Source of the DNA: Saccharomonospora sp. NB11
Lineage (GTDB): Bacteria > Actinomycetota > Actinomycetes > Mycobacteriales > Pseudonocardiaceae
Assembly (NCBI RefSeq): GCF_015910535.1
Contig: NZ_JACBJG010000008.1
Span: forward strand, 124,001 to 188,000
DNA: 64,000 bases
Direction: 5' to 3'
Within the stretch, counting starts at the first letter, position 1; each line of letters begins with the position of its first letter. Below the pieces are notes generated by a model. The model had not been told where the DNA came from. It ran no database searches and saw only the letters and a program-made list of their open reading frames with translations. The position numbers and the translations under genes are program-made. Positions 1 to 64,000 of this stretch are shown one piece after another.

Positions 1-36
1 GACGAGCGGACGGGCCGGACGGCCCCGGTCGTCGGC

Positions 37-897
37 TCAGCCGAGTAGCGTCCGGAGTTCCTCGACGAGTTCACGGGCCCGCGCCAGGTCCCGGGGTTCG
101 GGTCGGGACGCCGGTGTCCCCGGTGTCTCAACTGTCTCCGTGCTCTCGCGCGGGGTGTCGAGCGTCAGTGTCTCGGCGGTCTCGGACACGTCGATGTCGA
201 ACACCACGCGATCGGCGCGGTGCCAGGCGGAGAACCACTCCAGCGGCCGCCCGTGTTGGTCGGCCGTCTCGCCTTCGAGCAGCAGCAGCGGCGTGCCGAC
301 CTCGACCTCCAGGGCCGTCGCCAGGCGCTCGTCCGCCGCCACGGCGCGGACCTGCCGTTGCCCGCTCACCGGGCGCAACCCGTACCGGTGGGAGAGCAGA
401 CGGTGCAGCGAGGCGTCCACGAGGTCGTCGGCGTGCAGCCCCGGCACCCGCGAGGCGGGCAACCACGTCCGTACGTAGGAGAGCGGTTCGGCGTCGAGCA
501 GTCGGACGCGTTCGAGCTTCAGACACGACGAGGTGCCCAGCGACGCCTTGGCCGGGGCGGGTGGTGCCGCCTTCGTCAGGCCGACGACGGTCGTCCTGAT
601 GTCGTGCCCGCGTCTGGCGAACTGGTCGAACAGGCCGGTGGCCCGCTGCACCAGCCTCCGGTACTCGGTGGGTGCGGCGACCACGGTCGGCCTGCCCTGC
701 CGCCGGATCACCAGGCCGTCGGCGGCGAGTCCGGCGACGGCCTGGCGAACGACACTGCGACCCACCCCGAAGCGGGCGCACAGCTCCGCCTCACTGGGCA
801 ACGTGGAGCCGGGCGGAAGGTCGTGCCCCACGATCTCCTGGCGCAACGACTCCGCCACCTGTTGGTGGAGCGGTCGGCCGTCCGTCCGGTCGAGCAT
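37..897 (-). CDS. GntR family regulator, HutC/UTRA type
   Basis: 286-residue one-domain-plus-effector repressor. Residues about 8-75 form the winged helix-turn-helix (PPGSTLPSEAELCARFGV then GRSVVRQAV), and about 95-235 match a UTRA ligand-binding domain. The C-terminus carries an extra Thr/Pro/Glu-rich tail (about 238-286) beyond the usual HutC-family length of roughly 240. It is the last gene of a minus-strand operon, 9 bp after the PdxA-type gene, so it is probably the local repressor of four-carbon acid-sugar use. A CTTGT/ACAAG inverted repeat upstream of the first operon gene resembles HutC-subfamily operators and is its likely target. The function is inferred from fold and position; the effector is unknown. 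Confidence 0.85.
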   Translation of the reverse strand: MLDRTDGRPLHQQVAESLRQEIVGHDLPPGSTLPSEAELCARFGVGRSVVRQAVAGLAADGLVIRRQGRPTVVAAPTEYRRLVQRATGLFDQFARRGHDIRTTVVGLTKAAPPAPAKASLGTSSCLKLERVRLLDAEPLSYVRTWLPASRVPGLHADDLVDASLHRLLSHRYGLRPVSGQRQVRAVAADERLATALEVEVGTPLLLLEGETADQHGRPLEWFSAWHRADRVVFDIDVSETAETLTLDTPRESTETVETPGTPASRPEPRDLARARELVEELRTLLG

Positions 898-906
898 GGC
901 CGGAGT

Positions 907-1950
907 CTACGAGACCTCACCGGCGCGGGCGGTCTCCCACACCTCGTGCCACGCGGGCGCCAGTTCGGCGGCTCTGCGGGTGGCGAGCACGAGACTCGCC
1001 TCGCGGGCGATGCCCTTGCCCGCGATGTCGAACGCCGTGCCGTGGTCCACCGACACCCGCACGACCGGGAGTCCGACCGTGATGTTGACACCGTCGTCGC
1101 CGTAGACGGCCTTGAACGGCGCGTGGCCCTGGTCGTGGTAGCAGACGACCACGAACTTCCACTTGCCCTTCACCGCGGCCGGGATCAGCGCGTCGGCGGG
1201 CAGCGGTCCCACCGCGTTGATGCCCGCGGCCCGCGCGCGTTCCACGGCGGGGGCGAGCACGTCGGCGTCCTCGTCGCCGAACAGCCGGTTCTCCCCGGCG
1301 TGCGGGTTGAGGCCCGCGAGCCCGATCGCCTCGTCCGGCCGCCCCAGTGCCCGCGCGAACGACCCGACCAGCCGCAACACGCTGTCGGTGCGTTCCGGGG
1401 TGACGCCCTCGATCGCGTCCCGCAGCGAGACGTGCGTGGTCAGGTGGAAGAAGTACAGCTCGCCCGCCGAGAGCACGAGGCTGAAGTTTTTCACGCCGAA
1501 CTCGTGGGCCAGCAGCTCCGTGTGGCCGGGCCAGTTGTGGCCGCCCGCGTGCATGGCCGCCTTGTTCAGCGGCGCGGTGACGATTCCGGAGACCCGGCCC
1601 TCGCGGGCGAGAGCGCAGGCGGTCATGACGAACCGGGCGGCGGCGTCGCCCGCGCGCGGGTCGAGTTCGCCGTACGGGACGTCGCCCAGCTCGGGGCCGT
1701 CCTGGATCACCTCGACGAGCGCCGCGTCACCCGTGGCGTCCTCCGGCGAATCGACCACGCGGATGCAGCCGGGGTCCCTGCCGAGCACCTCGGCGGCCTT
1801 GCGCAGCGAGGCGGCGTCGCCGACCACGACGGGCTTGCAGACCGCGCGCAGGTCGGGGTGGTCGAGCAGCGTCCGGACGGTGATCTCCGGTCCGATCCCG
1901 GCGACGTCGCCCAGGGTCAGGGCGAGTGTGGGTAGCTGCTGGTCGTTCAC
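907..1950 (-). CDS. pdxA2: PdxA-family 4-phosphate dehydrogenase (PdxA2, D-threonate/erythronate catabolism)
   Basis: 347 residues, full length for PdxA. Family metal ligands and phosphate-binding residues are visible: GHTELLAHEFG around 142, H173 in TTHVSLRDA, H217 in NPHAGE, H272 in YHDQGHAPFK, and DHGTAFD around 302. PdxA proper acts on 4-phosphohydroxy-L-threonine in pyridoxal phosphate synthesis. PdxA2 paralogues encoded beside DUF1537 kinases oxidatively decarboxylate D-threonate or D-erythronate 4-phosphate to DHAP. The direct linkage to a DUF1537 gene argues for PdxA2. It starts with GTG and overlaps the upstream kinase stop by 4 bp (GTGA), suggesting translational coupling. The exact stereoisomer used cannot be read from sequence. 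Confidence 0.85.
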   Translation of the reverse strand: MNDQQLPTLALTLGDVAGIGPEITVRTLLDHPDLRAVCKPVVVGDAASLRKAAEVLGRDPGCIRVVDSPEDATGDAALVEVIQDGPELGDVPYGELDPRAGDAAARFVMTACALAREGRVSGIVTAPLNKAAMHAGGHNWPGHTELLAHEFGVKNFSLVLSAGELYFFHLTTHVSLRDAIEGVTPERTDSVLRLVGSFARALGRPDEAIGLAGLNPHAGENRLFGDEDADVLAPAVERARAAGINAVGPLPADALIPAAVKGKWKFVVVCYHDQGHAPFKAVYGDDGVNITVGLPVVRVSVDHGTAFDIAGKGIAREASLVLATRRAAELAPAWHEVWETARAGEVS

Positions 1951-3143
1951 CGATCACTCCTCGAGTCGTCATGTGCTTGTCGGACCGCCTGCGCGGCCTG
2001 TGTCAACACGTCGGGTCCGCCGAATCCGCCCGCCTTCGTGGCCACGGGCAGCCCTGCGTTCGGCCCGCCCACCACCGTGCCCAGGGGCACGCCGGGGGCC
2101 ACCTGTCCGGTCACCCGGATGCCGTTGCCGCCGAGTGCGGCGAGCACGGCGCGGGCGCCGTCGCCGCCGGTGGCGACCAGCCCCGTCACGTCGGTCTCGT
2201 GCACGAGTCGCGCGGCGAGCTTCCCGAGTCGGGCGGCGACCACGTCGGCCGCGAGGTCGCCGTCCCCGCGTTCGGGGGCTTGCAGCAACAACACCTCGGG
2301 GCGGCGGGCCGCCTCGGCGAGGGCGGTCGCGGTGAACTCCGCCCACGCGTCGTCGTCGAGCACCTGCTGTGGGGTCGGAGCCACCGTCGGCACCCCGGAC
2401 GCGCTCAGCCGGTGGGCCTGTTCGGCGGTCGCCGAGTGCAGTGTGGTGACGACGACCAGCGCCGTCCCCGACGGCGCGGGCTGCCGCCACCGCCGGGCGA
2501 GGGGCGCGGCCAGTCCCGCCGACCCCACCGCCACCGCGCGGTCGCCGAGGGCCGCCGTCAACGCGGCGACGCGGTCGAGGTCGGCATCGTCGGCGGCGTC
2601 GACCACCACGACGCGCCCGGCGGCCCGGGCCGCGCGCGCCCAGTCCTCCGGCCCGAGGTCCGGGTCGAGCCGCACCGACGGAGCGTCGAGCAGGGTCGGC
2701 ACGTGGCTGCACGTCACCGGCGTCACGGGGTCGCGGCCCACCGAGGTGTCGGCGACGGGCGTGCCGTCGACGAGCAGGGTGCCGTCCACGAGCGTGCGGC
2801 CCACGGCGGGGAACGCGGGGCACACCACGGCCGTCACGTCGGGTCCGAGCGTGTCGAGCACCGCGTCGATCTCCGCGCGCACCGGACCCCGCAGCGTGGA
2901 GTCGATCTTCTTGTAGAGGCGGGGGACTCCGGCGTCGAGCAGACCGGCGGTGGTGTCGCGAACCCGCGTCGCCGCCTCGGCCGGGGCGAGGGCGCGGGAG
3001 TCGGTGGTCACCGCGACCACCTCCGCCGTGCTCGCCCCGGCATGCAGCAGCAGCTCGGCCGTCCAGCCCGCCTCGGCGAACTGCAGTGCCGTGTCGCCCG
3101 CGCCCGTGAGGTCGTCGGCGATCACCGCCACGCGCGGAGTCAT
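1947..3143 (-). CDS. dtnK: Four-carbon acid sugar kinase (DUF1537 family)
   Basis: 398 residues with the hallmark N-terminal ADDLTGAGD (residues 9-17) of the sugar-binding domain. The C-terminal nucleotide-binding domain ends in the conserved glycine-rich KAGGFGGPD stretch. DUF1537 proteins are ATP-dependent kinases of four-carbon acid sugars. Those paired with PdxA2 phosphorylate D-threonate or D-erythronate at C4. It overlaps the permease gene upstream by 4 bp (ATGA) and the pdxA2 gene downstream by 4 bp (GTGA), so permease, kinase and dehydrogenase should be made together. The symbol follows the PdxA2-linked clade and is an inference; an OtnK-type 3-oxo-tetronate kinase is less likely because no OtnC/OtnI-like genes are present. 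Confidence 0.82.
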   Translation of the reverse strand: MTPRVAVIADDLTGAGDTALQFAEAGWTAELLLHAGASTAEVVAVTTDSRALAPAEAATRVRDTTAGLLDAGVPRLYKKIDSTLRGPVRAEIDAVLDTLGPDVTAVVCPAFPAVGRTLVDGTLLVDGTPVADTSVGRDPVTPVTCSHVPTLLDAPSVRLDPDLGPEDWARAARAAGRVVVVDAADDADLDRVAALTAALGDRAVAVGSAGLAAPLARRWRQPAPSGTALVVVTTLHSATAEQAHRLSASGVPTVAPTPQQVLDDDAWAEFTATALAEAARRPEVLLLQAPERGDGDLAADVVAARLGKLAARLVHETDVTGLVATGGDGARAVLAALGGNGIRVTGQVAPGVPLGTVVGGPNAGLPVATKAGGFGGPDVLTQAAQAVRQAHDDSRSDR

Positions 3144-4138
3144 GACGGCTCCACCTGGGGCGTGGGCTGGGTCTTCAGAGCCCCGGCGCGCTTGAGCACG
3201 AACGAGGCGATGAGGGGAGCGAGGATCGCGGTCACGAGCACCGACGACGCCACCTGCGCGGTCGCCGTTCCCACGTACTCGGCGAACTTCGGGTCGGCCG
3301 CCGCGACGATGGCGGGGGTGGCGATCGCGTTGCCCGCCGTCGTGCCCGCGGCGAACCCGATGCCCGACTGCTTGCCGCGGCGCAGGAGGAAGCGGTAGCC
3401 GAGGTAGACGAGGAAGCCGGTGAACGGCGCGACGACGACGCCGACGAGGATGCCCGTCAGACCGCCGGTGACGACGTCACCGAGGTCGATGCCCGTGCCC
3501 AGCGCGAACGCGAAGAACGGGATGACGATGTGGGGCACCGGGTCCATCACGCGACGCCATTCCGCGTCGATGTTGCCGATGATCACGCCGAGCAGGAACG
3601 GCACGATGGCGGCGATCAGGTCGGTCACCGGGATGTCGCCGAAGCCCGAGGCGCCGAGGAAGAGCATCGTCAAAAACGGTCCGTCGTTGACGGCGCTGGC
3701 CATGTAGGCGCCGCGGTCGCGTTCGTCGCCGTACTGGCCCGCGAAGGCCAGCCACAACCCGCCGTTGCTGTTGTCGACGCAGGCGAGCAGCCCGAGCAGC
3801 GAGATTCCGAGGATGCCGTCCACCCCGACGAACACGCCGAGCAGGACCACCAGACCCGCCGGGATGAGGCTCTTGGTCAGCAACACGGTGCCTGCGTGAG
3901 CGAGGACGGGGCCGCTCGACCGTGCCGAGACCTGCATGCCGGTGGCGAAGATCAACAGTGCGATGAGCGGGGTGGCGCTGTCCTTGAACAGACCGGTCGT
4001 GAAGCTGCCGATCTCCAGCGCACCCGGCGCCAGTGTCGCGACGAGCGTGCCCAGCACCAGCGGGATCAGCATGAGCCCACCGGGAATGCGTTGCATCGTG
4101 GCGAACAGTGGGACTCGCGAGGTCTCCGTACTGCTCAT
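3140..4138 (-). CDS. 2-keto-3-deoxygluconate permease family (KdgT-type) transporter
   Basis: 332-residue hydrophobic membrane protein with about ten predicted transmembrane segments. It shows KdgT-family signatures: an N-terminal QRIPGGLMLIPL segment, the CVDNSNGGLW motif in the middle, and GFAAGTTAGNAIATPA near the C-terminus. The start is the ATG at 4138, preceded by AAGGAGG with a 5-nt spacer; an open frame continues upstream but lacks a ribosome site. KdgT proteins are H+ symporters for 2-keto-3-deoxygluconate. As the first gene of an operon with a DUF1537 kinase and PdxA2, this one more likely imports threonate, erythronate or a related acid sugar. Confidence 0.85.
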   Translation of the reverse strand: MSSTETSRVPLFATMQRIPGGLMLIPLVLGTLVATLAPGALEIGSFTTGLFKDSATPLIALLIFATGMQVSARSSGPVLAHAGTVLLTKSLIPAGLVVLLGVFVGVDGILGISLLGLLACVDNSNGGLWLAFAGQYGDERDRGAYMASAVNDGPFLTMLFLGASGFGDIPVTDLIAAIVPFLLGVIIGNIDAEWRRVMDPVPHIVIPFFAFALGTGIDLGDVVTGGLTGILVGVVVAPFTGFLVYLGYRFLLRRGKQSGIGFAAGTTAGNAIATPAIVAAADPKFAEYVGTATAQVASSVLVTAILAPLIASFVLKRAGALKTQPTPQVEPS

Positions 4139-4425
4139 GCCGGCCTCCTTGTCGGCAGTGCGGCACCGGGGCGCCGACTTGTACGTATCGCTTGTCCGTA
4201 CAAGATGACACAAGGGCTGACGAGGGGGCCAGGCGGGCCCCGAATCGCGCTTCACGGTAGGGCGCGCGAGCGGGGGACGGCCCAGGACGTGACCAGCACG
4301 GCACTGCAGTTGACGGCTGCGGACCGCGTCCGGCAGCCACGTTTGGGTGACCACCGCTCGGGGTATCCGGATCGTGGCCCGGAGAGACCGCCGGGCGGTA
4401 CCACGTGTGTGTTTTCGGAGCGTCC
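4139..4425. other. Divergent intergenic region
   Basis: 287 bp between the acid-sugar permease (minus) and the DUF6292 gene (plus). It contains the ribosome site of the permease (AAGGAGG), the nested CTTGT/ACAAG operator at 4178-4204 and GGAG just before the DUF6292 start. I see no small coding frame with actinobacterial codon bias and no strong terminator. Confidence 0.5.
4178..4204. promoter_or_regulatory. Candidate GntR/HutC operator upstream of the acid-sugar operon
   Basis: CTTGTACG at 4178-4185 is an exact reverse complement of CGTACAAG at 4197-4204. Inside it, CTTGT (4191-4195) and ACAAG (4200-4204) form a second tight inverted repeat with a 4-bp centre. The nested repeats lie 40-66 bp upstream of the permease start. 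HutC-subfamily regulators bind palindromes of this general kind, and such a gene ends this operon, so autoregulation is likely. Binding is inferred. Confidence 0.6.
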
Positions 4426-4890
4426 ATGGAATGGGAACTGGGATCCGCAGCCGATCCCGTCGAACGGGGACTGCAGAACTACGTTCGCAACGTCGTCGAG
4501 ACCCTGGGACTCACCGGTGACTCCTCGTACGTGCAGTCGGAGCCGCTGAGCCTCTACCTCGCGGTGGACGGCCATCTTCCCGGACACCCGAACCGCGACG
4601 TCGCCCTGCTGTGGGACGAGGAACGCGGCTGGGCCGGTGCGTTGGAGACCGGCTGCGGCGAGGACCTCATCGTCGTCAGCTACGTCGGCGGCGATCCGCT
4701 GCCCAAGCCCGAGGTCGTCGCGAGCTACACCGCCGCGCTGCTGCGCGGTGACGCGCCGGGCCGCTCGGAGCCGCCCGCGTTCCCGGTCGCGGAGGTGCGC
4801 CGCGGACTCCGCTGGATGGCGCGCACTCCCGACCTCGCCGGTTCCGCCGCCGGCCGCCCCGCCTCCGTCGCCCCGGCGTGGGCGAGCTGA
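4426..4890 (+). CDS. DUF6292 family protein
   Basis: 154 residues from the ATG at 4426, which has GGAG five nt upstream; an in-frame GTG at 4405 is a weaker alternative. The pattern VRNVVETLGL, then SLYLAVDGHLPGHPNRDVAL, LWDEERGWAGALE and VVSYVGGDPLPKPEVVASY matches the actinobacterial DUF6292 family of unknown function. The domain covers about residues 12-110, and the rest is a low-complexity Arg/Ala/Pro tail. There is no signal peptide or membrane segment, so it should be cytoplasmic. Its last 166 bp overlap the 3' end of the convergent amidohydrolase frame. Family members often accompany DNA-binding or conjugation genes, but nothing here links it to a pathway. Confidence 0.7.
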   Translation: MEWELGSAADPVERGLQNYVRNVVETLGLTGDSSYVQSEPLSLYLAVDGHLPGHPNRDVALLWDEERGWAGALETGCGEDLIVVSYVGGDPLPKPEVVASYTAALLRGDAPGRSEPPAFPVAEVRRGLRWMARTPDLAGSAAGRPASVAPAWAS

Positions 4891-6422
4891 GTCACGGCGC
4901 AACACGCGGACGCCGGACTCGTCGCGCCGACCTGATCGTCGCGCGCGGCAGCCTCGATCTCGTCGAACAACCGACGTCGCTCGGCGGGCCCGTAGTGTCG
5001 CCCGCGCGCGATGACCGCGTGGATGTCGCGCGTGTGCCGAATGTCGGTGAGCGGATCGGCGTCGAGCACCAGCAGGTCGGCTCGTGCGCCCGCCGTGATC
5101 GTGCCGCTGTCGGCGACTCCGGCACAGTGCGCCGCGTCGCGTGTGGCGGCCAACAACGCCCGAGCCGGTGACAACCCCGCCCGCACCAGCAGCTCCAGCT
5201 CGTCGTGGAGGGCCAGGCCTGGGAAGACGTAGGCGGCCCCACTGTCCGTTCCCGCGCCCAGTGGCGCGCCGTCAGCGGCCAGGTCGCCGACGAGTTCCAG
5301 GCGAGCGTCCAGATACGCGAGTTCGGTCTCCGCGCGCTCCGGGGTCCACTCCGGCCACGCGCGCACCGTCTCCTCCCACTGCCGGCGGATCGTCGCGGGC
5401 AACCACCGCTCGGCCAGGTCTAGCGTCTCCTCGTCGTCGAGGAACCGACTCGGATGCTGCGCGTAGGCGGACTCGACGGCGAGCGTGGGCACGTGCCACG
5501 CGTCGTGTGCGACGAAGAGTCCGGCGAGATCGGCGGCCCGGTGCCGGTCGTACGTCTGGAACACCTCGCGTTCGAGCAGCGCCGCGCGCGTGCCCCACCA
5601 CTGCGGGTCGTCGGGGTCGTCGGGCAGCGCGGCGAGGTAGGCGAAGTGGTCCTCCGCGCGGGCCGCTGTCGACAGGTGCATGCCGTAGTTGTGCTCGACG
5701 GAGCGCTGTCCTCGCCGCACCACCTCCTGCACGGGCAGCAGGGAAGGGCTGTGACCCGCGAACGGGAGTCCCACCTGCTGGGCGTGCCGGGCGATGGCGG
5801 CGTGCTCGTCGCCATGCAGGAACGAGTACACCTTGAGCAGGTTCGCTCCCTGCCGTTTCGCCTCCCGCGCGGCGTCCCGTGCGTCGGCGTCGGTGTCGAT
5901 CAGCACCGCGCCGGGGACGGGGGAGTCCGGGCCGTCGAGTGTCATGCTCGCCACCACCATGCGCGGCCCGGCGAGATCGCCGCGCTCGATCCGACGGCGC
6001 ACCGCGTGGGTGGCCTCCGAGCCTCGCATCTCGCGCACTCCCGTGATCCCGTGCACGAGATGCAGGGCCGGAACCGTGGGCGTGACGTCGGCGGAATGGG
6101 TGTGCAGGTCCCACAGCCCGGGCACCACGTAGCGACCCGCGCAGTCGACGATCCGCAGCCCTGGGACGTCCGGCACCTCGTCGGGAGCCCACCGCCCCAC
6201 CGCGAGAATACGGTCGCCACTGATGACGATGCTGGTGCGGCGACGCGCCGGAGCGCCCGTGCCGTCCCACACGGTGGCGTCACGAAGCAGGAGCGCCCCG
6301 TCGGTCGCGCCCTCCCGTTCCGCGGCGGCCACGGCGACCGACCCACCACGACCGAGGGTCGCCGCCGCGACGACCCCGCTGCTCAACCAGGCCAAGAACG
6401 ATCGCCGATCGAATCCGCTCAT
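4725..6422 (-). CDS. Tat-exported amidohydrolase family protein
   Basis: 565 residues from the ATG at 6422 (GGGGAGG 8-10 nt upstream). The N-terminus DRRSFLAWLSSG plus a hydrophobic stretch is a twin-arginine signal. The metal site of the amidohydrolase superfamily is visible: HTH at 107-109, a candidate carbamylated Lys197 in LLKVYS, His224 in AGHS, His244 in EHN and Asp393 in GTDSG. The fold ends near residue 495 (ADLLVLDADPL then IARGRHY). The last ~70 residues are low-complexity and, from about residue 511 on, overlap the convergent DUF6292 gene, suggesting loss of an earlier stop. The subfamily resembles imidazolonepropionase/prolidase-like hydrolases; the substrate is unknown. Confidence 0.8.
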   Translation of the reverse strand: MSGFDRRSFLAWLSSGVVAAATLGRGGSVAVAAAEREGATDGALLLRDATVWDGTGAPARRRTSIVISGDRILAVGRWAPDEVPDVPGLRIVDCAGRYVVPGLWDLHTHSADVTPTVPALHLVHGITGVREMRGSEATHAVRRRIERGDLAGPRMVVASMTLDGPDSPVPGAVLIDTDADARDAAREAKRQGANLLKVYSFLHGDEHAAIARHAQQVGLPFAGHSPSLLPVQEVVRRGQRSVEHNYGMHLSTAARAEDHFAYLAALPDDPDDPQWWGTRAALLEREVFQTYDRHRAADLAGLFVAHDAWHVPTLAVESAYAQHPSRFLDDEETLDLAERWLPATIRRQWEETVRAWPEWTPERAETELAYLDARLELVGDLAADGAPLGAGTDSGAAYVFPGLALHDELELLVRAGLSPARALLAATRDAAHCAGVADSGTITAGARADLLVLDADPLTDIRHTRDIHAVIARGRHYGPAERRRLFDEIEAAARDDQVGATSPASACCAVTQLAHAGATEAGRPAAEPARSGVRAIQRSPRRTSATGNAGGSERPGASPRSSAAV

Positions 6423-6521
6423 CGCACGCCACCTCCCCGTGGGACCGTCACCGTGCCACGACCGACCGGAGTCGATCAACGACCTGGCGGAAAACGCGTC
6501 GTCCCCGGCGCCGGACATGCG

Positions 6522-6559
6522 ACGGGGCGGGCACTCCCGACCGGGAATGCCCGCCCCGT
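6522..6559 (-). terminator. Hairpin terminator downstream of metPS
   Basis: A 17-bp stem with one mismatch: ACGGGGCGGGCACTCCC (6522-6538) pairs with GGGAATGCCCGCCCCGT (6543-6559) across a 4-nt loop. There is no U-tract on the minus strand. GC-rich hairpins without a U-tract are common at actinobacterial gene ends. It lies 33 bp past the metS stop. Confidence 0.65.
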
Positions 6560-6591
6560 GGTCACCAGGGTCCGAGAGGGACCGAGGTCGC

Positions 6592-6708
6592 TCAGAGTTC
6601 GTCCTCCGGGCGGTCCGGATGCCGCCGCAGGCGCAGGATCGCCAGCACGAGGCCACCCCACACGGTTCCGATGGAGACGATGAGCATCACGATGGCACTC
6701 GTCGTCAT
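6592..6708 (-). CDS. metS: Small subunit of methionine/alanine-import NSS transporter (MetS-like)
   Basis: 38-residue protein: an N-terminal MTTSAIVMLIVSIGTVWGGL segment forms one transmembrane helix, followed by a basic-then-acidic tail (LRLRRHPDRPEDEL). Its ATG shares one base with the stop of the NSS transporter gene (TGATG), so translation is probably coupled. In Corynebacterium glutamicum, MetP needs the small membrane subunit MetS for methionine/alanine uptake, and the same gene pair is seen here. Length, topology and placement all fit. It is easily missed because of its size. Confidence 0.8.
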   Translation of the reverse strand: MTTSAIVMLIVSIGTVWGGLVLAILRLRRHPDRPEDEL

Positions 6709-8228
6709 CAGCGCTGCACCTCCTCTTGCACCTCGTCACCGGTCTGGCGGCCGCGCTTCCACGGCACCAGCGAGAGCAGCACACCGAGCACGAGCGCGCC
6801 CAGCGCCACACCCCATCCTGCCCCGAGGAGGAACGAACTGGAGTAGCCCTCGTAGTTCTCGGCCAGCTCCGCCTGGAGGCTGTCCCACATCATCCAGCCG
6901 AGCACGACCGGGGTGACGGCACCGAGTGTGACGCGCCACCACAATCCCAACCGGATCGCCGACGTGGCGTTGGCGTGGTCCGCCAGCGGCTTGAGCTGAC
7001 GCAGCACCCACGCGATCACGATGACCGCCACGAACGCCGCGACGACGATGCCGTACTGGTTGATGAAGTGGTCGACGACGTCGAGCAGGTGCACCCCGCC
7101 GGTGGTGGGGAACAGCAGGATCGACGCGAGCGCGGTCAACCCGCCGACGATGAGCACCGCGGGCACCCGCCGCAGGCCGGTCCGGTCGGCCACCGAGCCG
7201 ACGAGCACCTGCACGATGCTGATCAGCGAGGTCAGACCAGCGATGGTGAGCGAGGCGAAGAACAGCACACCGAACAGCTCACCCGCGGGCATGTTCGAGA
7301 TGATCTGCGGGAACGCCACGAACGCGAGCCCGATGCCACTCGCCGCCAGCTCGTTGACCGGGACACCGGCGTTGGCGGCCATGAAGCCCAGGGTGGCGAA
7401 CACACCGATGCCGGCCAGCAGCTCGAAGGAGCTGTTCGCGAAACCCGCGACCATCGCCGACCCACTGAGGTCCGCGCGTCGCCGCAGGTACGACGAGTAG
7501 GTGATCATGATGCCGAACCCGATGGACAGCGAGAAGAAGATCTGCCCGTAGGCGGCGACCCACACGCTGCCGTCGGTGATGGCCGACCAGTCGGGTTCGA
7601 AGAACGCGTTGAGCCCGTCCGTGGCGCCCTCCAGCGTGAGCGCCCGGATGACGAGGACACCGAACAGCACCACGAGCAGCGGGATGAAGATCTTGTTGAT
7701 GCGTTCGATACCGCCGCGGACACCGATGGCCAGCACTCCCAGCGTGATCACCCAGACCACGATGAGCGGAATCAGGATGCTGCCGACGAAGTCCAGGCCG
7801 ATCGTGGGGGCGTCCGAGGCCTGGAGGAAGTCCGCGAACAGGAACGCTTCGGGGTCGTCCCCCCACGCCTTGTCGAACGAGAAGCCGGTGTACATGATCG
7901 ACCACGCGACGATGACCGCGTAGTAGGCGGCGATCACGAAGCAGATCACGACCTGCCACCAACCGATCGCCTGCGCGGGGCGCGACAGCCGGAGGAACGC
8001 CGTCGGCGGCGTGGCCCGGTACTTGTGTCCGAGGGTGTACTCCAGGATGAGGAGCGGGATTCCGGCCGTCAGCAGCGCGACGAGATACGGGACGAGGAAC
8101 GCGCCCCCGCCGTTCTGGTAGGCGACGTACGGGAAGCGCCAGATGTTGCCCAGGCCGACGGCGGAGCCGATGGCGGCCATGAGGAACCCGGCGCGGGAGC
8201 CCCATTGCTCACGGTGCTCAGCGTGCAT
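6708..8228 (-). CDS. metP: Sodium-dependent NSS-family amino-acid transporter (MetP-like)
   Basis: 506 residues from the ATG at 8228, the only in-frame ATG or GTG near the start of homology; no clear ribosome site precedes it. The first helix carries the neurotransmitter:sodium symporter signature GSAVGLGNIWRFPY (Na+ and substrate site) followed by NGGGAFLVPY. About 12 transmembrane segments are expected. The small downstream gene resembles metS, so the pair likely imports methionine or small neutral amino acids with Na+. It ends in a basic tail (SLVPWKRGRQ). Confidence 0.87.
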   Translation of the reverse strand: MHAEHREQWGSRAGFLMAAIGSAVGLGNIWRFPYVAYQNGGGAFLVPYLVALLTAGIPLLILEYTLGHKYRATPPTAFLRLSRPAQAIGWWQVVICFVIAAYYAVIVAWSIMYTGFSFDKAWGDDPEAFLFADFLQASDAPTIGLDFVGSILIPLIVVWVITLGVLAIGVRGGIERINKIFIPLLVVLFGVLVIRALTLEGATDGLNAFFEPDWSAITDGSVWVAAYGQIFFSLSIGFGIMITYSSYLRRRADLSGSAMVAGFANSSFELLAGIGVFATLGFMAANAGVPVNELAASGIGLAFVAFPQIISNMPAGELFGVLFFASLTIAGLTSLISIVQVLVGSVADRTGLRRVPAVLIVGGLTALASILLFPTTGGVHLLDVVDHFINQYGIVVAAFVAVIVIAWVLRQLKPLADHANATSAIRLGLWWRVTLGAVTPVVLGWMMWDSLQAELAENYEGYSSSFLLGAGWGVALGALVLGVLLSLVPWKRGRQTGDEVQEEVQR

Positions 8229-8488
8229 GGCGTGTGTGTCCGAATCGTTCGTGTCGGTGATGGTGGTGTCCGTCGGCCCGCTCGCCGCAGCGCACCACAG
8301 TCGATTGTCGGTGGCCGGGCGTCGGACCGCGCGACAGTGACGGAGCGTACCCGGAGTTGATCGCCCAGCCGAGCGGCCGGTTGGGCTCGGCCGAACGGCC
8401 GAACGGCGGTATCCGTCGGCATTGGTCTGGACAACGACGCGCGCGACCGGTAGCCCTGAACGAGCACCGTGACGGGAAGGGGGCCGGG

Positions 8489-10096
8489 ATGCGGCGCAGA
8501 CTGGCGGGTGCTCTCGCAATCGTCTCCGGGGTGTCGATCGCCCTGTCCGTGCTCACCGTCCCGGCCACGGCGGCGTCACCCGATCCCGTGCCGCCACCGG
8601 ACGTCGTCGGACTGACCGTCACCGACCTGCGCGAGCTGCTCGACGACGGCGCGGTCACCTCGGTGCAGCTCGTCGACGCCTACCTTCGCCGGATCGACAC
8701 CTACGACCGGGACCGCGCCGGACACTCCGGGCTCCGGTCGATCCTCCACGTCAATCCGGCGGCGCGGGCCGAGGCTGCCCGGCTCGACGCCGAACGCGCG
8801 GCCGGTCACGTGCGGGGGCCGCTGCACGGCATTCCCGTGGTGCTCAAGGACAACATCGACACGCACGACCTGCCCACCACGAGCGGGTCGGCAGCGCTGC
8901 GCGGACTGCGTCCGCCGGACGACGCCACCCAGGTGGCCCGGCTGCGGAAGGCGGGCGCCGTGGTGCTCGCGAAGACCAATCTGCACGAGTTCGCCATGAG
9001 CATCTACACCGTGTCCTCGTTGGGCGGTCAGACGCGCAACCCCTACGACCCGACGCGACATCCCGGTGGTTCGAGTGGGGGAACGGCGGCGGCCGTCGCC
9101 GCTTCGCTCGCCCCGGCGGGTCTCGGCACCGACACCTGTGGGTCGATACGCATCCCCGCCGCGCACACCAACCTCGTCGGCGTGCGTCCCACGCTCGGGC
9201 TGTCGAGTCGCGACGGCGTCGCCCCGTTGGCGGGAACCCAGGACACCGTAGGACCGCTGACGACCTCGGTCGCGGACGCGGCGTTGCTGCTCGACGCCAC
9301 GGTGGGCTACGACCCGGCCGACCCGGTCACCGAGGCCGCCCGCGGCAGGGTGCCCGACTCCCACCTCGACGGGCTGCGCCGGGGAGCGTTGCGCGGCGCC
9401 CGGTTGGGGGTGGTCACCGACTACGTCGACACCGAGGGGCGTGCCGCGCAGACCAGCGCGCTCGTCCAGGCCGCCACGGCCGACCTGGAAGCCCTCGGTG
9501 CCGAGGTGGTGGAGCTGGGACCGCAGGCGGACCTCATGGACGCCGTGGGCAGGGCCAACCGCGTCGCCCACGAGTTCGAACATGATCTCGACGCCTACCT
9601 CGCCGAGTCGGCGCGTGGTCTGCCCCGCCGGCTCGCCCATCTCGCCCCACCGAAGGACCGACTCACCCTCGCCGACATCGTGGCCTCGGGAGAGGTCGTC
9701 CCCAGCGTGCTGGAGACCTTGCGGGGCTGGGTGGACAGTCCGCCGCTGCCCAACCCGGAGTACGACGAGGTACTGCGCCAGCGGGACCGCCTGCAACGCC
9801 TGCTCGCCGCGCTGCTGCGGGACCACGACCTCGACGCGCTGGTGTACCCGTCGATCAGCGAGCCGCCCACGCCGATCGGGGTCGAGCAGTCCTACCGCAA
9901 CTGCCGCCTCGCCGCGTTCAGCGGCTTCCCGGCCGTGACCGTCCCCGCCGGATTCACCGACGACGGGCTGCCCGTGGGCGTCGAGCTGTTGGGCGAGCCG
10001 TTCTCCGAGTCGAGGCTGCTGGGCTTCGCCTACGACTACGAGCAGGCCACGCACCACCGCACGCCGCCGGAGGGATTCCCGCCGTTGCCCCGGTGA
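8489..10096 (+). CDS. Exported amidase-signature family enzyme
   Basis: 535 residues from the ATG at 8489 (GGAAGGGGG upstream). An N-terminal signal peptide (RRRLAGALAIVSG, cleavage near ATAASPD) predicts export. The amidase signature Ser-cisSer-Lys triad is present: Lys in PVVLKDNIDTHD, the glycine/serine segment HPGGSSGGTAAAVAAS, and the nucleophile Ser in GTDTCGSIRIPAA. Most family members have GTDTGGS, so the Cys before Gly-Ser is unusual. Such enzymes hydrolyse amides, peptide amides or indoleacetamide-like compounds; the substrate here is unknown. The gene runs divergently from metPS and converges on the GNAT gene. Confidence 0.85.
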   Translation: MRRRLAGALAIVSGVSIALSVLTVPATAASPDPVPPPDVVGLTVTDLRELLDDGAVTSVQLVDAYLRRIDTYDRDRAGHSGLRSILHVNPAARAEAARLDAERAAGHVRGPLHGIPVVLKDNIDTHDLPTTSGSAALRGLRPPDDATQVARLRKAGAVVLAKTNLHEFAMSIYTVSSLGGQTRNPYDPTRHPGGSSGGTAAAVAASLAPAGLGTDTCGSIRIPAAHTNLVGVRPTLGLSSRDGVAPLAGTQDTVGPLTTSVADAALLLDATVGYDPADPVTEAARGRVPDSHLDGLRRGALRGARLGVVTDYVDTEGRAAQTSALVQAATADLEALGAEVVELGPQADLMDAVGRANRVAHEFEHDLDAYLAESARGLPRRLAHLAPPKDRLTLADIVASGEVVPSVLETLRGWVDSPPLPNPEYDEVLRQRDRLQRLLAALLRDHDLDALVYPSISEPPTPIGVEQSYRNCRLAAFSGFPAVTVPAGFTDDGLPVGVELLGEPFSESRLLGFAYDYEQATHHRTPPEGFPPLPR

Positions 10097-10103
10097 GCCG
10101 TCG

Positions 10104-10781
10104 TCAGCTGTTCCGGAGCGGGAACAGCACCTCCTGGCCGATCGGGCGGTAGCCCGCGGCGAGCAGCGCGCGCATCGACGCGGCGTTGCCCGGGGTGACC
10201 TGGGCGAACAGCGGCTCCCCTCGCGGCACGTGGCTGCGAGCGGCCGCGGCGAGGGCACGCCCCAGCCCTCGCGCCCGCGAGCAGGGGACGACGTCCATGC
10301 TCATTTCCCACCGACCCGCGAGCCCTCGACCCAACACCAGCAGGCCGTCCCCCTCGGCGGTGGTCCAGGCGCGGACGTCGTCACGGAACCGCCGGGCCCG
10401 GGTGACGCGGGGATGGCCGTCGTCGAACGGCACCAGCCGCACGCGCGGCGACAGCGACATGCCGGACGCGGGCGGGGCCACGAGCACGGCGTCGTTCTCC
10501 CCGACCGTGGTGCCGAGGCGCTCGGCGAGTGCGAGCAGCACCGTGGGATGCAACGGGTCGACGTCCGGGGCCGCGAGCACCGACTCCCACCACTCGGGCT
10601 CGACGGGCGCGGTGACGAGGAAGCACCCGGTGAACGCCACGACCGCCGCGGCCGGACCACACTGTGGCGCGACCCGCACCGACCAGTCGGCGGCGGGGAA
10701 CACGCCGTGTGCCGCGTCCGTGAACAGGGTCGTGACCTCGTCGGCGGTCAGGGGCACGAATGTCGACTCGGGTTCGCTCAT
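10104..10781 (-). CDS. GNAT family N-acetyltransferase
   Basis: 225 residues. The acetyl-CoA-binding motif A is recognisable late in the protein (CSRARGLGRALAAAARSHV), followed by motif B-like GNAASMRALLAAGY. The N-terminal half is divergent and may bind the substrate. It overlaps the TRAP permease gene by 4 bp (ATGA), so it belongs to the TAXI-TRAP operon and could modify the imported compound. That link is positional only. Confidence 0.75.
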   Translation of the reverse strand: MSEPESTFVPLTADEVTTLFTDAAHGVFPAADWSVRVAPQCGPAAAVVAFTGCFLVTAPVEPEWWESVLAAPDVDPLHPTVLLALAERLGTTVGENDAVLVAPPASGMSLSPRVRLVPFDDGHPRVTRARRFRDDVRAWTTAEGDGLLVLGRGLAGRWEMSMDVVPCSRARGLGRALAAAARSHVPRGEPLFAQVTPGNAASMRALLAAGYRPIGQEVLFPLRNS

Positions 10782-12787
10782 CCGGTGACGGCCTCCCCCG
10801 CAGCCACCTTCTCATCCCTCGGACGGCCCCATCGACGGGTCACGAACACCGCCGCGATCACGACGAGACCGGCCAACGACACCCACAGGTTCGGGTAGAT
10901 GGCGGCCAGCCCGCCCACGAGCAGGGCACCGCGCGGGACCGGGCCGTCGTCCGGGGCGAAGCCCACGAGGCCCGCCGCGACGGCCACGATGCCCACCACG
11001 GCGGTCACCAGCGTGACGGTGAACCCGCCGACCGTCGCGTCCTGCAGCAGCAGTTGTGGTTCGAGGACGAACACGTAGGGAACCAGGAACGCCGGGGCCG
11101 CGAACTTGAGAGCGGTGACCCCCGTGCGCATCGGGTTCGCCCCGGCGATGCCCGCACCCGCGTAGGCGGCCAGACACACCGGCGGCGTGATGTCGGCGAC
11201 GATGCCGAAGAAGAAGACGAAGAAGTGGGCGGCCACCAGCGGCACGCCGAGCTGTACGAGGATCGGCGCGGCGACCGTGGCGGTGACCACGTAGTTGGCG
11301 GTGGTCGGCAGGCCCATCCCGAGCACCAGGCACGCCACCATCGTGAACAGCAGGATCAGGAAGAAGCTGCCGCCCGCGAGGTCGACGATGCCGCCGGCGA
11401 GCTTGCCGCCGAGCCCGGTGCGGGTGACCGTGCCCGCGATGATGCCCGCGCTCGCGCACGCCGCGATCACCGGCAGCGCTGCACGGGCGCCGGCCTCGAA
11501 CAACTGCGCGAACCGCGCGGGGGACAGGCGCGTGTCGGCGCGCACGAGGCTCACCAGCAGGGCCGTCACGATGCCGAAGAGCGCGGCGTTGGCCGGGGAA
11601 CGTCCCGCGAGCAGCAGGCCGATGATCACCACGAGCGGGGCGAGCAGATACGCGCGACCGAGCAGCCCGCGCAACTGCGGGAGCTGGTCCTTCGGCGAGC
11701 CCAGCACACCGGTGCGCAGCGCCTCGAAGTGCACCCCGCTGAAGACGCCCAGGTAGTACAGCAGTGCGGGCACGATCGCGAACAGGATCAGTTCGTTGTA
11801 GGGGGTGCCGGTGTACTCGGCCATGATGAACACGGCCGCACCCATCACCGGCGGCACGAGCTGTCCGCCCGTGGACGCGGTGGCCTCCGTCGCCCCCGCG
11901 ACGTGGGGCCGGAATCCCGCGCGCTTCATCATCGGGATGGTGAACGACCCGGACGCCACCGTGTTGGCCACCGAGCTGCCCGACACCATGCCCTGCAGTC
12001 CACTCGCGACGACCGCGGCCTTGGCCGTGCCACCGGTGTAGCGGCCGGTGAGACCGAACGCGAGGTCGTTGAAGAACTGCCCGATGTTGGTCTTGACCAG
12101 CACGACGCCGAAGAACAGGAACAGGAAGATGAACGTCGACGACACCTGCACCGGAGTGCCGAACACCGACGTCGAGCTGTAGACCGACTCCGCCACCAGC
12201 GAGTCGAAGCTGAACCCCGGGTGGGGGAAGATCGGCATGGCCGGCCCGTAGTAGCCGTACGCGAGCGCGGCCAGGGCGATCACCACGATGGGCAGCCCGA
12301 CGCAGCGGCGGGTGGCCTCCAGGATCAACACGATGGCGGCGGTGGCCACGACCACGTCGAACGGGGTGAAGCCGAGGACCACCGCCTGGGTGGTGAGCCG
12401 TTCGTACTCGACGACGACGTAGCCGTTGGCGAGCAGCGCGAGCGCACACAACACCACGTCGTACAGCGGCACGCCCGGCCTGCTCGCCCACTCCTTCTTC
12501 GCCGGGTACAGCAGGTACACCAGGCTCAACGCCATGCCGACGTGCACCGCGCCCTGGATCACCGAGCTGAACGTGCCGAACAACGCGGTGTAGAGCTGGA
12601 ACAGCGTCAGCCCGGTGCCGAGCACCGCGACGACCCACTTCCACGCCCCGAGCCGGGTGCGATAGCGACTCTCGCGGTCGTAGGCGCGGGCCTGCTCCTC
12701 CGCCGAGGTGGAGGTGTCGGTGCGGTCCGGTTCCTCGGTCGACGGCGTCGCCGCGGGGGGCTCGGGCTCGCCGGTGTCCTGGGCCAT
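10778..12787 (-). CDS. TRAP transporter fused permease (DctQM-type, 4TM+12TM)
   Basis: 669-residue membrane protein. It joins an N-terminal small-permease-like region to a DctM-type domain (GLQGMVSGSSVANTVASGSF, then GGQLVPPVMGAAVFIMAEYT and PTTANYVVTATVAAP), the architecture of fused permeases that partner with TAXI binding proteins. The cytoplasmic N-terminus (about residues 1-40) is Glu/Pro/Thr-rich. It lies 23 bp downstream of the TAXI gene and overlaps the GNAT gene. Substrates of TAXI-TRAP systems are mostly unknown; glutamate and other dicarboxylates are reported for some. Confidence 0.88.
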   Translation of the reverse strand: MAQDTGEPEPPAATPSTEEPDRTDTSTSAEEQARAYDRESRYRTRLGAWKWVVAVLGTGLTLFQLYTALFGTFSSVIQGAVHVGMALSLVYLLYPAKKEWASRPGVPLYDVVLCALALLANGYVVVEYERLTTQAVVLGFTPFDVVVATAAIVLILEATRRCVGLPIVVIALAALAYGYYGPAMPIFPHPGFSFDSLVAESVYSSTSVFGTPVQVSSTFIFLFLFFGVVLVKTNIGQFFNDLAFGLTGRYTGGTAKAAVVASGLQGMVSGSSVANTVASGSFTIPMMKRAGFRPHVAGATEATASTGGQLVPPVMGAAVFIMAEYTGTPYNELILFAIVPALLYYLGVFSGVHFEALRTGVLGSPKDQLPQLRGLLGRAYLLAPLVVIIGLLLAGRSPANAALFGIVTALLVSLVRADTRLSPARFAQLFEAGARAALPVIAACASAGIIAGTVTRTGLGGKLAGGIVDLAGGSFFLILLFTMVACLVLGMGLPTTANYVVTATVAAPILVQLGVPLVAAHFFVFFFGIVADITPPVCLAAYAGAGIAGANPMRTGVTALKFAAPAFLVPYVFVLEPQLLLQDATVGGFTVTLVTAVVGIVAVAAGLVGFAPDDGPVPRGALLVGGLAAIYPNLWVSLAGLVVIAAVFVTRRWGRPRDEKVAAGEAVTG

Positions 12788-12810
12788 GCTGCGGTCGTCC
12801 TTCCGGCGCG

Positions 12811-13812
12811 TCAGTCGAGCACGCCCTGTTCCGCGAGGTACTTGCGTGCGCCCGGATGCAGCGGCACGTCACCCTGGCCCAGCGTCGCCTCCTCGACCGT
12901 GATGAGGTCCTTCTGCGCCAGGGTCAGCGAGTCGGCGTGCTCGTAGAGCGCCTTCGTCAGCTCGTAGCCGAGTTCCTCGCTCACCTGCGTGGTGGAGGCG
13001 TACAACGACGCGAAGACCGACACGGTGGGCACGGGCTCGTCGAGGAAGTCGTACGTGTCGGCGGGAATCTCGTACTTCTCGAAGCCGCTCTCCGCCACGA
13101 TCGCGTCGAGTTCCGGGCCGTCGAGGGGCACGAGCTTGACCCCGCCGGTGGTGGCGTGCAGTTCCTGCAGGCTCGCCGCCGGAACCCCGAGCACCTCGAT
13201 GGAGGCGTCGGCGTTGCCGTCCTGCAACTTGGTCTTGGCGTCGCCGAAGCCCTCCTCCAGCGCGGTGTAGGAGCCCTTCTCCAGGCCGTAGGCGGCCAGG
13301 ATCTGCTCCGCCGCCTCGCGGGTGCCGCCACCGGGCGGGCCGATCGCGACGGTCTTGCCCCGCAGGTCGGCCACCGAGTCGATGCCGCTGGACTCCAGCG
13401 TGATGATCTGCGCGGCCTCCGGGTACAGCTTGCCGATCAGCCCGACGTTCTCGACCTTCGCGCCCTCGAACTCGCCGACACCGTTGACGGCGTTCTGCGC
13501 GGTGTTGTGCTGGGCGATGCCGAGCTGCAACTCGCCCCGCGCGATCTTGGCGAGGTTCTCCACCGACGCCCCGGTCTCCACCGCCGTGACGTTCAGGCCC
13601 TCGACGTCGATGGTGTCGACGAAGATGCTCGCGTACTCCTGCCCCAGCGGGTAGTACACACCACCGGTGCTGCCGGTGCCGAGCTGCAGGTCGTTGGTGA
13701 CCCCGCCTCCGCCGCCTCCGCCGGAACAGGCCGTGGCCGCCATCGCCACCGCCGCGACCATCGCTGTGACCGCGAGGCCGCCGCCACGCTTGTGGCCTGT
13801 CGTCGTCCGCAC
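12811..13812 (-). CDS. TAXI family TRAP transporter solute-binding lipoprotein
   Basis: 333 residues from a GTG at 13812 with GGAGGAGG seven nt upstream; a more distal in-frame start at 13851 has none. The lipoprotein signal ends in AATAC followed by a poly-Gly linker, so it should be tethered outside the membrane. Family signatures include LGTGSTGGVYYPLGQ at the start of the mature domain, GKTVAIGPPGGGTRE, and a C-terminal HPGARKYLAEQG. It delivers substrate to the fused permease encoded next. The glycine linker (seven Gly after the lipid Cys) is longer than usual. Confidence 0.88.
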   Translation of the reverse strand: MRTTTGHKRGGGLAVTAMVAAVAMAATACSGGGGGGGVTNDLQLGTGSTGGVYYPLGQEYASIFVDTIDVEGLNVTAVETGASVENLAKIARGELQLGIAQHNTAQNAVNGVGEFEGAKVENVGLIGKLYPEAAQIITLESSGIDSVADLRGKTVAIGPPGGGTREAAEQILAAYGLEKGSYTALEEGFGDAKTKLQDGNADASIEVLGVPAASLQELHATTGGVKLVPLDGPELDAIVAESGFEKYEIPADTYDFLDEPVPTVSVFASLYASTTQVSEELGYELTKALYEHADSLTLAQKDLITVEEATLGQGDVPLHPGARKYLAEQGVLD

Positions 13813-14042
13813 GCCTGTGCCTCCTCCGTCGAGCGCTGTGGTCTGTACCAAACCTTCGTGGTGACGCGCGTCTCGGCGAACGCGCCGACGCCGATCGTTA
13901 TCCGTTCGCGATCTTCCGGCGCCACGGGAGAAGCGACTGCCGCGAACGGGCGAAGTGGATTACTCCGGGCGGACCACGGTCGCGTGGCTGTCCGTCCTGG
14001 ACGATGCTGGAAGCGACCCTGCTGACGACCCAGGAGGTGCGG

Positions 14043-15869
14043 ATGTCCCCGCTCGTCACCCGGTCACGCCGCCGACGACTACTGGCCGCATTGACCGCGG
14101 TGGGTGTGACGGCGAGCCTCGCCGCGGTCACGTCGCCGACCGCGGCGGCGAACCCACGGCACGTCGAGAAGCAGCCGGTCGCGGTGGGCACCGGGGGAGC
14201 GGTCAGCTCGGTCGACCCGTACGCGACGGAGATCGGCCTGGAGGTGTTGCGACGCGGCGGCAACGCCACCGACGCGGCGGTCGCGACGGCGGCGGCCCTC
14301 GGCGTCACCGAGCCGTACAGCGCGGGGATCGGTGGCGGCGGCTTCTTCGTGCACTACGACGCCGCGACGGGGCAGATCCAGACCCTCGACGGTCGTGAGA
14401 AGGCCCCGGCCGCCATGCCGCACGACGCGTTCATCGACCCGGAGACGTCCCAGCCCTACCCGTTCTTCCCCGACATGGTCACCAGCGGGGTCTCCGTCGG
14501 CGTGCCCGGCACGGCCGCCACGTGGGACGCGGCCCTGCGCGAGTGGGGGACGTACTCGCTCGCCGAGGCGTTGCGTCCCGCGACCCAGCTCGCCCGACGC
14601 GGCTTCGTGGTGGACGAGGAGTTCCGCGAGCAGACGCTCGACAACGCCGAACGGTTCTCCGCGATCGCCCCGACCGCCGAGCTGTTCCTGCCCGACGGCG
14701 ACGCCCCGGCGGTCGGCTCGGTGTTCCGCAACCCGGATCTCGCCGACACCTACTCCCAGCTCGGTCGCAAGGGCGTCGACTGGTTCTACACCGGACCGAT
14801 CGCCGCCGAGATCGCGGAGACGGTGCAGAACCCGCCCCGCAGCGGTGAGACGGACCTGCCCGTGCCACCGGGTCACCTCACCGTCGAGGACATGGCGGAC
14901 TACGCCCTGGAACGCCCCGAACCGACGCGACACGACTACCGCGGCTACGAGATCGTCGGCATGGCCCCGCCGTCGAGTGGCGGCACCACCGTGGGCGAAA
15001 TGCTCAACATCCTCGAACGGTTCGACCTCGCGTCGATGACCCACGAGGAGGCGCTGCACCACTACCTGGAGGCGTCCGCCCTGGCCTACGCCGATCGCGG
15101 TCGTTACTCCGGCGACAGCCGGTTCGTCGACGTCCCGGTGGCCGAGCTGCTGTCGGACGATTTCGCCGCCGAACGCGCGTGCCAGCTCGACCCCACCACC
15201 GCCGCCGACAAGCCCGTCGCGGCGGGCACGGCCGACGGTGACTACGACCCGACGTGTCAGAACACCGACACCGAGGTCGTCGAGCGCCCGGACACGGAAG
15301 GCCCGTCCACCACGCATCTGTCCGTTGTGGACCGGTGGGGCAACGTCGTGGCCTACACGCTGACGATCGAACAGACCGGCGGCAGCGGGATCACCGTGCC
15401 GGGACGCGGGTTCCTGCTCAACAACGAGCTGACCGACTTCAGCCACGTCTACGACCCCGAGGACCCGAACCGCATCGAGGGCGGCAAGCGGCCCCGGTCG
15501 TCGATGTCGCCGACCATCGTCCTGCGGGATGGCGAACCGTGGTTGGCGTTGGGCACGCCCGGCGGGTCCACGATCATCACGACGGTCGCCCAGACGTTGC
15601 TCAACCGCATCGACCTCGGCATGGACCTTCCGGCCGCGCTCGCGGCACCACGTGCCACCCAGCGCAACACCGTCACCGTGACGGCCGAACCCGGCTTCCT
15701 CGACGCGCACGGCGCCGCGCTGGAGGCGTACGGACACCAGTTCTCGACCACGTCGGCCTTGGGTGCGGCGGCGGCCGTCGAGATCCTGCCCGACGGGGCG
15801 GTGCAGGCCGTGGCCGAACCGGTTCGCCGCCACGGCGGGGCCGCGGGAGTCGTGCACCCACGGCGGTGA
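14043..15869 (+). CDS. ggt: Gamma-glutamyltransferase, exported
   Basis: 608 residues, normal length for a GGT precursor, from the ATG at 14043 (AGGAGG just upstream). It has an N-terminal signal (RRRRLLAALTAVGVTAS). The self-cleavage nucleophile is Thr423 in PSTTHLSVVD, giving a large and a small subunit. Substrate-site motifs GRGFLLNNELTDFS and RPRSSMSPTIVL and the oxyanion-type GTPGGS segment are all present. GGT hydrolyses or transfers the gamma-glutamyl group of glutathione and peptides. It transcribes divergently from the TAXI-TRAP operon, so a shared glutamate or peptide-scavenging role is possible but unproven. Confidence 0.92.
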   Translation: MSPLVTRSRRRRLLAALTAVGVTASLAAVTSPTAAANPRHVEKQPVAVGTGGAVSSVDPYATEIGLEVLRRGGNATDAAVATAAALGVTEPYSAGIGGGGFFVHYDAATGQIQTLDGREKAPAAMPHDAFIDPETSQPYPFFPDMVTSGVSVGVPGTAATWDAALREWGTYSLAEALRPATQLARRGFVVDEEFREQTLDNAERFSAIAPTAELFLPDGDAPAVGSVFRNPDLADTYSQLGRKGVDWFYTGPIAAEIAETVQNPPRSGETDLPVPPGHLTVEDMADYALERPEPTRHDYRGYEIVGMAPPSSGGTTVGEMLNILERFDLASMTHEEALHHYLEASALAYADRGRYSGDSRFVDVPVAELLSDDFAAERACQLDPTTAADKPVAAGTADGDYDPTCQNTDTEVVERPDTEGPSTTHLSVVDRWGNVVAYTLTIEQTGGSGITVPGRGFLLNNELTDFSHVYDPEDPNRIEGGKRPRSSMSPTIVLRDGEPWLALGTPGGSTIITTVAQTLLNRIDLGMDLPAALAAPRATQRNTVTVTAEPGFLDAHGAALEAYGHQFSTTSALGAAAAVEILPDGAVQAVAEPVRRHGGAAGVVHPRR

Positions 15870-15913
15870 GCAACCCGGTCGTTCGACAGATGCTCGGGCG
15901 GCACCCACGCGCC

Positions 15914-15925
15914 TAGCGTGCGGGT
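15914..15925 (+). promoter_or_regulatory. -10 element for a leaderless transcript
   Basis: TAGCGT at 15914-15919, then six nt, then the ATG at 15926. There is no Shine-Dalgarno. This is the TANNNT spacing typical of leaderless actinobacterial genes. Confidence 0.6.
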
Positions 15926-16612
15926 ATGACAGCGAACGACAACGCGGTATCCCCGGAAGCCCTTCCCGACGTGCGCCGCATTGACGTGGGACTCGTCGTC
16001 GTCGACACCGTCGCGGTGCCCGACCGGGCGCGGCAACGGCAGACGGCCGACGCGCTGCTGGCCGCCGACCGTCCGTGGGACGCCGGGCTGCTCACCGACA
16101 GCGTCCTGCTCTCCACCGACGGGCTCGGTGTGCTGCGGTACTCGCAGTGGAGTGACGACGCCGCCGTTGCCGACACGCACCGTCGCTCGTCGGCCGCCGT
16201 GTCGACGACCGGCGACGCCACGCGGTCGGTCCGGCACCGGCTCTACCGCAGCGCCGTTCCCGACGATGCTCCTACACCGGGTGTCGTCGTGGTCGTCACC
16301 TTCGACACCGACGACGCCGACGTCGGGCGCCGGCTGGTGGACGCGCTCCTGGACCGACACCCCGTCGTGAGGGGAACCGCCGTCCCCGCCGGGATGGGAG
16401 GCAATCACTTCCATCTCGCCGACGACGGAACACAGCTGCTCAACTGGGCCGAGTTCGCCGACGAGGACGCACACCAGCGGGTCGTCGACACGGCGTTGCG
16501 ACCCGACGACGACGTGCCTCGTCTCCTCGCCGAGACCCCGGGCCTGCGGCCGCGAGGGTTCCGCCGCTACCTGCCGTACGGCCTGGTGAGCCGAGGGAGC
16601 ACGACCCGCTAG
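15926..16612 (+). CDS. Antibiotic biosynthesis monooxygenase (ABM)-like tandem-domain protein
   Basis: 228 residues with two weak copies of the ABM/dimeric alpha-beta barrel pattern. The first is about residues 17-100 (DSVLLSTDGLGVLRYSQW then S/D-rich helix). The second is about 115-205 (VVVVVTFDTDDADVGRRLVDALL and AGMGGNHFHLADDGTQLLNWAEF). The paired VLRYSQW/LLNWAEF strands are the diagnostic feature. Members may be heme- or quinone-acting oxygenases or plain ligand-binding proteins. No cofactor residues can be assigned. It appears leaderless and ends directly against the convergent DUF4429 gene. Confidence 0.65.
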   Translation: MTANDNAVSPEALPDVRRIDVGLVVVDTVAVPDRARQRQTADALLAADRPWDAGLLTDSVLLSTDGLGVLRYSQWSDDAAVADTHRRSSAAVSTTGDATRSVRHRLYRSAVPDDAPTPGVVVVVTFDTDDADVGRRLVDALLDRHPVVRGTAVPAGMGGNHFHLADDGTQLLNWAEFADEDAHQRVVDTALRPDDDVPRLLAETPGLRPRGFRRYLPYGLVSRGSTTR

Positions 16613-17506
16613 TCAGCTCGACAGCCTGCGCAGCAAAGCCTGCTTGGCGGCGGCGAACTCGTCGTCGTCGAGGATGCCGTCCTGGTGCAGGGCGCCGAGT
16701 TCGCGCAAGCGCTTGAGCACGCCGTCGACGTCCTCGAGCGCGCTCTCCCGGGAACCCTCGGTCGAGGCGGGCAGCGCGGTCGGTGAATCCTCGGCGTCCG
16801 CGGGGGCCTGCGGGTGCGGCAGACGGGCGGTGACCGCCGCCGCCACCAGCACGGTCATCAGCTCGTTCTCGGTGCCCCACATCAGGCGCACGCAGTGAGG
16901 GTCGGTGTCGGGCGGCAACGTGGTCGGCACCCCGCGGACCCGGAACCTCAACAACCCGTCGTTCAGGCCGACGGTCGGTCGCCAATCGACGCCCTCGATG
17001 CTGTCGAGCGCGAGTTCGGTGCGGTGCAGCTTCCGCTTCGCGTCGGGAGCCTGCCAGCTCCACTCCAACACCACTCGCTGCCCGTCGAACGACACCGCTC
17101 CCTCGCTCACCGACACCGTCACCGGCACGACTGGTCCGGGAAGGGCGTATCGCCGGAAGGACGCCGGATCGTCGTCCGGTCGCCTCGTGAACCGCACGGC
17201 GTCGACGAGGTACTCGGCCGTCTGCTGCTGGTCGGGTTCCACGGTGAGCTGGTACGGGTCCGCGTTGTCGGGCAGGTGCCCGCTCGCGGCCACGGACAGC
17301 GGGTCGGCACCGTCCTTGAGCCGCACCCGGAGGCGTCCGCTCTTCTTCCCGGGCTCGTAGGTCACGCCGCTGATCGCGGCGAGTGGCAACTCCAGTTCGC
17401 CGAGCGTCTTCCGCACCTTGTGCACGCGGCGATGCGAGCCGGGCGTGATGCGGAGTGTCTCACCGTCGAAGGTCCAGGTGCCGAAGGGCGACGTGATCTC
17501 GGCCAT
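16613..17506 (-). CDS. DUF4429 domain protein with C-terminal SHOCT helix pair
   Basis: 297 residues. Two DUF4429 repeats (about 5-105 and 120-235) share the pattern of a short beta-rich domain: TWTFDGETLRI at the start of the first and AVSFDGQRVVLEW in the second. The C-terminal 35 residues (LKRLRELGALHQDGILDDDEFAAAK) are a SHOCT motif, a short oligomerisation helix hairpin. There is no membrane segment. The function of this actinobacterial family is unknown; the PH-like beta folds suggest a sensing or scaffold role. The ATG at 17506 lies 6 nt after TATCCT, so the mRNA is probably leaderless. Confidence 0.8.
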   Translation of the reverse strand: MAEITSPFGTWTFDGETLRITPGSHRRVHKVRKTLGELELPLAAISGVTYEPGKKSGRLRVRLKDGADPLSVAASGHLPDNADPYQLTVEPDQQQTAEYLVDAVRFTRRPDDDPASFRRYALPGPVVPVTVSVSEGAVSFDGQRVVLEWSWQAPDAKRKLHRTELALDSIEGVDWRPTVGLNDGLLRFRVRGVPTTLPPDTDPHCVRLMWGTENELMTVLVAAAVTARLPHPQAPADAEDSPTALPASTEGSRESALEDVDGVLKRLRELGALHQDGILDDDEFAAAKQALLRRLSS

Positions 17507-17518
17507 GCGGGAAGGATA
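17507..17518 (-). promoter_or_regulatory. -10 element for leaderless DUF4429 transcript
   Basis: On the minus strand TATCCT (17518-17513) is followed by six nt and the ATG at 17506. No ribosome site is present. Confidence 0.6.
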
Positions 17519-17589
17519 GGGCAGCGACCGTGGCGAGGTCCGACGCCCGCGACGGTTGCCCGACGTGGTGGCCTCCCCACGCCCTCCTG

Positions 17590-18354
17590 TCAGGCCCGGA
17601 GCCTGCGGTACAGCGAGTCGAGCTCGTCGTCGGTGAACCCGTTCTTGCCGAGCACGTTCGTCACTCCGCCGTACCGCTTGTCGACCACCTCCAGGAACGC
17701 CTCCATGGTCTCCGCCCTGGGGCGATGGTGGTCCTCGGGAACGGTGTCGATGCTGCCCGCGTACGTGGCGGAGTTGCGGAGCCGTTCGAGGATCCGACTC
17801 AGCCGCTCACCGGTCGCCGCGTAGTCACGGATGATGTCCTCCCGGCGCGCACCGGCCACGCTGAGGGCGAACGCCACCACCACGCCGGTACGGTCCTTGC
17901 CCGCCGCGCAGTGCACGAGCGCCGCGCCGGACGCCTGGTTCACCGCCCGCAACGCGGCGACGATGCTGTCGGGGCGTTCCTCCACGTAGCCGAGGTAGTG
18001 GGCGCACGAGGGGTCGCCGGGGTAGCGCTCCTCCTCCCGCTTGCGGCGCACGAGCAGTGCTTCCTCCGTGGCGGCGAAGCCGTGCTCGGGCAGCAGCGAG
18101 TGGTTGACGTGCGTGATGTGGCCGAGCCGGGTCAGCGGGGACGGGGCCTCCGCGGTGACCTCGAAGGTCGATCGAAGGTCCACAACGGTGCTCAACCGCA
18201 TGTGGTCGACCAGATACGTCACGTCGGCCGGGGAGAGGTTCTGGAGGTTGTCGGAGCGGAGCAATCGGCCCCGCGCGATGGCACCACCGTCGTCGGTGGG
18301 AATTCCCCCGACGTCGCGGACGTTGACGGCACCTTCGAGATCGAGCCACAGCAC
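17590..18354 (-). CDS. Tyrosine-protein phosphatase (PtpB/LipA-like, DSP superfamily)
   Basis: 254 residues. It contains the P-loop CX5R active site in VHCAAGKDRTGVV and the upstream signature NVRDVGGIPTDDG followed by RGRLLRSDNL, as in actinobacterial PtpB-type phosphatases with dual protein and phosphoinositide activity. The LRSTFEV segment contains the typical WPD-loop-side region. No signal peptide is seen. A CAGACT 7 nt before the GTG start resembles a weak leaderless promoter. Confidence 0.85.
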   Translation of the reverse strand: MLWLDLEGAVNVRDVGGIPTDDGGAIARGRLLRSDNLQNLSPADVTYLVDHMRLSTVVDLRSTFEVTAEAPSPLTRLGHITHVNHSLLPEHGFAATEEALLVRRKREEERYPGDPSCAHYLGYVEERPDSIVAALRAVNQASGAALVHCAAGKDRTGVVVAFALSVAGARREDIIRDYAATGERLSRILERLRNSATYAGSIDTVPEDHHRPRAETMEAFLEVVDKRYGGVTNVLGKNGFTDDELDSLYRRLRA

Positions 18355-18440
18355 GTCGCCCAGTCTGGCAGGATCGGCCCCCGTCCGCCAGGACGATTCC
18401 CCGTCCGGCCTAGTGTCCTAAATAGACTGAAAAATGTGAC

Positions 18441-18475
18441 GGTGGTGCGCCCCCGAGGACCGAGGACGCACCACC
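18441..18475 (-). terminator. Rho-independent terminator after the secreted six-Cys gene
   Basis: GGTGGTGCG (18467-18475 read on the minus strand) pairs with CGCACCACC (18441-18449), extended by three inner pairs including one G:U. The minus strand continues into a T-rich run (CATTTTT). This is one of the few classic U-tract terminators in the window. Confidence 0.75.
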
Positions 18476-18494
18476 GAGCACCGAGATCAGTGTG

Positions 18495-18935
18495 TCACGA
18501 GCAGCGAATCCTGCGGTTCTCCGAGAAATCGACGACGCAGGCCGCCCACTCGACCACGCTGTCCTCGTAGTAGTTCTTGTTGCACACGCCCCAGGTGCCC
18601 GCGCCGAGGCGGTTCTCACATTGTCCCTGCCGGTACAGCGAACCGTTGCGGTAGTTGTTCCACACCGCGACCGCCGAGGCACCGTCGGCCGCCGTGTCCT
18701 TGACCCACCACTTGTCCCCATACTGCTGGAAGCACGCGATCGCACCCGTGACCTCGATACAGCTGACGTCGGCTGGCGGCGTGCCCTTCACCGCGCGGTC
18801 GACCTCGTACGCGGCGGCCGACGCCCCTCCTTCGTCGGCCGCCGCCCCCACCTCTTGGGCAGCCGTCGCCGTGGCCGGCAGAACCGCCAGAGCCAACGTG
18901 GTCACACTCAACGTGAACGCGCGGATCATCCGCAT
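18495..18935 (-). CDS. Small secreted six-cysteine protein, unknown function
   Basis: 146 residues from the ATG at 18935 (AAGGGGGAG five nt upstream). A Sec signal peptide (about 1-28, ending TATAAQE) gives a mature protein with exactly six cysteines (VSCIE, IACFQ, QCENR, GVCNK, AACVV, IRCS), consistent with three disulfides. The mature part is aromatic-rich (DKWWVKD, VWNNYRNGSLYRQG, NKNYYED). I do not recognise the family. It resembles small exported actinomycete proteins with a lectin- or inhibitor-like size. It is monocistronic, with its own terminator. Confidence 0.75.
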   Translation of the reverse strand: MRMIRAFTLSVTTLALAVLPATATAAQEVGAAADEGGASAAAYEVDRAVKGTPPADVSCIEVTGAIACFQQYGDKWWVKDTAADGASAVAVWNNYRNGSLYRQGQCENRLGAGTWGVCNKNYYEDSVVEWAACVVDFSENRRIRCS

Positions 18936-18981
18936 CGTCTCCCCCTTGTGTCGTCGTGTGTCCCCGCACCCCCGTGCGGGC

Positions 18982-20025
18982 TCACCCTCGCGACACCATG
19001 GTGGCGGGAAGCGCCGTCGCTGTCGTTGGCGCAGAGTCTTCGGTTTCTTGACACTCGCTCCACCCCGCTCCGCACAGGGCCTCGCGCCGCACGTCACGCG
19101 GGGCGACGCCGTAGGCGGCACGGAAGGCGCGGGTGAAGGCGGCGTGATGGGAGAAGCCCCAGCGCGCGGCCACGTGGTGCACGGGAACGGCGCGCATCGC
19201 CGGGTCGGAGAGATCGCGGTGGGCGCGTTCCAACCGACGTGCGCGAATCCAGCCCGCCACCGTGGTGCCGTCCTCGCCGAACACCCGGTGGACGTGGCTG
19301 ACCGAGACGTGATGGACCTCCGCGAGCAGTCGCGGCCCGAGGTCCCGCAGGTGAAGGTTCTGGTCGATGAAGGTCCGCATGCGAAGCAGGAGGGTGCGGC
19401 GGTGCACCTCGGCGGGCACGTACTGTTCGGCGTCCTCGACGGCGTTCGTGAACACGCCGGTCAGCAGCTCCCGCAGCATCGCCTCCACGGGCACGGCGTC
19501 GGTGTTGCGGTAGGAGCCGTGGTCGGCCAGCACCTGGTCCAGCACGGTCACCAGCAGCCCGCCCAGTCCCTCCCGCGCGGAGAGCGGGCGACCGATCACC
19601 GACGACGCGTGCTCGCCCAGCGTGGGCACCACCGACCGGGGCAGCTCCATGCCGATGCAGGAGATCGTGTCCGCGCCGTAGGCGTCGAGCCGGAAGGGCG
19701 AGGACGAGTCGTTGACGTGCAGCTGCCCGGGCTCGTAGGTGGTCACGCCCCGGGCGTCGACCCGGCGGAGGCCACCCTCGCGCAGGATCACGACGTTGTA
19801 GGTCTCCGGATCGGCCTGCTCGATCTGTTCCCGCGTGCGCCGGAAACTGACCGGAGCGAACTCCATGGTCCACACCCTGATCGATTCCAAGGGCAGATCA
19901 CGTTGCCGCAGCCGTGAGTCGGTGGTGAGGTGACGTGTCTCCAACGCTGTCCTCGGCACGGGCGTCGTCCCGCCCAACTCGACGGACACGGTCGGAAGTC
20001 CTCGACGTCGCAGCGGTGCAGTCAT
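18982..20025 (-). CDS. AraC family regulator with N-terminal cupin-like (AraC_binding_2) domain
   Basis: 347 residues. The first ~190 form the NphR/FeaR-type sensor (ETYNVVILREGG then YEPGQLHVNDSS). The C-terminal ~100 residues carry two helix-turn-helix units: RLLAEVHHVSVSHVHRVFGEDG and VHHVAARWGFSHHAAFTRAFRAAYG followed by the AraC-typical GVAPRDVRR. GGGGGAG precedes the ATG. The neighbours (secreted protein downstream, ChaB-like gene divergent) do not reveal a regulon. Confidence 0.85.
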   Translation of the reverse strand: MTAPLRRRGLPTVSVELGGTTPVPRTALETRHLTTDSRLRQRDLPLESIRVWTMEFAPVSFRRTREQIEQADPETYNVVILREGGLRRVDARGVTTYEPGQLHVNDSSSPFRLDAYGADTISCIGMELPRSVVPTLGEHASSVIGRPLSAREGLGGLLVTVLDQVLADHGSYRNTDAVPVEAMLRELLTGVFTNAVEDAEQYVPAEVHRRTLLLRMRTFIDQNLHLRDLGPRLLAEVHHVSVSHVHRVFGEDGTTVAGWIRARRLERAHRDLSDPAMRAVPVHHVAARWGFSHHAAFTRAFRAAYGVAPRDVRREALCGAGWSECQETEDSAPTTATALPATMVSRG

Positions 20026-20155
20026 TCCACTCCCCCAGTAGCAGACCGAACCTCGGCGCCGATGCTAGCGGCCCCTCCCGCGGCGTTTGCCGCGACCGAA
20101 GATCGGTAACTCGGGTGAGGGCACGAGGAAAGCCGATCGAAGGCAGGTGAGATCC

Positions 20156-20566
20156 GTGCCCGGACGCAAGGAACTGCCCAGTACGTTGCAGCGCTCGCCC
20201 GAGAAAGCGCAACGCACGTGGATCGAGGCCCACGACTCCGCGGTCGAGACCTACGGCGAGGGGCGGCGGGCCCACCAGACGGCCTTCGCCGCGCTCAAGC
20301 ACACCTTCGAGAAGGTCGGGGACCACTGGGAGCCGAAGGGCCGCAAGGGCCCGTCCGACCGGCAGGCCGCGCGGGGCGCGGGGCAGCGACCCACCCGCAC
20401 CGCGGGCGGGGTGGACGCGGGTGCCAGCAAGGAACACCTCTACGAGCGAGCCCAGCAGCTCGACATCCCCGGCCGTTCGTCGATGACCAAGAAGGAACTG
20501 GTCGAGGCGTTGCAGAAGGCCAGCCGGCGACAGACCGCCAAGGCACGCACGAAGAAGTCGTCGTGA
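20156..20566 (+). CDS. ChaB-domain protein with C-terminal Rho_N (SAP-like) motif
   Basis: 136 residues from a GTG at 20156; open frame extends upstream without a ribosome site. Residues 4-62 match the ChaB fold (ELPSTLQRSPEKAQRTWIEA, then YGEGRRAHQTAFAALKHTFEK). Residues about 90-120 match a Rho-termination-factor N-terminal/SAP-like helix pair (SKEHLYERAQQLDIPGRS). The C-terminus is Lys/Arg-rich. This combination suggests nucleic-acid binding. It lies convergent to, and next to, the LigD-like polymerase/ligase pair, so a DNA-repair accessory role is possible but speculative. Confidence 0.75.
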   Translation: MPGRKELPSTLQRSPEKAQRTWIEAHDSAVETYGEGRRAHQTAFAALKHTFEKVGDHWEPKGRKGPSDRQAARGAGQRPTRTAGGVDAGASKEHLYERAQQLDIPGRSSMTKKELVEALQKASRRQTAKARTKKSS

Positions 20567-20578
20567 GTGGTCGCGCGC

Positions 20579-21595
20579 TCAGGAGGGTGAGGGGCGTCTG
20601 GCGCGACTCGGTGCGACGCGGGGCGGCTCGCCCGGCTGTTTGGGATACACCGGTGGCCACGGAGCGTCGGCCAGCCCCGCGTCCCGATCGCGTCGCGACA
20701 GCTCCAGCAGCGGTTCCAACGACTGCGGCTGCGAGGGCAGCTCACGCCAGGGGTCCCCGCGTTCGGCCAGCCGGTCGGGCACGGTCGCGAGGGTGAGGTC
20801 GTCGGGCCGGATCTCCGCCAGCTCCGACCAGTCGAGGGGAGTGGAGACCTGACCTCCCGGCCGGGGACGCACACACCACGCCCCGAACACCGTCCGGTGC
20901 GGGGCGTTCTGGTTGAAGTCGACGAACACGCGCCGACCTCGTTCCTCCTTCCACCAGGAGTCGGTGACGAGATCGGGGTGGCGGCGGTGCAGCTCACGCG
21001 CCAGCGCGACGGCCCCCTCCCGCACCTGATAGCTGTCCCACCTGGGCTCCAGCCGCACGTAGAGGTGCAAGCCACGCGACCCGGTGGTCTTCACGAAGCC
21101 CCGGATGCCGAGTTCGTCCAGCAGATCCTTGGTGGCCCACGCGGTGTCACGAACCTGGTCGAACGTCACCCCGGGGGACGGGTCGAGGTCGACCCGCAGT
21201 TCGTCGGCGAGCTCCGGAGTGTCCGCCCGGTACGGCCACACGTGGAAGCCGAGACATCCCAGGTTGACCGCCCACAGCACGTGCGCGAGGTCGGCGGCCA
21301 CGAGTGCGTCGCTGGTGGTCCCGTTCGGTGTCGACACGACCGTGGTGCGCAGCCAGGACGGCGCCGACGCCGGCACGCGCTTCTGGAACCACGACTTGCC
21401 GCCCGCACCGGCGGGGTGGCGTTCCATCAGCAAAGGCCGGCCACCCAATGTCGCGAGCAGCGGCCCGGCCACGGCCTGGTAGTAGCGCACGAGATCGAGC
21501 TTCGTCTCGCCGCGCTCCACGAAGTACACCTTGTCGGGGTGGGAGATCGGCACCTCCGTGCCGTCGACGTCAAGCACCTCGGTCCGGCTGCTCAT
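20579..21595 (-). CDS. ligD: LigD-type DNA polymerase/primase domain protein (NHEJ)
   Basis: 338 residues from the ATG at 21595, which overlaps the ligase stop by 4 bp (ATGA). It matches the stand-alone PolDom of bacterial NHEJ: ISHPDKVYFVERGETKLDLV at the start, LLMERHPAGAGGKSWFQKR, the catalytic Asp pair in LRVDLDPSPGV, and VKTTGSRGLHLYVRL with the active-site His. It fills and extends ends with a preference for ribonucleotides in characterised homologues. The ligase domain is encoded by the separate upstream gene rather than fused. No Ku gene is in the window. Confidence 0.88.
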   Translation of the reverse strand: MSSRTEVLDVDGTEVPISHPDKVYFVERGETKLDLVRYYQAVAGPLLATLGGRPLLMERHPAGAGGKSWFQKRVPASAPSWLRTTVVSTPNGTTSDALVAADLAHVLWAVNLGCLGFHVWPYRADTPELADELRVDLDPSPGVTFDQVRDTAWATKDLLDELGIRGFVKTTGSRGLHLYVRLEPRWDSYQVREGAVALARELHRRHPDLVTDSWWKEERGRRVFVDFNQNAPHRTVFGAWCVRPRPGGQVSTPLDWSELAEIRPDDLTLATVPDRLAERGDPWRELPSQPQSLEPLLELSRRDRDAGLADAPWPPVYPKQPGEPPRVAPSRARRPSPS

Positions 21596-22677
21596 CGCGT
21601 CGCCACCTCGTCGAAGAACGCGCGCAACTCGGCGGGAGGAGCCTCGTCGAGCTGCGCGTACGTGCACGACTCCGGCGTGCGGTCCGGGCGGAACCGCACC
21701 AGCCGTCCGCCGTGACGGAACCGGCCCGCCTGAACGTGTTCGTATCGCACCTCGGCCACCAGCTCGATGCGCAGCGGCACCCACGACAGGTCCTTGCCCG
21801 CACTCCAGCGGCTCTGCCCTCCGGGCATCCGCCCCGCCGCGGCCGGGTCCCGGGCGGCGTCCGCCCAGTCCCGCCACGGATGCTCGACCAGGGCGTCCCG
21901 CCGCAGCTCGGCGAGTTCGTCCACCAGTTCCCGTCGCCGGGCGGCGGTGAACGCGCTGGCCACTCCGACGTGGTGCAACGTGCCCGCGTCGTCGTAGAGG
22001 CCGAGCAGCAACGACCCGACTCCCTGCCCGTCCTTGTGCCAGCGGAAACCGGCCACCACGCAGTCGGCCGTGCGTTCGTGCTTGACCTTCCACATGGCCC
22101 GCTTGTCCTGCCGGTACGGCAAGGTCGGGTCCTTGGCCATCACGCCGTCGAAGCCCGCACCCTCGAACCGCGTGAACCAGTCCTGCGCCACGTCCGGATC
22201 GTCGGTGAGCGGAGTCAGGTGCACGCGAGAGAGCGCGGTGTCGAGCATGTCCTCCAATACCGTCCGCCGCTCGGAGAACGGGGTGGCGGTGAGGTCACGG
22301 TCGTCGAGGGCAAGGACGTCGAAGGCGACGAAACTCGCCGGGGTCTCGGCCGCGAGCTTGCGCACTCGCGACGCGGCGGGATGCAGTCGGTTCTGCAATG
22401 CGTCGAAGTCGAGGCCGTCCTCGGTGACGACGACGATCTCGCCGTCCACCACGCACCGCGCGGGCAGCGCCTCGGCCAACAGCTCGACGAGCTCGGGGAA
22501 GTACCGCGTCAGCGGCCGGTCGTTGCGGGAGCCCAGCTCGATCTCGTCGCCGTCGCGGAACACGATGCAGCGGAAGCCGTCCCACTTCGGCTCGTACCGC
22601 AACCCCGGCGTCCGGGGCAGCTCCCGCACCAGCGTGGCCAACATCGGCCGCACCGGCGGCATGACGGGTAGGTCCAC
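21592..22677 (-). CDS. ATP-dependent DNA ligase (LigC/LigD ligase-domain type)
   Basis: 361 residues. The adenylation nucleophile is Lys31 in YEPKWDGFR. Further nucleotidyltransferase motifs are present: LVDGEIVVV-like VVDGEIVV, FVAFDVLAL, GVMAKDPTLPY and WKVKH. The OB-fold domain follows (VVAGFRWHKDGQG to RFRPDR). The GTG at 22677 sits 6 nt after TAGGCT on the minus strand, so the two-gene ligase-polymerase transcript is probably leaderless. With the PolDom gene it forms a split NHEJ end-joining module. Confidence 0.88.
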   Translation of the reverse strand: MDLPVMPPVRPMLATLVRELPRTPGLRYEPKWDGFRCIVFRDGDEIELGSRNDRPLTRYFPELVELLAEALPARCVVDGEIVVVTEDGLDFDALQNRLHPAASRVRKLAAETPASFVAFDVLALDDRDLTATPFSERRTVLEDMLDTALSRVHLTPLTDDPDVAQDWFTRFEGAGFDGVMAKDPTLPYRQDKRAMWKVKHERTADCVVAGFRWHKDGQGVGSLLLGLYDDAGTLHHVGVASAFTAARRRELVDELAELRRDALVEHPWRDWADAARDPAAAGRMPGGQSRWSAGKDLSWVPLRIELVAEVRYEHVQAGRFRHGGRLVRFRPDRTPESCTYAQLDEAPPAELRAFFDEVATR

Positions 22678-22689
22678 GTGTCGAGCCTA
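22678..22689 (-). promoter_or_regulatory. -10 element for leaderless ligase-polymerase operon
   Basis: TAGGCT (22689-22684, minus strand), six nt, then the GTG at 22677. No ribosome site. Confidence 0.55.
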
Positions 22690-22726
22690 CGGCCGACCCC
22701 CGACACCGGCAGGGTCGTGACCGGGG

Positions 22727-23719
22727 TCAACTCGCCCAGTCGAGCAGGGACTCGCTGCGCTGCGACTCCCGCAGCATGGTCATCGCGCGCGACTCCAACG
22801 TGCGCACGCGCTTGCGGCTCAACCCGAGCCGCTGCGAGATCTCCGGGATCGTGTGCTGGTGGCCGTCGCGCAGTCCGTAGCGCAGGGTCACCACGGCGGC
22901 CTCGGACGCGGGCAGGCTGTCGAGCGCCGCACGCAGGTCCTCGACCATGGCCTGCCGTTCCAGCCGCTCGCCCACGGCAGGCACGGCACCGTCGGCCACG
23001 AGGTCGCCGAGATGCAGCTCGCCGTCCTCGTCCAGCGGCACGTCGAGGCTCACCGTCGAGCGGCCCGCCTGACGCAGCGCCACCACGCGCTCCACCGGCA
23101 TGTCCGCGGCGTCGGCCAGCTCCTCGACCGTCGGCTCGTGGTCACTGCGCGCCTGGAGCGTGCGTTCGAGCCGGTCGAGCTTGGCGACCTGCTCGTTGAC
23201 GTGCATCGGCAGGCGGATGGTGTTGCTCTGGAAGGCGTTGCCGCGCTGGATGGCCTGGCGGATCCACCACATCGCGTACGTGGAGAACTTGAAGCCTTTG
23301 GCGTAGTCGAATTTCTCCACCGCGCGGATCAGCCCGAGGTTGCCCTCCTGGATGGCGTCCAGCAGCGGGAGGTTGGAATGCCGGTTCTTGCGGGCGGCCG
23401 TCACCACGAGCCGGAGGTTAGCCTTGACCATGTGGTCCTTGGCGCGCTGTCCGTCCCGTGCGATCGCTTCGAGGTCGCGGCGGTCGTGCTGCAAGGGCGC
23501 CTCGCCCGCGTCGGCGCGGCGCAGCAGCTCGGTCGCGTAGACACCGGCCTCGATGCGCTTGGCGATGTCCACTTCCTGATTGGCGGTGAGCAGGGGCGTC
23601 GCGCCGACCTCGTCGAGGTAGTACCGGACGATGTCCGGCTCCTCGCTCGCGGGGCGGCCCCGCCGGGAGGCACGGCGAGCGGTCGAGGCGCGGTTCGCGG
23701 TCAGTGTCGCGTCAGCCAA
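22727..23719 (-). CDS. RNA polymerase sigma-70 factor, group 2 (SigB/HrdB-like)
   Basis: 330 residues with sigma region 1.2 (EEPDIVRYYLDEVGATPLL), region 2 (NLRLVVTAARKNRH to DYAKGFKFSTYAMWWIRQAI), region 3 and region 4.2 (TIPEISQRLGLSRKRVRTLE). It lacks the long region 1.1 of the housekeeping factor, so it fits a non-essential group 2 sigma used in stress or stationary phase. The start is a TTG at 23719 with a strong GAAGGAGGG about 9 nt upstream. The weak start may limit output. Confidence 0.88.
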   Translation of the reverse strand: MADATLTANRASTARRASRRGRPASEEPDIVRYYLDEVGATPLLTANQEVDIAKRIEAGVYATELLRRADAGEAPLQHDRRDLEAIARDGQRAKDHMVKANLRLVVTAARKNRHSNLPLLDAIQEGNLGLIRAVEKFDYAKGFKFSTYAMWWIRQAIQRGNAFQSNTIRLPMHVNEQVAKLDRLERTLQARSDHEPTVEELADAADMPVERVVALRQAGRSTVSLDVPLDEDGELHLGDLVADGAVPAVGERLERQAMVEDLRAALDSLPASEAAVVTLRYGLRDGHQHTIPEISQRLGLSRKRVRTLESRAMTMLRESQRSESLLDWAS

Positions 23720-23752
23720 TAGTCTGCACCCTCCTTCGGGAGGGGCAACGCC

Positions 23753-24766
23753 TCATAGCTCGGCTGCATTCCGTACACGGCGTGGCCGACCCGAGGTGTG
23801 ACCGCTTCCACGAAAAGTCTGCCGATACCGGCTGGGTGTGACACCGAGCGTACGCGCGAAGTGCTGCCGCAGTGACACCGTCGTCGAGAATCCCGTCGCC
23901 GCGGCCACCCGTTCGACGGGCAGATCGGTGCGTTCGAGGAGCTGCCGGGCGCGCTCGACGCGCTGGCGGAGCAACCACTGGTGCGGCGACAGCCCGACTT
24001 CCTGGCGGAACCGCCGGGTGAACGACCGGGTGCTCATGGCCGCGTGGTCGGCCAGCTCGGCCAGCGACAGCGGACGGTGCAGGTGTCGCAGCGCCCAGTC
24101 CCGGGTGGCGGCCGTCGAACCGTGAGGCGCTGCCGGAGGCACCGGGACCTGGAGGTACTGGGCCTGACCGCCGTCGCGGTGCGGAGGCACCACGGTGGTG
24201 CGGGCGACCTCCGCCGCCACCGCAGCGCCGTGGTCGCGGCGGATGAGGTGCAGGCACAGATCGATCCCGGCCGCCTCGCCCGCGGAGGTGAGCACGTCGC
24301 CGTTGTCCGTGTACAGCACGTCCGGTTCGAGATGCACGGCCGGGTACGCGCGGCGGAACGTCTCGGTCGACTTCCAGTGCGTGGTGGCGCGGAGCCCGTC
24401 GAGCAGACCGGCTTCGGCGAGCACGAACGCGCCGGTGCAGATCGAGGCCAGGCGCGTGCCCGGTCGAACCCGGCGCAACGCGTCGGCCAGCGGTGGCGAC
24501 AGGGCCCGCCCGGGCTCGTCGAGGTCGTGGCTCGCGGGCACGACCACGGTCTCGGCCCGCTCCAGCAGGTCGACACCGCGGTCGACGCGCACGGAGAAGT
24601 CCGCGTCGGTGCGCACCTCGCCGGGGTCGAGTGCGCAGGTGTGCACCGCGTAGAGCGCCGTGCCGTCCGGTGCGCGGGCCGAGCTGAAGAGCTGGTGCAC
24701 GAGGCCGAGCTCCAGCGGCAGCACACCCTCCCGCACGAGGACGGCGACGGTGTGGGCAGCGGGCAT
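23753..24766 (-). CDS. GlxA family AraC-type regulator (DJ-1/PfpI + HTH)
   Basis: 337 residues. The N-terminal ~185 residues are a DJ-1/PfpI (class I glutamine amidotransferase-like) domain; the nucleophile-elbow region is LASICTGAFVLAEAGLLDG. The C-terminal AraC double helix-turn-helix is LAELADHAAMSTRSFTRRF and VERVAAATGFSTTVSLRQHF. GlxA proteins are usually activators. It is divergent from an NAD(P)H oxidoreductase with a ~70-bp shared promoter region, making that gene the most likely target. Confidence 0.87.
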   Translation of the reverse strand: MPAAHTVAVLVREGVLPLELGLVHQLFSSARAPDGTALYAVHTCALDPGEVRTDADFSVRVDRGVDLLERAETVVVPASHDLDEPGRALSPPLADALRRVRPGTRLASICTGAFVLAEAGLLDGLRATTHWKSTETFRRAYPAVHLEPDVLYTDNGDVLTSAGEAAGIDLCLHLIRRDHGAAVAAEVARTTVVPPHRDGGQAQYLQVPVPPAAPHGSTAATRDWALRHLHRPLSLAELADHAAMSTRSFTRRFRQEVGLSPHQWLLRQRVERARQLLERTDLPVERVAAATGFSTTVSLRQHFARTLGVTPSRYRQTFRGSGHTSGRPRRVRNAAEL

Positions 24767-24837
24767 GGCCCGATTCTTTCACAGGATGACTTTCCAGCCA
24801 CTCGCCCCGACGTGGTGGAACGGTCACGCTGAGGTGC

Positions 24838-25698
24838 ATGAACGTGCTCTGGATCGTCGCCCACCCGGATCGCCGCTCGTTGACCCGTGCTCTCGCCGAC
24901 GAGGGCGTGGCCCACCTCGACGAGCTCGGCCACGACGTGCGGGTGCGCGACCTCTACGCGATGGACTGGAACCCGGTCGTGGACGCCGCCGACTTCGCCC
25001 ACGACCCGGCCGAACGCCTCCTGGTCGGAGAGGCCGCGAAGGAGGCTCTTCGGCGGGGAACGTTGAGCGACGACATCCGCGCCGAGCAGGAGCTGGTGCG
25101 CGCGGCGGACGTACTGATCGTGCAGTTCCCGCTCTGGTGGTACGGGATGCCCGCCATCCTGAAGGGCTGGTTCGACCGCGTTTTCGTCAATGGCTTCGCC
25201 TTCGGCGTGACGGACCCCGACACCGGGACGGTGCTGCGGTACGGCGACGGCGGACTGCGTGGCAGGCGGGCCATGATCGTCACGACGATCGGTGCGCGCG
25301 AGGCGGCGTTCGGCCCACGCGGCATCCACGGAGAGCTGGAGGAGGTCCTCTTCCCGATCCAGCACGGCATCTTCCACTACACCGGAATGGACCCCTTGCC
25401 GCCGTTCGCCGTCTACGGAGCGGACCGGGCCACTGCGCACGACTTCGCAAGAGCAGCCGCACGGTTGCGCGAACGACTGTCGGCGCTGGCGGACATCGAA
25501 CCGGTCCGCTTCCGCACCCAGAACGGCGGTGACTACGACGCCGACCTCGTCCTGCGTCCCCACGTCGCCCCCGGCGTCACCGGCCTGGCCGCCCACTACC
25601 TCACGTCGGCGACCGAGCGACACGGCAATCTGCAGTCCGTGTCGCCCGTGCCGTCCGACCTGGGGGAGGGCCGGCGGACCCCCGTCGTCTCACCCTGA
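24838..25698 (+). CDS. Flavodoxin-like fold NAD(P)H quinone oxidoreductase
   Basis: 286 residues. The first ~200 match the NQO1/MdaB fold: IVAHPDRRSLTRAL for FMN/FAD phosphate binding, QFPLWWYGMPAILKGWFDRVF in the core, and GRRAMIVTTIGARE. The last ~70 residues (from about 215) are a low-complexity tail with no clear domain. Such enzymes reduce quinones or electrophiles by two electrons. Probably controlled by the divergent GlxA regulator. Confidence 0.85.
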   Translation: MNVLWIVAHPDRRSLTRALADEGVAHLDELGHDVRVRDLYAMDWNPVVDAADFAHDPAERLLVGEAAKEALRRGTLSDDIRAEQELVRAADVLIVQFPLWWYGMPAILKGWFDRVFVNGFAFGVTDPDTGTVLRYGDGGLRGRRAMIVTTIGAREAAFGPRGIHGELEEVLFPIQHGIFHYTGMDPLPPFAVYGADRATAHDFARAAARLRERLSALADIEPVRFRTQNGGDYDADLVLRPHVAPGVTGLAAHYLTSATERHGNLQSVSPVPSDLGEGRRTPVVSP

Positions 25699-25720
25699 CG
25701 TCGTGAATCGAAACGCGGCT

Positions 25721-25975
25721 TCAGAACCGCAGTTCCGAGTCGGGATGCCGGGTTCGTCGCGCCACCGGCGCCGAACCCGGACGCAGCTCGTCCACCAGCT
25801 CCTCGGTGTGACGAGCCGAGACCTCGCTCACCGACCACAGCACGCGCAGTCCCTCGGCCACCCGGCGGGCGAAGGCCGGCTCGACGTCCGGTGCCGGGCC
25901 GCTGTGGCGCACGAGTACGCCGACTCCAGCGAGCACACAGGCCAGGACGGCGAGGAACAACACGGTCAGAACCAC
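25721..25975 (-). CDS. Small single-pass membrane protein, unknown
   Basis: 84 residues from a GTG at 25975 with GAGGAG five nt upstream. The N-terminal hydrophobic stretch VLTVLFLAVLACVLAGVGVL is one membrane helix, followed by a cytoplasmic or periplasmic helix-rich region (FARRVAEGLRVLWSVSEVSA) and a basic tail. I do not recognise a family. It is divergent from the MocR regulator across 70 bp, so it may share that control region. Confidence 0.6.
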   Translation of the reverse strand: MVLTVLFLAVLACVLAGVGVLVRHSGPAPDVEPAFARRVAEGLRVLWSVSEVSARHTEELVDELRPGSAPVARRTRHPDSELRF

Positions 25976-26014
25976 GACGCTCCTCTCTGGTTCGCAACCC
26001 CTCGAACACTTCTC

Positions 26015-26055
26015 GATTGGACTGTCACTGCTCTAGCATCGGTCGGTGATTGGAC
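26015..26055 (+). promoter_or_regulatory. Candidate MocR operator (direct repeats) and leaderless promoter
   Basis: GATTGGAC occurs at 26015-26022 and again at 26048-26055, in direct orientation with a 33-bp period (about three helical turns). Between them TAGCAT (26034-26039) lies six nt before the GTG at 26046. MocR regulators such as GabR and PdxR bind direct repeats spaced about this far, so self-repression is plausible. Confidence 0.55.
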
Positions 26056-27572
26056 CGGAGGTAGTGCCAATGCTGCGAGAAGTGGACCGTTTCGCCGATG
26101 CTGCGGCGCTGGCCCCGGTCCTCGGTGACTGGAGCGCCGGTGACGGGCCGCTCTACCGCAAGCTCTCCGCGGCTCTCGTCCGCGCCGTCGACGATGGTGC
26201 GCTCGGCTCGGGCGAGCGCCTGCCGTCGGAGCGCGAGCTGGCCAGGGTGCTGGCCGTGAGCCGAGCCACCGTCGTCGCCGCCTACGACGACCTCCGTGAT
26301 CGAGGAGTCGTCGAGCGCAGGCAGGGCAGCGGGACGAGGGTCAACGGTCGTCACAGGGTGCGTCGCAGCGACGGCCGCGTGCACGGCGGGCAGGGCACCG
26401 CGATCATGCAGCGGCTCATCGACGGTCCGGGTTCGTTGATCTCGTTGGGTCACGCCGCCGACGGCGGGCTCCCGGAGGTCGCCGACGCCGTGCGTGACGT
26501 CGCGGCTCACGAGCTGGACGACCTGCTCGCCGATCCCGGGTACCACCCGCGCGGCCTCCCGGGGTTGCGCACCGCCATCGCCGAGCACTACACCGCCACC
26601 GGGCTGCCCACCACACCGGACCAGGTGCTCGTCACCGCCGGTGCCCACCAGGCGTTGGTGCTGCTCGCCGAGATCTACCTCCGCAACGCCTCCGCCGTGG
26701 TGGTGGAGGCGCCGAGCTGGTCGCCGTGCCTGGACATCTTCCGGCAGCACGGGGTGCGGCTGATCCCGGTCGGTCTCGACGACGACGGCGACGACGGCAT
26801 CGACGTCCGGGCGCTCGCGTCCGCGCTCGCGACCGGTTCCCCGAGCCTGCTCTACGTCATGCCCAGCTTCCACAACCCCACCGGCCGCCTCATGTCGGCG
26901 ACCCGCAGGCGGCAGGTCGCCGAGCTCGCGGCCCGGTACGAGGTGGCGGTGGTCGAGGACAACGCCTACGAGGGCAGCCTGTTGTCCACGGAGGTGGAGA
27001 CGATGCCCGCCCCGCTCGCCGCGTACGCGCCCGCGTCCGCGGAGGTGGTGACGGTCGCCTCCCTGAAGGGGGTCTGGGCGGGTCTCCGGGTCGGCTGGAT
27101 GCGTGGTCCGGTCGGTGTCATCGAGCGGTGTGCCCGGCGCAAGGCCATGGCGGATCTCGGCAGTCCACTGCTCGATCAGGCGGTGGCCGCGAAGCTGGTG
27201 CCCCAGCTCGGCGAACTCCGCCGCTCCCGGTCGGCCGTGCGTCGTCAGCAGTGCGCGGAGCTGGAGCGACTGTTGCGCGAGACGCTGCCGGAATGGAGCT
27301 GGCGCACCCCCGACGGCGGGTTGTCGCTGTGGGTGCGCCTGCCCGGCGACCACAGCGCCGACGTCTTCGCGCAGCTCGCACTGCGGCACGGCGTCGAGGT
27401 GATTCCCGGATCGGCGATGGACCCCACCGGCGGGCACGACGCCTACTTCCGCATCCCGTTCCTGCGCCCGCCCGAGGTGCTCGCGGAACTGGTGGCCCGG
27501 CTCGCGTCCGCCTGGACCGAGCTGCAACGGCACGGCCCGCGCGAGGACCTGCCGTTGTGCCCGGTCGTCTGA
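26046..27572 (+). CDS. MocR family PLP-dependent transcriptional regulator
   Basis: 508 residues. An N-terminal GntR-type winged helix (about 35-105; GERLPSERELARVLAVSRATV) is fused to a fold-type I aminotransferase-like domain (about 130-495) with FHNPTG, the Asp in VVEDNAYEG and the PLP Lys341 in VASLKGVWAGLRVGW. The GTG at 26046 fits a leaderless transcript; an internal ATG at 26070 with GGAGG 8 nt upstream is a good alternative. Targets of this class include vitamin B6 or amino-acid metabolism. The divergent small membrane gene or a lost neighbour could be the target. Confidence 0.87.
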   Translation: MIGPEVVPMLREVDRFADAAALAPVLGDWSAGDGPLYRKLSAALVRAVDDGALGSGERLPSERELARVLAVSRATVVAAYDDLRDRGVVERRQGSGTRVNGRHRVRRSDGRVHGGQGTAIMQRLIDGPGSLISLGHAADGGLPEVADAVRDVAAHELDDLLADPGYHPRGLPGLRTAIAEHYTATGLPTTPDQVLVTAGAHQALVLLAEIYLRNASAVVVEAPSWSPCLDIFRQHGVRLIPVGLDDDGDDGIDVRALASALATGSPSLLYVMPSFHNPTGRLMSATRRRQVAELAARYEVAVVEDNAYEGSLLSTEVETMPAPLAAYAPASAEVVTVASLKGVWAGLRVGWMRGPVGVIERCARRKAMADLGSPLLDQAVAAKLVPQLGELRRSRSAVRRQQCAELERLLRETLPEWSWRTPDGGLSLWVRLPGDHSADVFAQLALRHGVEVIPGSAMDPTGGHDAYFRIPFLRPPEVLAELVARLASAWTELQRHGPREDLPLCPVV

Positions 27573-27916
27573 CGGCGCGCGGTCACCGCCAGCGGACGCG
27601 TAACAGCTTCGGCCAGTCGTCCACCAGCCCGGCGTCGCCCTCGACGTGCAACGACGCGAGCGGCGCGCGGTCGACCGGCCCCGGCGCGCCCGCCGCGAGT
27701 TCGGCGTCGAGGCGGTGGACGGTCGATGGCGTCGATCCACATGGTCACGTCCACAACCGGAAGAGTGACATGCGACACCGACAACGGCGCGTGACCCGGT
27801 CGTCGGATGCCACGGCGTCACGGCACCGGGACGAGGCCGTCGAGCGCGATCGTCGGCCATGCGTGGCTACACTGCGGGCGAATGCGCTGCGCGAGTGTCG
27901 CGAAAGGTCGGTCGAC
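27573..27916. other. Intergenic region with gene remnant and TetR promoter
   Basis: 344 bp. The first ~200 bp hold a coding-like but frame-shifted minus-strand segment (separate entry). Near the end, TACACT at 27868-27873 is a plausible -10 for the TetR gene with a leader of about 37 nt. Confidence 0.4.
27583..27784 (-). pseudogene. Possible frameshifted remnant of a short gene
   Basis: On the minus strand one frame starts at 27784 (VSHVTLPVVDVTMWIDAID) and loses coding character near 27727. From there the neighbouring frame reads convincingly (RLDAELAAGAPGPVDRAPL, then VEGDAGLVDDWPKLLRVRW) to a TGA at 27583-27585. Codon bias is good in both parts, so a single +1 slip would join them into a ~65-residue product. 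It could be a decayed gene, a sequence error or coincidence. I do not recognise the product. Confidence 0.35.
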
Positions 27917-28555
27917 GTGTCGGATCCCGGGGACGGTCATGGTTCGGCGGCCTCGTCGAGCCCGGCTCCGACGTTCATCGAACAGGCACGTCGGCGACAG
28001 ATCATCGCCAGCACGATCGAACTGATCTCACAACAGGGCTACGCGGGCACGTCCCTGGCGGCCATAGCCGCGCACGCCGGGATCTCGAAGGCGGCGGTCC
28101 TGTACCACTTCGGATCGAAGGCCCAGCTCGCCGAGGCCACGCTGTCCGACGTGTTCGACCGGTTCGCCGCCCACGTGTGGACGCGGGTGGAACGCGAGAC
28201 CGACCCGACCGCCCGGCTGCTGGCCTACGTCCGCGCGATGATCGGCTACCAGCGCGAGCACCGCACCCACGTCCGGTTGATCACCGAGGTGCTGCTCGAC
28301 GACCGCGGGGGCACGCGGATGCGCCAACCCGGTCAGCACGACCGCCGGGGCCGCTGGCGGGCGCTCGCCGAGTTGCTGCGCCGCGGTCAGCAGGCGGGAG
28401 CGTTCCGGTCGTTCGACGTCCGCAGCGTCTCGCTGATCATCGGCGGTGCGATCGACAACCTCGTGGCGCACTGGCTGGCCGACCCGGAGCTCGACCTGGA
28501 CACGGCGACGAGGGAACTCGAAACGTTCGTGCTCACGGCCGTCGAGGCGCGCTGA
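27917..28555 (+). CDS. TetR/AcrR family regulator
   Basis: 212 residues from a GTG at 27917 (AAAGG upstream). The helix-turn-helix spans about 20-70 (RRRQIIASTIELISQQGYAG, TSLAAIAAHAGISKAAVLYHFGSK). The C-terminal ligand domain includes VRLITEVLLDD and FDVRSVSLIIGGAIDNLVAHW. It converges on the FAD monooxygenase with a 23-bp overlap of 3' ends. That gene carries a TetR-like palindrome in its promoter, so this regulator is a good candidate for controlling it. Confidence 0.87.
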   Translation: MSDPGDGHGSAASSSPAPTFIEQARRRQIIASTIELISQQGYAGTSLAAIAAHAGISKAAVLYHFGSKAQLAEATLSDVFDRFAAHVWTRVERETDPTARLLAYVRAMIGYQREHRTHVRLITEVLLDDRGGTRMRQPGQHDRRGRWRALAELLRRGQQAGAFRSFDVRSVSLIIGGAIDNLVAHWLADPELDLDTATRELETFVLTAVEAR

Positions 28556-29783
28556 CGCGCCGGGCCAGGCGCGGGGGACGCTCGCGGACCAGGCCCATCC
28601 CACCGACGTAGGCCGTCATCGTCTGCACCAGGGCGCTGCGGCCGGCCAGCCGCAACGGCGTGGGGACGCCGCGGAGGGTGCCGTCGAGCGCGGGCCGCAG
28701 CAGTGTCTCGTGCTCGGTGTGCTGGGTCCGCTGTGTGAACGTCGTGGGCAGGCTGCGGCGGCGCTGCACCGCCGCCAGCTCCGCCGTCGTGACCGTGCCA
28801 CGGTCGCGGAGCGGTCCGGCGAGCAGCCGCCCGGCGGCCACGGCGTCGGCGACGGCGAGGTTGACCCCGACACCGCCGACGGGCGACATGGCGTGCGCGG
28901 CGTCACCGAGACACAGCAACCCCGGCCGGTACCACCGGCGTAGTCGGTTCATCTGCACCCGCAGCAGCTTCACGTCGTCCCACGACTTCACCGCGTCCGT
29001 GACGTCCGAATCGACTCCCAGCAGCCGACGCAGGTGGTCGCGGAAGGCGTCGAGTCCCGCCGCGCGCCGTTGAGTATCCGTCCCTTGTGGAATGAGATAG
29101 GCCACCTGCGCGTACGTGGCACGATCCATGCTCACCGCCGCACCACCGGCCTCGAAGTGCGCCATCACGGCGCCCCGTGCGTCGCCGACCGGCGCGGGCA
29201 GCCGCACCTGCCAGACGTCCATCGGCACGGGGAATCGACGAGGGTGCAATCCCGCCGCCGCCCGCACCACGGAGTCGCGACCGTCGCAGGCGAGGACGAG
29301 TTCGGCGCGCAGCTCGCCTTCGCCGTCGGCGTCGCGGTAGCGGACCCCGCGCACACGCCGTCGACCGTCGGCGTCTTCGTCGACCAGCAGGCCGGTGACC
29401 GCGGTCGAGCGACGCAGGGTGAACCCGGGTTCCTCGGAGGCCGCGTCGGCGAGCAGGTCCAGAAAGTCGCCTTGGGGGACCATCGCGATGTGGTCGTACG
29501 GCGCACGCAGGCGGCTGAAGTCGGCGAGGACGATGCTCTCGTCGCCGATGCGCACCCGCATGCGTTCGAGTCGCCCCGCGGGCAGCGCGGCGAATCGCTC
29601 GCCCAGGCCGAGTTCGTCGAGCAACCGAAGCGTCGACGGATGAACCGTGTCGCCACGGAAGTCGCGGAGGAAGTCGGCGTGTTTCTCCAGCACCGTCACG
29701 TCGATGCCCGCTCGGGCCAACAACAGGGCGACCGTCAGGCCGGCGGGACCACCGCCGACGACACAGCACGTCGTAGCGTCCAC
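28533..29783 (-). CDS. FAD-dependent aromatic-ring monooxygenase (PheA/TfdB-like)
   Basis: 416 residues. FAD-binding motifs of group A flavoprotein monooxygenases are clear: GGGPAGLTVALLLARAG at 9-25, DG in LACDGRDSVVRAAAG, and GD in LLCLGDAAHAMSPVGGVGVN. There is no thioredoxin-like C-terminal domain. Related enzymes hydroxylate phenols or modify antibiotics and polyketides. The GTG start at 29783 is leaderless: TAGTCT lies 6 nt upstream and ACCGATCGGT immediately before it. Confidence 0.88.
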   Translation of the reverse strand: MDATTCCVVGGGPAGLTVALLLARAGIDVTVLEKHADFLRDFRGDTVHPSTLRLLDELGLGERFAALPAGRLERMRVRIGDESIVLADFSRLRAPYDHIAMVPQGDFLDLLADAASEEPGFTLRRSTAVTGLLVDEDADGRRRVRGVRYRDADGEGELRAELVLACDGRDSVVRAAAGLHPRRFPVPMDVWQVRLPAPVGDARGAVMAHFEAGGAAVSMDRATYAQVAYLIPQGTDTQRRAAGLDAFRDHLRRLLGVDSDVTDAVKSWDDVKLLRVQMNRLRRWYRPGLLCLGDAAHAMSPVGGVGVNLAVADAVAAGRLLAGPLRDRGTVTTAELAAVQRRRSLPTTFTQRTQHTEHETLLRPALDGTLRGVPTPLRLAGRSALVQTMTAYVGGMGLVRERPPRLARRVSAPRRP

Positions 29784-29805
29784 GAACCGAGACTAACCGA
29801 TCGGT
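29784..29805 (-). promoter_or_regulatory. Leaderless -10 plus TetR-like palindrome
   Basis: ACCGATCGGT (29796-29805) is a perfect 10-bp palindrome directly upstream of TAGTCT (29795-29790, minus strand), which is six nt from the GTG. The palindrome would block RNA polymerase and matches many TetR-family half-sites. Confidence 0.6.
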
Positions 29806-29899
29806 CAAACATCTGATCGCACGGTCAGTCCGCGGGACGACGGTACCGTGAAATCGACACGATCGAGGATGTCGGGAACAGGCGGGGAGCGTGGTCGCG

Positions 29900-31018
29900 A
29901 TGAGAGCTGCGATGGGTGTGCTGGCCGGGTTCGGTCTGCTCGCCACGGCGAGCGCGGCGGTGGCCGGGTCGCGGATCGTGACGGCGTTGGGCGCGCGTCC
30001 TGATCCGGAGAGCGTGCGCTCGTCGCCGCAGTACCGCGACGGCACCTTCCACAACGCCCGCCCCGCACGCTGGTTGCCCCGGGGTAGCACCCGCGACGCC
30101 CTCCGCGAGATGGTGACGGCCCCGCAGCCACGGAAACCGGAGGGACCGGTGCCGCTCGTGCCTCCGACGCCCGCTCCGGCGGACGGGCTGCACGTCACGT
30201 GGTTCGGCCACGCCTCGTCGCTCGTGGAGCTCGACGGTGTCCGCGTCTTGCTCGACCCTGTGTGGAGCGACCGCGCCTCGCCCGCGTCGTTCGTGGGTCC
30301 GCGACGGCTGCATCCCGTCCCGCACCGCCTCGTCGATCTGCCGCGTCTCGACGCGATCGTGATCTCGCACGACCACTACGACCACCTCGACCTGCCCACC
30401 GTGCGCGCGCTCGTGCAGGTGCAGTCGGCGCCGTTCGTGGTGCCGCTCGGCGTGGGTGCGCACCTCCGGGCGTGGGACGTGCCGGAGGAGCGCATCGTGG
30501 AACTCGACTGGCACCAGTCGGCGTCGCTCGGGGCGCTCACGATCACCGCGACCCCGGCCCAGCACTTCTCGGGCCGCGCCTTCACCCGCAACACCACACT
30601 GTGGGCGTCGTGGGTGCTGGCCGTAGACCGGCCGACGCGACGCCGGGTGTTCTACAGCGGCGACACCGGGTACTGCGAGGCGTTCGCCGACATCGGTCGG
30701 GACCACGGACCGTTCGACCTCACACTCGTCCAGATCGGCGCGTACGCCAAGGGCTGGCCCGACATCCACATGACGCCGGAGGAAGGTGTGGCCACGCACC
30801 GTGACGTTCGTGGTGGGCTGCTCGTGCCGGTGCACTGGGGCACCTTCAACCTCGCGCCGCACGGGTGGGCCGAGCCCGTGGAGCGGCTGCTGCGCGCGGC
30901 CGAGGCCGACGGCGTGGCCGTGGTGGTGCCGCGTCCGGGGGAGCGGATCGACGTCGCCGCGCCGCAGGCCCGGACGGCTCGACACTGGTGGCGGGAGCTG
31001 GTCGCAGCCGACGCGTGA
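29900..31018 (+). CDS. MBL-fold metallo-hydrolase (NAPE-PLD/UlaG-like), membrane anchored
   Basis: 372 residues from the ATG at 29900 (GGGGAG ten nt upstream; GTG at 29891 is possible). An uncleaved or cleaved N-terminal hydrophobic segment (AAMGVLAGFGLLATASAAVAG) is followed by an MBL domain: WFGHASSLVEL, the metal-binding SHDHYDHLD, the later His in PAQHFSGR, Asp in YSGDTGYC and PVHWGTF. This pattern matches NAPE-PLD-like phosphodiesterases. The physiological substrate is unknown; a lipid-linked role at the membrane is plausible. Confidence 0.85.
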   Translation: MRAAMGVLAGFGLLATASAAVAGSRIVTALGARPDPESVRSSPQYRDGTFHNARPARWLPRGSTRDALREMVTAPQPRKPEGPVPLVPPTPAPADGLHVTWFGHASSLVELDGVRVLLDPVWSDRASPASFVGPRRLHPVPHRLVDLPRLDAIVISHDHYDHLDLPTVRALVQVQSAPFVVPLGVGAHLRAWDVPEERIVELDWHQSASLGALTITATPAQHFSGRAFTRNTTLWASWVLAVDRPTRRRVFYSGDTGYCEAFADIGRDHGPFDLTLVQIGAYAKGWPDIHMTPEEGVATHRDVRGGLLVPVHWGTFNLAPHGWAEPVERLLRAAEADGVAVVVPRPGERIDVAAPQARTARHWWRELVAADA

Positions 31019-31102
31019 TCGGTCGCCCGGGCGGCGCATGATCACCCCGAGTGACCGGGCAGGATGCCCATCACCTGTCCGTGTTCTCGAAGGGGTCACT
31101 CC

Positions 31103-32242
31103 ATGTCGCGTCGCGCCGTCGTTGCGGTGCTCGGTACCGCCGCACTCGTCGCCGCGTGTTCGTCGCCCGACTCGTCGCCGGAGCCGAGGTCCGACCATGC
31201 CTCGACACCGGCTCCGAGCGAGCCGTCGTCGTTCACCGTGGTGGCCACCGGCGACATCCTGATCCACCCGGAACTCACCGAGCAGGCCGCCGCCGACGCC
31301 GCCGCCGCAGGACAGGGCGGTCCGGACGAGTTCGACTACGCACCCCTGCTCGACGGAGTGCGCCCCGTGGTCTCGGACGCCGACCTCGCGTTGTGTCACC
31401 TGGAGGTACCGCTCGCGCGGGACGGCGGCACCTATTCCGGGTACCCGCAGTTCATCGCGCCGCCCGAGTTGGCGGAAGGGCTCGCGGTCACCGGGTACGA
31501 CGGGTGCTCCACCGCCTCCAACCACACGCTCGACCACGGTGTCGACGGTGTCGTGAGCACGCTGGACGCGCTCGACGACGCAGGGCTCCGGCACACCGGG
31601 TCGGCGCGCGATGCGGAGGAAGCGGGCACCCCGCTGATCTACGACGTCGACGGTGTCTCGGTCGGTCACGTCTCCTACACGTTCGGATTCAACGGGTTCG
31701 AGCTGCCCGACGACAAGCCGTGGCTGTCCAACCCGTTGGCCGACGCCGAGGCGCTGGTGGCCGAGGCCGAGGCGGCGAAGCAGGCCGGCGCCGAGGTCGT
31801 CATCGCGAGTGTCCATTGGGGACAGGAGTACGTGCACGAGGCGACTCCCGAGCAGGAGGCGCTCGCCCGGCGCCTCGCTTCGGAGGAGTCGATCGACCTC
31901 GTGTTGGGGCATCACGCGCACGTGGTCCAGCCGATCGAGAAGGTCGGCGACACCTGGGTCGCCTACGGGCTCGGCAACTCGGTGGCCCGGCACGCCGAAC
32001 CCCTGGGCGTGTCGGAGGAGGGCATCGCGGCCCGCTTCACGTTCGTGGAGCAGGACGGCGACTGGTCGGTCGAGCGGGCGGAGTACGTGCCCACGCTCGT
32101 CGAGCTCGGCCCGCCGATCCGGCTCGTCGACCTCACCACGGCGGAGGCGACCCAGCGCCGGAACGAAGCGCTCGACCGGACCGACGAGATCGTGCTGAGC
32201 CGTGGCGGAGCCGAGGACGGCCTCACCCGTCCCGGTGCGTGA
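31103..32242 (+). CDS. CapA-family metallophosphatase lipoprotein
   Basis: 379 residues from the ATG at 31103 (AAGGGG upstream). The lipobox is LVAAC at about 15-19, so it is membrane-tethered outside the cell. The CapA/PGA_cap fold is evident: VVATGDILIHPEL with the metal Asp, CHLEVPLA, ASNHTLDHGVDG with the Asn-His pair, ASVHWGQEYV and VLGHHAHVVQPIE. CapA proteins are linked to poly-gamma-glutamate capsule assembly, but stand-alone actinobacterial members have unknown substrates. No capB/C genes are present. Confidence 0.85.
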   Translation: MSRRAVVAVLGTAALVAACSSPDSSPEPRSDHASTPAPSEPSSFTVVATGDILIHPELTEQAAADAAAAGQGGPDEFDYAPLLDGVRPVVSDADLALCHLEVPLARDGGTYSGYPQFIAPPELAEGLAVTGYDGCSTASNHTLDHGVDGVVSTLDALDDAGLRHTGSARDAEEAGTPLIYDVDGVSVGHVSYTFGFNGFELPDDKPWLSNPLADAEALVAEAEAAKQAGAEVVIASVHWGQEYVHEATPEQEALARRLASEESIDLVLGHHAHVVQPIEKVGDTWVAYGLGNSVARHAEPLGVSEEGIAARFTFVEQDGDWSVERAEYVPTLVELGPPIRLVDLTTAEATQRRNEALDRTDEIVLSRGGAEDGLTRPGA

Positions 32243-32398
32243 GGAGCCGAGAGGCCGGCGCGGAGTCGGAAATGTGTGCGTGACCAGGGTGATCCCGTCA
32301 CATAACGGGCGTGTGGCTGCTAGCCTGATCGCTCGTCAGGGGGAGGACGGCCACGGACGGTGACGGTAACGATGTCGGCGTCCGGTGAAGGGGACGTG

Positions 32399-32905
32399 AT
32401 GTCGGAAGGGGCACCCGGCGTGCTGCGGCTGCGCGCGCCGAAGAACGCGATCGACCGGCGCGCCCGGCCCTGGTGGTGGACACAGTGGGCGCTCGTGCTG
32501 GTGCCAATCTTCGTGACGCTTGGAGCGCTCGCGTGGCTGTTGCCCCCGGCGCGCTCGTGGCTGCTGCTCGCGCTGGTGGTGCTCGCCGTCCCGACCGTCC
32601 CGGCGGCGGTGTTCCTGCCGCTGTGGTGGTACCGCGTGCACCGCTGGGAGATCACCGAGGACGCCGTGTACACCCGGAAGGGACGCGTCTGGCGGGAATG
32701 GCGTGTCGCGCCGATGTCCCGCATCCAGACGGTCGACATCCAGCGCGGCCCGGTGGAGCAGTTGTTCGGGCTCGCGACGGTCACGGTGACCACGGCGTCG
32801 GCCAAGGGCGCCGTCACGATCCCGGGTCTCGATCACGAGCTCGCCGCCGAACTCGTCGACCAGCTCACCCGCACCACACAGGCCACGCCGGGTGACGCGA
32901 CATGA
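32399..32905 (+). CDS. Bacterial PH-domain membrane protein (YdbS-like)
   Basis: 168 residues from the ATG at 32399 (GAAGGGGAC upstream; earlier GTG/ATG codons at 32360 and 32372 lack a ribosome site). Two transmembrane helices (about 32-52 and 56-76) precede a bPH_2 domain (HRWEITEDAVYTRKGRVWRE to SRIQTVDIQRGPVEQLFGL). It overlaps the downstream YdbT-like gene by 4 bp. In Bacillus subtilis the YdbS/YdbT pair contributes to resistance to certain bacteriocins; the role in actinobacteria is undefined. Confidence 0.82.
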   Translation: MSEGAPGVLRLRAPKNAIDRRARPWWWTQWALVLVPIFVTLGALAWLLPPARSWLLLALVVLAVPTVPAAVFLPLWWYRVHRWEITEDAVYTRKGRVWREWRVAPMSRIQTVDIQRGPVEQLFGLATVTVTTASAKGAVTIPGLDHELAAELVDQLTRTTQATPGDAT

Positions 32906-34425
32906 CGACCGACGACGTCGTGCGCGACGACGACGGGTGGCGGAGGCTCGACCGCCGGACGATCGGCCTGACCGCGGTGCGGTGTCTGGGCAGTGCCGTC
33001 GTCGCGGGCGTCCCGGCCACCTTCTGGGTGAGCAGGGCACTTCCCTTCTGGGGTGCGCTCGGTGTCGTGCTGGGTGCTGCGGCCGTCTTCGTCGGGGCGG
33101 CAGCCCTGATCGACCGCGTGCGCTGGACGCGGACGCGCTATCGCGTGCTGCCCGACCGCTTCGAGCTGCACAAGGGCATCGTCGTGCGCTCGCGGCGATC
33201 GCTGCAGCGGGAGCGCATCCGTACCGTCGACATCACCGCCTCGCCGCTGTTGCGGCTGTTCCGCGTGGTGCGTGTGGACATCGGCACGGGCGAGCAGGCC
33301 AGCGGTGACACCAGCCCGCTGCTGTTGAACCCGGTGAGCCGAGCCGAGGCCGAGTCGTTGCGCAGAACGCTGCTCGACCGCGAGACGACGGGCGAGGCCG
33401 TGGTCACCGACGACGGCACGCTGTCGACGTTCGACCTCTCCTGGGTGCGTTACGCGCCCATGTCCTTCGCGACCCCGTTGCTGGGGGCGGCGGCCTTCGG
33501 CCTCACGTTGCAGGTCGCCGAGTGGTTCGGCATGCAGACCGACGTCGTGCTGTGGGCGCTGCGGTTGCTCGACGACCTCCCGCTCGTGGTGGCGATTCTG
33601 CTGCTGGTGGCCGTCGGACTCGTCATCGGAGTGATCGCGTCGTCGGCGTTGTTCGTCGAGATGTGGTGGCAGTACCGGTTGGAGCGCGAACCGGGAGGCA
33701 CGCTGCGCGTGCGACGGGGACTGCTCACCACCCGGTCGATCTCCGTGGAGGAACGCCGACTGCGTGGCATCGAGGTGGTGGAGCCGCTCGGCAACCGCCT
33801 CGCGGGCGCGGCCCGCATCGACGCAGTGGCCACGGGCATGCAGCGCAGTCGGGACGAGAAGGCCGACCACAAGACGCTCCTGCCCGCCGCACCTCGGGCG
33901 CTCGCGTCCCGGATCGGCGCCGTGGTGCTGCGGGAGGCGGTCTCACCCACCGACGCCGTGCGGCTGCGGTCCCACCCGAGGGCGGCGCTCGGCCGCCGGG
34001 TCCGCTGGGCGCTGCTGGCCGTCGCGGCGGTGGTGCTCCCGCTCGTCGTTCTCGGTGTCACGCTCACGTCCGTGCTGACACACGCCGCGTGGATCGCCGC
34101 GCTCGTGCTCCTGCCGGTGGCGGTGGCACTGGCGTACGAGGCGTACCGCGGTCTCGGACACGGGCTCAGCGGCGACTACCTCGTGACCCGTCACGGCGCG
34201 GTGCGCCGCACCACCGTCGCCCTGCAACGCTCGGGCGTCATCGGGTTGACCGTCCGACAGTCGGTGTTCCAGCGGCGGCGGGGGTTGCTGACGATCACCG
34301 CCACCACGGCGGCCGGGTCGCAGGGGTACTCGGCCTACGACGTCGCCGAGCACGACGGACTGGCGTTCGCCGAGCAGGCCGTCCCGGGACTGCTCACCCC
34401 GTTCCTGGAGCGCGTCGAGAACTGA
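32902..34425 (+). CDS. Multi-PH-domain membrane protein (YdbT-like)
   Basis: 507 residues with paired transmembrane helices alternating with three bPH_2 domains: about 75-160 (RYRVLPDRFELHKGIVVRS, RIRTVDITASPLLRLFRVVR), 265-350 (EREPGGTLRVRRGLLTTRSI), and 425-495 (GDYLVTRHGAVRRTTVALQ). Helix pairs lie near 30-60, 200-250 and 375-415. This is the classic YdbT architecture. With the YdbS-like partner it forms a two-gene transcript and presumably a membrane complex. Confidence 0.85.
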   Translation: MTTDDVVRDDDGWRRLDRRTIGLTAVRCLGSAVVAGVPATFWVSRALPFWGALGVVLGAAAVFVGAAALIDRVRWTRTRYRVLPDRFELHKGIVVRSRRSLQRERIRTVDITASPLLRLFRVVRVDIGTGEQASGDTSPLLLNPVSRAEAESLRRTLLDRETTGEAVVTDDGTLSTFDLSWVRYAPMSFATPLLGAAAFGLTLQVAEWFGMQTDVVLWALRLLDDLPLVVAILLLVAVGLVIGVIASSALFVEMWWQYRLEREPGGTLRVRRGLLTTRSISVEERRLRGIEVVEPLGNRLAGAARIDAVATGMQRSRDEKADHKTLLPAAPRALASRIGAVVLREAVSPTDAVRLRSHPRAALGRRVRWALLAVAAVVLPLVVLGVTLTSVLTHAAWIAALVLLPVAVALAYEAYRGLGHGLSGDYLVTRHGAVRRTTVALQRSGVIGLTVRQSVFQRRRGLLTITATTAAGSQGYSAYDVAEHDGLAFAEQAVPGLLTPFLERVEN

Positions 34426-34448
34426 TCCGCCGGCGTCGCCTTCGCGGC

Positions 34449-34460
34449 TAGGGTGCGCTC
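34449..34460 (+). promoter_or_regulatory. -10 element for leaderless aminotransferase transcript
   Basis: TAGGGT (34449-34454), six nt, ATG at 34461. No ribosome site. Confidence 0.6.
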
Positions 34461-35489
34461 ATGAGGACTGCCTTCGGAGCCGAGTTCGACGTCGTCGACG
34501 GATACCTGAACACCCCGGTCGTCGGAGTACCACCTCGCCGGGCCGTCGAGGCGGTGCAGCGGTTCGTGCGCGACTGGAGCACCGGGCGGCTCCGGGCCGC
34601 GGATCTCGACCCGATCGTGGACGACACCCGGGAGGCGTTCGGACGGCTCGTCGGGGTCCCGGGGGACCGCGTGGCGGTGGGCTCCTCGGTCTCACCGCTC
34701 GTCGGTCTCGTGGGGCAGTCCGTGCCGGACGGCTGCCGGGTCCTCGTCGCCGAGGGCGAGTTCACGAGCGTCACCTTCCCCTTCGCCGCCCAGGCCGACC
34801 GGGGCGTCACGGTCACCGAGGTGCCGTTGCCCGACCTGCCCGACGCGGTGGCCCGGCACGACCTCGTCGCGGTGAGCGTCGTGCAGTCGGCTGACGGCGC
34901 GGTCGTGGACCTCGACGCGGTGCGCGTGGCGGCCGAGGCCGCCCGGGTTCCCGTCCTGCTCGACATCAGTCAGGCCGCGGGCTGGCGTCCGCTACGCCTG
35001 GACTGGGCCGACTGGGTGGTCGGCGCCGGGTACAAGTGGCTGCTCGCGCCCAAGGGCGTGGCCTGGCTCGCCGTGCACCCGAGAGTGGTCGACCGGATGC
35101 GTCCCGTCGCCGCGTCCTGGTACGCGGGACAGGACCGCTGGGACAGCATCTACGGTCTGCCGCTGCGGCTGGCCGACACCGCGCGGCGGTTCGACGTCTC
35201 CCCGGCCTGGCCCTCGTTCGTGGGCGCGGCTCCGGCCCTGTCCTACCTCGCCTCGCTCGACCTCGACGAGGTGCGCACCCATTGCGTCGGCCTCGCCGAC
35301 CGGCTCCGCGCGGCACTCGGACTGGCACCCCAGGACAGTGCCGTCGTGTCGCTGTCCGCGCCACGGGCCCTGGAACGGCTCACCGAGGCGGGTGTCCTCG
35401 CCAGTGTCAGGGCCGGGCGCGCCCGAGTGGGATTCCATATCTACAACACCGAGGCCGACGTCGACCGGGTGGTGCGTGCGCTCGGATGA
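34461..35489 (+). CDS. Class V aminotransferase family PLP enzyme
   Basis: 342 residues of the cysteine desulfurase/isopenicillin N epimerase-like group. The PLP lysine is K192 in GAGYKWLLAPKGVAWL, with the cofactor Asp in VLLDISQAAGW upstream. No active-site cysteine loop of NifS/SufS type is apparent, so it is more likely an aminotransferase, epimerase or lyase than a desulfurase. It looks leaderless and monocistronic. Confidence 0.82.
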   Translation: MRTAFGAEFDVVDGYLNTPVVGVPPRRAVEAVQRFVRDWSTGRLRAADLDPIVDDTREAFGRLVGVPGDRVAVGSSVSPLVGLVGQSVPDGCRVLVAEGEFTSVTFPFAAQADRGVTVTEVPLPDLPDAVARHDLVAVSVVQSADGAVVDLDAVRVAAEAARVPVLLDISQAAGWRPLRLDWADWVVGAGYKWLLAPKGVAWLAVHPRVVDRMRPVAASWYAGQDRWDSIYGLPLRLADTARRFDVSPAWPSFVGAAPALSYLASLDLDEVRTHCVGLADRLRAALGLAPQDSAVVSLSAPRALERLTEAGVLASVRAGRARVGFHIYNTEADVDRVVRALG

Positions 35490-35538
35490 GCGACGACTAC
35501 GGTCACGATCCGTGGCTGCACAGGAGCACAGGCATGGA

Positions 35539-36210
35539 GTGACCGACACGGCACAGTTGCCGGCCGTCGACGGGGGCGCGGACACCGGTCCGGCACCCGT
35601 GTCGGGGCCGGGAGGTGGGACGGGGCCGAAGCCGCTCGTCCTCGTCGCCGTTCTCGTGGGTGTCGCCGTGGTGGCGGGCGTGGTCTGGGGACTCGTCCGG
35701 TCCGGCGGTGGTGGCGGGGTCGTGGGTACGCCGGAGGCGGCGCCCCCGTCGACGAACCCGTTGACCGACGGCAGCTTCTCGTACGAGGTCGTGACCGGCC
35801 CGGTCAAGGCCACGGACTGCGCGGGCAACTCCTACGGCGACATGCAGGAGTGGTTCTCCCAGCATCCGTGCGAGAAGGTCGTCCGCGGTCTCTACACGGT
35901 CCAGGAGGGCCAGGCGCGTGCGCTCGTGTCGGTCGTGCTGGTCGTGATGCCCGACGGCGCACAGGCCCAGCAGCTCAAGGCGGTGACCGACACCGACGGC
36001 ACGGGCAACGTCAACGACCTGGTCCGGGACGGCACGGCCACGCTGCCGCGCGCCCCGGTGGTCGCCCGGGGCGCGTACTACTCGAAGGTCGAGGGGCAGC
36101 AGGTGACCATCGTGGAGGCCGACTTCTTCGACGAGCACTCCGACGACCAGCTGCTCTCCGAGATCACAAGCGACGCCGCTCGGCTGTCCGAGCACCTCGC
36201 CGCGGGCTGA
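35539..36210 (+). CDS. Membrane-anchored extracytoplasmic protein, unknown
   Basis: 223 residues from a GTG at 35539 (AGGAG about 12 nt upstream). A Pro/Gly-rich cytoplasmic lead precedes one transmembrane helix (LVLVAVLVGVAVVAGVVWGL, about 35-55), a Gly-rich linker and a ~150-residue soluble domain with two cysteines (DCAGNSYG, HPCEKV). The domain has a repeating beta pattern (GLYTVQEGQARALVSVVLVV) but no family I can name. Similar type II proteins with a single anchor are common in actinomycetes. It ends at the hairpin shared with the DUF4439 gene. Confidence 0.7.
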   Translation: MTDTAQLPAVDGGADTGPAPVSGPGGGTGPKPLVLVAVLVGVAVVAGVVWGLVRSGGGGGVVGTPEAAPPSTNPLTDGSFSYEVVTGPVKATDCAGNSYGDMQEWFSQHPCEKVVRGLYTVQEGQARALVSVVLVVMPDGAQAQQLKAVTDTDGTGNVNDLVRDGTATLPRAPVVARGAYYSKVEGQQVTIVEADFFDEHSDDQLLSEITSDAARLSEHLAAG

Positions 36211-36222
36211 GCGACCGGACGG

Positions 36223-36250
36223 GACGACCGCCCGTCAGTGGGCGGTCGTC
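36223..36250. terminator. Bidirectional hairpin between convergent genes
   Basis: GACGACCGCCC (36223-36233) and GGGCGGTCGTC (36240-36250) form a perfect 11-bp stem with a 6-nt loop. It overlaps the last codons of the DUF4439 gene and lies 12 bp past the upstream plus-strand stop, so it can serve both. Confidence 0.6.
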
Positions 36251-37203
36251 TCCCGGCCCGGCAACGGCTGCAGGCGCGGGTCCAGCCCGGCGGCGTCACG
36301 CCAGTGCACCCCCCGGGTCGCCGCTCCGAGGAGGCACTGGACGGCGAAAGTCCGCACCGTCGTGTCGTCGGTGCGTTCGAGCACGCCGTGCCAGGCGGTC
36401 GCGGCGTCGTTCTCGGCGGTGGCGACGGCACGGGCGGCGGACGTCGGGTCGGTCACCGAGTCGCCGACGACGTAGGCGGGCTCGGCCGGACGCGGAGGTC
36501 GACCCGCGGCCGTCAGCAGCCGCTCGGCGCGGTCACGCCGTTCGAGGTGGGCCCGCTCCCCTCGGGAGATGCCCCCGTCGTAGTCGGCGTCGAGGAACGC
36601 TCGCACCAGGCCGTACACCCAGACGGCGGCGTGCTCGGCTCCCAGCGCGGTCTGCAGGGCCTGTGCCGTGTCGTCCTCCAACCGCCTCACCGACGTCACG
36701 TCGACGTCGGGCTCCTCGGCCTGGGACGCCGGACCGAGTTCCAGGGCCGCCGCGCAGCCCGCGGCGACCGCGCCCACCAGGCCCGCGCGGTGCCGGGGCA
36801 GGTCGGGCAGCAGCGCCAGCGCGTCGTCGCGGCCCTGCGCCAGCGACGCGAAGAGGTCGTCGTCCCGGACGGCCGTCGCCGGCGCGCTCTCTTCGGGCAC
36901 GGGCCGGTTGAGTCGTTCCACCTCGGCGCGCAGCGCCTTCGCCTGCGCCGACCGGAGCGTGGCCACCGCGTTCGCGAGGTCATGCCTCTCCGTCGACTCC
37001 GCGGCCAGCCGCCGGGCGGCCTTCGCGTGGTCCTCGGCCTGCAGCCACAACGGGCGCAAGGGGTCGGGCGTGTCCTCGTAACCCGACGTGCACGCCACCA
37101 GACCGGTGGTGGTCGGAACGGCCAGTGCGGTGAACGCCACGGCCCGCAGGAAGGTTCGTCTGTCGAGCCCGGATCTGCCGGATCGGGAAGTCACGCGTTG
37201 CAT
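36235..37203 (-). CDS. DUF4439 ferritin-like lipoprotein
   Basis: 322 residues. A twin-arginine-like lipoprotein signal (RRTFLRAVAFTALAVP, lipobox LVAC at about 35-38) is followed by two helix-rich regions. The C-terminal ~140 residues (LQTALGAEHAAVWVYGLVRA onward) form the DUF4439 ferritin-like four-helix domain. The placement divergent from rimP is conserved in actinobacteria, though a role in ribosome biogenesis is not implied. The start may be the ATG at 37203 or the GTG three codons later at 37194, which lies 7 nt after a CAGGAT. Confidence 0.82.
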   Translation of the reverse strand: MQRVTSRSGRSGLDRRTFLRAVAFTALAVPTTTGLVACTSGYEDTPDPLRPLWLQAEDHAKAARRLAAESTERHDLANAVATLRSAQAKALRAEVERLNRPVPEESAPATAVRDDDLFASLAQGRDDALALLPDLPRHRAGLVGAVAAGCAAALELGPASQAEEPDVDVTSVRRLEDDTAQALQTALGAEHAAVWVYGLVRAFLDADYDGGISRGERAHLERRDRAERLLTAAGRPPRPAEPAYVVGDSVTDPTSAARAVATAENDAATAWHGVLERTDDTTVRTFAVQCLLGAATRGVHWRDAAGLDPRLQPLPGRETTAH

Positions 37204-37249
37204 CCTGCCACCAGCCGACGACGCTCGGCGGGAGGTGGTCGGGGCACGA

Positions 37250-37255
37250 TAAGCT
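37250..37255 (+). promoter_or_regulatory. Candidate -10 element for rimP-nusA
   Basis: TAAGCT at 37250-37255 would start transcription near 37262, giving a leader of about 34 nt before the rimP GTG. The -35 is not recognisable. Confidence 0.4.
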
Positions 37256-37295
37256 GGACCACCATTTCAGAACAAGGACAACAGGGAGCTTCACG

Positions 37296-37835
37296 GTGCC
37301 CAACGAACTCGCCAGCAGGCTGGAGCCACTCGTGGCCGAAGCCGTCGGGGCCGCGGGTGTCGATCTCGATGCGCTCGACGTCCAACAGGCGGGCAGGCGC
37401 AAGCTGGTGAAGGTGGTGGTCGACAGCGACGACGGCGTCGAACTCGACCAGGTCGCTGAGATCAGCAGGGCGGTGTCTCAGGTGCTCGACCAGCACGAAC
37501 ACCTGATCGCGGGGGCCTACACGCTCGAAGTGACGTCGCCGGGGCTCGACCGGCCGTTGACCCAGCAGCGCCACTGGCGCAGGGCGCGCTCGCGGCTGGT
37601 CCGCGTCACACCGCACGACGGTGCCGCTTTCGTGGGCCGTGTCGGTGCCGCGAGCGAGGACTCGGTGCGCATACTGGTGGACGGGCAGATTCGCGATCTG
37701 CGCTACGCGGACGTGCGCAAGGCCGTCGTGGAGGTCGAGTTCAAGCAACCGCCTGCCGACGAGCTCAAGCTGCTGGAAGACGACGGTTGCGGCAAGATCG
37801 GTGAAGGTACCGACACGAAGGAGGAGTCGAGGTGA
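37296..37835 (+). CDS. rimP: Ribosome maturation factor RimP
   Basis: 179 residues, GTG start with GGGAG upstream. The N-terminal domain carries [20 protein letters not shown] and a middle [17 protein letters not shown]; the latter is the RimP signature before the SH3-like C-terminal domain ([12 protein letters not shown]). It assists 30S subunit maturation. It overlaps nusA by 4 bp (GTGA), as in most bacteria. Confidence 0.92.
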
Positions 37836-38863
37836 ACGTCGACATCGCGGCGTTGCGCGCGATCGAAGCGGACAAGGACATCCCCTTCGAAACGGTGCTG
37901 GAGGCGATCGAGAGCGCGCTGCTGACGGCGTACAAGCACACCGAGGGGCACCAGCCGCACGCGAGGATCGACATCGACCGCAAGACCGGTTACGTGCGCG
38001 TGCTCGCCTACACGCTCGACGCCAACGGCGAGATCGAGGAGGAGTGGGACGACACTCCCGAGGGCTTCGGCCGGATCGCCGCCGCCACGGCCCGGCAGGT
38101 CATCCTGCAGCGGCTGCGTGACGCGGAACACGAGCGGACCTACGGCGAGTTCTCGGCCCAGGAGGGCGAGATCGTCGCGGGCGTCGTGCAGCGCGACGCC
38201 AAGGCCAACGCCCGGGGCATGGTCATCGTCCAGGTCGGCGACACCGAGGGCGTGCTGCCCGCGGCCGAGCAGGTGCCCGGCGAGAGCTACGAACACGGCG
38301 CTCGTTTGAAGGCGTACGTCGTCGGGGTCTCCCGCACGGCGCGTGGCCCGCAGATCACGCTGTCGCGCACGCACCCGAACCTCGTGCGCAAGCTGTTCGC
38401 CCTGGAGGTGCCCGAGATCGCCGACGGCACGGTCGAGATCACGGCCGTGGCGCGGGAGGCCGGACACCGTTCGAAGATCGCCGTCCGATCCACGGTGCCG
38501 GGCGTCAACGCCAAGGGCGCCTGCATCGGCCACGTCGGCGCGCGTGTGCGCAACGTGATGAGCGAGCTGGGCGGCGAGAAGATCGACATCATCGATCACT
38601 CGGACGATCCGGCGCGCTTCGTCGGGAATGCACTGTCGCCCGCGAAGGTTGTATCGGTGAGTGTGGTCGACGAACGGGCCAGGACGGCCCGGGTCGTCGT
38701 GCCGGACTTCCAGTTGTCCCTGGCGATCGGCAAGGAAGGGCAGAACGCCCGGCTCGCCGCTCGACTCACCGGATGGAAGATCGACATCCGCAGCGATGCC
38801 GCTCCCGAGCCGGTGGAGTCGAGTGTGAGGAAACACCCCGCGGCGACCGGTTCCTCCGACTGA
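37832..38863 (+). CDS. nusA: Transcription termination/antitermination factor NusA
   Basis: 343 residues, the short actinobacterial form without the C-terminal acidic repeats. Order: N-terminal RNA-polymerase-binding domain (about 1-125), S1 domain (about 130-200, [19 protein letters not shown]), and two KH domains ([55 protein letters not shown]). It modulates pausing, termination and rRNA antitermination. It starts with GTG, coupled to rimP. Confidence 0.93.
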
Positions 38864-38875
38864 TCGACCAAGGTC

Positions 38876-38886
38876 TAAACTGGGTT
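38876..38886 (+). promoter_or_regulatory. -10 element for leaderless ylxR
   Basis: TAAACT (38876-38881) is followed by five nt and GTG at 38887; the next in-frame GTG at 38890 is eight nt away. It gives ylxR-infB an entry point separate from rimP-nusA. Confidence 0.5.
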
Positions 38887-39246
38887 GTGGTGCGACACCC
38901 ACAGCCGACTTCGACGCGACATGCGGACGTGACCACGCCGGTCCGTCTGTGTGTCGGGTGTCGGCAACGGGAGTCGATCGGCGCGCTGTCCCGCGTCGTC
39001 GCATCGGACGGGCGGTTGGTGGTCGACGAACGTCGGCGCCTGCCGGGCCGTGGAGCCTGGTTGCACCCGGACCCGGACTGCCTGTCCAAGGCCGAACGGC
39101 GACGGGCGTTCCCTCGTGCCCTTCGGGTTAAGGGGATGCTCGACACCAGTGGCCTGCGGCATCATGTGGAACGGCACACCGAGAGAAAGGCGGGCGTGGG
39201 TTTGCCACGCCCGGAACGGACAAGGAAGCAGGTCGACCCGTCATGA
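38887..39246 (+). CDS. ylxR: YlxR (RnpM-like) RNA-binding protein
   Basis: 119 residues from the GTG at 38887. The YlxR fold spans residues 15-95 with RLCVGCRQRESIGALSRVV and the hallmark GRGAWLHPDPDC. The C-terminal tail is basic and low-complexity. In B. subtilis the homologue binds RNase P RNA and was renamed RnpM; structural work places it among small RNA-binding proteins. It always sits between nusA and infB. Confidence 0.87.
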   Translation: MVRHPQPTSTRHADVTTPVRLCVGCRQRESIGALSRVVASDGRLVVDERRRLPGRGAWLHPDPDCLSKAERRRAFPRALRVKGMLDTSGLRHHVERHTERKAGVGLPRPERTRKQVDPS

Positions 39247-39289
39247 GTCAGCCGTGAAGCTGAAGCCATGAACGCGCGACGATAGGACG

Positions 39290-39316
39290 AGGTCTGCGGG
39301 TTTCGCCGCCAGACCT
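39290..39316 (+). promoter_or_regulatory. Leader hairpin upstream of infB
   Basis: AGGTCT (39290-39295) pairs with AGACCT (39311-39316), with inner CGG/CCG pairs, ending 7 nt before the GAGGAG ribosome site of infB. It may pause transcription or influence initiation. Confidence 0.35.
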
Positions 39317-39334
39317 CACCAGTTGAGGAGAGCA

Positions 39335-42133
39335 GTGGCAGGCAAAGCCCGCGTACATGAGCTCGCGAAAGAGCTCGGTGTCACGAGCAAGGAAGTACTC
39401 GCCAAGCTGAAGGAGCAGGGCGAGTTCGTGAAGTCCGCGTCATCCACGGTCGAGGCGCCCGTCGCCCGACGGTTGCGTGACGCGTTCTCGAACAAGGACG
39501 GCAAGCAGGCCGAGAAGCCGTCCGGTGGCCGTGGTCCGGCCCCGAAGCCTGCGCCGTCCGGTCGCGGCGTGCCCGCGCCGAAGCCGGGGCCGCCGCAGCG
39601 GCCGCAGCCGACGCAGCAGCCGCAACAGAGTCAGCCCAAGCCCACGCCGGGCCCTAAGCCGGGTCCGCGTCCGGGGCCGCGACCTGGCCCCGCGCCCAAG
39701 CCCGCCGAGCAGGCTCCGGCCGCGAAGGCGAAGGAGCAGGGCTCCGTCGTCCCGCCGAAGCCGCAGGGTCCGAAGCCCGGTCCGAAGCCGGGTCCGCGTC
39801 CCCCGCGGGTCGGCAACAACCCCTTCGGTGTCGGCTCCGGTTCGCCCGCGCCGCGCCCCGCGCCGCCGCGTCCCGGAGGTGGCCAGCAGGGTGGCCCGCG
39901 ACCCGGTGGCGGTCAGCAGGGTGGCCCGCGTCCCGGTGGTAACCGCCCGAGCCCGGGCAACATGCCGCCGCGTCCGAACCCCGGCATGATGCCGTCGCGC
40001 CCGGCCCGTCCGGCCGGTGGTCCCGGCGGTGGTCGTGGCGGCGGCCCCGGTGGCCGTGGAGGCCCCGGTGGCGGTCGCGGTGGCGGCGGTCCGCGCGGTG
40101 GCGGCGGCGGTGGCTTCCGCCCCGGTGGCGGCGGTGGCGGCGGTTTCCGCCCCGGTCCCGGTGGCGGCGGCTTCCGAGGCGGTCGCGGTGGCCCTGGTGG
40201 CCGCGGCGGCACGGCCGGTGCCTTCGGACGTCCTGGTGGACCCTCGCGCAAGGGCCGCAAGTCGAAGCGGCAGAAGCGCCAGGAGTACATGGAGAACATG
40301 CAGGCGCCGTCGGTCGGCGGCGTGCGTCTGCCGAAGGGCAACGGCGAGACCATCCGCCTTCCGCGCGGTGCCTCGCTGACCGACTTCGCGGAGAAGATCG
40401 ACGCGAACCCGGCCTCCCTGGTGCAGGTGCTGTTCCACCTCGGTGAAATGGTCACCGCGACGCAGTCCGTCTCCGAGGACGTGCTCGAGTTGCTCGGCTC
40501 GGAGATGAACTACAACGTCCAGGTGGTCAGCCCCGAGGAGGAGGACCGCGAGCTGCTGGAGACCTTCGACATCACCTACGGCGAGGACGCCGGTGGTGAC
40601 GAGGATCTGCGGCCGAGGCCGCCGGTGGTGACCGTCATGGGTCACGTCGACCACGGTAAGACGCGACTGCTGGACACGATCCGGCAGGCGAAGGTCGCCG
40701 AGGGCGAGGCCGGCGGCATCACCCAGCACATCGGCGCCTACCAGGTCGAGACCGAGGTGGACGGTGACCGCCGGGTCATCACCTTCATCGACACCCCGGG
40801 TCACGAGGCGTTCACCGCCATGCGTGCCCGTGGTGCGCAGGCCACCGACATCGCCGTGATCGTGGTCGCGGCCGACGACGGTGTCATGCCGCAGACGGTG
40901 GAGGCCATCAACCACGCTCAGGCCGCCAAGGCACCGATCGTGGTCGCGGTCAACAAGATCGACGTCGAGGGTGCGAACCCGGCCAAGGTGCGTCAGCAGC
41001 TGACCGAGTACAACCTCGTGGCCGAGGAATACGGCGGCGACACGATGTTCGTCGACATCTCCGCCAAGAAGGGCCAGAACATCGACGGTCTGCTCGAAGC
41101 GATCGTGCTGACCGCCGACGCGGCGTTGGACCTGCGGGCCAACCCGGACATGGAGGCCCAGGGTGTGGCCATCGAGGCGCACCTCGACCGTGGTCGCGGT
41201 CCCGTGGCGACCGTGCTGGTGCAGCGCGGCACGCTGCGCGTCGGCGACTCGGTGGTGGCCGGCGACGCCTACGGTCGTGTGCGGCGCATGGTCGACGAGT
41301 ACAACCGCGACGTCACCGAGGCGACGCCGTCGAGGCCGGTGCAGGTCATCGGTTTCACGTCGGTGCCTCGGGCGGGTGACACCTTCCTCGTGGTCGAGGA
41401 GGACCGCGTCGCCCGGCAGATCGCGGAGCGTCGACAGGCCCGTATCCGCAACGCGGAGAACGCGGCTCGCCGCAAGCGCGTCAGCCTGGAGGACCTGGAC
41501 TCCGCGCTGAAGGAGACCAACACCCTCAACCTGATCATCAAGGGTGACAACTCGGGTACCGTCGAAGCGCTGGAGGCGTCCCTGCTCCAGATCGACGTCG
41601 GTGACGAGGTGGAGCTCAACGTCGTGCACCGCGGCGTGGGTGGCGTGACCGAGAGCGACATCGACCTCGCCACCGCCTCCGACGCCATCGTGATCGGGTA
41701 CAACGTCCGTGCGCAGGGCAAGGCGACCGAGCGGGCCACCCGCGAGGGCGTGGACGTCCGGTACTACACGGTCATCTACCAGGCGATCGAAGAGATCGAG
41801 CAGGCCCTCAAGGGCATGCTCAAGCCGATCTACGAGGAGGTGGAGCTCGGCAAGGCCGAGGTCCGCGAGGTCTTCAAGTCCTCCAAGTTCGGCACGATCG
41901 CCGGTTGCCTCGTCACGTCGGGCGAGATTCGCCGCAACGCGAAGGCGCGCCTGTTGCGCGACAACGTGGTGGTCTCCGAGAACCTGCCGGTGAACTCGCT
42001 GCGCCGGTTCAAGGACGACGTGGTCGAGGTCCGCGAGGGATTCGAGTGCGGTCTCACGCTCGGCAAGTTCGGCGACATCAAGGTCGGCGACGTGATCGAG
42101 ACGTACGAGCTGCGCGAGAAGCCGCGCGACTGA
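39335..42133 (+). CDS. infB: Translation initiation factor IF-2
   Basis: 932 residues from a GTG at 39335 (GAGGAG upstream; homology [16 protein letters not shown] begins there). An IF-2 N-terminal helical domain (about 1-55) is followed by a ~250-residue Pro/Lys then Gly/Arg-rich disordered region. The GTPase domain comes next with GHVDHGKT (436-443), DTPGHEAF and NKID, followed by the beta-barrel and C-terminal initiator-tRNA-binding domains. It places fMet-tRNA on the 30S subunit. The Gly/Arg segment (GGGRGG-type repeats) is longer than in non-actinobacterial IF-2. Confidence 0.96.
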
Positions 42134-42142
42134 GTCAGGACC

Positions 42143-42179
42143 GACGGCCGGGCGGGCGAACGACACCCGCCCGGCCGTC
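42143..42179 (+). terminator. Hairpin between infB and DUF503 gene
   Basis: A perfect 14-bp stem: GACGGCCGGGCGGG (42143-42156) with CCCGCCCGGCCGTC (42166-42179), loop 9 nt. There is no U-tract. It may be a partial terminator or a 3' stabiliser inside the cluster. Confidence 0.6.
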
Positions 42180-42204
42180 GTCGTCAGTGGGGGGGGCGAC
42201 AACG

Positions 42205-42504
42205 ATGTACGTCGGCACATTGGAGCTCGACATCCTGCTCGGCGACGTGCGGTCGCTGAAGCAGAAGCGGTCGGCCGTCCGGCCGATCCTCGCCGAGCTG
42301 CGGCGTCGGTTCGAGGTGTCGGTGGCCGAGGCCGGACATCTGGACCTGCACCGGCGTTCAGTGGTGGGAGTGGCCGTGGTGGCCGCGGACGGTGCTCACG
42401 TGCGTGACGTACTGGACGCGTGCGAGCGGTTCGTGGCGGCCCGCCCGGAGATCGAGCTGCTGTCGGCACACCGGCGGCTGCTGGGTCCCGACGACGAAGC
42501 GTGA
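42205..42504 (+). CDS. DUF503 (YlxP-like) family protein
   Basis: 99 residues. The conserved start MYVGTLELDILLGDVRSLKQKR, RRRFEVSVAEAGHLDLHRRSVVGVAVV and the C-terminal half match DUF503. This small alpha-beta protein is encoded between infB and rbfA in many Gram-positives. Its function is unresolved; the position suggests a ribosome-linked role. Confidence 0.87.
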   Translation: MYVGTLELDILLGDVRSLKQKRSAVRPILAELRRRFEVSVAEAGHLDLHRRSVVGVAVVAADGAHVRDVLDACERFVAARPEIELLSAHRRLLGPDDEA

Positions 42505-42530
42505 GAGCGTAAGAGAGAAGGGGGTGCGTC

Positions 42531-42974
42531 ATGGCCGATCAGGCTCGCGCACGACGGTTGGCGAAGCGGATCGCGCAGATCGTGGCGTCCGCGCTGGAAC
42601 ACGACATCAAGGACCCGCGGCTCGGCAACGTGACCATCACCGATGCCCGGGTGACCGGCGATCTGCGTGACGCCACCGTGTACTACACGGTGCTCGGGGA
42701 CAGCCTCGACGCCGCGCCGGACTTCGCCGGGGCCGCTGCCGCACTGGAGTCCGCCCGCGGCGTGCTGCGCACCAAGGTCGGACAGGGTACGGGCGTGCGC
42801 TACACGCCGTCACTGACGTTCGTGGCGGACCAGCTTCCGCAGGACGCGCGCCACATCGACGACCTGTTGGCGAAGGCCCGGGAGGCCGACGCCGAGGTGG
42901 CTCGCCTGGCCACGGGTGCCCAGCCTGCGGGCGAGCCCGATCCCTACCGTCGCAAGGACGACGAGGAGGAGTAG
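42531..42974 (+). CDS. rbfA: Ribosome-binding factor A
   Basis: 147 residues, GAAGGGGG ribosome site before the ATG. The KH-like fold is clear: [30 protein letters not shown], then VYYTVLGD, and [11 protein letters not shown] near the C-terminus. The acidic tail (about 125-147) is typical. RbfA binds the 16S central pseudoknot region during 30S maturation and cold adaptation. Confidence 0.93.
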
Positions 42975-43396
42975 TCGCCGGCCGGTTTCGGTGCTCACCG
43001 CGGTCCGACCTGGCTCGCGGGACCGCGGTGACGTCGGAGGAGTAGTCGGTGCGCTTGTGGAGCCACTGAGCGGCGTCGTTGAACGCCGCGTCGAGGTTCT
43101 GCGTGGCGTCGTCCTCGGGTCTGGTGACGACGTTCTCCGGCTCGTGACGGCGCCGAGGTCTGTGCAGCCACAATGTGTTGCTTGCCGCTCTGTCGCAGTC
43201 GGAGCAGCACGAGTGTGCGTGGCTCGGCACGGTGGGTCGGGATCGTGGCGGAACGCCCGTCCTTGTTGACCTGCGAGTAGCTCCGGGCCGGGTGAGGATG
43301 TTCGCGGTGCGCATCCACCCGACCTCGATCTCAGCACGTGCGGCGTCGCCGACGGCCCCGCGTCAGGCGCGTCGACGCGCTGCCCGGAGACCTGAC
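42975..43396. other. Intergenic region after rbfA
   Basis: 422 bp. It holds the rbfA hairpin (42995-43031) and otherwise no gene I can defend. A minus-strand frame from about 43135 to 42990 has good third-position GC (TRPEDDATQNLDAAFNDAAQ then TDYSSDVTAVP) but no ribosome site or homology I recognise. GGAGGAGTAGTCG occurs twice, at 42965-42977 and 43036-43048. Confidence 0.4.
42995..43031 (+). terminator. Hairpin terminator after rbfA
   Basis: TCACCGCGGTCC (42995-43006) and GGACCGCGGTGA (43020-43031) form a perfect 12-bp stem with a 13-nt loop, 20 bp past the rbfA stop. Confidence 0.65.
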
Positions 43397-44533
43397 GTGA
43401 TCACCAGAACTCTCGACAGCGCCGCGCTGCGAGCCCGGCTCGTCGACCGTCTCGTGGCCGACGGTTTCCTGCACGAGCGACGCTGGGTCCACGCCTTCCG
43501 CGCCGTCCCACGCGAAGTGTTCGTCGACGCCTTTACCGTGCGCGACCCACGAACCGGCAGGCTCACGCACTACGACCTCGACGCCGACCCCGGGCCCGCG
43601 CTCACCGCCGTCCACGGCAACGTCGCACTCCTCACCCAGCGGATCGCGGGCGCGACCGCCACGCCGAACGCGGCCACGCCGGCGCGCATCGCACTACTGC
43701 TCGACCGTCTGGACGTTCATCGTGGCCACCGCGTGCTGGAGATCGGGCACGGCAGTGGCTACCTCACGGCCCTGCTGTGTCACGAACTCGGACACCGCGC
43801 CGTCACCGCCGTCGAGAACGATCCTCAGCTCGTGGAGCAGGTCCGCACCCGCCTCGCCGACCTCGGGCACCGCCCACGGTTGGTCGCCGGGAACGACGCC
43901 CACGGCGCACCTTCCACGGCGCTCTACGACCGGATCGTCGCCACGCGAGGAATCCCCTGGGTTCCTCCCGCGTGGCTCGCGCAGGTGCGCCCCGGCGGAA
44001 CGATCCTGATCGACGTCGGTTTCCTGCTCGTCCGCCTCACGGTGGGCAGCGACCGTTCCGCGGTCGGTCGGTTCACCGACTACGTCACGTCCATGAACCC
44101 GGACCTCGACGCCGGCCTCGGGGGACCGACGGTGCGTGACATCATCGCCGAGGCCTGCCGTCGAGGACGGCGCGACCGTGGTGTCCGGCCTTCCTACCTG
44201 GAGGAACGGTCGTTGCAGTGCTTGCACGCGATCGTGTTCCCGCACGTGCACAAGGCCATCGTGTACGGCGACGACGACAGCGTTCTCTACGCGCTGACCG
44301 ACGCGGAGTCGGGCGCGTGGGCGCGGGCGCAGTCGGACGGAGACGGGTACGCCACCGTCGTCCACGGCGGTCCACGGAACCTCTGGAACGACCTCACCGG
44401 ACTCGCGCGGTGGTGGCACGACCGCGGTCGCCCGGAGCCCACGAGGTTCGGACTCAGCGTGGCCCCCGACGGAAACCACGCGCTCTGGATCGACCGGCCG
44501 GACAAGGTGGTGACGCGCCTCCCGGTCGAGTGA
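43397..44533 (+). CDS. PCMT-like SAM-dependent methyltransferase
   Basis: 378 residues from a GTG at 43397 (GGAG eight nt upstream). The N-terminal half matches protein-L-isoaspartate methyltransferases: LVDRLVADGFLHERRWVHAFRAVPREVF, a SAM-binding VLEIGHGSGYLTALLCHELG (about 113-132) and YDRIVATRGIPWVPPAWLAQV. The C-terminal ~180 residues are an extension found in actinomycete homologues, some of which act in RiPP (FxLD-type lanthipeptide) clusters. No precursor peptide or lanthionine synthetase is nearby, so a repair or unknown modification role is equally likely. Confidence 0.78.
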   Translation: MITRTLDSAALRARLVDRLVADGFLHERRWVHAFRAVPREVFVDAFTVRDPRTGRLTHYDLDADPGPALTAVHGNVALLTQRIAGATATPNAATPARIALLLDRLDVHRGHRVLEIGHGSGYLTALLCHELGHRAVTAVENDPQLVEQVRTRLADLGHRPRLVAGNDAHGAPSTALYDRIVATRGIPWVPPAWLAQVRPGGTILIDVGFLLVRLTVGSDRSAVGRFTDYVTSMNPDLDAGLGGPTVRDIIAEACRRGRRDRGVRPSYLEERSLQCLHAIVFPHVHKAIVYGDDDSVLYALTDAESGAWARAQSDGDGYATVVHGGPRNLWNDLTGLARWWHDRGRPEPTRFGLSVAPDGNHALWIDRPDKVVTRLPVE

Positions 44534-44547
44534 GGCGCGCCCCCGCG

Positions 44548-45579
44548 CTACTTCCGCGCCACGACGACGTCGCGCTCGATGGACTGGTCGACGCGGTGGG
44601 CGAGCCCGTCGTAGCCCGGGCCGGTCACCACGGTCAGTCCGGCACGCTCACAGATTGCGGTCAGCTCCGACCGGGCGAGCACGTGGGTGTTGTACGACAG
44701 GCCGAGGGCTCCACCGGAGCGCAGCACCCGGGTCCAGCCGGGGATCGCCGCCGCGAGCAGGTCGCGCGGGCTGCGGGCGAGCGCGTCGTCTTCGCCGCGG
44801 CTGCCGTGCTGCACGCCGTACGGCGCGTCGGTGACGATCAGGTGCACCGAGCTTTCGCGGACGAGCTCGTCGGTGCGCAGGGTGTCGGTGTTGTAGTAGA
44901 CGAGCGTGCGGGTGTCACCGGCCCGGTACGACTCCTTGTCGGCCGCGTACTCGATCTCCAGCCGCTGCCCCAACCGCCGCTTGTTGCGCCGCAGTGTCCC
45001 GGACTGGGCCGTGTGCTTGAGCCGCTTGGTGCGCAGCCACGTCTTGACGAACCGCTCGTAGGCTTCGAAGTCCTTCGCCGTGACCTCGACGCCCGTGGCG
45101 TCGTGGCCGTACATCATGGCCTGGTTCAACGTGGTGCCCCGACCGCACAGCGGGTCGAGGACGTGCAACCGGGTGTCAAAGCCCTCCTGCGCCCAGCGGG
45201 ACGCCAGCAGGGTCAGGTTGTAGACGAGCTGCGTGAACTGCTCGTTGGTCTTGCCCGGGTACTTCTGGATGGTGAGCAGGTCGGAGTCGAACCGCGCCGC
45301 GGGGGAGAGCATGACCGGCCGCAGCAGTTCGCCGGTGACTTCGAAGAGCGCGTACACCGAGGAGACGTTCGACACGCGGGCGACGTCGTCGGCGGACAGC
45401 GGTTCCTCGGTCGCCAGGGTGACGTAGTCGACACCCCCGAGCGTGCGAGTGCCGGTCTCGGTCACCGTTGCGGAAAGCACGGACGAGAACGCCGACAACT
45501 CGGCCGCCACCAGCGCGGGAGCGGAGTCGGTGTAGACGCGGTTGGCGGAGGGAAGGATGAGGATCGCGTACTCGGGCAT
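44548..45579 (-). CDS. Trm11/TrmG10-like nucleic-acid methyltransferase (UPF0020 fold)
   Basis: 343 residues. An N-terminal ~120-residue region without a clear THUMP domain is followed by the Rossmann methyltransferase: HVLDPLCGRGTTLNQAMMYG (140-159) and VTDAPYGVQHGSR, where the usual DPPY motif reads DAPYG (251-255). Family members make N2-methylguanosine in tRNA. The replaced Pro in the catalytic motif and the unusual N-terminus make a distinct target possible. Its start lies 9 nt after a TAAGCT. Confidence 0.75.
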   Translation of the reverse strand: MPEYAILILPSANRVYTDSAPALVAAELSAFSSVLSATVTETGTRTLGGVDYVTLATEEPLSADDVARVSNVSSVYALFEVTGELLRPVMLSPAARFDSDLLTIQKYPGKTNEQFTQLVYNLTLLASRWAQEGFDTRLHVLDPLCGRGTTLNQAMMYGHDATGVEVTAKDFEAYERFVKTWLRTKRLKHTAQSGTLRRNKRRLGQRLEIEYAADKESYRAGDTRTLVYYNTDTLRTDELVRESSVHLIVTDAPYGVQHGSRGEDDALARSPRDLLAAAIPGWTRVLRSGGALGLSYNTHVLARSELTAICERAGLTVVTGPGYDGLAHRVDQSIERDVVVARK

Positions 45580-45617
45580 CGGCGAGACAGCTTAGTCCAG
45601 CGGGCTGCCGACCCGAT

Positions 45618-45629
45618 TACGCTGCTGCC
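45618..45629 (+). promoter_or_regulatory. -10 element for leaderless MATE gene
   Basis: TACGCT (45618-45623), six nt, GTG at 45630. Confidence 0.6.
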
Positions 45630-46961
45630 GTGACCGACGCGCCCTCACCTCGTGTGCCGGCCCGGGACGTGTGGCGGCTCGCCGTCCCCGCGCTGGGTGT
45701 CCTGGCAGCCGAACCGCTCTACGTGCTGGTGGACACCGCGGTGGTCGGCCACCTCGGCGCTCTGCCACTCGCGGGACTCGCGCTCGGTGGCACGCTCCTG
45801 GCGCTCGTGTCGACCCAGCTCACCTTCCTGTCGTACGGCACGACGTCGCGCACGGCCCGACTCCACGGCGCCGGTCGGCGTGCCGAGGCCGTCGGGGAGG
45901 GCGTGCAGGCCACGTGGCTCGCGCTCGCCGTCGGGCTGCTGGTGCTGCTCGTGGGACAACTGCTCGCCGAACCCGTCGCCCTGGCGATGTCGGGGGACGA
46001 GGAGGTCGCCGAACAGACGGTGTCGTGGCTGCGCATCGCGCTGTGCGGGGCGCCGATGATCCTCGTGACGATGGCGGGCAACGGGTGGATGCGCGGGGTC
46101 CAGGACGCCGTGCGGCCCCTGCGTTACGTCCTGGCGGGCAACGCGCTGTCGGCCGTGCTCTGCCCCGTGCTCGTCTACCCGGTGGGCTGGGGGCTGGAAG
46201 GCTCCGCCGTCGCGAACGTGGTCGCCCAGGCGGTGTCGGCCACGCTGTTCCTGCGGGCGCTGGTGCGTGAGGGCAGTCTCGCGCGGCCGGACCTCCGCGT
46301 GATGCGTGCGCAGTTGCGGTTGGGCCGCGACTTGGTGTTGCGCAGCCTCGCCTTCCAGGCCTGCTTCGTCTCCGCCACGGCGGTGGCGGCCCGGACGTCC
46401 ACCGAGGCCGTCGGTGCCCACCAGGTGGTGTGGCAGTTGTGGACGTTCCTGTCCCTGGTGCTCGACTCGGTGGCCATCGCGGCGCAGTCGCTCGTGGGTG
46501 CCGCGCTGGGTGCCCGCGAGGCACGGCGGGCGCAGGCCATCGCAGCCCAGATCGTCCGCTATGGGTTGATCTTCGGCTGCGTGCTGGGCGTGGTGTTCGC
46601 GGCGGCGTACCCGGTGCTGCCCCACGCGTTCACGACCGACGCCGGGGTCCTCGGCACGATCCCGCACGCGTGGTGGTTCTTCGTCGCGTTGCAGCCCGTG
46701 GCGGGAGTGGTGTTCGCGCTCGACGGGGTCCTGCTCGGGGCGGGTGACGCGGCGTTCCTGCGGACCGCGACGCTGAGCAGTGCCGTCCTCGGCTACCTGC
46801 CGTTGATCTGGGTGTCACTCGCCGTGGGGTGGGGCCTCGTCGGGATCTGGACGGGACTCACCGTGTTCATGCTCCTCCGCCTGGCGTTCGTGCTGGTGCG
46901 CTGGCGCTCGGGCCGGTGGGCGGTGGAGGGCGCCGAGACCCCGCAGGACGCCGACCGCTGA
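45630..46961 (+). CDS. MATE family efflux transporter (DinF-like)
   Basis: 443 residues with ~12 transmembrane helices and two MATE halves. The first helix region PALGVLAAEPLYVLVDTAVVGHLG contains the family's Pro/Asp positions. The second half starts near LVLRSLAFQACFVSATAVAARTS. In mycobacteria and streptomycetes a dinF-type MATE follows rbfA-nrnA, so position supports orthology. Substrates are unknown; Na+- or H+-coupled drug export is the family role. Confidence 0.88.
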   Translation: MTDAPSPRVPARDVWRLAVPALGVLAAEPLYVLVDTAVVGHLGALPLAGLALGGTLLALVSTQLTFLSYGTTSRTARLHGAGRRAEAVGEGVQATWLALAVGLLVLLVGQLLAEPVALAMSGDEEVAEQTVSWLRIALCGAPMILVTMAGNGWMRGVQDAVRPLRYVLAGNALSAVLCPVLVYPVGWGLEGSAVANVVAQAVSATLFLRALVREGSLARPDLRVMRAQLRLGRDLVLRSLAFQACFVSATAVAARTSTEAVGAHQVVWQLWTFLSLVLDSVAIAAQSLVGAALGAREARRAQAIAAQIVRYGLIFGCVLGVVFAAAYPVLPHAFTTDAGVLGTIPHAWWFFVALQPVAGVVFALDGVLLGAGDAAFLRTATLSSAVLGYLPLIWVSLAVGWGLVGIWTGLTVFMLLRLAFVLVRWRSGRWAVEGAETPQDADR

Positions 46962-47011
46962 CGCGTCCGGTCACGGGCCGCTGTGGCGAATCACACCGAG
47001 GTCACAGGTAA

Positions 47012-47035
47012 GTATCGAGGTTGCTTAGGCGATAC
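47012..47035. promoter_or_regulatory. Candidate operator upstream of MFS gene
   Basis: GTATCG (47012-47017) and CGATAC (47030-47035) form a perfect inverted repeat with a 12-bp centre (AGGTTGCTTAGG). It lies ~76 bp before the MFS start in an otherwise short intergenic region, the geometry of a repressor site. Confidence 0.4.
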
Positions 47036-47110
47036 AAGTAGTGGGACCCACTGTCGCGTCGCCCTCGGTTCCTGCCCGAATGCCGTCCGGCCCGCCACTG
47101 GAGGAGTCTC

Positions 47111-48451
47111 TTGCCGTCCCGACCCACCACGACCATGCCGACCTCGTCGTTACGGTCGTGGTTGATCTGGTTGACCGCTGCCGTCGTCTACGTCCTCGCC
47201 GTCTTCCACCGCACCTCGCTCGGGGTGGCGGGCCTCGACGCCGCCGAACGGTTCGGCGTCGGCTCGGCCGCTCTCGCCACGTTCACCGTCCTGCAGATCA
47301 GCGTGTACGCGGCGATGCAGGTGCCCACCGGACTGCTGGTCGACCGGTTCGGTCCTCGCCGGATCCTCGTCTGGGCGCTGCTGTTCCTCGGGCTCGGGCA
47401 GGTGTTGCTCGCCGTCTCCCAGACCTACGCGCTCGCGCTCGTCGCCCGCGGCGTGGTGGGGCTCGGTGACGCGTTGACGTTCGTGTCGGTGCTGCGCCTG
47501 GCGGCCAACCACTTCCCGGGCAGGCAGTACATGCTCGTCACGGCCCTGACGGGCGCGCTCGGGTTCGTGGGCAACCTGGTGGCGACCCTGCCGCTGACGC
47601 TGCTGCTGGCGGGTCCCGGCTGGACGCCGACGTTCCTCGTGGCCGGGCTGGCGACGTTCGTGTTCACGGCGGTGGTGACCCTGCGCGTGCACGACACGCC
47701 CACCACGCGCAACTCCACGGTCTCGACGGCGTCGGCCTCCGAGATCGTGGGCCAGCTCAAGGAGGCGCTGCGCACGCCGGGGACTCGCCTCGGGTTCTGG
47801 ACCCACTTCTCGACCCCGTTCTCCCAGAACGTCCTGGTCTTCCTGTGGGGCCTGCCGTTCCTCGTCGACGGCCAGGGCTACTCCGCCACGACGGCGAGTT
47901 CGCTGCTCGCCGCGTTCGTGATCGGGGCGCTCGTCAGCAACCCGTTGGTCGGCGGGTTCGTGGGGCGCAGGCCGGAATGGCGCATGCCGATCGTCGGCGC
48001 GCAGCTCGCGCTCACCGGTGTGGTGTGGGCCGTGCTGCTCGGCTGGCCGGGACAGGTGCCCGTCGCCGTGCTGATCCCCGCGTTCGTGATCCTCTCGATC
48101 GGCAACCCCTGCTCGTTGATCGGGTTCGCGCTCGCACGCGACTACAACCCGGTGTCGCGGGTCGGCACCGCCACCGGCATCGTCAACGTGGGCGGGTTCG
48201 TCGCCACCGCCGTCGCGTCCCTGGCCGTCGGGGTGCTGCTGGAGGTCACCGGCGGCAACTACCGGATCGCGCTGCTGACCATGGTGGCCGTGCTCGCGTT
48301 CGGCGCCTGGCGGATGCTCGTCTGGTGGCGGCGGGCCAGGGCGGTCGTGTTCGCTGCCGAGGACCGGGGTGAACCGGTGCCGGTGCGGCTGCGCCGACAC
48401 CGCTGGGACACGGCGCGCACCTCCGTGGAGCGGGCGGCCTCGCCGGTCTGA
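47111..48451 (+). CDS. Major facilitator superfamily transporter
   Basis: 446 residues with 12 predicted helices. The A-motif-like GLLVDRFGPRRILVWALL between helices 2 and 3 and a central cytoplasmic loop (about 190-220) are typical. The start is a TTG with GGAGGAG four nt upstream, an uncommon codon that fits homology beginning at about WLIWLTAAVVYVLAVFHRTS. It resembles the nitrate/nitrite or general drug-type MFS groups only loosely; substrate unknown. Confidence 0.85.
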   Translation: MPSRPTTTMPTSSLRSWLIWLTAAVVYVLAVFHRTSLGVAGLDAAERFGVGSAALATFTVLQISVYAAMQVPTGLLVDRFGPRRILVWALLFLGLGQVLLAVSQTYALALVARGVVGLGDALTFVSVLRLAANHFPGRQYMLVTALTGALGFVGNLVATLPLTLLLAGPGWTPTFLVAGLATFVFTAVVTLRVHDTPTTRNSTVSTASASEIVGQLKEALRTPGTRLGFWTHFSTPFSQNVLVFLWGLPFLVDGQGYSATTASSLLAAFVIGALVSNPLVGGFVGRRPEWRMPIVGAQLALTGVVWAVLLGWPGQVPVAVLIPAFVILSIGNPCSLIGFALARDYNPVSRVGTATGIVNVGGFVATAVASLAVGVLLEVTGGNYRIALLTMVAVLAFGAWRMLVWWRRARAVVFAAEDRGEPVPVRLRRHRWDTARTSVERAASPV

Positions 48452-48508
48452 GCCGGTCCGATGCCGGGGAGCGCGTGGCCGGGCTGCGGGCGGGTGGACG
48501 GCGACGGT

Positions 48509-48520
48509 TACAGTGCGTGC
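48509..48520 (+). promoter_or_regulatory. -10 element for leaderless truB
   Basis: TACAGT (48509-48514), six nt, GTG at 48521. No ribosome site. Confidence 0.6.
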
Positions 48521-49417
48521 GTGTCCGCCCAAGCCCCACCTCCCGGCCTGTTGATCGTCGACAAACCGAGCGGGATGACGTCGCACGACGTCGTCGCCAA
48601 GGCACGCCGGTTCCTGCGCACCCGCAAGATCGGCCACGCCGGGACACTCGATCCGATGGCCACGGGCGTGCTGGTGCTGGGCGTCGAGCGGGCCACGAAG
48701 CTGCTCGGTCACCTCGCGCTCGACCGCAAGACCTACCTCGCCACGATCTCGCTCGGCGCGGCCACCACCACCGACGACGCCGAGGGCGAGGTCGTGACGC
48801 GCGCGGAGAGCGGTGCACTCGCGGCCGTGTCCGACGCCGACATCGACGCGGGGATCGCCGCGTTGACGGGCGACATCCTGCAGAAGCCCAGCGCGGTGAG
48901 CGCGGTCAAGGTGGACGGCAAGCGTGCCTACGCGCGAGTCCGCGCGGGCGAGGACGTCGACCTGCCTGCCCGCCCGGTCAGTGTGTACCGGTTCGACCTG
49001 CTCGCGCTGCGCCGGGAGACCGACCGGATCGAACTCGACGTGATGGTGGACTGCTCGTCCGGCACGTACGTGCGCGCTCTGGCACGTGACCTCGGTGCGG
49101 CGTTGGGCGTCGGAGGGCATCTCGCGGCGTTGCGGCGGACGTCGGTCGGCCCGTTCACGCTGGCCAGGGCGCGTTCGCTGGAGGACGTCGAACGTGATCC
49201 CGCGCTGTCGCTGACGTTGGGTGAGGCGGTGGCCGCCGCGTTCCCCAGAGTGGACGTGGACGCTCCCGTGGCCGCCGCGATCCGACACGGACAGCGCATT
49301 CCCGCGTCGGGTGTCACGGGCACCTACGGGGTGTTCGGTCCGGACGGCGGGGTTCTCGCGCTGGCCCAGGACAACGGCCGCACCGCCAAGGCCGTCGTCG
49401 TGCTCGACCCGGCCTGA
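48521..49417 (+). CDS. truB: tRNA pseudouridine(55) synthase TruB
   Basis: 298 residues from the GTG at 48521. The catalytic Asp is in HAGTLDPMATGVLVLG; KPSGMTSHDVV opens the domain, and SSGTYVRALARDLG and the C-terminal PUA-like region (VDAPVAAAIRHGQRIP) follow. It makes pseudouridine 55 in tRNA and aids tRNA folding. Placement upstream of ribF is conserved. The leaderless signal sets the start. Confidence 0.94.
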   Translation: MSAQAPPPGLLIVDKPSGMTSHDVVAKARRFLRTRKIGHAGTLDPMATGVLVLGVERATKLLGHLALDRKTYLATISLGAATTTDDAEGEVVTRAESGALAAVSDADIDAGIAALTGDILQKPSAVSAVKVDGKRAYARVRAGEDVDLPARPVSVYRFDLLALRRETDRIELDVMVDCSSGTYVRALARDLGAALGVGGHLAALRRTSVGPFTLARARSLEDVERDPALSLTLGEAVAAAFPRVDVDAPVAAAIRHGQRIPASGVTGTYGVFGPDGGVLALAQDNGRTAKAVVVLDPA

Positions 49418-49469
49418 GGCCGCGGCACCACCGGGTCGTCGGGGCCGCTTCGCAGCGCGATCCGGCCCA

Positions 49470-49499
49470 CCCTCGCCCGGCCCACCGGCGGGGTGAGGG
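49470..49499 (+). terminator. Hairpin after truB
   Basis: CCCTCGCCC (49470-49478) pairs with GGGTGAGGG (49491-49499), nine pairs including one G:U, loop 12 nt. It lies between truB and the leaderless ribF promoter. Confidence 0.5.
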
Positions 49500-49511
49500 C
49501 GTCGAAACGGC

Positions 49512-49524
49512 TACTCTGCACCAC
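49512..49524 (+). promoter_or_regulatory. -10 element for leaderless ribF
   Basis: TACTCT (49512-49517), seven nt, GTG at 49525. Confidence 0.55.
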
Positions 49525-50484
49525 GTGCAGCGTTGGCGTGGTGTGGAGAATCTTCCCGGCGACTGGGGCCGGTGCGTGGTCACGATCGGAGTGTTCGACG
49601 GTGTCCACAAAGGGCACCAGGCCCTGATCGCGCGGACGGTCGAGGCGGCGCGGCAGCGCAACCTGCCGAGCGTGGTCCTCACGTTCGACCCGCATCCGAC
49701 CGAGGTGGTCCGCCCGGGGAGCCATCCCGCCCAGCTCACGACGCTGACGCGCAAGGCCGACCTGATCGAGCAGCTCGGCGTCGACGTCTTCGCCGTCCTG
49801 CCGTTCACACCCGAGCTGTCGCGCCTGAGTCCCGCCGAGTTCGTGCACCAGATCCTGGTCGACCGCCTGCACGCCGCCACCGTCATCGTGGGGGAGAACT
49901 TCCGCTTCGGTCACAAGGCCGCGGGCACGGTCGAGACGCTGAAATCCCTCGGCAGGCGGTTCGGGTTCACCGCGTACGAGGCCTCGTTGCAGGGCCGGCT
50001 CGCGCCCGAGGACGACGAGCAGAGCGAGATCACCTACTCCTCCACCTACGTACGGTCATGCATCGACGCCGGAGACGTCGTGGCGGCGGCCGAGGCGCTC
50101 GGCCGGCCGCACCGTCTGGAAGGCATCGTGGTGCGCGGCGAGGGCCGGGGGCGGGTGCTCGGCTACCCGACGGCGAACCTGTCCCTGCCGCGGTACGCCG
50201 CCGTGCCCGCCGACGGCGTGTACGCGTGCTGGTTCCTTCGCCAGGGTCACGAGGAGGAGCGCCTGCCCGCAGCCGTGTCGGTGGGGACGAACCCCACCTT
50301 CTCCGGACGGGAACGCACCGTGGAGGCCTACGTCCTGGACCTCGACGCCGACCTCTACGGACAGCAGGTGGCGCTCGACTTCGTGGAGCGGCTCCGGGGT
50401 CAGATCACGTTCGAGAGCCCGGAACAACTGGTTCGCGAGATCGACGAGGACGTGGTCCGGACGCGCCGCATCCTCGGTGGCTGA
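49525..50484 (+). CDS. ribF: Bifunctional riboflavin kinase/FAD synthetase
   Basis: 319 residues. N-terminal FAD synthetase (nucleotidyltransferase) with GVFDGVHKGHQALIAR and the later SSTYVRSCIDAGDV. The C-terminal riboflavin kinase follows with GEGRGRVLGYPTANL and VGTNPTF. It converts riboflavin to FMN and FAD. The upstream hairpin and its own promoter suggest expression independent of truB. Confidence 0.94.
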   Translation: MQRWRGVENLPGDWGRCVVTIGVFDGVHKGHQALIARTVEAARQRNLPSVVLTFDPHPTEVVRPGSHPAQLTTLTRKADLIEQLGVDVFAVLPFTPELSRLSPAEFVHQILVDRLHAATVIVGENFRFGHKAAGTVETLKSLGRRFGFTAYEASLQGRLAPEDDEQSEITYSSTYVRSCIDAGDVVAAAEALGRPHRLEGIVVRGEGRGRVLGYPTANLSLPRYAAVPADGVYACWFLRQGHEEERLPAAVSVGTNPTFSGRERTVEAYVLDLDADLYGQQVALDFVERLRGQITFESPEQLVREIDEDVVRTRRILGG

Positions 50485-50637
50485 GCGGCATTGCCGGTAC
50501 CTGACCGTGCTTCGACCCGGTGCGATTGCGAATGCCTGAGGGGTTTCGCCCCGTGGGAGGGGACACACCTGACAAGATGCTGACTGGCCGGCGTGTCTTC
50601 ACGGGGCCGGTGTCGTGGAGGGGAGCAGAACTCAGTC

Positions 50638-51117
50638 GTGGATGACCACAAGATCGTCCAGCGGAACATCGCGTTGCAGCGCGAGTGGTACGGCGAACCA
50701 CTCGGCGACCGCGTGCGGAGGCTTGTGGTCGCTTTCGACGTCTCCCAGGCGTACCTCGCGGAGGTGCTGGGTATCAGTGCTCCCATGCTCAGCCAGGTCA
50801 TGAGCGGGCGACGAGCCAAGATCGGCAACCCCGTGGTGCTCGCGCGGCTCATCATGCTGGAGCGCAAGGTGCTGACGCCCGAGGTGGCGGCGGGCAGCAA
50901 GGAGGCGTTGCGCGCGGCATTGGAGGACGTCAAGGCGTCACGCCCGACGGTGAACCGCGACAACTTCCCGGTGGGATCGGGTTCCGACGAGGCCGCCGCG
51001 CTCGCGGCTCTGCGCGACGTCGCCGAGGACGAGAGCCTGCTGGAGGCGGCCGATCGTCTCGATGCCGACTTCCCGGCCATCGCCGACCTGCTTCGCAGGG
51101 CGGGCAAGGCCCAGTAG
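50638..51117 (+). CDS. Helix-turn-helix DNA-binding protein, conserved actinobacterial
   Basis: 159 residues from a GTG at 50638 (GGAGGGGAG about 11 nt upstream). A lambda-repressor-like helix-turn-helix at about 25-80 (VSQAYLAEVLGISAPMLSQVMSGRRAKIGNP) is followed by a helical C-terminus (EDVKASRPTVNRDNFPVG; AADRLDADFPAIADLLRRAG). No ligand domain is visible. Its conserved position downstream of ribF suggests a core regulatory role, not defined. Confidence 0.75.
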   Translation: MDDHKIVQRNIALQREWYGEPLGDRVRRLVVAFDVSQAYLAEVLGISAPMLSQVMSGRRAKIGNPVVLARLIMLERKVLTPEVAAGSKEALRAALEDVKASRPTVNRDNFPVGSGSDEAAALAALRDVAEDESLLEAADRLDADFPAIADLLRRAGKAQ

Positions 51118-51137
51118 TCGGCGGATCGGAGGCCGCC

Positions 51138-51707
51138 GTGGCGGAGCGGGCCCGGTTGTTCAGCGCGTTGGTGCCTCCCGAGGACGTCCTGGTGGCCGTG
51201 CGGCGGGCGCTGCGGGACGCGGGGGTGTCGGCGCGGTCACCGGAGCTGTTGCGGTGGACCTCGGTGGAGCAGTGGCACGTCACCCTGGGCTTCTACGGTC
51301 ACGACGAGCCGGAGGCGAGGGCCGAGTGGCTGCGCACCCGACTCGCCGGCCTCCCGTCACCGACCGTCCGCGTCGAAGGGTCGGGCTCGTTCCCGGGCGT
51401 GCTGTGGCTGGGACTGCGAGGGCGTGGGCTCGCCGAGGTGGCGCAGGCGGCACGCACCGACACCGAGGAGCGGCCGTACGTCGCCCATCTCACACTGGCG
51501 TTGGCCCGACGGCGGCGCGGTCCGCGTGCGCAGCAGCGCCGGGTCCAGGCGACGATCGACCACTGTCGTCGATCGTTGGCGCAGGTCACGACGCCGGAGT
51601 GGGACGTGTCCGAGATCGTTTTGATGCGCAGTGATCCGGCACCCGAACCGGGCGTCGGTCCGCACTACCGCGTGGTGCGCCGGTTTCCCCTCGACGCGCC
51701 GTGGTGA
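51138..51707 (+). CDS. thpR: RNA 2',3'-cyclic phosphodiesterase (2H family)
   Basis: 189 residues from a GTG at 51138 (GGAGG upstream). The two HxT motifs of the LigT/2H family are WHVTLGFYG and YVAHLTLALA. The start ARLFSALVPPEDV also fits. Members open 2',3'-cyclic phosphates; LigT-type enzymes also join or cleave tRNA halves in vitro. It lies 20 bp after the helix-turn-helix gene. Confidence 0.83.
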   Translation: MAERARLFSALVPPEDVLVAVRRALRDAGVSARSPELLRWTSVEQWHVTLGFYGHDEPEARAEWLRTRLAGLPSPTVRVEGSGSFPGVLWLGLRGRGLAEVAQAARTDTEERPYVAHLTLALARRRRGPRAQQRRVQATIDHCRRSLAQVTTPEWDVSEIVLMRSDPAPEPGVGPHYRVVRRFPLDAPW

Positions 51708-51741
51708 CCGCGTGCGGGCGCGATCGTCGCGGGTGAGCTGA

Positions 51742-51747
51742 TAGTCT
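51742..51747 (+). promoter_or_regulatory. Candidate -10 element for rpsO
   Basis: TAGTCT (51742-51747), ~82 nt before the rpsO start. The resulting leader could host S15 autoregulation, as in other bacteria; no structure is proven here. Confidence 0.4.
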
Positions 51748-51828
51748 CGACAGTTGAGTCCGGCTGCGGTCCGTGGCGGCCGGTACTCGCGAGAACGATG
51801 ACACGGCACATTCCCAAGGAGTGAACGC

Positions 51829-52098
51829 GTGGCTCTGACCACCGAGGAGAAGAAGTCGATCCTGGCCGAGTACGGGCTCCACGAGTCCGACACCGGATCG
51901 CCCGAGGCGCAGGTTGCTCTGCTCACCAAGCGGATCATCGGCCTCACCGAGCACCTCAAGGTGCACAAGCAGGACCACCACTCGCGTCGTGGCCTGTTGC
52001 TGCTGGTCGGCCGTCGTCGCCGACTGCTCAACTACCTGACGCGGACGGACATCAACCGGTACCGCTCGCTGATCCAGCGACTCGGTCTGCGTCGATGA
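51829..52098 (+). CDS. rpsO: 30S ribosomal protein S15
   Basis: 89 residues, standard S15 length, GTG start with AAGGAG upstream. Motifs [20 protein letters not shown] and [20 protein letters not shown] bind 16S rRNA helix 22/three-way junction in known structures. It precedes pnp, as usual. Confidence 0.96.
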
Positions 52099-52106
52099 CG
52101 GACTCC

Positions 52107-52141
52107 GAGGGGGCGTGACCCGGGCCGGGTCACGCCCCCTC
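52107..52141 (+). terminator. Strong hairpin after rpsO
   Basis: A perfect 15-bp stem: GAGGGGGCGTGACCC (52107-52121) and GGGTCACGCCCCCTC (52127-52141), 5-nt loop. No U-tract. It separates rpsO from pnp and may also be an RNase processing site. Confidence 0.75.
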
Positions 52142-52322
52142 GGTACAAGAGTGCAACACCCATGGGTGAGCGCACGGGCGCACGAGGACGCCGTAGCCGG
52201 TCCTCGGTAGTGGCCGCCGGGACACCTCCCGTCGGCTTCGATCGATGACCGGCCTCGTACCTCGCGCGTTCCCCGACGAGCGGGGAAGTGCTCGCCCGAA
52301 CGTACGAGGAGTAACAACAGTC

Positions 52323-54743
52323 ATGACCGACATGAGCGGCACTGCCGCACCCGCCGTCCACGAGACGGAAGCCGTGATCGACAACGGCCGGTTCGGCCGC
52401 CGTACGGTCCGGTTCGAGACCGGCCGACTTGCCCGGCAGGCCGCCGGTGCCGTGGTCGCCTACCTGGACGACGAGACGATGCTGCTGTCGGCGACCACCG
52501 CGTCGAAGCAGCCGAAGGAGCACTTCGACTTCTTCCCCCTCACGGTGGACGTCGAGGAGCGGATGTACGCGGCGGGTCGGATTCCCGGCGCCTTCTTCCG
52601 TCGCGAGGGTCGTCCGTCCACGGACGCCGTCCTGACCTGCCGGTTGATCGACCGGCCGCTGCGGCCGTCGTTCGCCGACGGGCTGCGCAACGAGATCCAG
52701 ATCGTCGTCACCGTGCAGTCGCTGCACCCGGACGACCCGTACGACGTGCTCGCGATCAACGCTGCGTCGGCCTCCACCCAGATCGGTGGTCTGCCGTTCT
52801 CCGGCCCCATCGGCGGTGTGCGGGTCGCGCTGATCGAGGACCAGTGGGTCGCGTTCCCGACCTGGTCGCAGCTGGAGCGCGCGACGTTCAACATGGTCGT
52901 GGCGGGCCGCATCGTCGGTGACCGCCCCGAGGACGTCGCCATCATGATGGTCGAGGCCGAGGGAACCGAGAACACCCTCGACCTGATCGCGGAGGGCGCC
53001 ACCGCGCCCACCGAGGAGACCGTCGCGCAGGGTCTCGACGCCGCGAAGCCCTTCATCCGCGTGCTGTGCGAGGCGCAGCAGCGCCTGGCGGACGCCGCCG
53101 CCAAGCCGGTCGGCGAGTTCCCGGTCTTTCCGGCCTACGAGACCGACGCCTACGACGCGGTGGCCGCGATCGCGACCGACGACCTGGCGAAGGCGCTGAC
53201 CATCGCGGGCAAGCAGGAGCGCGAGACCGCCATCGACGAGGTCAAGGCCGCTGTCCTGGAGCGCGTCGGCATCAACGAGGGCGAGGCGTTCGAGGGCCGC
53301 GAGAAGGAGATCGGGGCCGCGTTCCGCGCGCTCACCAAGAAGCTGATCCGGCAGCGCATCCTGCGTGACAAGGTGCGCATCGACGGGCGTGGCGTCACCG
53401 ACATCCGCCAGCTGTCCGCCGAGGTCTCCGTGGTGCCGAGGGCGCACGGCTCGGCGCTGTTCGAGCGTGGCGAGACGCAGATCCTGGGCGTCACCACGCT
53501 GAACATGCTCCGCATGGAGCAGCAGCTCGACACGCTGTCGCCCGCGACGACGAAGCGGTACCTGCACCACTACAACTTCCCGCCCTTCTCCACCGGTGAG
53601 ACCGGTCGGGTGGGGACGCCGAAGCGGCGGGAGATCGGCCACGGCATGCTGGCCGAGCGCGCGCTCGTGCCCGTGGTGCCGAAGCGCGAGGAGTTCCCGT
53701 ATGCCATCCGTCAGGTGTCCGAGGCGCTCGGCTCCAACGGCTCCACGTCGATGGGGTCGGTGTGTGCCTCCACGATGAGCCTGCTCAACGCCGGTGTGCC
53801 GCTGAAGGCGCCGGTGGCGGGTATCGCCATGGGGCTGGTGTCCGACGAGGTCGAGGGCGAGACCAAGTACGTGGCGCTCACCGACATCCTCGGCGCCGAG
53901 GACGCCTTCGGCGACATGGACTTCAAGGTCGCGGGCACCAAGGACGTCATCACCGCGCTGCAGCTCGACACCAAGCTCGACGGCATTCCGTCGGACGTGC
54001 TGGCCGCGGCGCTCAACCAGGCGCGCGACGCCCGGTTGACGATCCTGGAGGTCATGGCCGAGGCCATCGACCAGCCCGACGAGATGAGCCCTTACGCGCC
54101 GCGCGTGACGAGCGTCAAGGTGCCGGTGGACAAGATCGGTGAGGTCATCGGCCCGAAGGGCAAGATGATCAACTCGATCACCGAGGAGACCGGCGCGGAC
54201 ATCTCGATCGAGGACGACGGCACGATCTATGTCGGCGCCGCCGACGGTCCGTCCGCCGAGGCCGCGATCGACAAGATCAACGCCATCGCCAACCCGCAGT
54301 TGCCCAAGGTGGGCGAGCGCTTCCTGGGCACCGTCGTGAAGACGGCGGCGTTCGGTGCGTTCGTGTCGTTGCTGCCCGGCAAGGACGGCCTCGTGCACAT
54401 CTCGAAGCTGGGCAACGGCAAGCGCATCGACAAGGTCGAGGACGTCGTCAACGTCGGCGACAAGCTGCGCGTGGAGATCGCCGACATCGACAGCCGCGGC
54501 AAGATCAGCCTGATCGTCGTGCGGGAGGACGCCGAGGACGAGGGCAAGTCCGACGCGGCGACCGACGACACGAAGTCGGAGGAGTCCGGCGAGGGCCAGC
54601 AGGCGAAGGCCGACAAGCCGCGTTCCGACCGGCCGCGGCAGCGCACCCGCCGGGGTGGCCGCAACCGTGGCGGCGACAAGGGCGAGCGCGCCGAGAAGTC
54701 GGAGAAGCAGGCGGGCGAGGGCGGCCCGGCCGACGTCGAGTAA
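52323..54743 (+). CDS. pnp: Polyribonucleotide nucleotidyltransferase (PNPase)
   Basis: 806 residues from the ATG at 52323 (GAGGAG upstream, slightly long spacer). Two RNase PH-like core domains (about 15-240 and 360-590) flank a helical linker. A KH domain ([20 protein letters not shown]) and S1 domain ([20 protein letters not shown]) follow. The C-terminus (about 745-806) is a disordered Arg/Gly/Lys tail not found in E. coli. PNPase degrades RNA 3'-5' and, in actinobacteria, also adds heteropolymeric tails. Confidence 0.95.
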
Positions 54744-54790
54744 GCACGCGTCGCGACGCTCAGCACGCTGAACATCACAACGAACGATCC

Positions 54791-54834
54791 CGAACGGCCC
54801 GTCGCCGACCGCACCGGCGGTGACGGGCCGTTCG
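54791..54834 (+). terminator. Hairpin after pnp
   Basis: CGAACGGCCCGTC (54791-54803) and GACGGGCCGTTCG (54822-54834), 13 bp, with a GC-rich partly paired loop of 18 nt. It sits between pnp and the M16 peptidase gene. Confidence 0.65.
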
Positions 54835-54856
54835 GCTGAGGTGAGTCGACGAGGTC

Positions 54857-57446
<2,590 letters not shown>

Positions 57447-57463
57447 CGGTCGTCGGGCCCCGC

Positions 57464-57497
57464 CGGACCGCGTCAGACCGTGTCGGACCGAGTCAGA
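57464..57497. repeat. Short 20-bp-period direct repeat at a convergent junction
   Basis: CGGACCGNGTCAGAC occurs at 57464-57478 and 57484-57498, one period apart, between the two convergent stops. The second copy includes the stop codon of the minus-strand VTT-like gene. Likely a small local duplication. Confidence 0.5.
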
Positions 57498-58077
57498 CAC
57501 GGAAGACCTGGGCGAACACGGCCGGGGCGGCGGCCAGCGTGCTGAAACGCACGAACCTGCCGAGGAAGCCGAGCGCGACGAACAGCGACAGTCGCATGCG
57601 GACGATGCCGGCGAGCACGGCCGTGGCCATGTACGGCGGGAGCCCGAACACCGAGCTGACGCCGTAGGTGACGGTCATCCAGTGCGGGTGCCGATGGCAG
57701 CGTTCCCGGACGGTGTCGAGCAGCATGCGCAGGCGCTTGGTGTGCCTGCGCCACCGGTCTCGTCGGGCGGACGGTGGGCTGGGGCGTCGGGGTCGGTTCA
57801 GCGTCGCCGGGAGTTCGATCGTGCCCCGGGCGGCCAGGTAGTAGAGCAACTTGCCCGCCACCTGGCCCAGCGCGGTGGCGGCACCGATACCGATCCACGG
57901 CAGCGACGAGTCGGCCGAGGCCAGGCCGATCACGAACAGCTCGACGCTCATCACTGGCAGCACGGACGCGCCGAAGGCGATTCCGAGCGAGAGACACAGC
58001 CAGGTGAGCACCGCGGAGACCTTTCGACGTGGCGCGGATCGGGGACGCCGACCGTGCCACCGTAGCGAGATCACCAC
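57493..58077 (-). CDS. VTT/SNARE-associated-like small membrane protein (YqaA-type)
   Basis: 194 residues. A basic N-terminus precedes several hydrophobic segments: LTWLCLSLGIAFGASVLPVM, WIGIGAATALGQVAGKLLYYL, then a basic loop and SSVFGLPPYMATAVLAGIVR and LFVALGFLGRFVRF. GLPP and the GR-F pattern are typical of DedA/VTT family proteins, which translocate polyprenyl lipids or affect membrane potential in known cases. The start may be GTG at 58077 or the next codon. Confidence 0.65.
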   Translation of the reverse strand: MVISLRWHGRRPRSAPRRKVSAVLTWLCLSLGIAFGASVLPVMSVELFVIGLASADSSLPWIGIGAATALGQVAGKLLYYLAARGTIELPATLNRPRRPSPPSARRDRWRRHTKRLRMLLDTVRERCHRHPHWMTVTYGVSSVFGLPPYMATAVLAGIVRMRLSLFVALGFLGRFVRFSTLAAAPAVFAQVFRV

Positions 58078-58185
58078 GCATCGAAGCCCGTTTCGACAAC
58101 ATTCGCGGCCTCGACCACCGGAACGCCCGAGCGGTGGCGGACGGGAGGCACTCGCCTCACCCGGTCACCACCGCTCGGGCGAACG

Positions 58186-59376
58186 TCACGAGGTTGGGAC
58201 GGTCTCGGTGTGCGAGGACTTGCCGCCGAACATCCGGGTCACCGGCTCCACGACCCGCGCCGCGATCGGGCCGAGGATCGCCATGATCAACACGTAGGTG
58301 GCCGCGAGGGCGGCGAGCTCGCTCTCCACGGCACCCGCCGACACGGCGAACCCGGCGATCACGATGGAGAACTCGCCGCGTGCGACGAGCGCCGCACCCG
58401 CCCGAGCCCGGCCCATCCGACCGATGCCGTTGCGGCGCGCGGCCAGCCACCCGGTCGTGACCTTCGTGGCCGTGGTGACGACGGCCAGCACGACCGCCCA
58501 CAGCAACACCGGAGGGATGCTGCCCGGGTCGGTGTTGAGACCGAACACGACGAAGAACACGGCGGCGAACAGATCGCGCAGCGGTTCGAGCAGCTTCGTG
58601 GCGTTCTCGGCGGTGGACCCCGAGATCGCGATGCCCAGCAGGAACGCGCCGACCGCCGCCGAGACCTGCATGGCCGAGGCCAGCCCGGCCACGAGCAGCG
58701 CGGAGCCCAGGACCTTGAGCAGGAAGATCTCGCGGTCGGGGCTGTCGACCACGGCCGACACGTAGCGGCCGTACTTGAGGGCCACGAGCATGACCAGGCT
58801 GACGACGGCGAGCGAGATGCCGACGGCCTTGAGGCCGCCGAGGAGGCTCACCCCGGCCAGGACGGCGGTGAGGATCGGCAGGTACACCGCCATGACGAGG
58901 TCCTCGAACACGAGGATCGACAGCACAACAGGTGTCTCGCGGTTACCCAGTCGCCCGAGGTCGCCGAGTACCTTCGCGATGATGCCCGACGAGGAGATGT
59001 AGGTGATGCCGCCGAGGGCGAGAGCCCCGAGCGGGCCCCACCCCAGGATCAGGGCGACCGCGACACCCGGCGCCGCGTTGAGCACCAGGTCGATCAGCCC
59101 CGACGTCCACGAGCGACGCAGCCCGGTGAACAGTTCGTCGGCCGTGTACTCCAGACCGAGCGTGAGCAGCAGGAGCACGACACCGATCTCGCTCGCGAGC
59201 GACGTGAAGCCACTGATGTCGCCGAGGGAGAAGACACCGCCACTGCCGAATGCCAGGCCCCCGAGCAGGTACAACGGGATCGGGGACATGCCGATCTTGC
59301 CCGCGAGTCGGCCCAGCACCCCCAATCCGAAGAACACAGCGCCGAGTTCGAGCAGGGACAGTGCGGTGTGATCCAC
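58186..59376 (-). CDS. CPA2 cation:proton antiporter (KhtU-like)
   Basis: 396 residues, ~12 helices. GLGVLGRLAGKIGMSPIPLYLLGGLAFG and the conserved ALGGITYISSSGIIAKVLGDLG and QVSAAVGAFLLGIAISGS segments match the KefB/KhtU antiporter fold. There is no fused RCK domain; the regulator is encoded separately just upstream. The pair should exchange K+ for H+ across the membrane. Confidence 0.88.
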   Translation of the reverse strand: MDHTALSLLELGAVFFGLGVLGRLAGKIGMSPIPLYLLGGLAFGSGGVFSLGDISGFTSLASEIGVVLLLLTLGLEYTADELFTGLRRSWTSGLIDLVLNAAPGVAVALILGWGPLGALALGGITYISSSGIIAKVLGDLGRLGNRETPVVLSILVFEDLVMAVYLPILTAVLAGVSLLGGLKAVGISLAVVSLVMLVALKYGRYVSAVVDSPDREIFLLKVLGSALLVAGLASAMQVSAAVGAFLLGIAISGSTAENATKLLEPLRDLFAAVFFVVFGLNTDPGSIPPVLLWAVVLAVVTTATKVTTGWLAARRNGIGRMGRARAGAALVARGEFSIVIAGFAVSAGAVESELAALAATYVLIMAILGPIAARVVEPVTRMFGGKSSHTETVPTS

Positions 59377-59387
59377 GCGAGTGTGCC

Positions 59388-59870
59388 TCAGCCTTGCTTG
59401 AGAATCTTGGCGGCCTCGTCGAGCCCGTCGGACGTGCCGACGACGACGAGCACGTCACCACCGGTGAACAGGAAATCGGGTGCGGGGGACGGATGAACCT
59501 GGCCCGCGCGCATGACGGCCACGACGGACACGCCCGTACGGCTGCGGAGGGCGACGTCGCCCAGCGTGTGACCGTCGTAAGGGGATCCGCTCTTGAGCGG
59601 TAGCTGCTTGGTGCTGATGCCGGGAACTTCGTCCTGCTCCTCGTTCAACTGCGCCACCAACTGGGGCGCGCCGAGCAGGTTCGCCAGGGTGCCCGCCTCC
59701 TCCACGGTGAGCGGAAGGGAGGCCAGGCACGCGTCGGGGTCCTCCGCCTTCGACACGATGAGATCGATCATGCCGTCGCGGTGTGTGACAACACCCACGC
59801 GCCGACCGTTGTCCAGCGCGAAGTCCTTACGGACGCCGATTCCCGGCAGGGGGGTTACGTCGACGTTCAC
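59388..59870 (-). CDS. TrkA-C domain regulatory subunit of antiporter (KhtT-like)
   Basis: 160 residues from the GTG at 59870, set by a leaderless promoter and by homology (NVDVTPLPGIGVRKDFALDN). A TrkA-C (RCK_C) domain spans about 75-160 (DVALRSRTGVSVVAVMRAG, FTGGDVLVVVGTSDGL). In B. subtilis KhtT gates KhtU and its homologues bind cyclic di-AMP; binding here is untested. The antiporter follows after 11 bp. Confidence 0.85.
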   Translation of the reverse strand: MNVDVTPLPGIGVRKDFALDNGRRVGVVTHRDGMIDLIVSKAEDPDACLASLPLTVEEAGTLANLLGAPQLVAQLNEEQDEVPGISTKQLPLKSGSPYDGHTLGDVALRSRTGVSVVAVMRAGQVHPSPAPDFLFTGGDVLVVVGTSDGLDEAAKILKQG

Positions 59871-60209
59871 GGCGAACACCGTAACGCACGCGGGTGACGG
59901 GTGTCGCGGTGGTGTCGTCGCAGGAGAGAGCCGGGTTCTCGGTCCTCGGGGGAGTGGGGCGAGCGAGGGAAGCGGCGCGATTTCGTGTCGCTGTCACGGC
60001 CGCCGCGCAATTCATCGACTTTACTATGACTTGACCTCGTTTGAAGTGAGAAGATCATCACGCGCCCTTCCGGTGATCGGACACTGCGATCGAGAAAGGT
60101 CATTCTGTACGATGGAACCACGGGGTTGGTCGATGATCGCACGCTAACGCGGTGAGGCGTCCCCTCGAGCCCGATGACGATGTTCGGACCCGAGACGGCG
60201 GTGGAATAG
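59871..60209. other. Divergent intergenic region, khtT and mnhA promoters
   Basis: 339 bp. On the minus strand TACGGT (59883-59878) lies 7 nt from the khtT GTG, a leaderless arrangement. From about 60005 to 60060 the sequence becomes relatively AT-rich, unusual for this genome, with TTGACC at 60032-60037 as a possible -35 toward the Mnh operon. No coding frame is convincing. Confidence 0.45.
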
Positions 60210-62615
60210 ATGCTCGTGGCGATTCTCGCCCATTTCGCCGTCGCGGCGATGCTGCCCACGATCGCGCGCAGGTGGGGGAGGGGCGCCTTCGTCGTCGGAG
60301 GCGTGCTGTCAGCGGCGACGCTCGCGACTCTACTCCTCTTCTACGCCCAGGGCGCATTCGGCGATCCCGCGACGCCGGCCGAACAGACCGTCCAGTGGGC
60401 ACCGTCCATCGGTTTGGAGATCACTCTTCGGATCGACGCCCTTTCGGTGCTCATGTCGTTGCTCGTCTCGGGAATCGGTGCGCTGGTTTTGTTCTACTAC
60501 GCGTGCTATGCGAAACGGGGCGACAAGAATGTCGCGCGCAATTCTTCGTTGCTCGTGACATTCGCGGGAGCGATGCTCGGACTCGTTCTCGTCGACGACA
60601 TCTTCTCCCTCTACCTGTTCTGGGAACTGACGACCGTCTGTTCGTTCCTGCTCGTCGGTGGCGACGGAACGACGAGGCGGTCCCGTCGCTCCGCCACCCA
60701 GGCGTTGCTGGTGACGGCCGCGGGTGGGCTCTCGATGCTCCTGGGATTGATCCTCCTGGCGACGGCCGCCGGGACTGTCCGCGTGTCCGAGATCGTGGCC
60801 GACCCGCCGCCGGGCGGCCTGCTGGTCAGCGTCGCGGTGGTCCTGGTCCTGACCGGTGCTTTCACGAAGTCCGCCCAGTTCCCGTTCCACTTCTGGTTGC
60901 CGGCCGCGATGGTCGCGCCCACGCCGGTGAGTGCGTACCTGCACGCCGCTGCCATGGTGAAGGCGGGCGTCTACCTCATCGCCCGTTTCGCGCCCGGCTT
61001 CCACGACCTTCCCGCATGGTGGATCCCGGTCGTGGTCCTGGGGTTGTGGACGATGATTCTGGGCGCGGTCCGGGCGCTCCGGCAGAACGACCTCAAGACG
61101 CTGCTTGCATTCGGAACCGTCAGCCAACTGGGCTTTTTGATGGTTTTGGTCGGTTCGGGCGGTTTCGTCTCCGCGCTGGCGGGTGCGACGCTCGTCCTGG
61201 CCCACGGTCTTTTCAAGTCGACCCTCTTCCTGGTCACCGGCATCATCGACAAGCAGGCAGGGACCCGCGACGTCCGGCACTTGTCCGGACTCGGCCGTCG
61301 GTGGCCGTTCCTGGCCGGGGTGGCCACGCTCGCGGCGGCCTCGATGGCCGGTGTGCCTCCGCTGCTCGGTTTCGTCGGCAAGGAAGCGGCGTTGGAGGCG
61401 TTCCTCCACGGCGGTGCGTTGGGTCCCGCGGTCGGCCGGATCGTCCTGATCGGTCTGACCCTCGGCTCGGCGTTGACCGTCGCGTACAGCCTGCGCTTCC
61501 TCGTCGGTGCCTTCGGCACACGGCCCGCCGTCGACCCGTTGCGCGTCGACGCGCCGAAAGCGCTGTTCGTGGCACCCGTCGTGGTCCCGGCCGTGGCGAG
61601 CCTCGTACTCGGTCTCGTCCCGTCGTGGGTCGAGGTCCTCGCCGGGAAGTACGCGGCCGGGTATCCGTCCGAAGAAGTCCGTTACCACCTGGCGCTGTGG
61701 CACGGGATCAGCGTTCCCCTGCTGCTGTCGGCGCTCGTCCTCGCGACCGGGTACCTCGTGTACCGCGCGACGTGGGTCGTGCGTCGCTTCGCCGGTCGCC
61801 TGCCGAGGGCGTTGCAGGCCGAACCGTCCTATCTGGCCACCGTCGGGGCGCTTGACCGCCTCGCCCGCTGGCTGACCGGTCGCCTGCAGGTCGGTTCGCT
61901 GCCGGTCTACCTCGGTGTCATCGTCGTGACGGTGTCGGTGGTCCCGACGCTGGGCCTGCTCGGTGGTCTCGACGGACCGACGGAGCTGCGGTTCGCCGAC
62001 TCGTGGACGCAGCCCGTGCTCGTGCTGATGATGTTGATCGCCGCGGGTGCCGTCGTGCTGTCCCGCCGCAGGCTCACGGCCGTCCTGCTGACCGGTCTGG
62101 TCGGCTACAGCATCGGTGCGCTGTTCGTCGTCGAGGGTGGTGTCGACCTCGCGCTCGCACAGTTCCTCGTCGAGTCGTTGACGCTCGTAGTGTTCGTGTT
62201 CGTCCTGCGCCGGTTCCCCGCGGCGTTCGGCAAGGACCGGCCACGTTCGGCACAGGTGCGGTGGATCAAGGCCGGCATCGCCGCATTGGGCGGCATCGTC
62301 GTCGCGGTGCTCGCGGTGCTCGTGTCGGGATCGCGCAGCGGCCTTCCGGAGACCAGCCACGAATACATCGCGCGCGCGGAGTCCGAGGCCGGGGCCCACA
62401 ACGTGGTGAACGCGATCATCGTCGACTTCCGGGCGTTCGACACGCTCGGCGAGGTCACGGTGCTGGCGGTGGCCGCGATCGGCGCCGCGAGCCTCATCCT
62501 CTCCGCGCACCGGCAGCGTCGACGTCCTGACGAGAGCCTCGGCGGCGCGGACGAACTCCAGGACGACCTTCCGGCCGAGAACGGGTCCGGACACGAGGAA
62601 GGGGCACGGTCGTGA
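60210..62615 (+). CDS. mnhA: Na+/H+ antiporter subunit A (MnhA/MrpA)
   Basis: 801 residues, ~20 helices. The proton-pumping NuoL-like half is clear: DDIFSLYLFWELTTVCSFLLVG, FPFHFWLPAAMVAPTPVSAYLHAA and KTLLAFGTVSQLGFL. The C-terminus carries MbhD (about 605-680) and MbhE-like (FRAFDTLGEVTVLAVAAIGAAS) segments normally fused to MrpA. It overlaps mnhB by 4 bp (GTGA). Confidence 0.94.
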   Translation: MLVAILAHFAVAAMLPTIARRWGRGAFVVGGVLSAATLATLLLFYAQGAFGDPATPAEQTVQWAPSIGLEITLRIDALSVLMSLLVSGIGALVLFYYACYAKRGDKNVARNSSLLVTFAGAMLGLVLVDDIFSLYLFWELTTVCSFLLVGGDGTTRRSRRSATQALLVTAAGGLSMLLGLILLATAAGTVRVSEIVADPPPGGLLVSVAVVLVLTGAFTKSAQFPFHFWLPAAMVAPTPVSAYLHAAAMVKAGVYLIARFAPGFHDLPAWWIPVVVLGLWTMILGAVRALRQNDLKTLLAFGTVSQLGFLMVLVGSGGFVSALAGATLVLAHGLFKSTLFLVTGIIDKQAGTRDVRHLSGLGRRWPFLAGVATLAAASMAGVPPLLGFVGKEAALEAFLHGGALGPAVGRIVLIGLTLGSALTVAYSLRFLVGAFGTRPAVDPLRVDAPKALFVAPVVVPAVASLVLGLVPSWVEVLAGKYAAGYPSEEVRYHLALWHGISVPLLLSALVLATGYLVYRATWVVRRFAGRLPRALQAEPSYLATVGALDRLARWLTGRLQVGSLPVYLGVIVVTVSVVPTLGLLGGLDGPTELRFADSWTQPVLVLMMLIAAGAVVLSRRRLTAVLLTGLVGYSIGALFVVEGGVDLALAQFLVESLTLVVFVFVLRRFPAAFGKDRPRSAQVRWIKAGIAALGGIVVAVLAVLVSGSRSGLPETSHEYIARAESEAGAHNVVNAIIVDFRAFDTLGEVTVLAVAAIGAASLILSAHRQRRRPDESLGGADELQDDLPAENGSGHEEGARS

Positions 62616-63184
62616 CCACCTCCCGAACCGAAGCCGCACAGCTCTGGTGGGACACCTGCGACCGCCCTCGGGAACACTGGCTGATGCGGGAGAGCGAGCA
62701 GACTCGTTGGCCGCGGTCGTTGCTGCTCGAAGTCTGTTTGCGCATCGTCTTCCCGACGGTGTTGCTGCTGGCCACCTATCTGCTGTTCGCCGGTCACAAC
62801 CAGGCGGGCGGTGGTTTCAGCGCGGGACTCGTCGCCGGGCTGGCGTTCGTGCTGCGGTACGTCGCCGGGGGCTCGGTGACGGGGCTGCGCCGGTCGTGGG
62901 TGCAGCCGCCCATCGTGATCGGTGCCGGACTGGTCGTCGTGGTCGCGAGCGCGCTCGTTCCGGTGTTCTTCGACCTCCCGGTGCTGGCCAGCGCGGTGTG
63001 GTCCGTGGACGTGCCCGTGCTGGGAACGGTGAAGATCGCGACGAGTCTGGTGTTCGACACCGGCGTCTTCCTCCTCATCGTGGGCGTGGTGCTCAACCTG
63101 CTGCGCACCCTCGGTGAGGGCATCCAGATGGGCGAGTTGGAGAGCGAACTGAACGATCACCAGCCGGGGGACGCGAGCACGTGA
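62612..63184 (+). CDS. mnhB: Na+/H+ antiporter subunit B (MnhB/MrpB)
   Basis: 190 residues, GTG start. After a ~35-residue hydrophilic lead, four membrane segments contain the MnhB signature YLLFAGHNQAGGGFSAGLVAG. It is a core membrane subunit of the Mrp complex. The N-terminal extension is longer than in Bacillus MrpB. Overlaps mnhC by 4 bp. Confidence 0.92.
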   Translation: MTTSRTEAAQLWWDTCDRPREHWLMRESEQTRWPRSLLLEVCLRIVFPTVLLLATYLLFAGHNQAGGGFSAGLVAGLAFVLRYVAGGSVTGLRRSWVQPPIVIGAGLVVVVASALVPVFFDLPVLASAVWSVDVPVLGTVKIATSLVFDTGVFLLIVGVVLNLLRTLGEGIQMGELESELNDHQPGDAST

Positions 63185-63642
63185 CGATCAATCTGACGAT
63201 GGCGGTCGCGATCGCCGGGCTGTACACGGTGGGCTTCTACCTGCTCATGCAGCGGTCGCTGATGCGCGTGATCATCGGCATCGCGATCCTCGGACACGGT
63301 GCGAACCTCTTCCTCCAGGTGGCGGGCGGCCCTCCTGGGGAACCCAGCTTCGTCGGTGAGGCGGTCTCCTCGTTGATGGTCGATCCGTTGCCGCAGGCGC
63401 TCGCACTGACCGCGATCGTCATCACGTTCGCGCTCACCACGTTCCTACTGGCGTTGGCGTTCCGGTCGTGGGTGCTGATCGGTCACGACGAGGTCCAGGA
63501 CGACGTCGAGGACCGTCGGGTCGCGCTGCGCGAGGCGCGTGCCGTCGAGGAGACCGCGTCGCCCGACGTCGCCGAGACTCCGGACGAGGCGGAGGAAGCC
63601 TCCGAGGACGCGCCCGAGGCGCCGAGGGAGGCCCGCCGATGA
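63181..63642 (+). CDS. mnhC: Na+/H+ antiporter subunit C (MnhC/MrpC)
   Basis: 153 residues, GTG start, NuoK-like with three helices: AIAGLYTVGFYLLMQRSLMR, IIGIAILGHGANLFLQVAGG, and DPLPQALALTAIVITFALTT. The C-terminus is Glu/Ala-rich (about 115-153). Overlaps mnhD by 4 bp (ATGA). Confidence 0.92.
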   Translation: MTINLTMAVAIAGLYTVGFYLLMQRSLMRVIIGIAILGHGANLFLQVAGGPPGEPSFVGEAVSSLMVDPLPQALALTAIVITFALTTFLLALAFRSWVLIGHDEVQDDVEDRRVALREARAVEETASPDVAETPDEAEEASEDAPEAPREARR

Positions 63643-64000
63643 CTGTCATGCTCGCCCTTCCCGTGCTGCTGCCGCTGCTCGGCGCGGCACTGTCGCTGAT
63701 TCTCGGGCGCAGGCCCGACCTCCAGCGGGTCATCGGACTGAGCGTGCTCAGCACCGTGGTCGCGATCGCGTCGGTGCTCGTCTACCACACCGACACCGAA
63801 GGCCCGGTGGTGTTGCAGCTCGGTGGTTACGCGGCACCGTTCGGCATCACCCTGGTGGCCGACCGGCTGGCGGCGCTGCTGCTGCTCGTGTCGGCGGTGG
63901 TGACGTTGGCGGTGCTCGTGTTCTCCATCGGGCAGCGCGTCACCGACTACGGCCGGGAGATCGCGTCCACGACCTTCCAACCCGCCTACCTGGTGCTGTG
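63639..64000 (+). CDS. mnhD: Na+/H+ antiporter subunit D (MnhD/MrpD), truncated by window end
   Basis: First ~120 residues of an NuoN-like subunit (about 500 expected). Hydrophobic start MLALPVLLPLLGAALSLILG and later VADRLAALLLLVSAVVTLAVL match MrpD. The rest, and presumably E, F and G, lie beyond 64000. Confidence 0.88.
   Translation, partial: MTVMLALPVLLPLLGAALSLILGRRPDLQRVIGLSVLSTVVAIASVLVYHTDTEGPVVLQLGGYAAPFGITLVADRLAALLLLVSAVVTLAVLVFSIGQRVTDYGREIASTTFQPAYLVL

Follow-up and report, generated by a model that had tools for sequence, protein, structure and literature searches.

The window analysed here, a stretch of 64,000 nucleotides from Saccharomonospora sp. NB11, is part of genome G000 (4.3 Mb, 29 contigs). 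It contains a gene for a MocR-type regulator of 500 amino acids (26070–27572, plus strand) with GntR and class I/II aminotransferase domains and, divergent from it, a gene for a protein of 84 amino acids (25721–25975, minus strand). Before the MocR gene, between 22727 and 25975, the window encodes a sigma-70 factor, an AraC/FtrA-like regulator, a flavodoxin-fold oxidoreductase and the small protein; a similar gene set occurs together, as judged by eye, at locus L111 of genus g60. In three genomes of that genus (G300, G302 and G304) the small gene occurs a second time, 1.1–1.4 kb away. A plus-strand frame at 26726–28555 ends in a TetR-like protein (named by eye), and its 3′ end shares 23 bp with that of a converging FAD-binding monooxygenase-like gene (28533–29783, minus strand).

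Four short boxes are spread over the start region of the MocR gene. Box 1 (26016–26022) and box 2 (26049–26055) both read ATTGGAC and are direct half-sites on the plus strand, lying within the two copies of GATTGGAC (26015–26022 and 26048–26055), which is found exactly twice in the whole window, 33 bp apart. Between these copies lies TAGCAT (26034–26039, plus strand), a hexamer of the TANNNT type and the putative −10 of the MocR gene; a simple sigma-70 scan of the start region returned no promoter-like hexamer pair and no −35. GTG at 26046–26048 (plus strand), 7 nt 3′ of TAGCAT, is at a distance that would suit a leaderless start, possible for this species alone, and it shares a frame with the ATG at 26070–26072, with no stop between the two in the window; an additional in-frame GTG lies at 26064. 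A Shine-Dalgarno sequence, GGAGG (26057–26061, plus strand), stands 8 nt 5′ of the ATG. Box 3, GCCAAT (26066–26071, minus strand), is an inverted half-site overlapping the ATG, and with box 4, AGTGGAC (26081–26087, plus strand), a direct half-site inside codons 4–6, it forms the element CCAAY-N11-TGGAY. Boxes 1, 2 and 4 are spaced 33 and 32 bp apart, or about three helical turns, with box 3 midway between 2 and 4. The repeat pair flanking the −10, as well as the GTG, GGAGG and ATG, are as an earlier note on this DNA had described them.

The regulator matches Pfam families PF00392 (GntR) at residues 28–91 and PF00155 (aminotransferase) at 159–478, the MocR subfamily architecture of an N-terminal GntR winged helix-turn-helix joined to a class I/II aminotransferase domain. 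Lys333 aligns by eye with the lysine of the SK motif in 2egy and is the candidate PLP lysine; PLP binding is predicted. The best NCBIfam model is YczR (NF052290), with a score of 436.8 bits that is below the cut-off of 487.4, and the score for PdxR (NF052282), 223.7 bits, is likewise below its cut-off of 320. The divergent gene encodes 84 residues with no Pfam match and is not YczE, and PF19700, which we take to cover YczE, has no match in the organism's own genome. Assignment of the regulator to YczR fails on two features, the cut-off and a YczE neighbour. At the active-site floor the sequence here is Glu296-Asp-Asn-Ala and that of YczR is Val-Asp-Glu followed by Thr, a tentative comparison made by eye with a single passage of text.

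An orthologue of the regulator is present in 53 of 390 family genomes (E ≤ 1e-110). Forty-nine of the 56 match rows were used, which together with L012 and L014 gives 51 regions; the rows left out are G006, whose N-terminus is missing in the draft, and G268:C3, G266, G261, G262, G268:C10 and G140. Several MocR matches, in G261, G262, G263, G266, G267 and G268 (genus g58) and in G140, have one in-frame stop; these are possibly decayed genes, or the match may end past the gene. The 25 near relatives referred to below are the loci with at least 63% identity, including the window and excluding G006; five rows at 59–62% are not counted.

Among these 25 near relatives the best-kept stretch is 26063–26093, a block with the consensus AGnGCCAAT-N7-GAAnTGGAYCGTTTT, to which no strand is assigned and which covers the ATG and codons 2–8. 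Its AG and the TGG of box 4 are kept in all 25, each letter of CGTTTT in 23–25, and CCAATG in 24; CCAAT is present in all 25, the alignment blocks being anchored on it. In the flanking parts, the TGGAC columns of box 2 are kept in 18–21 of 25, GGAG in 18–22 (it is absent from L042, L047, L046 and L010), and the T, A and T of the putative −10 in 20, 22 and 22, respectively. Over the wider set, CCAAY-N11-TGGAY is found in 43 of the 51 orthologue regions, a count that, like the others, is not made of independent observations because the sequences are related. The same half-sites at spacings N5–N10 and N12–N17, and the reversed pattern, are each found in none of the 51. The strict element is missing from eight regions (L010, L014, L046, L068, L073, L075, L078 and L079), of which L010 and L046 still keep CCAAT and TGG.

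The element accompanies the MocR gene in several families. Among class-level orthologues it is present in 10 of 11 of the closer set (E up to 1.2e-135; the exception is L115), and in its strict form in none of 11 weaker matches (E 7.7e-98 to 5.5e-91). Within the genus, CCAAT-N11-TGGAYC has exactly one match in each of the eight genomes with the MocR gene; of the four genomes without the gene, three have no match and G002 has two, elsewhere, with the reversed control giving zero or one per genus genome. Around the start codons of distant MocR genes (L125, L126, L128, L129, L131, L132, L133, L135, L015, L016, L017 and L019) alternating CCAAT and ATTGG boxes are seen by eye, frequently in the order CCAAT, ATTGG, ATG, and then CCAAT again in the first codons, and this habit may be wider than the MocR lineage described here.

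The direct repeat itself is a less certain signal. At least two copies of GATTGGAC are found somewhere in 34 of 100 shuffles of the whole window, and an exact direct repeat of any 8-mer turns up in 201 of 5000 shuffles of 25976–26069, while 149 of the 2205 real tiles of 58 bp cut from the window contain one; because shuffled and real sequence match it this often, the exact repeat alone is weak evidence and only mildly unusual. Box distance was counted in the 23 of 25 near relatives with box 2 (L046 and L010 are without it) and corrected by 5 in nine loci (L003, L007, L044 and L048–L053), where CTGGA lies 5 bp downstream of box 2. Thirteen of the 23 have a [T/C]TGG box 32–33 bp 5′ of box 2, and no other distance is shared by more than two relatives; box 1 is absent in 10 of 23. 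In L017, a more distant MocR gene, there are two CCAAT-N11-TGGAC units 32 bp apart, which suggests the same spacing rule. From their sequence and conservation we regard boxes 1 and 2 as a real but secondary, putatively accessory half of an operator.

Taken together, the data are best explained by a predicted autoregulatory operator of the MocR gene consisting of an array of boxes 1–4, and we think this the probable function of the site. As judged from the sequence, the array has the make-up of a MocR-type operator (two to four boxes, direct and inverted, at helical spacing), and binding is predicted. The earlier note had proposed an operator at the repeat, and the proposal is well supported in kind: conservation supports the place, whereas the predicted extent is now 26016–26093 and the core, 26063–26093, lies mostly outside the span first proposed, the repeat being the less conserved half. 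We consider it unlikely that the conserved block is instead bound by a different regulator such as the AraC-type protein encoded nearby. An AraC/FtrA-like gene is indeed present at 23753–24766, the small gene of L111 has similar neighbours (by eye), and MocR itself is named as the binder by reasoning from sequence; however, published MocR sites have a similar half-site, and in several families the element is found with the MocR gene.

Codon usage in the box was counted in the 46 of 51 regions that have a [V/L/M]DR motif at this place. CGT is used in 32 of 46 (3.2 expected), TTT in 21 of 26 (2.1 expected), TTG in 7 of 7 (0.3 expected) and GTG in 23 of 23 (12.7 expected), with GAC somewhat below expectation (35 of 46; 40.5 expected). 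Rare codon use is found in codons 4–8, the two codons after the phenylalanine being near expectation. Codons 2–4, just 5′ of the box, are also rarer than expected, so that the codon effect may in part be a general one. This last result is compatible with there being no operator and with the conservation reflecting an N-terminal peptide, EVDRF, together with the ordinary codon bias of translation starts, a reading to which we attach very little probability: valine, leucine and methionine interchange in the protein while NTGGA stays, and the neighbouring small genes avoid early TTT (their early phenylalanine codons are TTC in 21 and TTT in 1). A further observation against it comes from genus g50, where in 7 of 10 loci (L056, L057, L058, L063, L064, L069 and L071) the element lies 121–122 bp 5′ of the GPLY codon, out of the EVDRF frame and 5′ of a TANNNT hexamer that by eye is a putative promoter. 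At the same seven loci TANNNT is followed by 7 nt, ATG and then immediately TGGACC, and the MocR gene looks leaderless. The element is farther upstream in L065 and L055 and overlaps the ATG, as in the window, in L067.

The earlier note had also suggested that two protein forms are made from the two starts, and this is not supported. GTG is aligned with 26046 in only 1 of the 25 near relatives, that of this species; the aligned codons in six other loci of the genus are GAT, AGA, GAA, AAT, GAC and AAT, and 7 of the 25 (L044 and L048–L053) have an in-frame TAA between the GTG place and the ATG. A leaderless second start is thus rejected as a conserved feature. In M. tuberculosis leaderless transcripts are common and TANNNT is centred 7–12 bp before start sites (PMC3898074, the part available to us), and because of that distance a transcript start near 26046 is plausible, which would give a leader of about 24 nt with the Shine-Dalgarno sequence before the ATG. 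Since the distance from TAGCAT would permit a transcript to begin there, a GTG-started form is possible in this species alone. It is nonetheless very improbable that a leaderless GTG form of 508 amino acids and a Shine-Dalgarno-led ATG form of 500 alternate according to operator occupancy or the choice of promoter; the position of the GTG 7 nt past TAGCAT, in frame and with no stop, is compatible with such a switch, as are the leaderless transcripts of M. tuberculosis and the leaderless appearance of the seven g50 loci, although at another place, but the single GTG and the seven in-frame stops among near relatives argue against it.

A last alternative, an mRNA hairpin formed by boxes 2 and 3 and masking the Shine-Dalgarno sequence and start codon, was rejected and is highly improbable: in the window ATTGG can base-pair with CCAAT across GGAGG, but in none of the pairs do both partners change, one of the five pairs (columns 11 and 35) is broken in 15 of 25 relatives, the free consensus fold has three invariant pairs and −0.2 kcal/mol, no Rfam family matches 25600–26400, and the element is upstream of the putative promoter in seven g50 loci. 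The rare codons, the g50 position upstream of a putative promoter and a hairpin that lacks compensatory change together indicate that the element acts as DNA.

The divergent small protein has one N-terminal hydrophobic helix and no match in Pfam or NCBIfam. All 25 near relatives have a homologue next to the MocR gene, with 24–69% identity (small-protein starts were picked by us from the reading frames), and in the genus the small gene is present in 8 of 12 genomes, the same eight that have the MocR gene; in G006, a draft with gaps, the two are about 7 kb apart. In an order-wide sample of 298 genomes a profile of the small protein had matches in 12, of which 10 belong to this family and 2 to another. 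Judged by coordinates, each of the 10 has a copy next to the MocR gene; in the other two (G553 and G597) the 3.2 kb examined contained no MocR match. These two loci (L109 and L110) contain a distant relative of the small protein, which in L109 (1285–1701) is directly 5′ of a frame named by eye as an Era-like GTPase. A structure model of the small protein has helices at 2–21 and 34–64, and with pLDDT 72.9 and pTM 0.40 only the helices are usable; five matches to solved structures, the best with E 0.43, were not taken as real. In MocR orthologues outside the near group the element is present and the small gene was not detected by search, so that the site does not depend on this neighbour. No promoter of the small gene was resolved at the locus.

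We return to an operator of the MocR gene as the probable function. Half-sites TGGAC and GTCCA are 16 or 32–33 bp apart and would thus lie on one face of the DNA. A MocR dimer probably grips boxes 3 and 4 (CCAAT-N11-TGGAC) as the core site and from there reaches over the −10 and the transcription start as far as boxes 2 and 1. Bound in this way MocR would keep transcription from initiating at the TAGCAT promoter, and on boxes 3 and 4 it would also obstruct elongating polymerase; a ligand or the state of PLP would relieve or reshape binding. Translation would begin at ATG 26070, and the divergent gene of the small membrane protein is probably under the control of this array too. No wider regulon was found: TTGGAC-N24–30-TTGGAC occurs at two places in the organism's own genome, the second at C14:154106, a result that is uninformative because the reversed control gave six. 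More tentatively, and with rather less than even confidence, we suggest that a MocR lineage extending over several actinobacterial families keeps its operator inside the start and first codons, the site dictating the N-terminal tail and MocR serving as both repressor and elongation roadblock, and that a small one-helix membrane partner, undescribed so far, comes under this switch in the Saccharomonospora group and may signal back to it.

The start of the gene is hereby corrected, and a small membrane protein family without a Pfam model is linked to a MocR regulator. The locus offers a clean test case for MocR as a roadblock on its own gene. None of the titles listed from the open-licence literature describes a MocR operator inside a coding region, which is weak evidence of novelty, and in that literature MocR, actinobacteria and 'small membrane protein' were not found together; the portion of PMC6917764 available contains no passage on repeats or promoters.

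The comparisons that follow use those parts of the cited papers that were available. MocR operators have two to four boxes, most commonly two direct and one inverted, and the direct-direct-inverted-direct order, that of boxes 1–4 here, is given for a single regulog of two regulons (PMC5320631). The site here resembles such operators in its repeated TGG boxes, one to several helical turns apart and of mixed orientation, and differs in having boxes within coding sequence, of which the available part of that paper makes no mention. The half-site is shared with the published sites of TauR, CTGGACYTAA (PMC5320631), and of YczR in Gammaproteobacteria, GTCCACT/ACTGGAC; the YczR site given for Actinobacteria is GGCCA-N12-TGGCC, and both were derived from intergenic sequences (PMC4944035). 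The YczR group also shares with this locus a MocR protein, half-sites of GTCCA/TGGAC or GGCCA/TGGCC, and a divergent membrane-protein gene (PMC4944035), although the neighbour here has 84 residues and is not YczE, the regulator scores below the NCBIfam cut-off, and the spacing is CCA-N13-TGG rather than GGCCA-N12-TGGCC. The core here lies over the start codon and codons 4–6, whereas YczR sites were sought between genes, and operator searches limited to intergenic sequence, as in that study (PMC4944035), would miss the best-conserved part. The closest parallel in position is C.Kpn2I, whose site within its own coding region was shown to work as a roadblock (PMC6237814); here too a regulator site is inside its own coding region and a roadblock is proposed, for a protein of another family.
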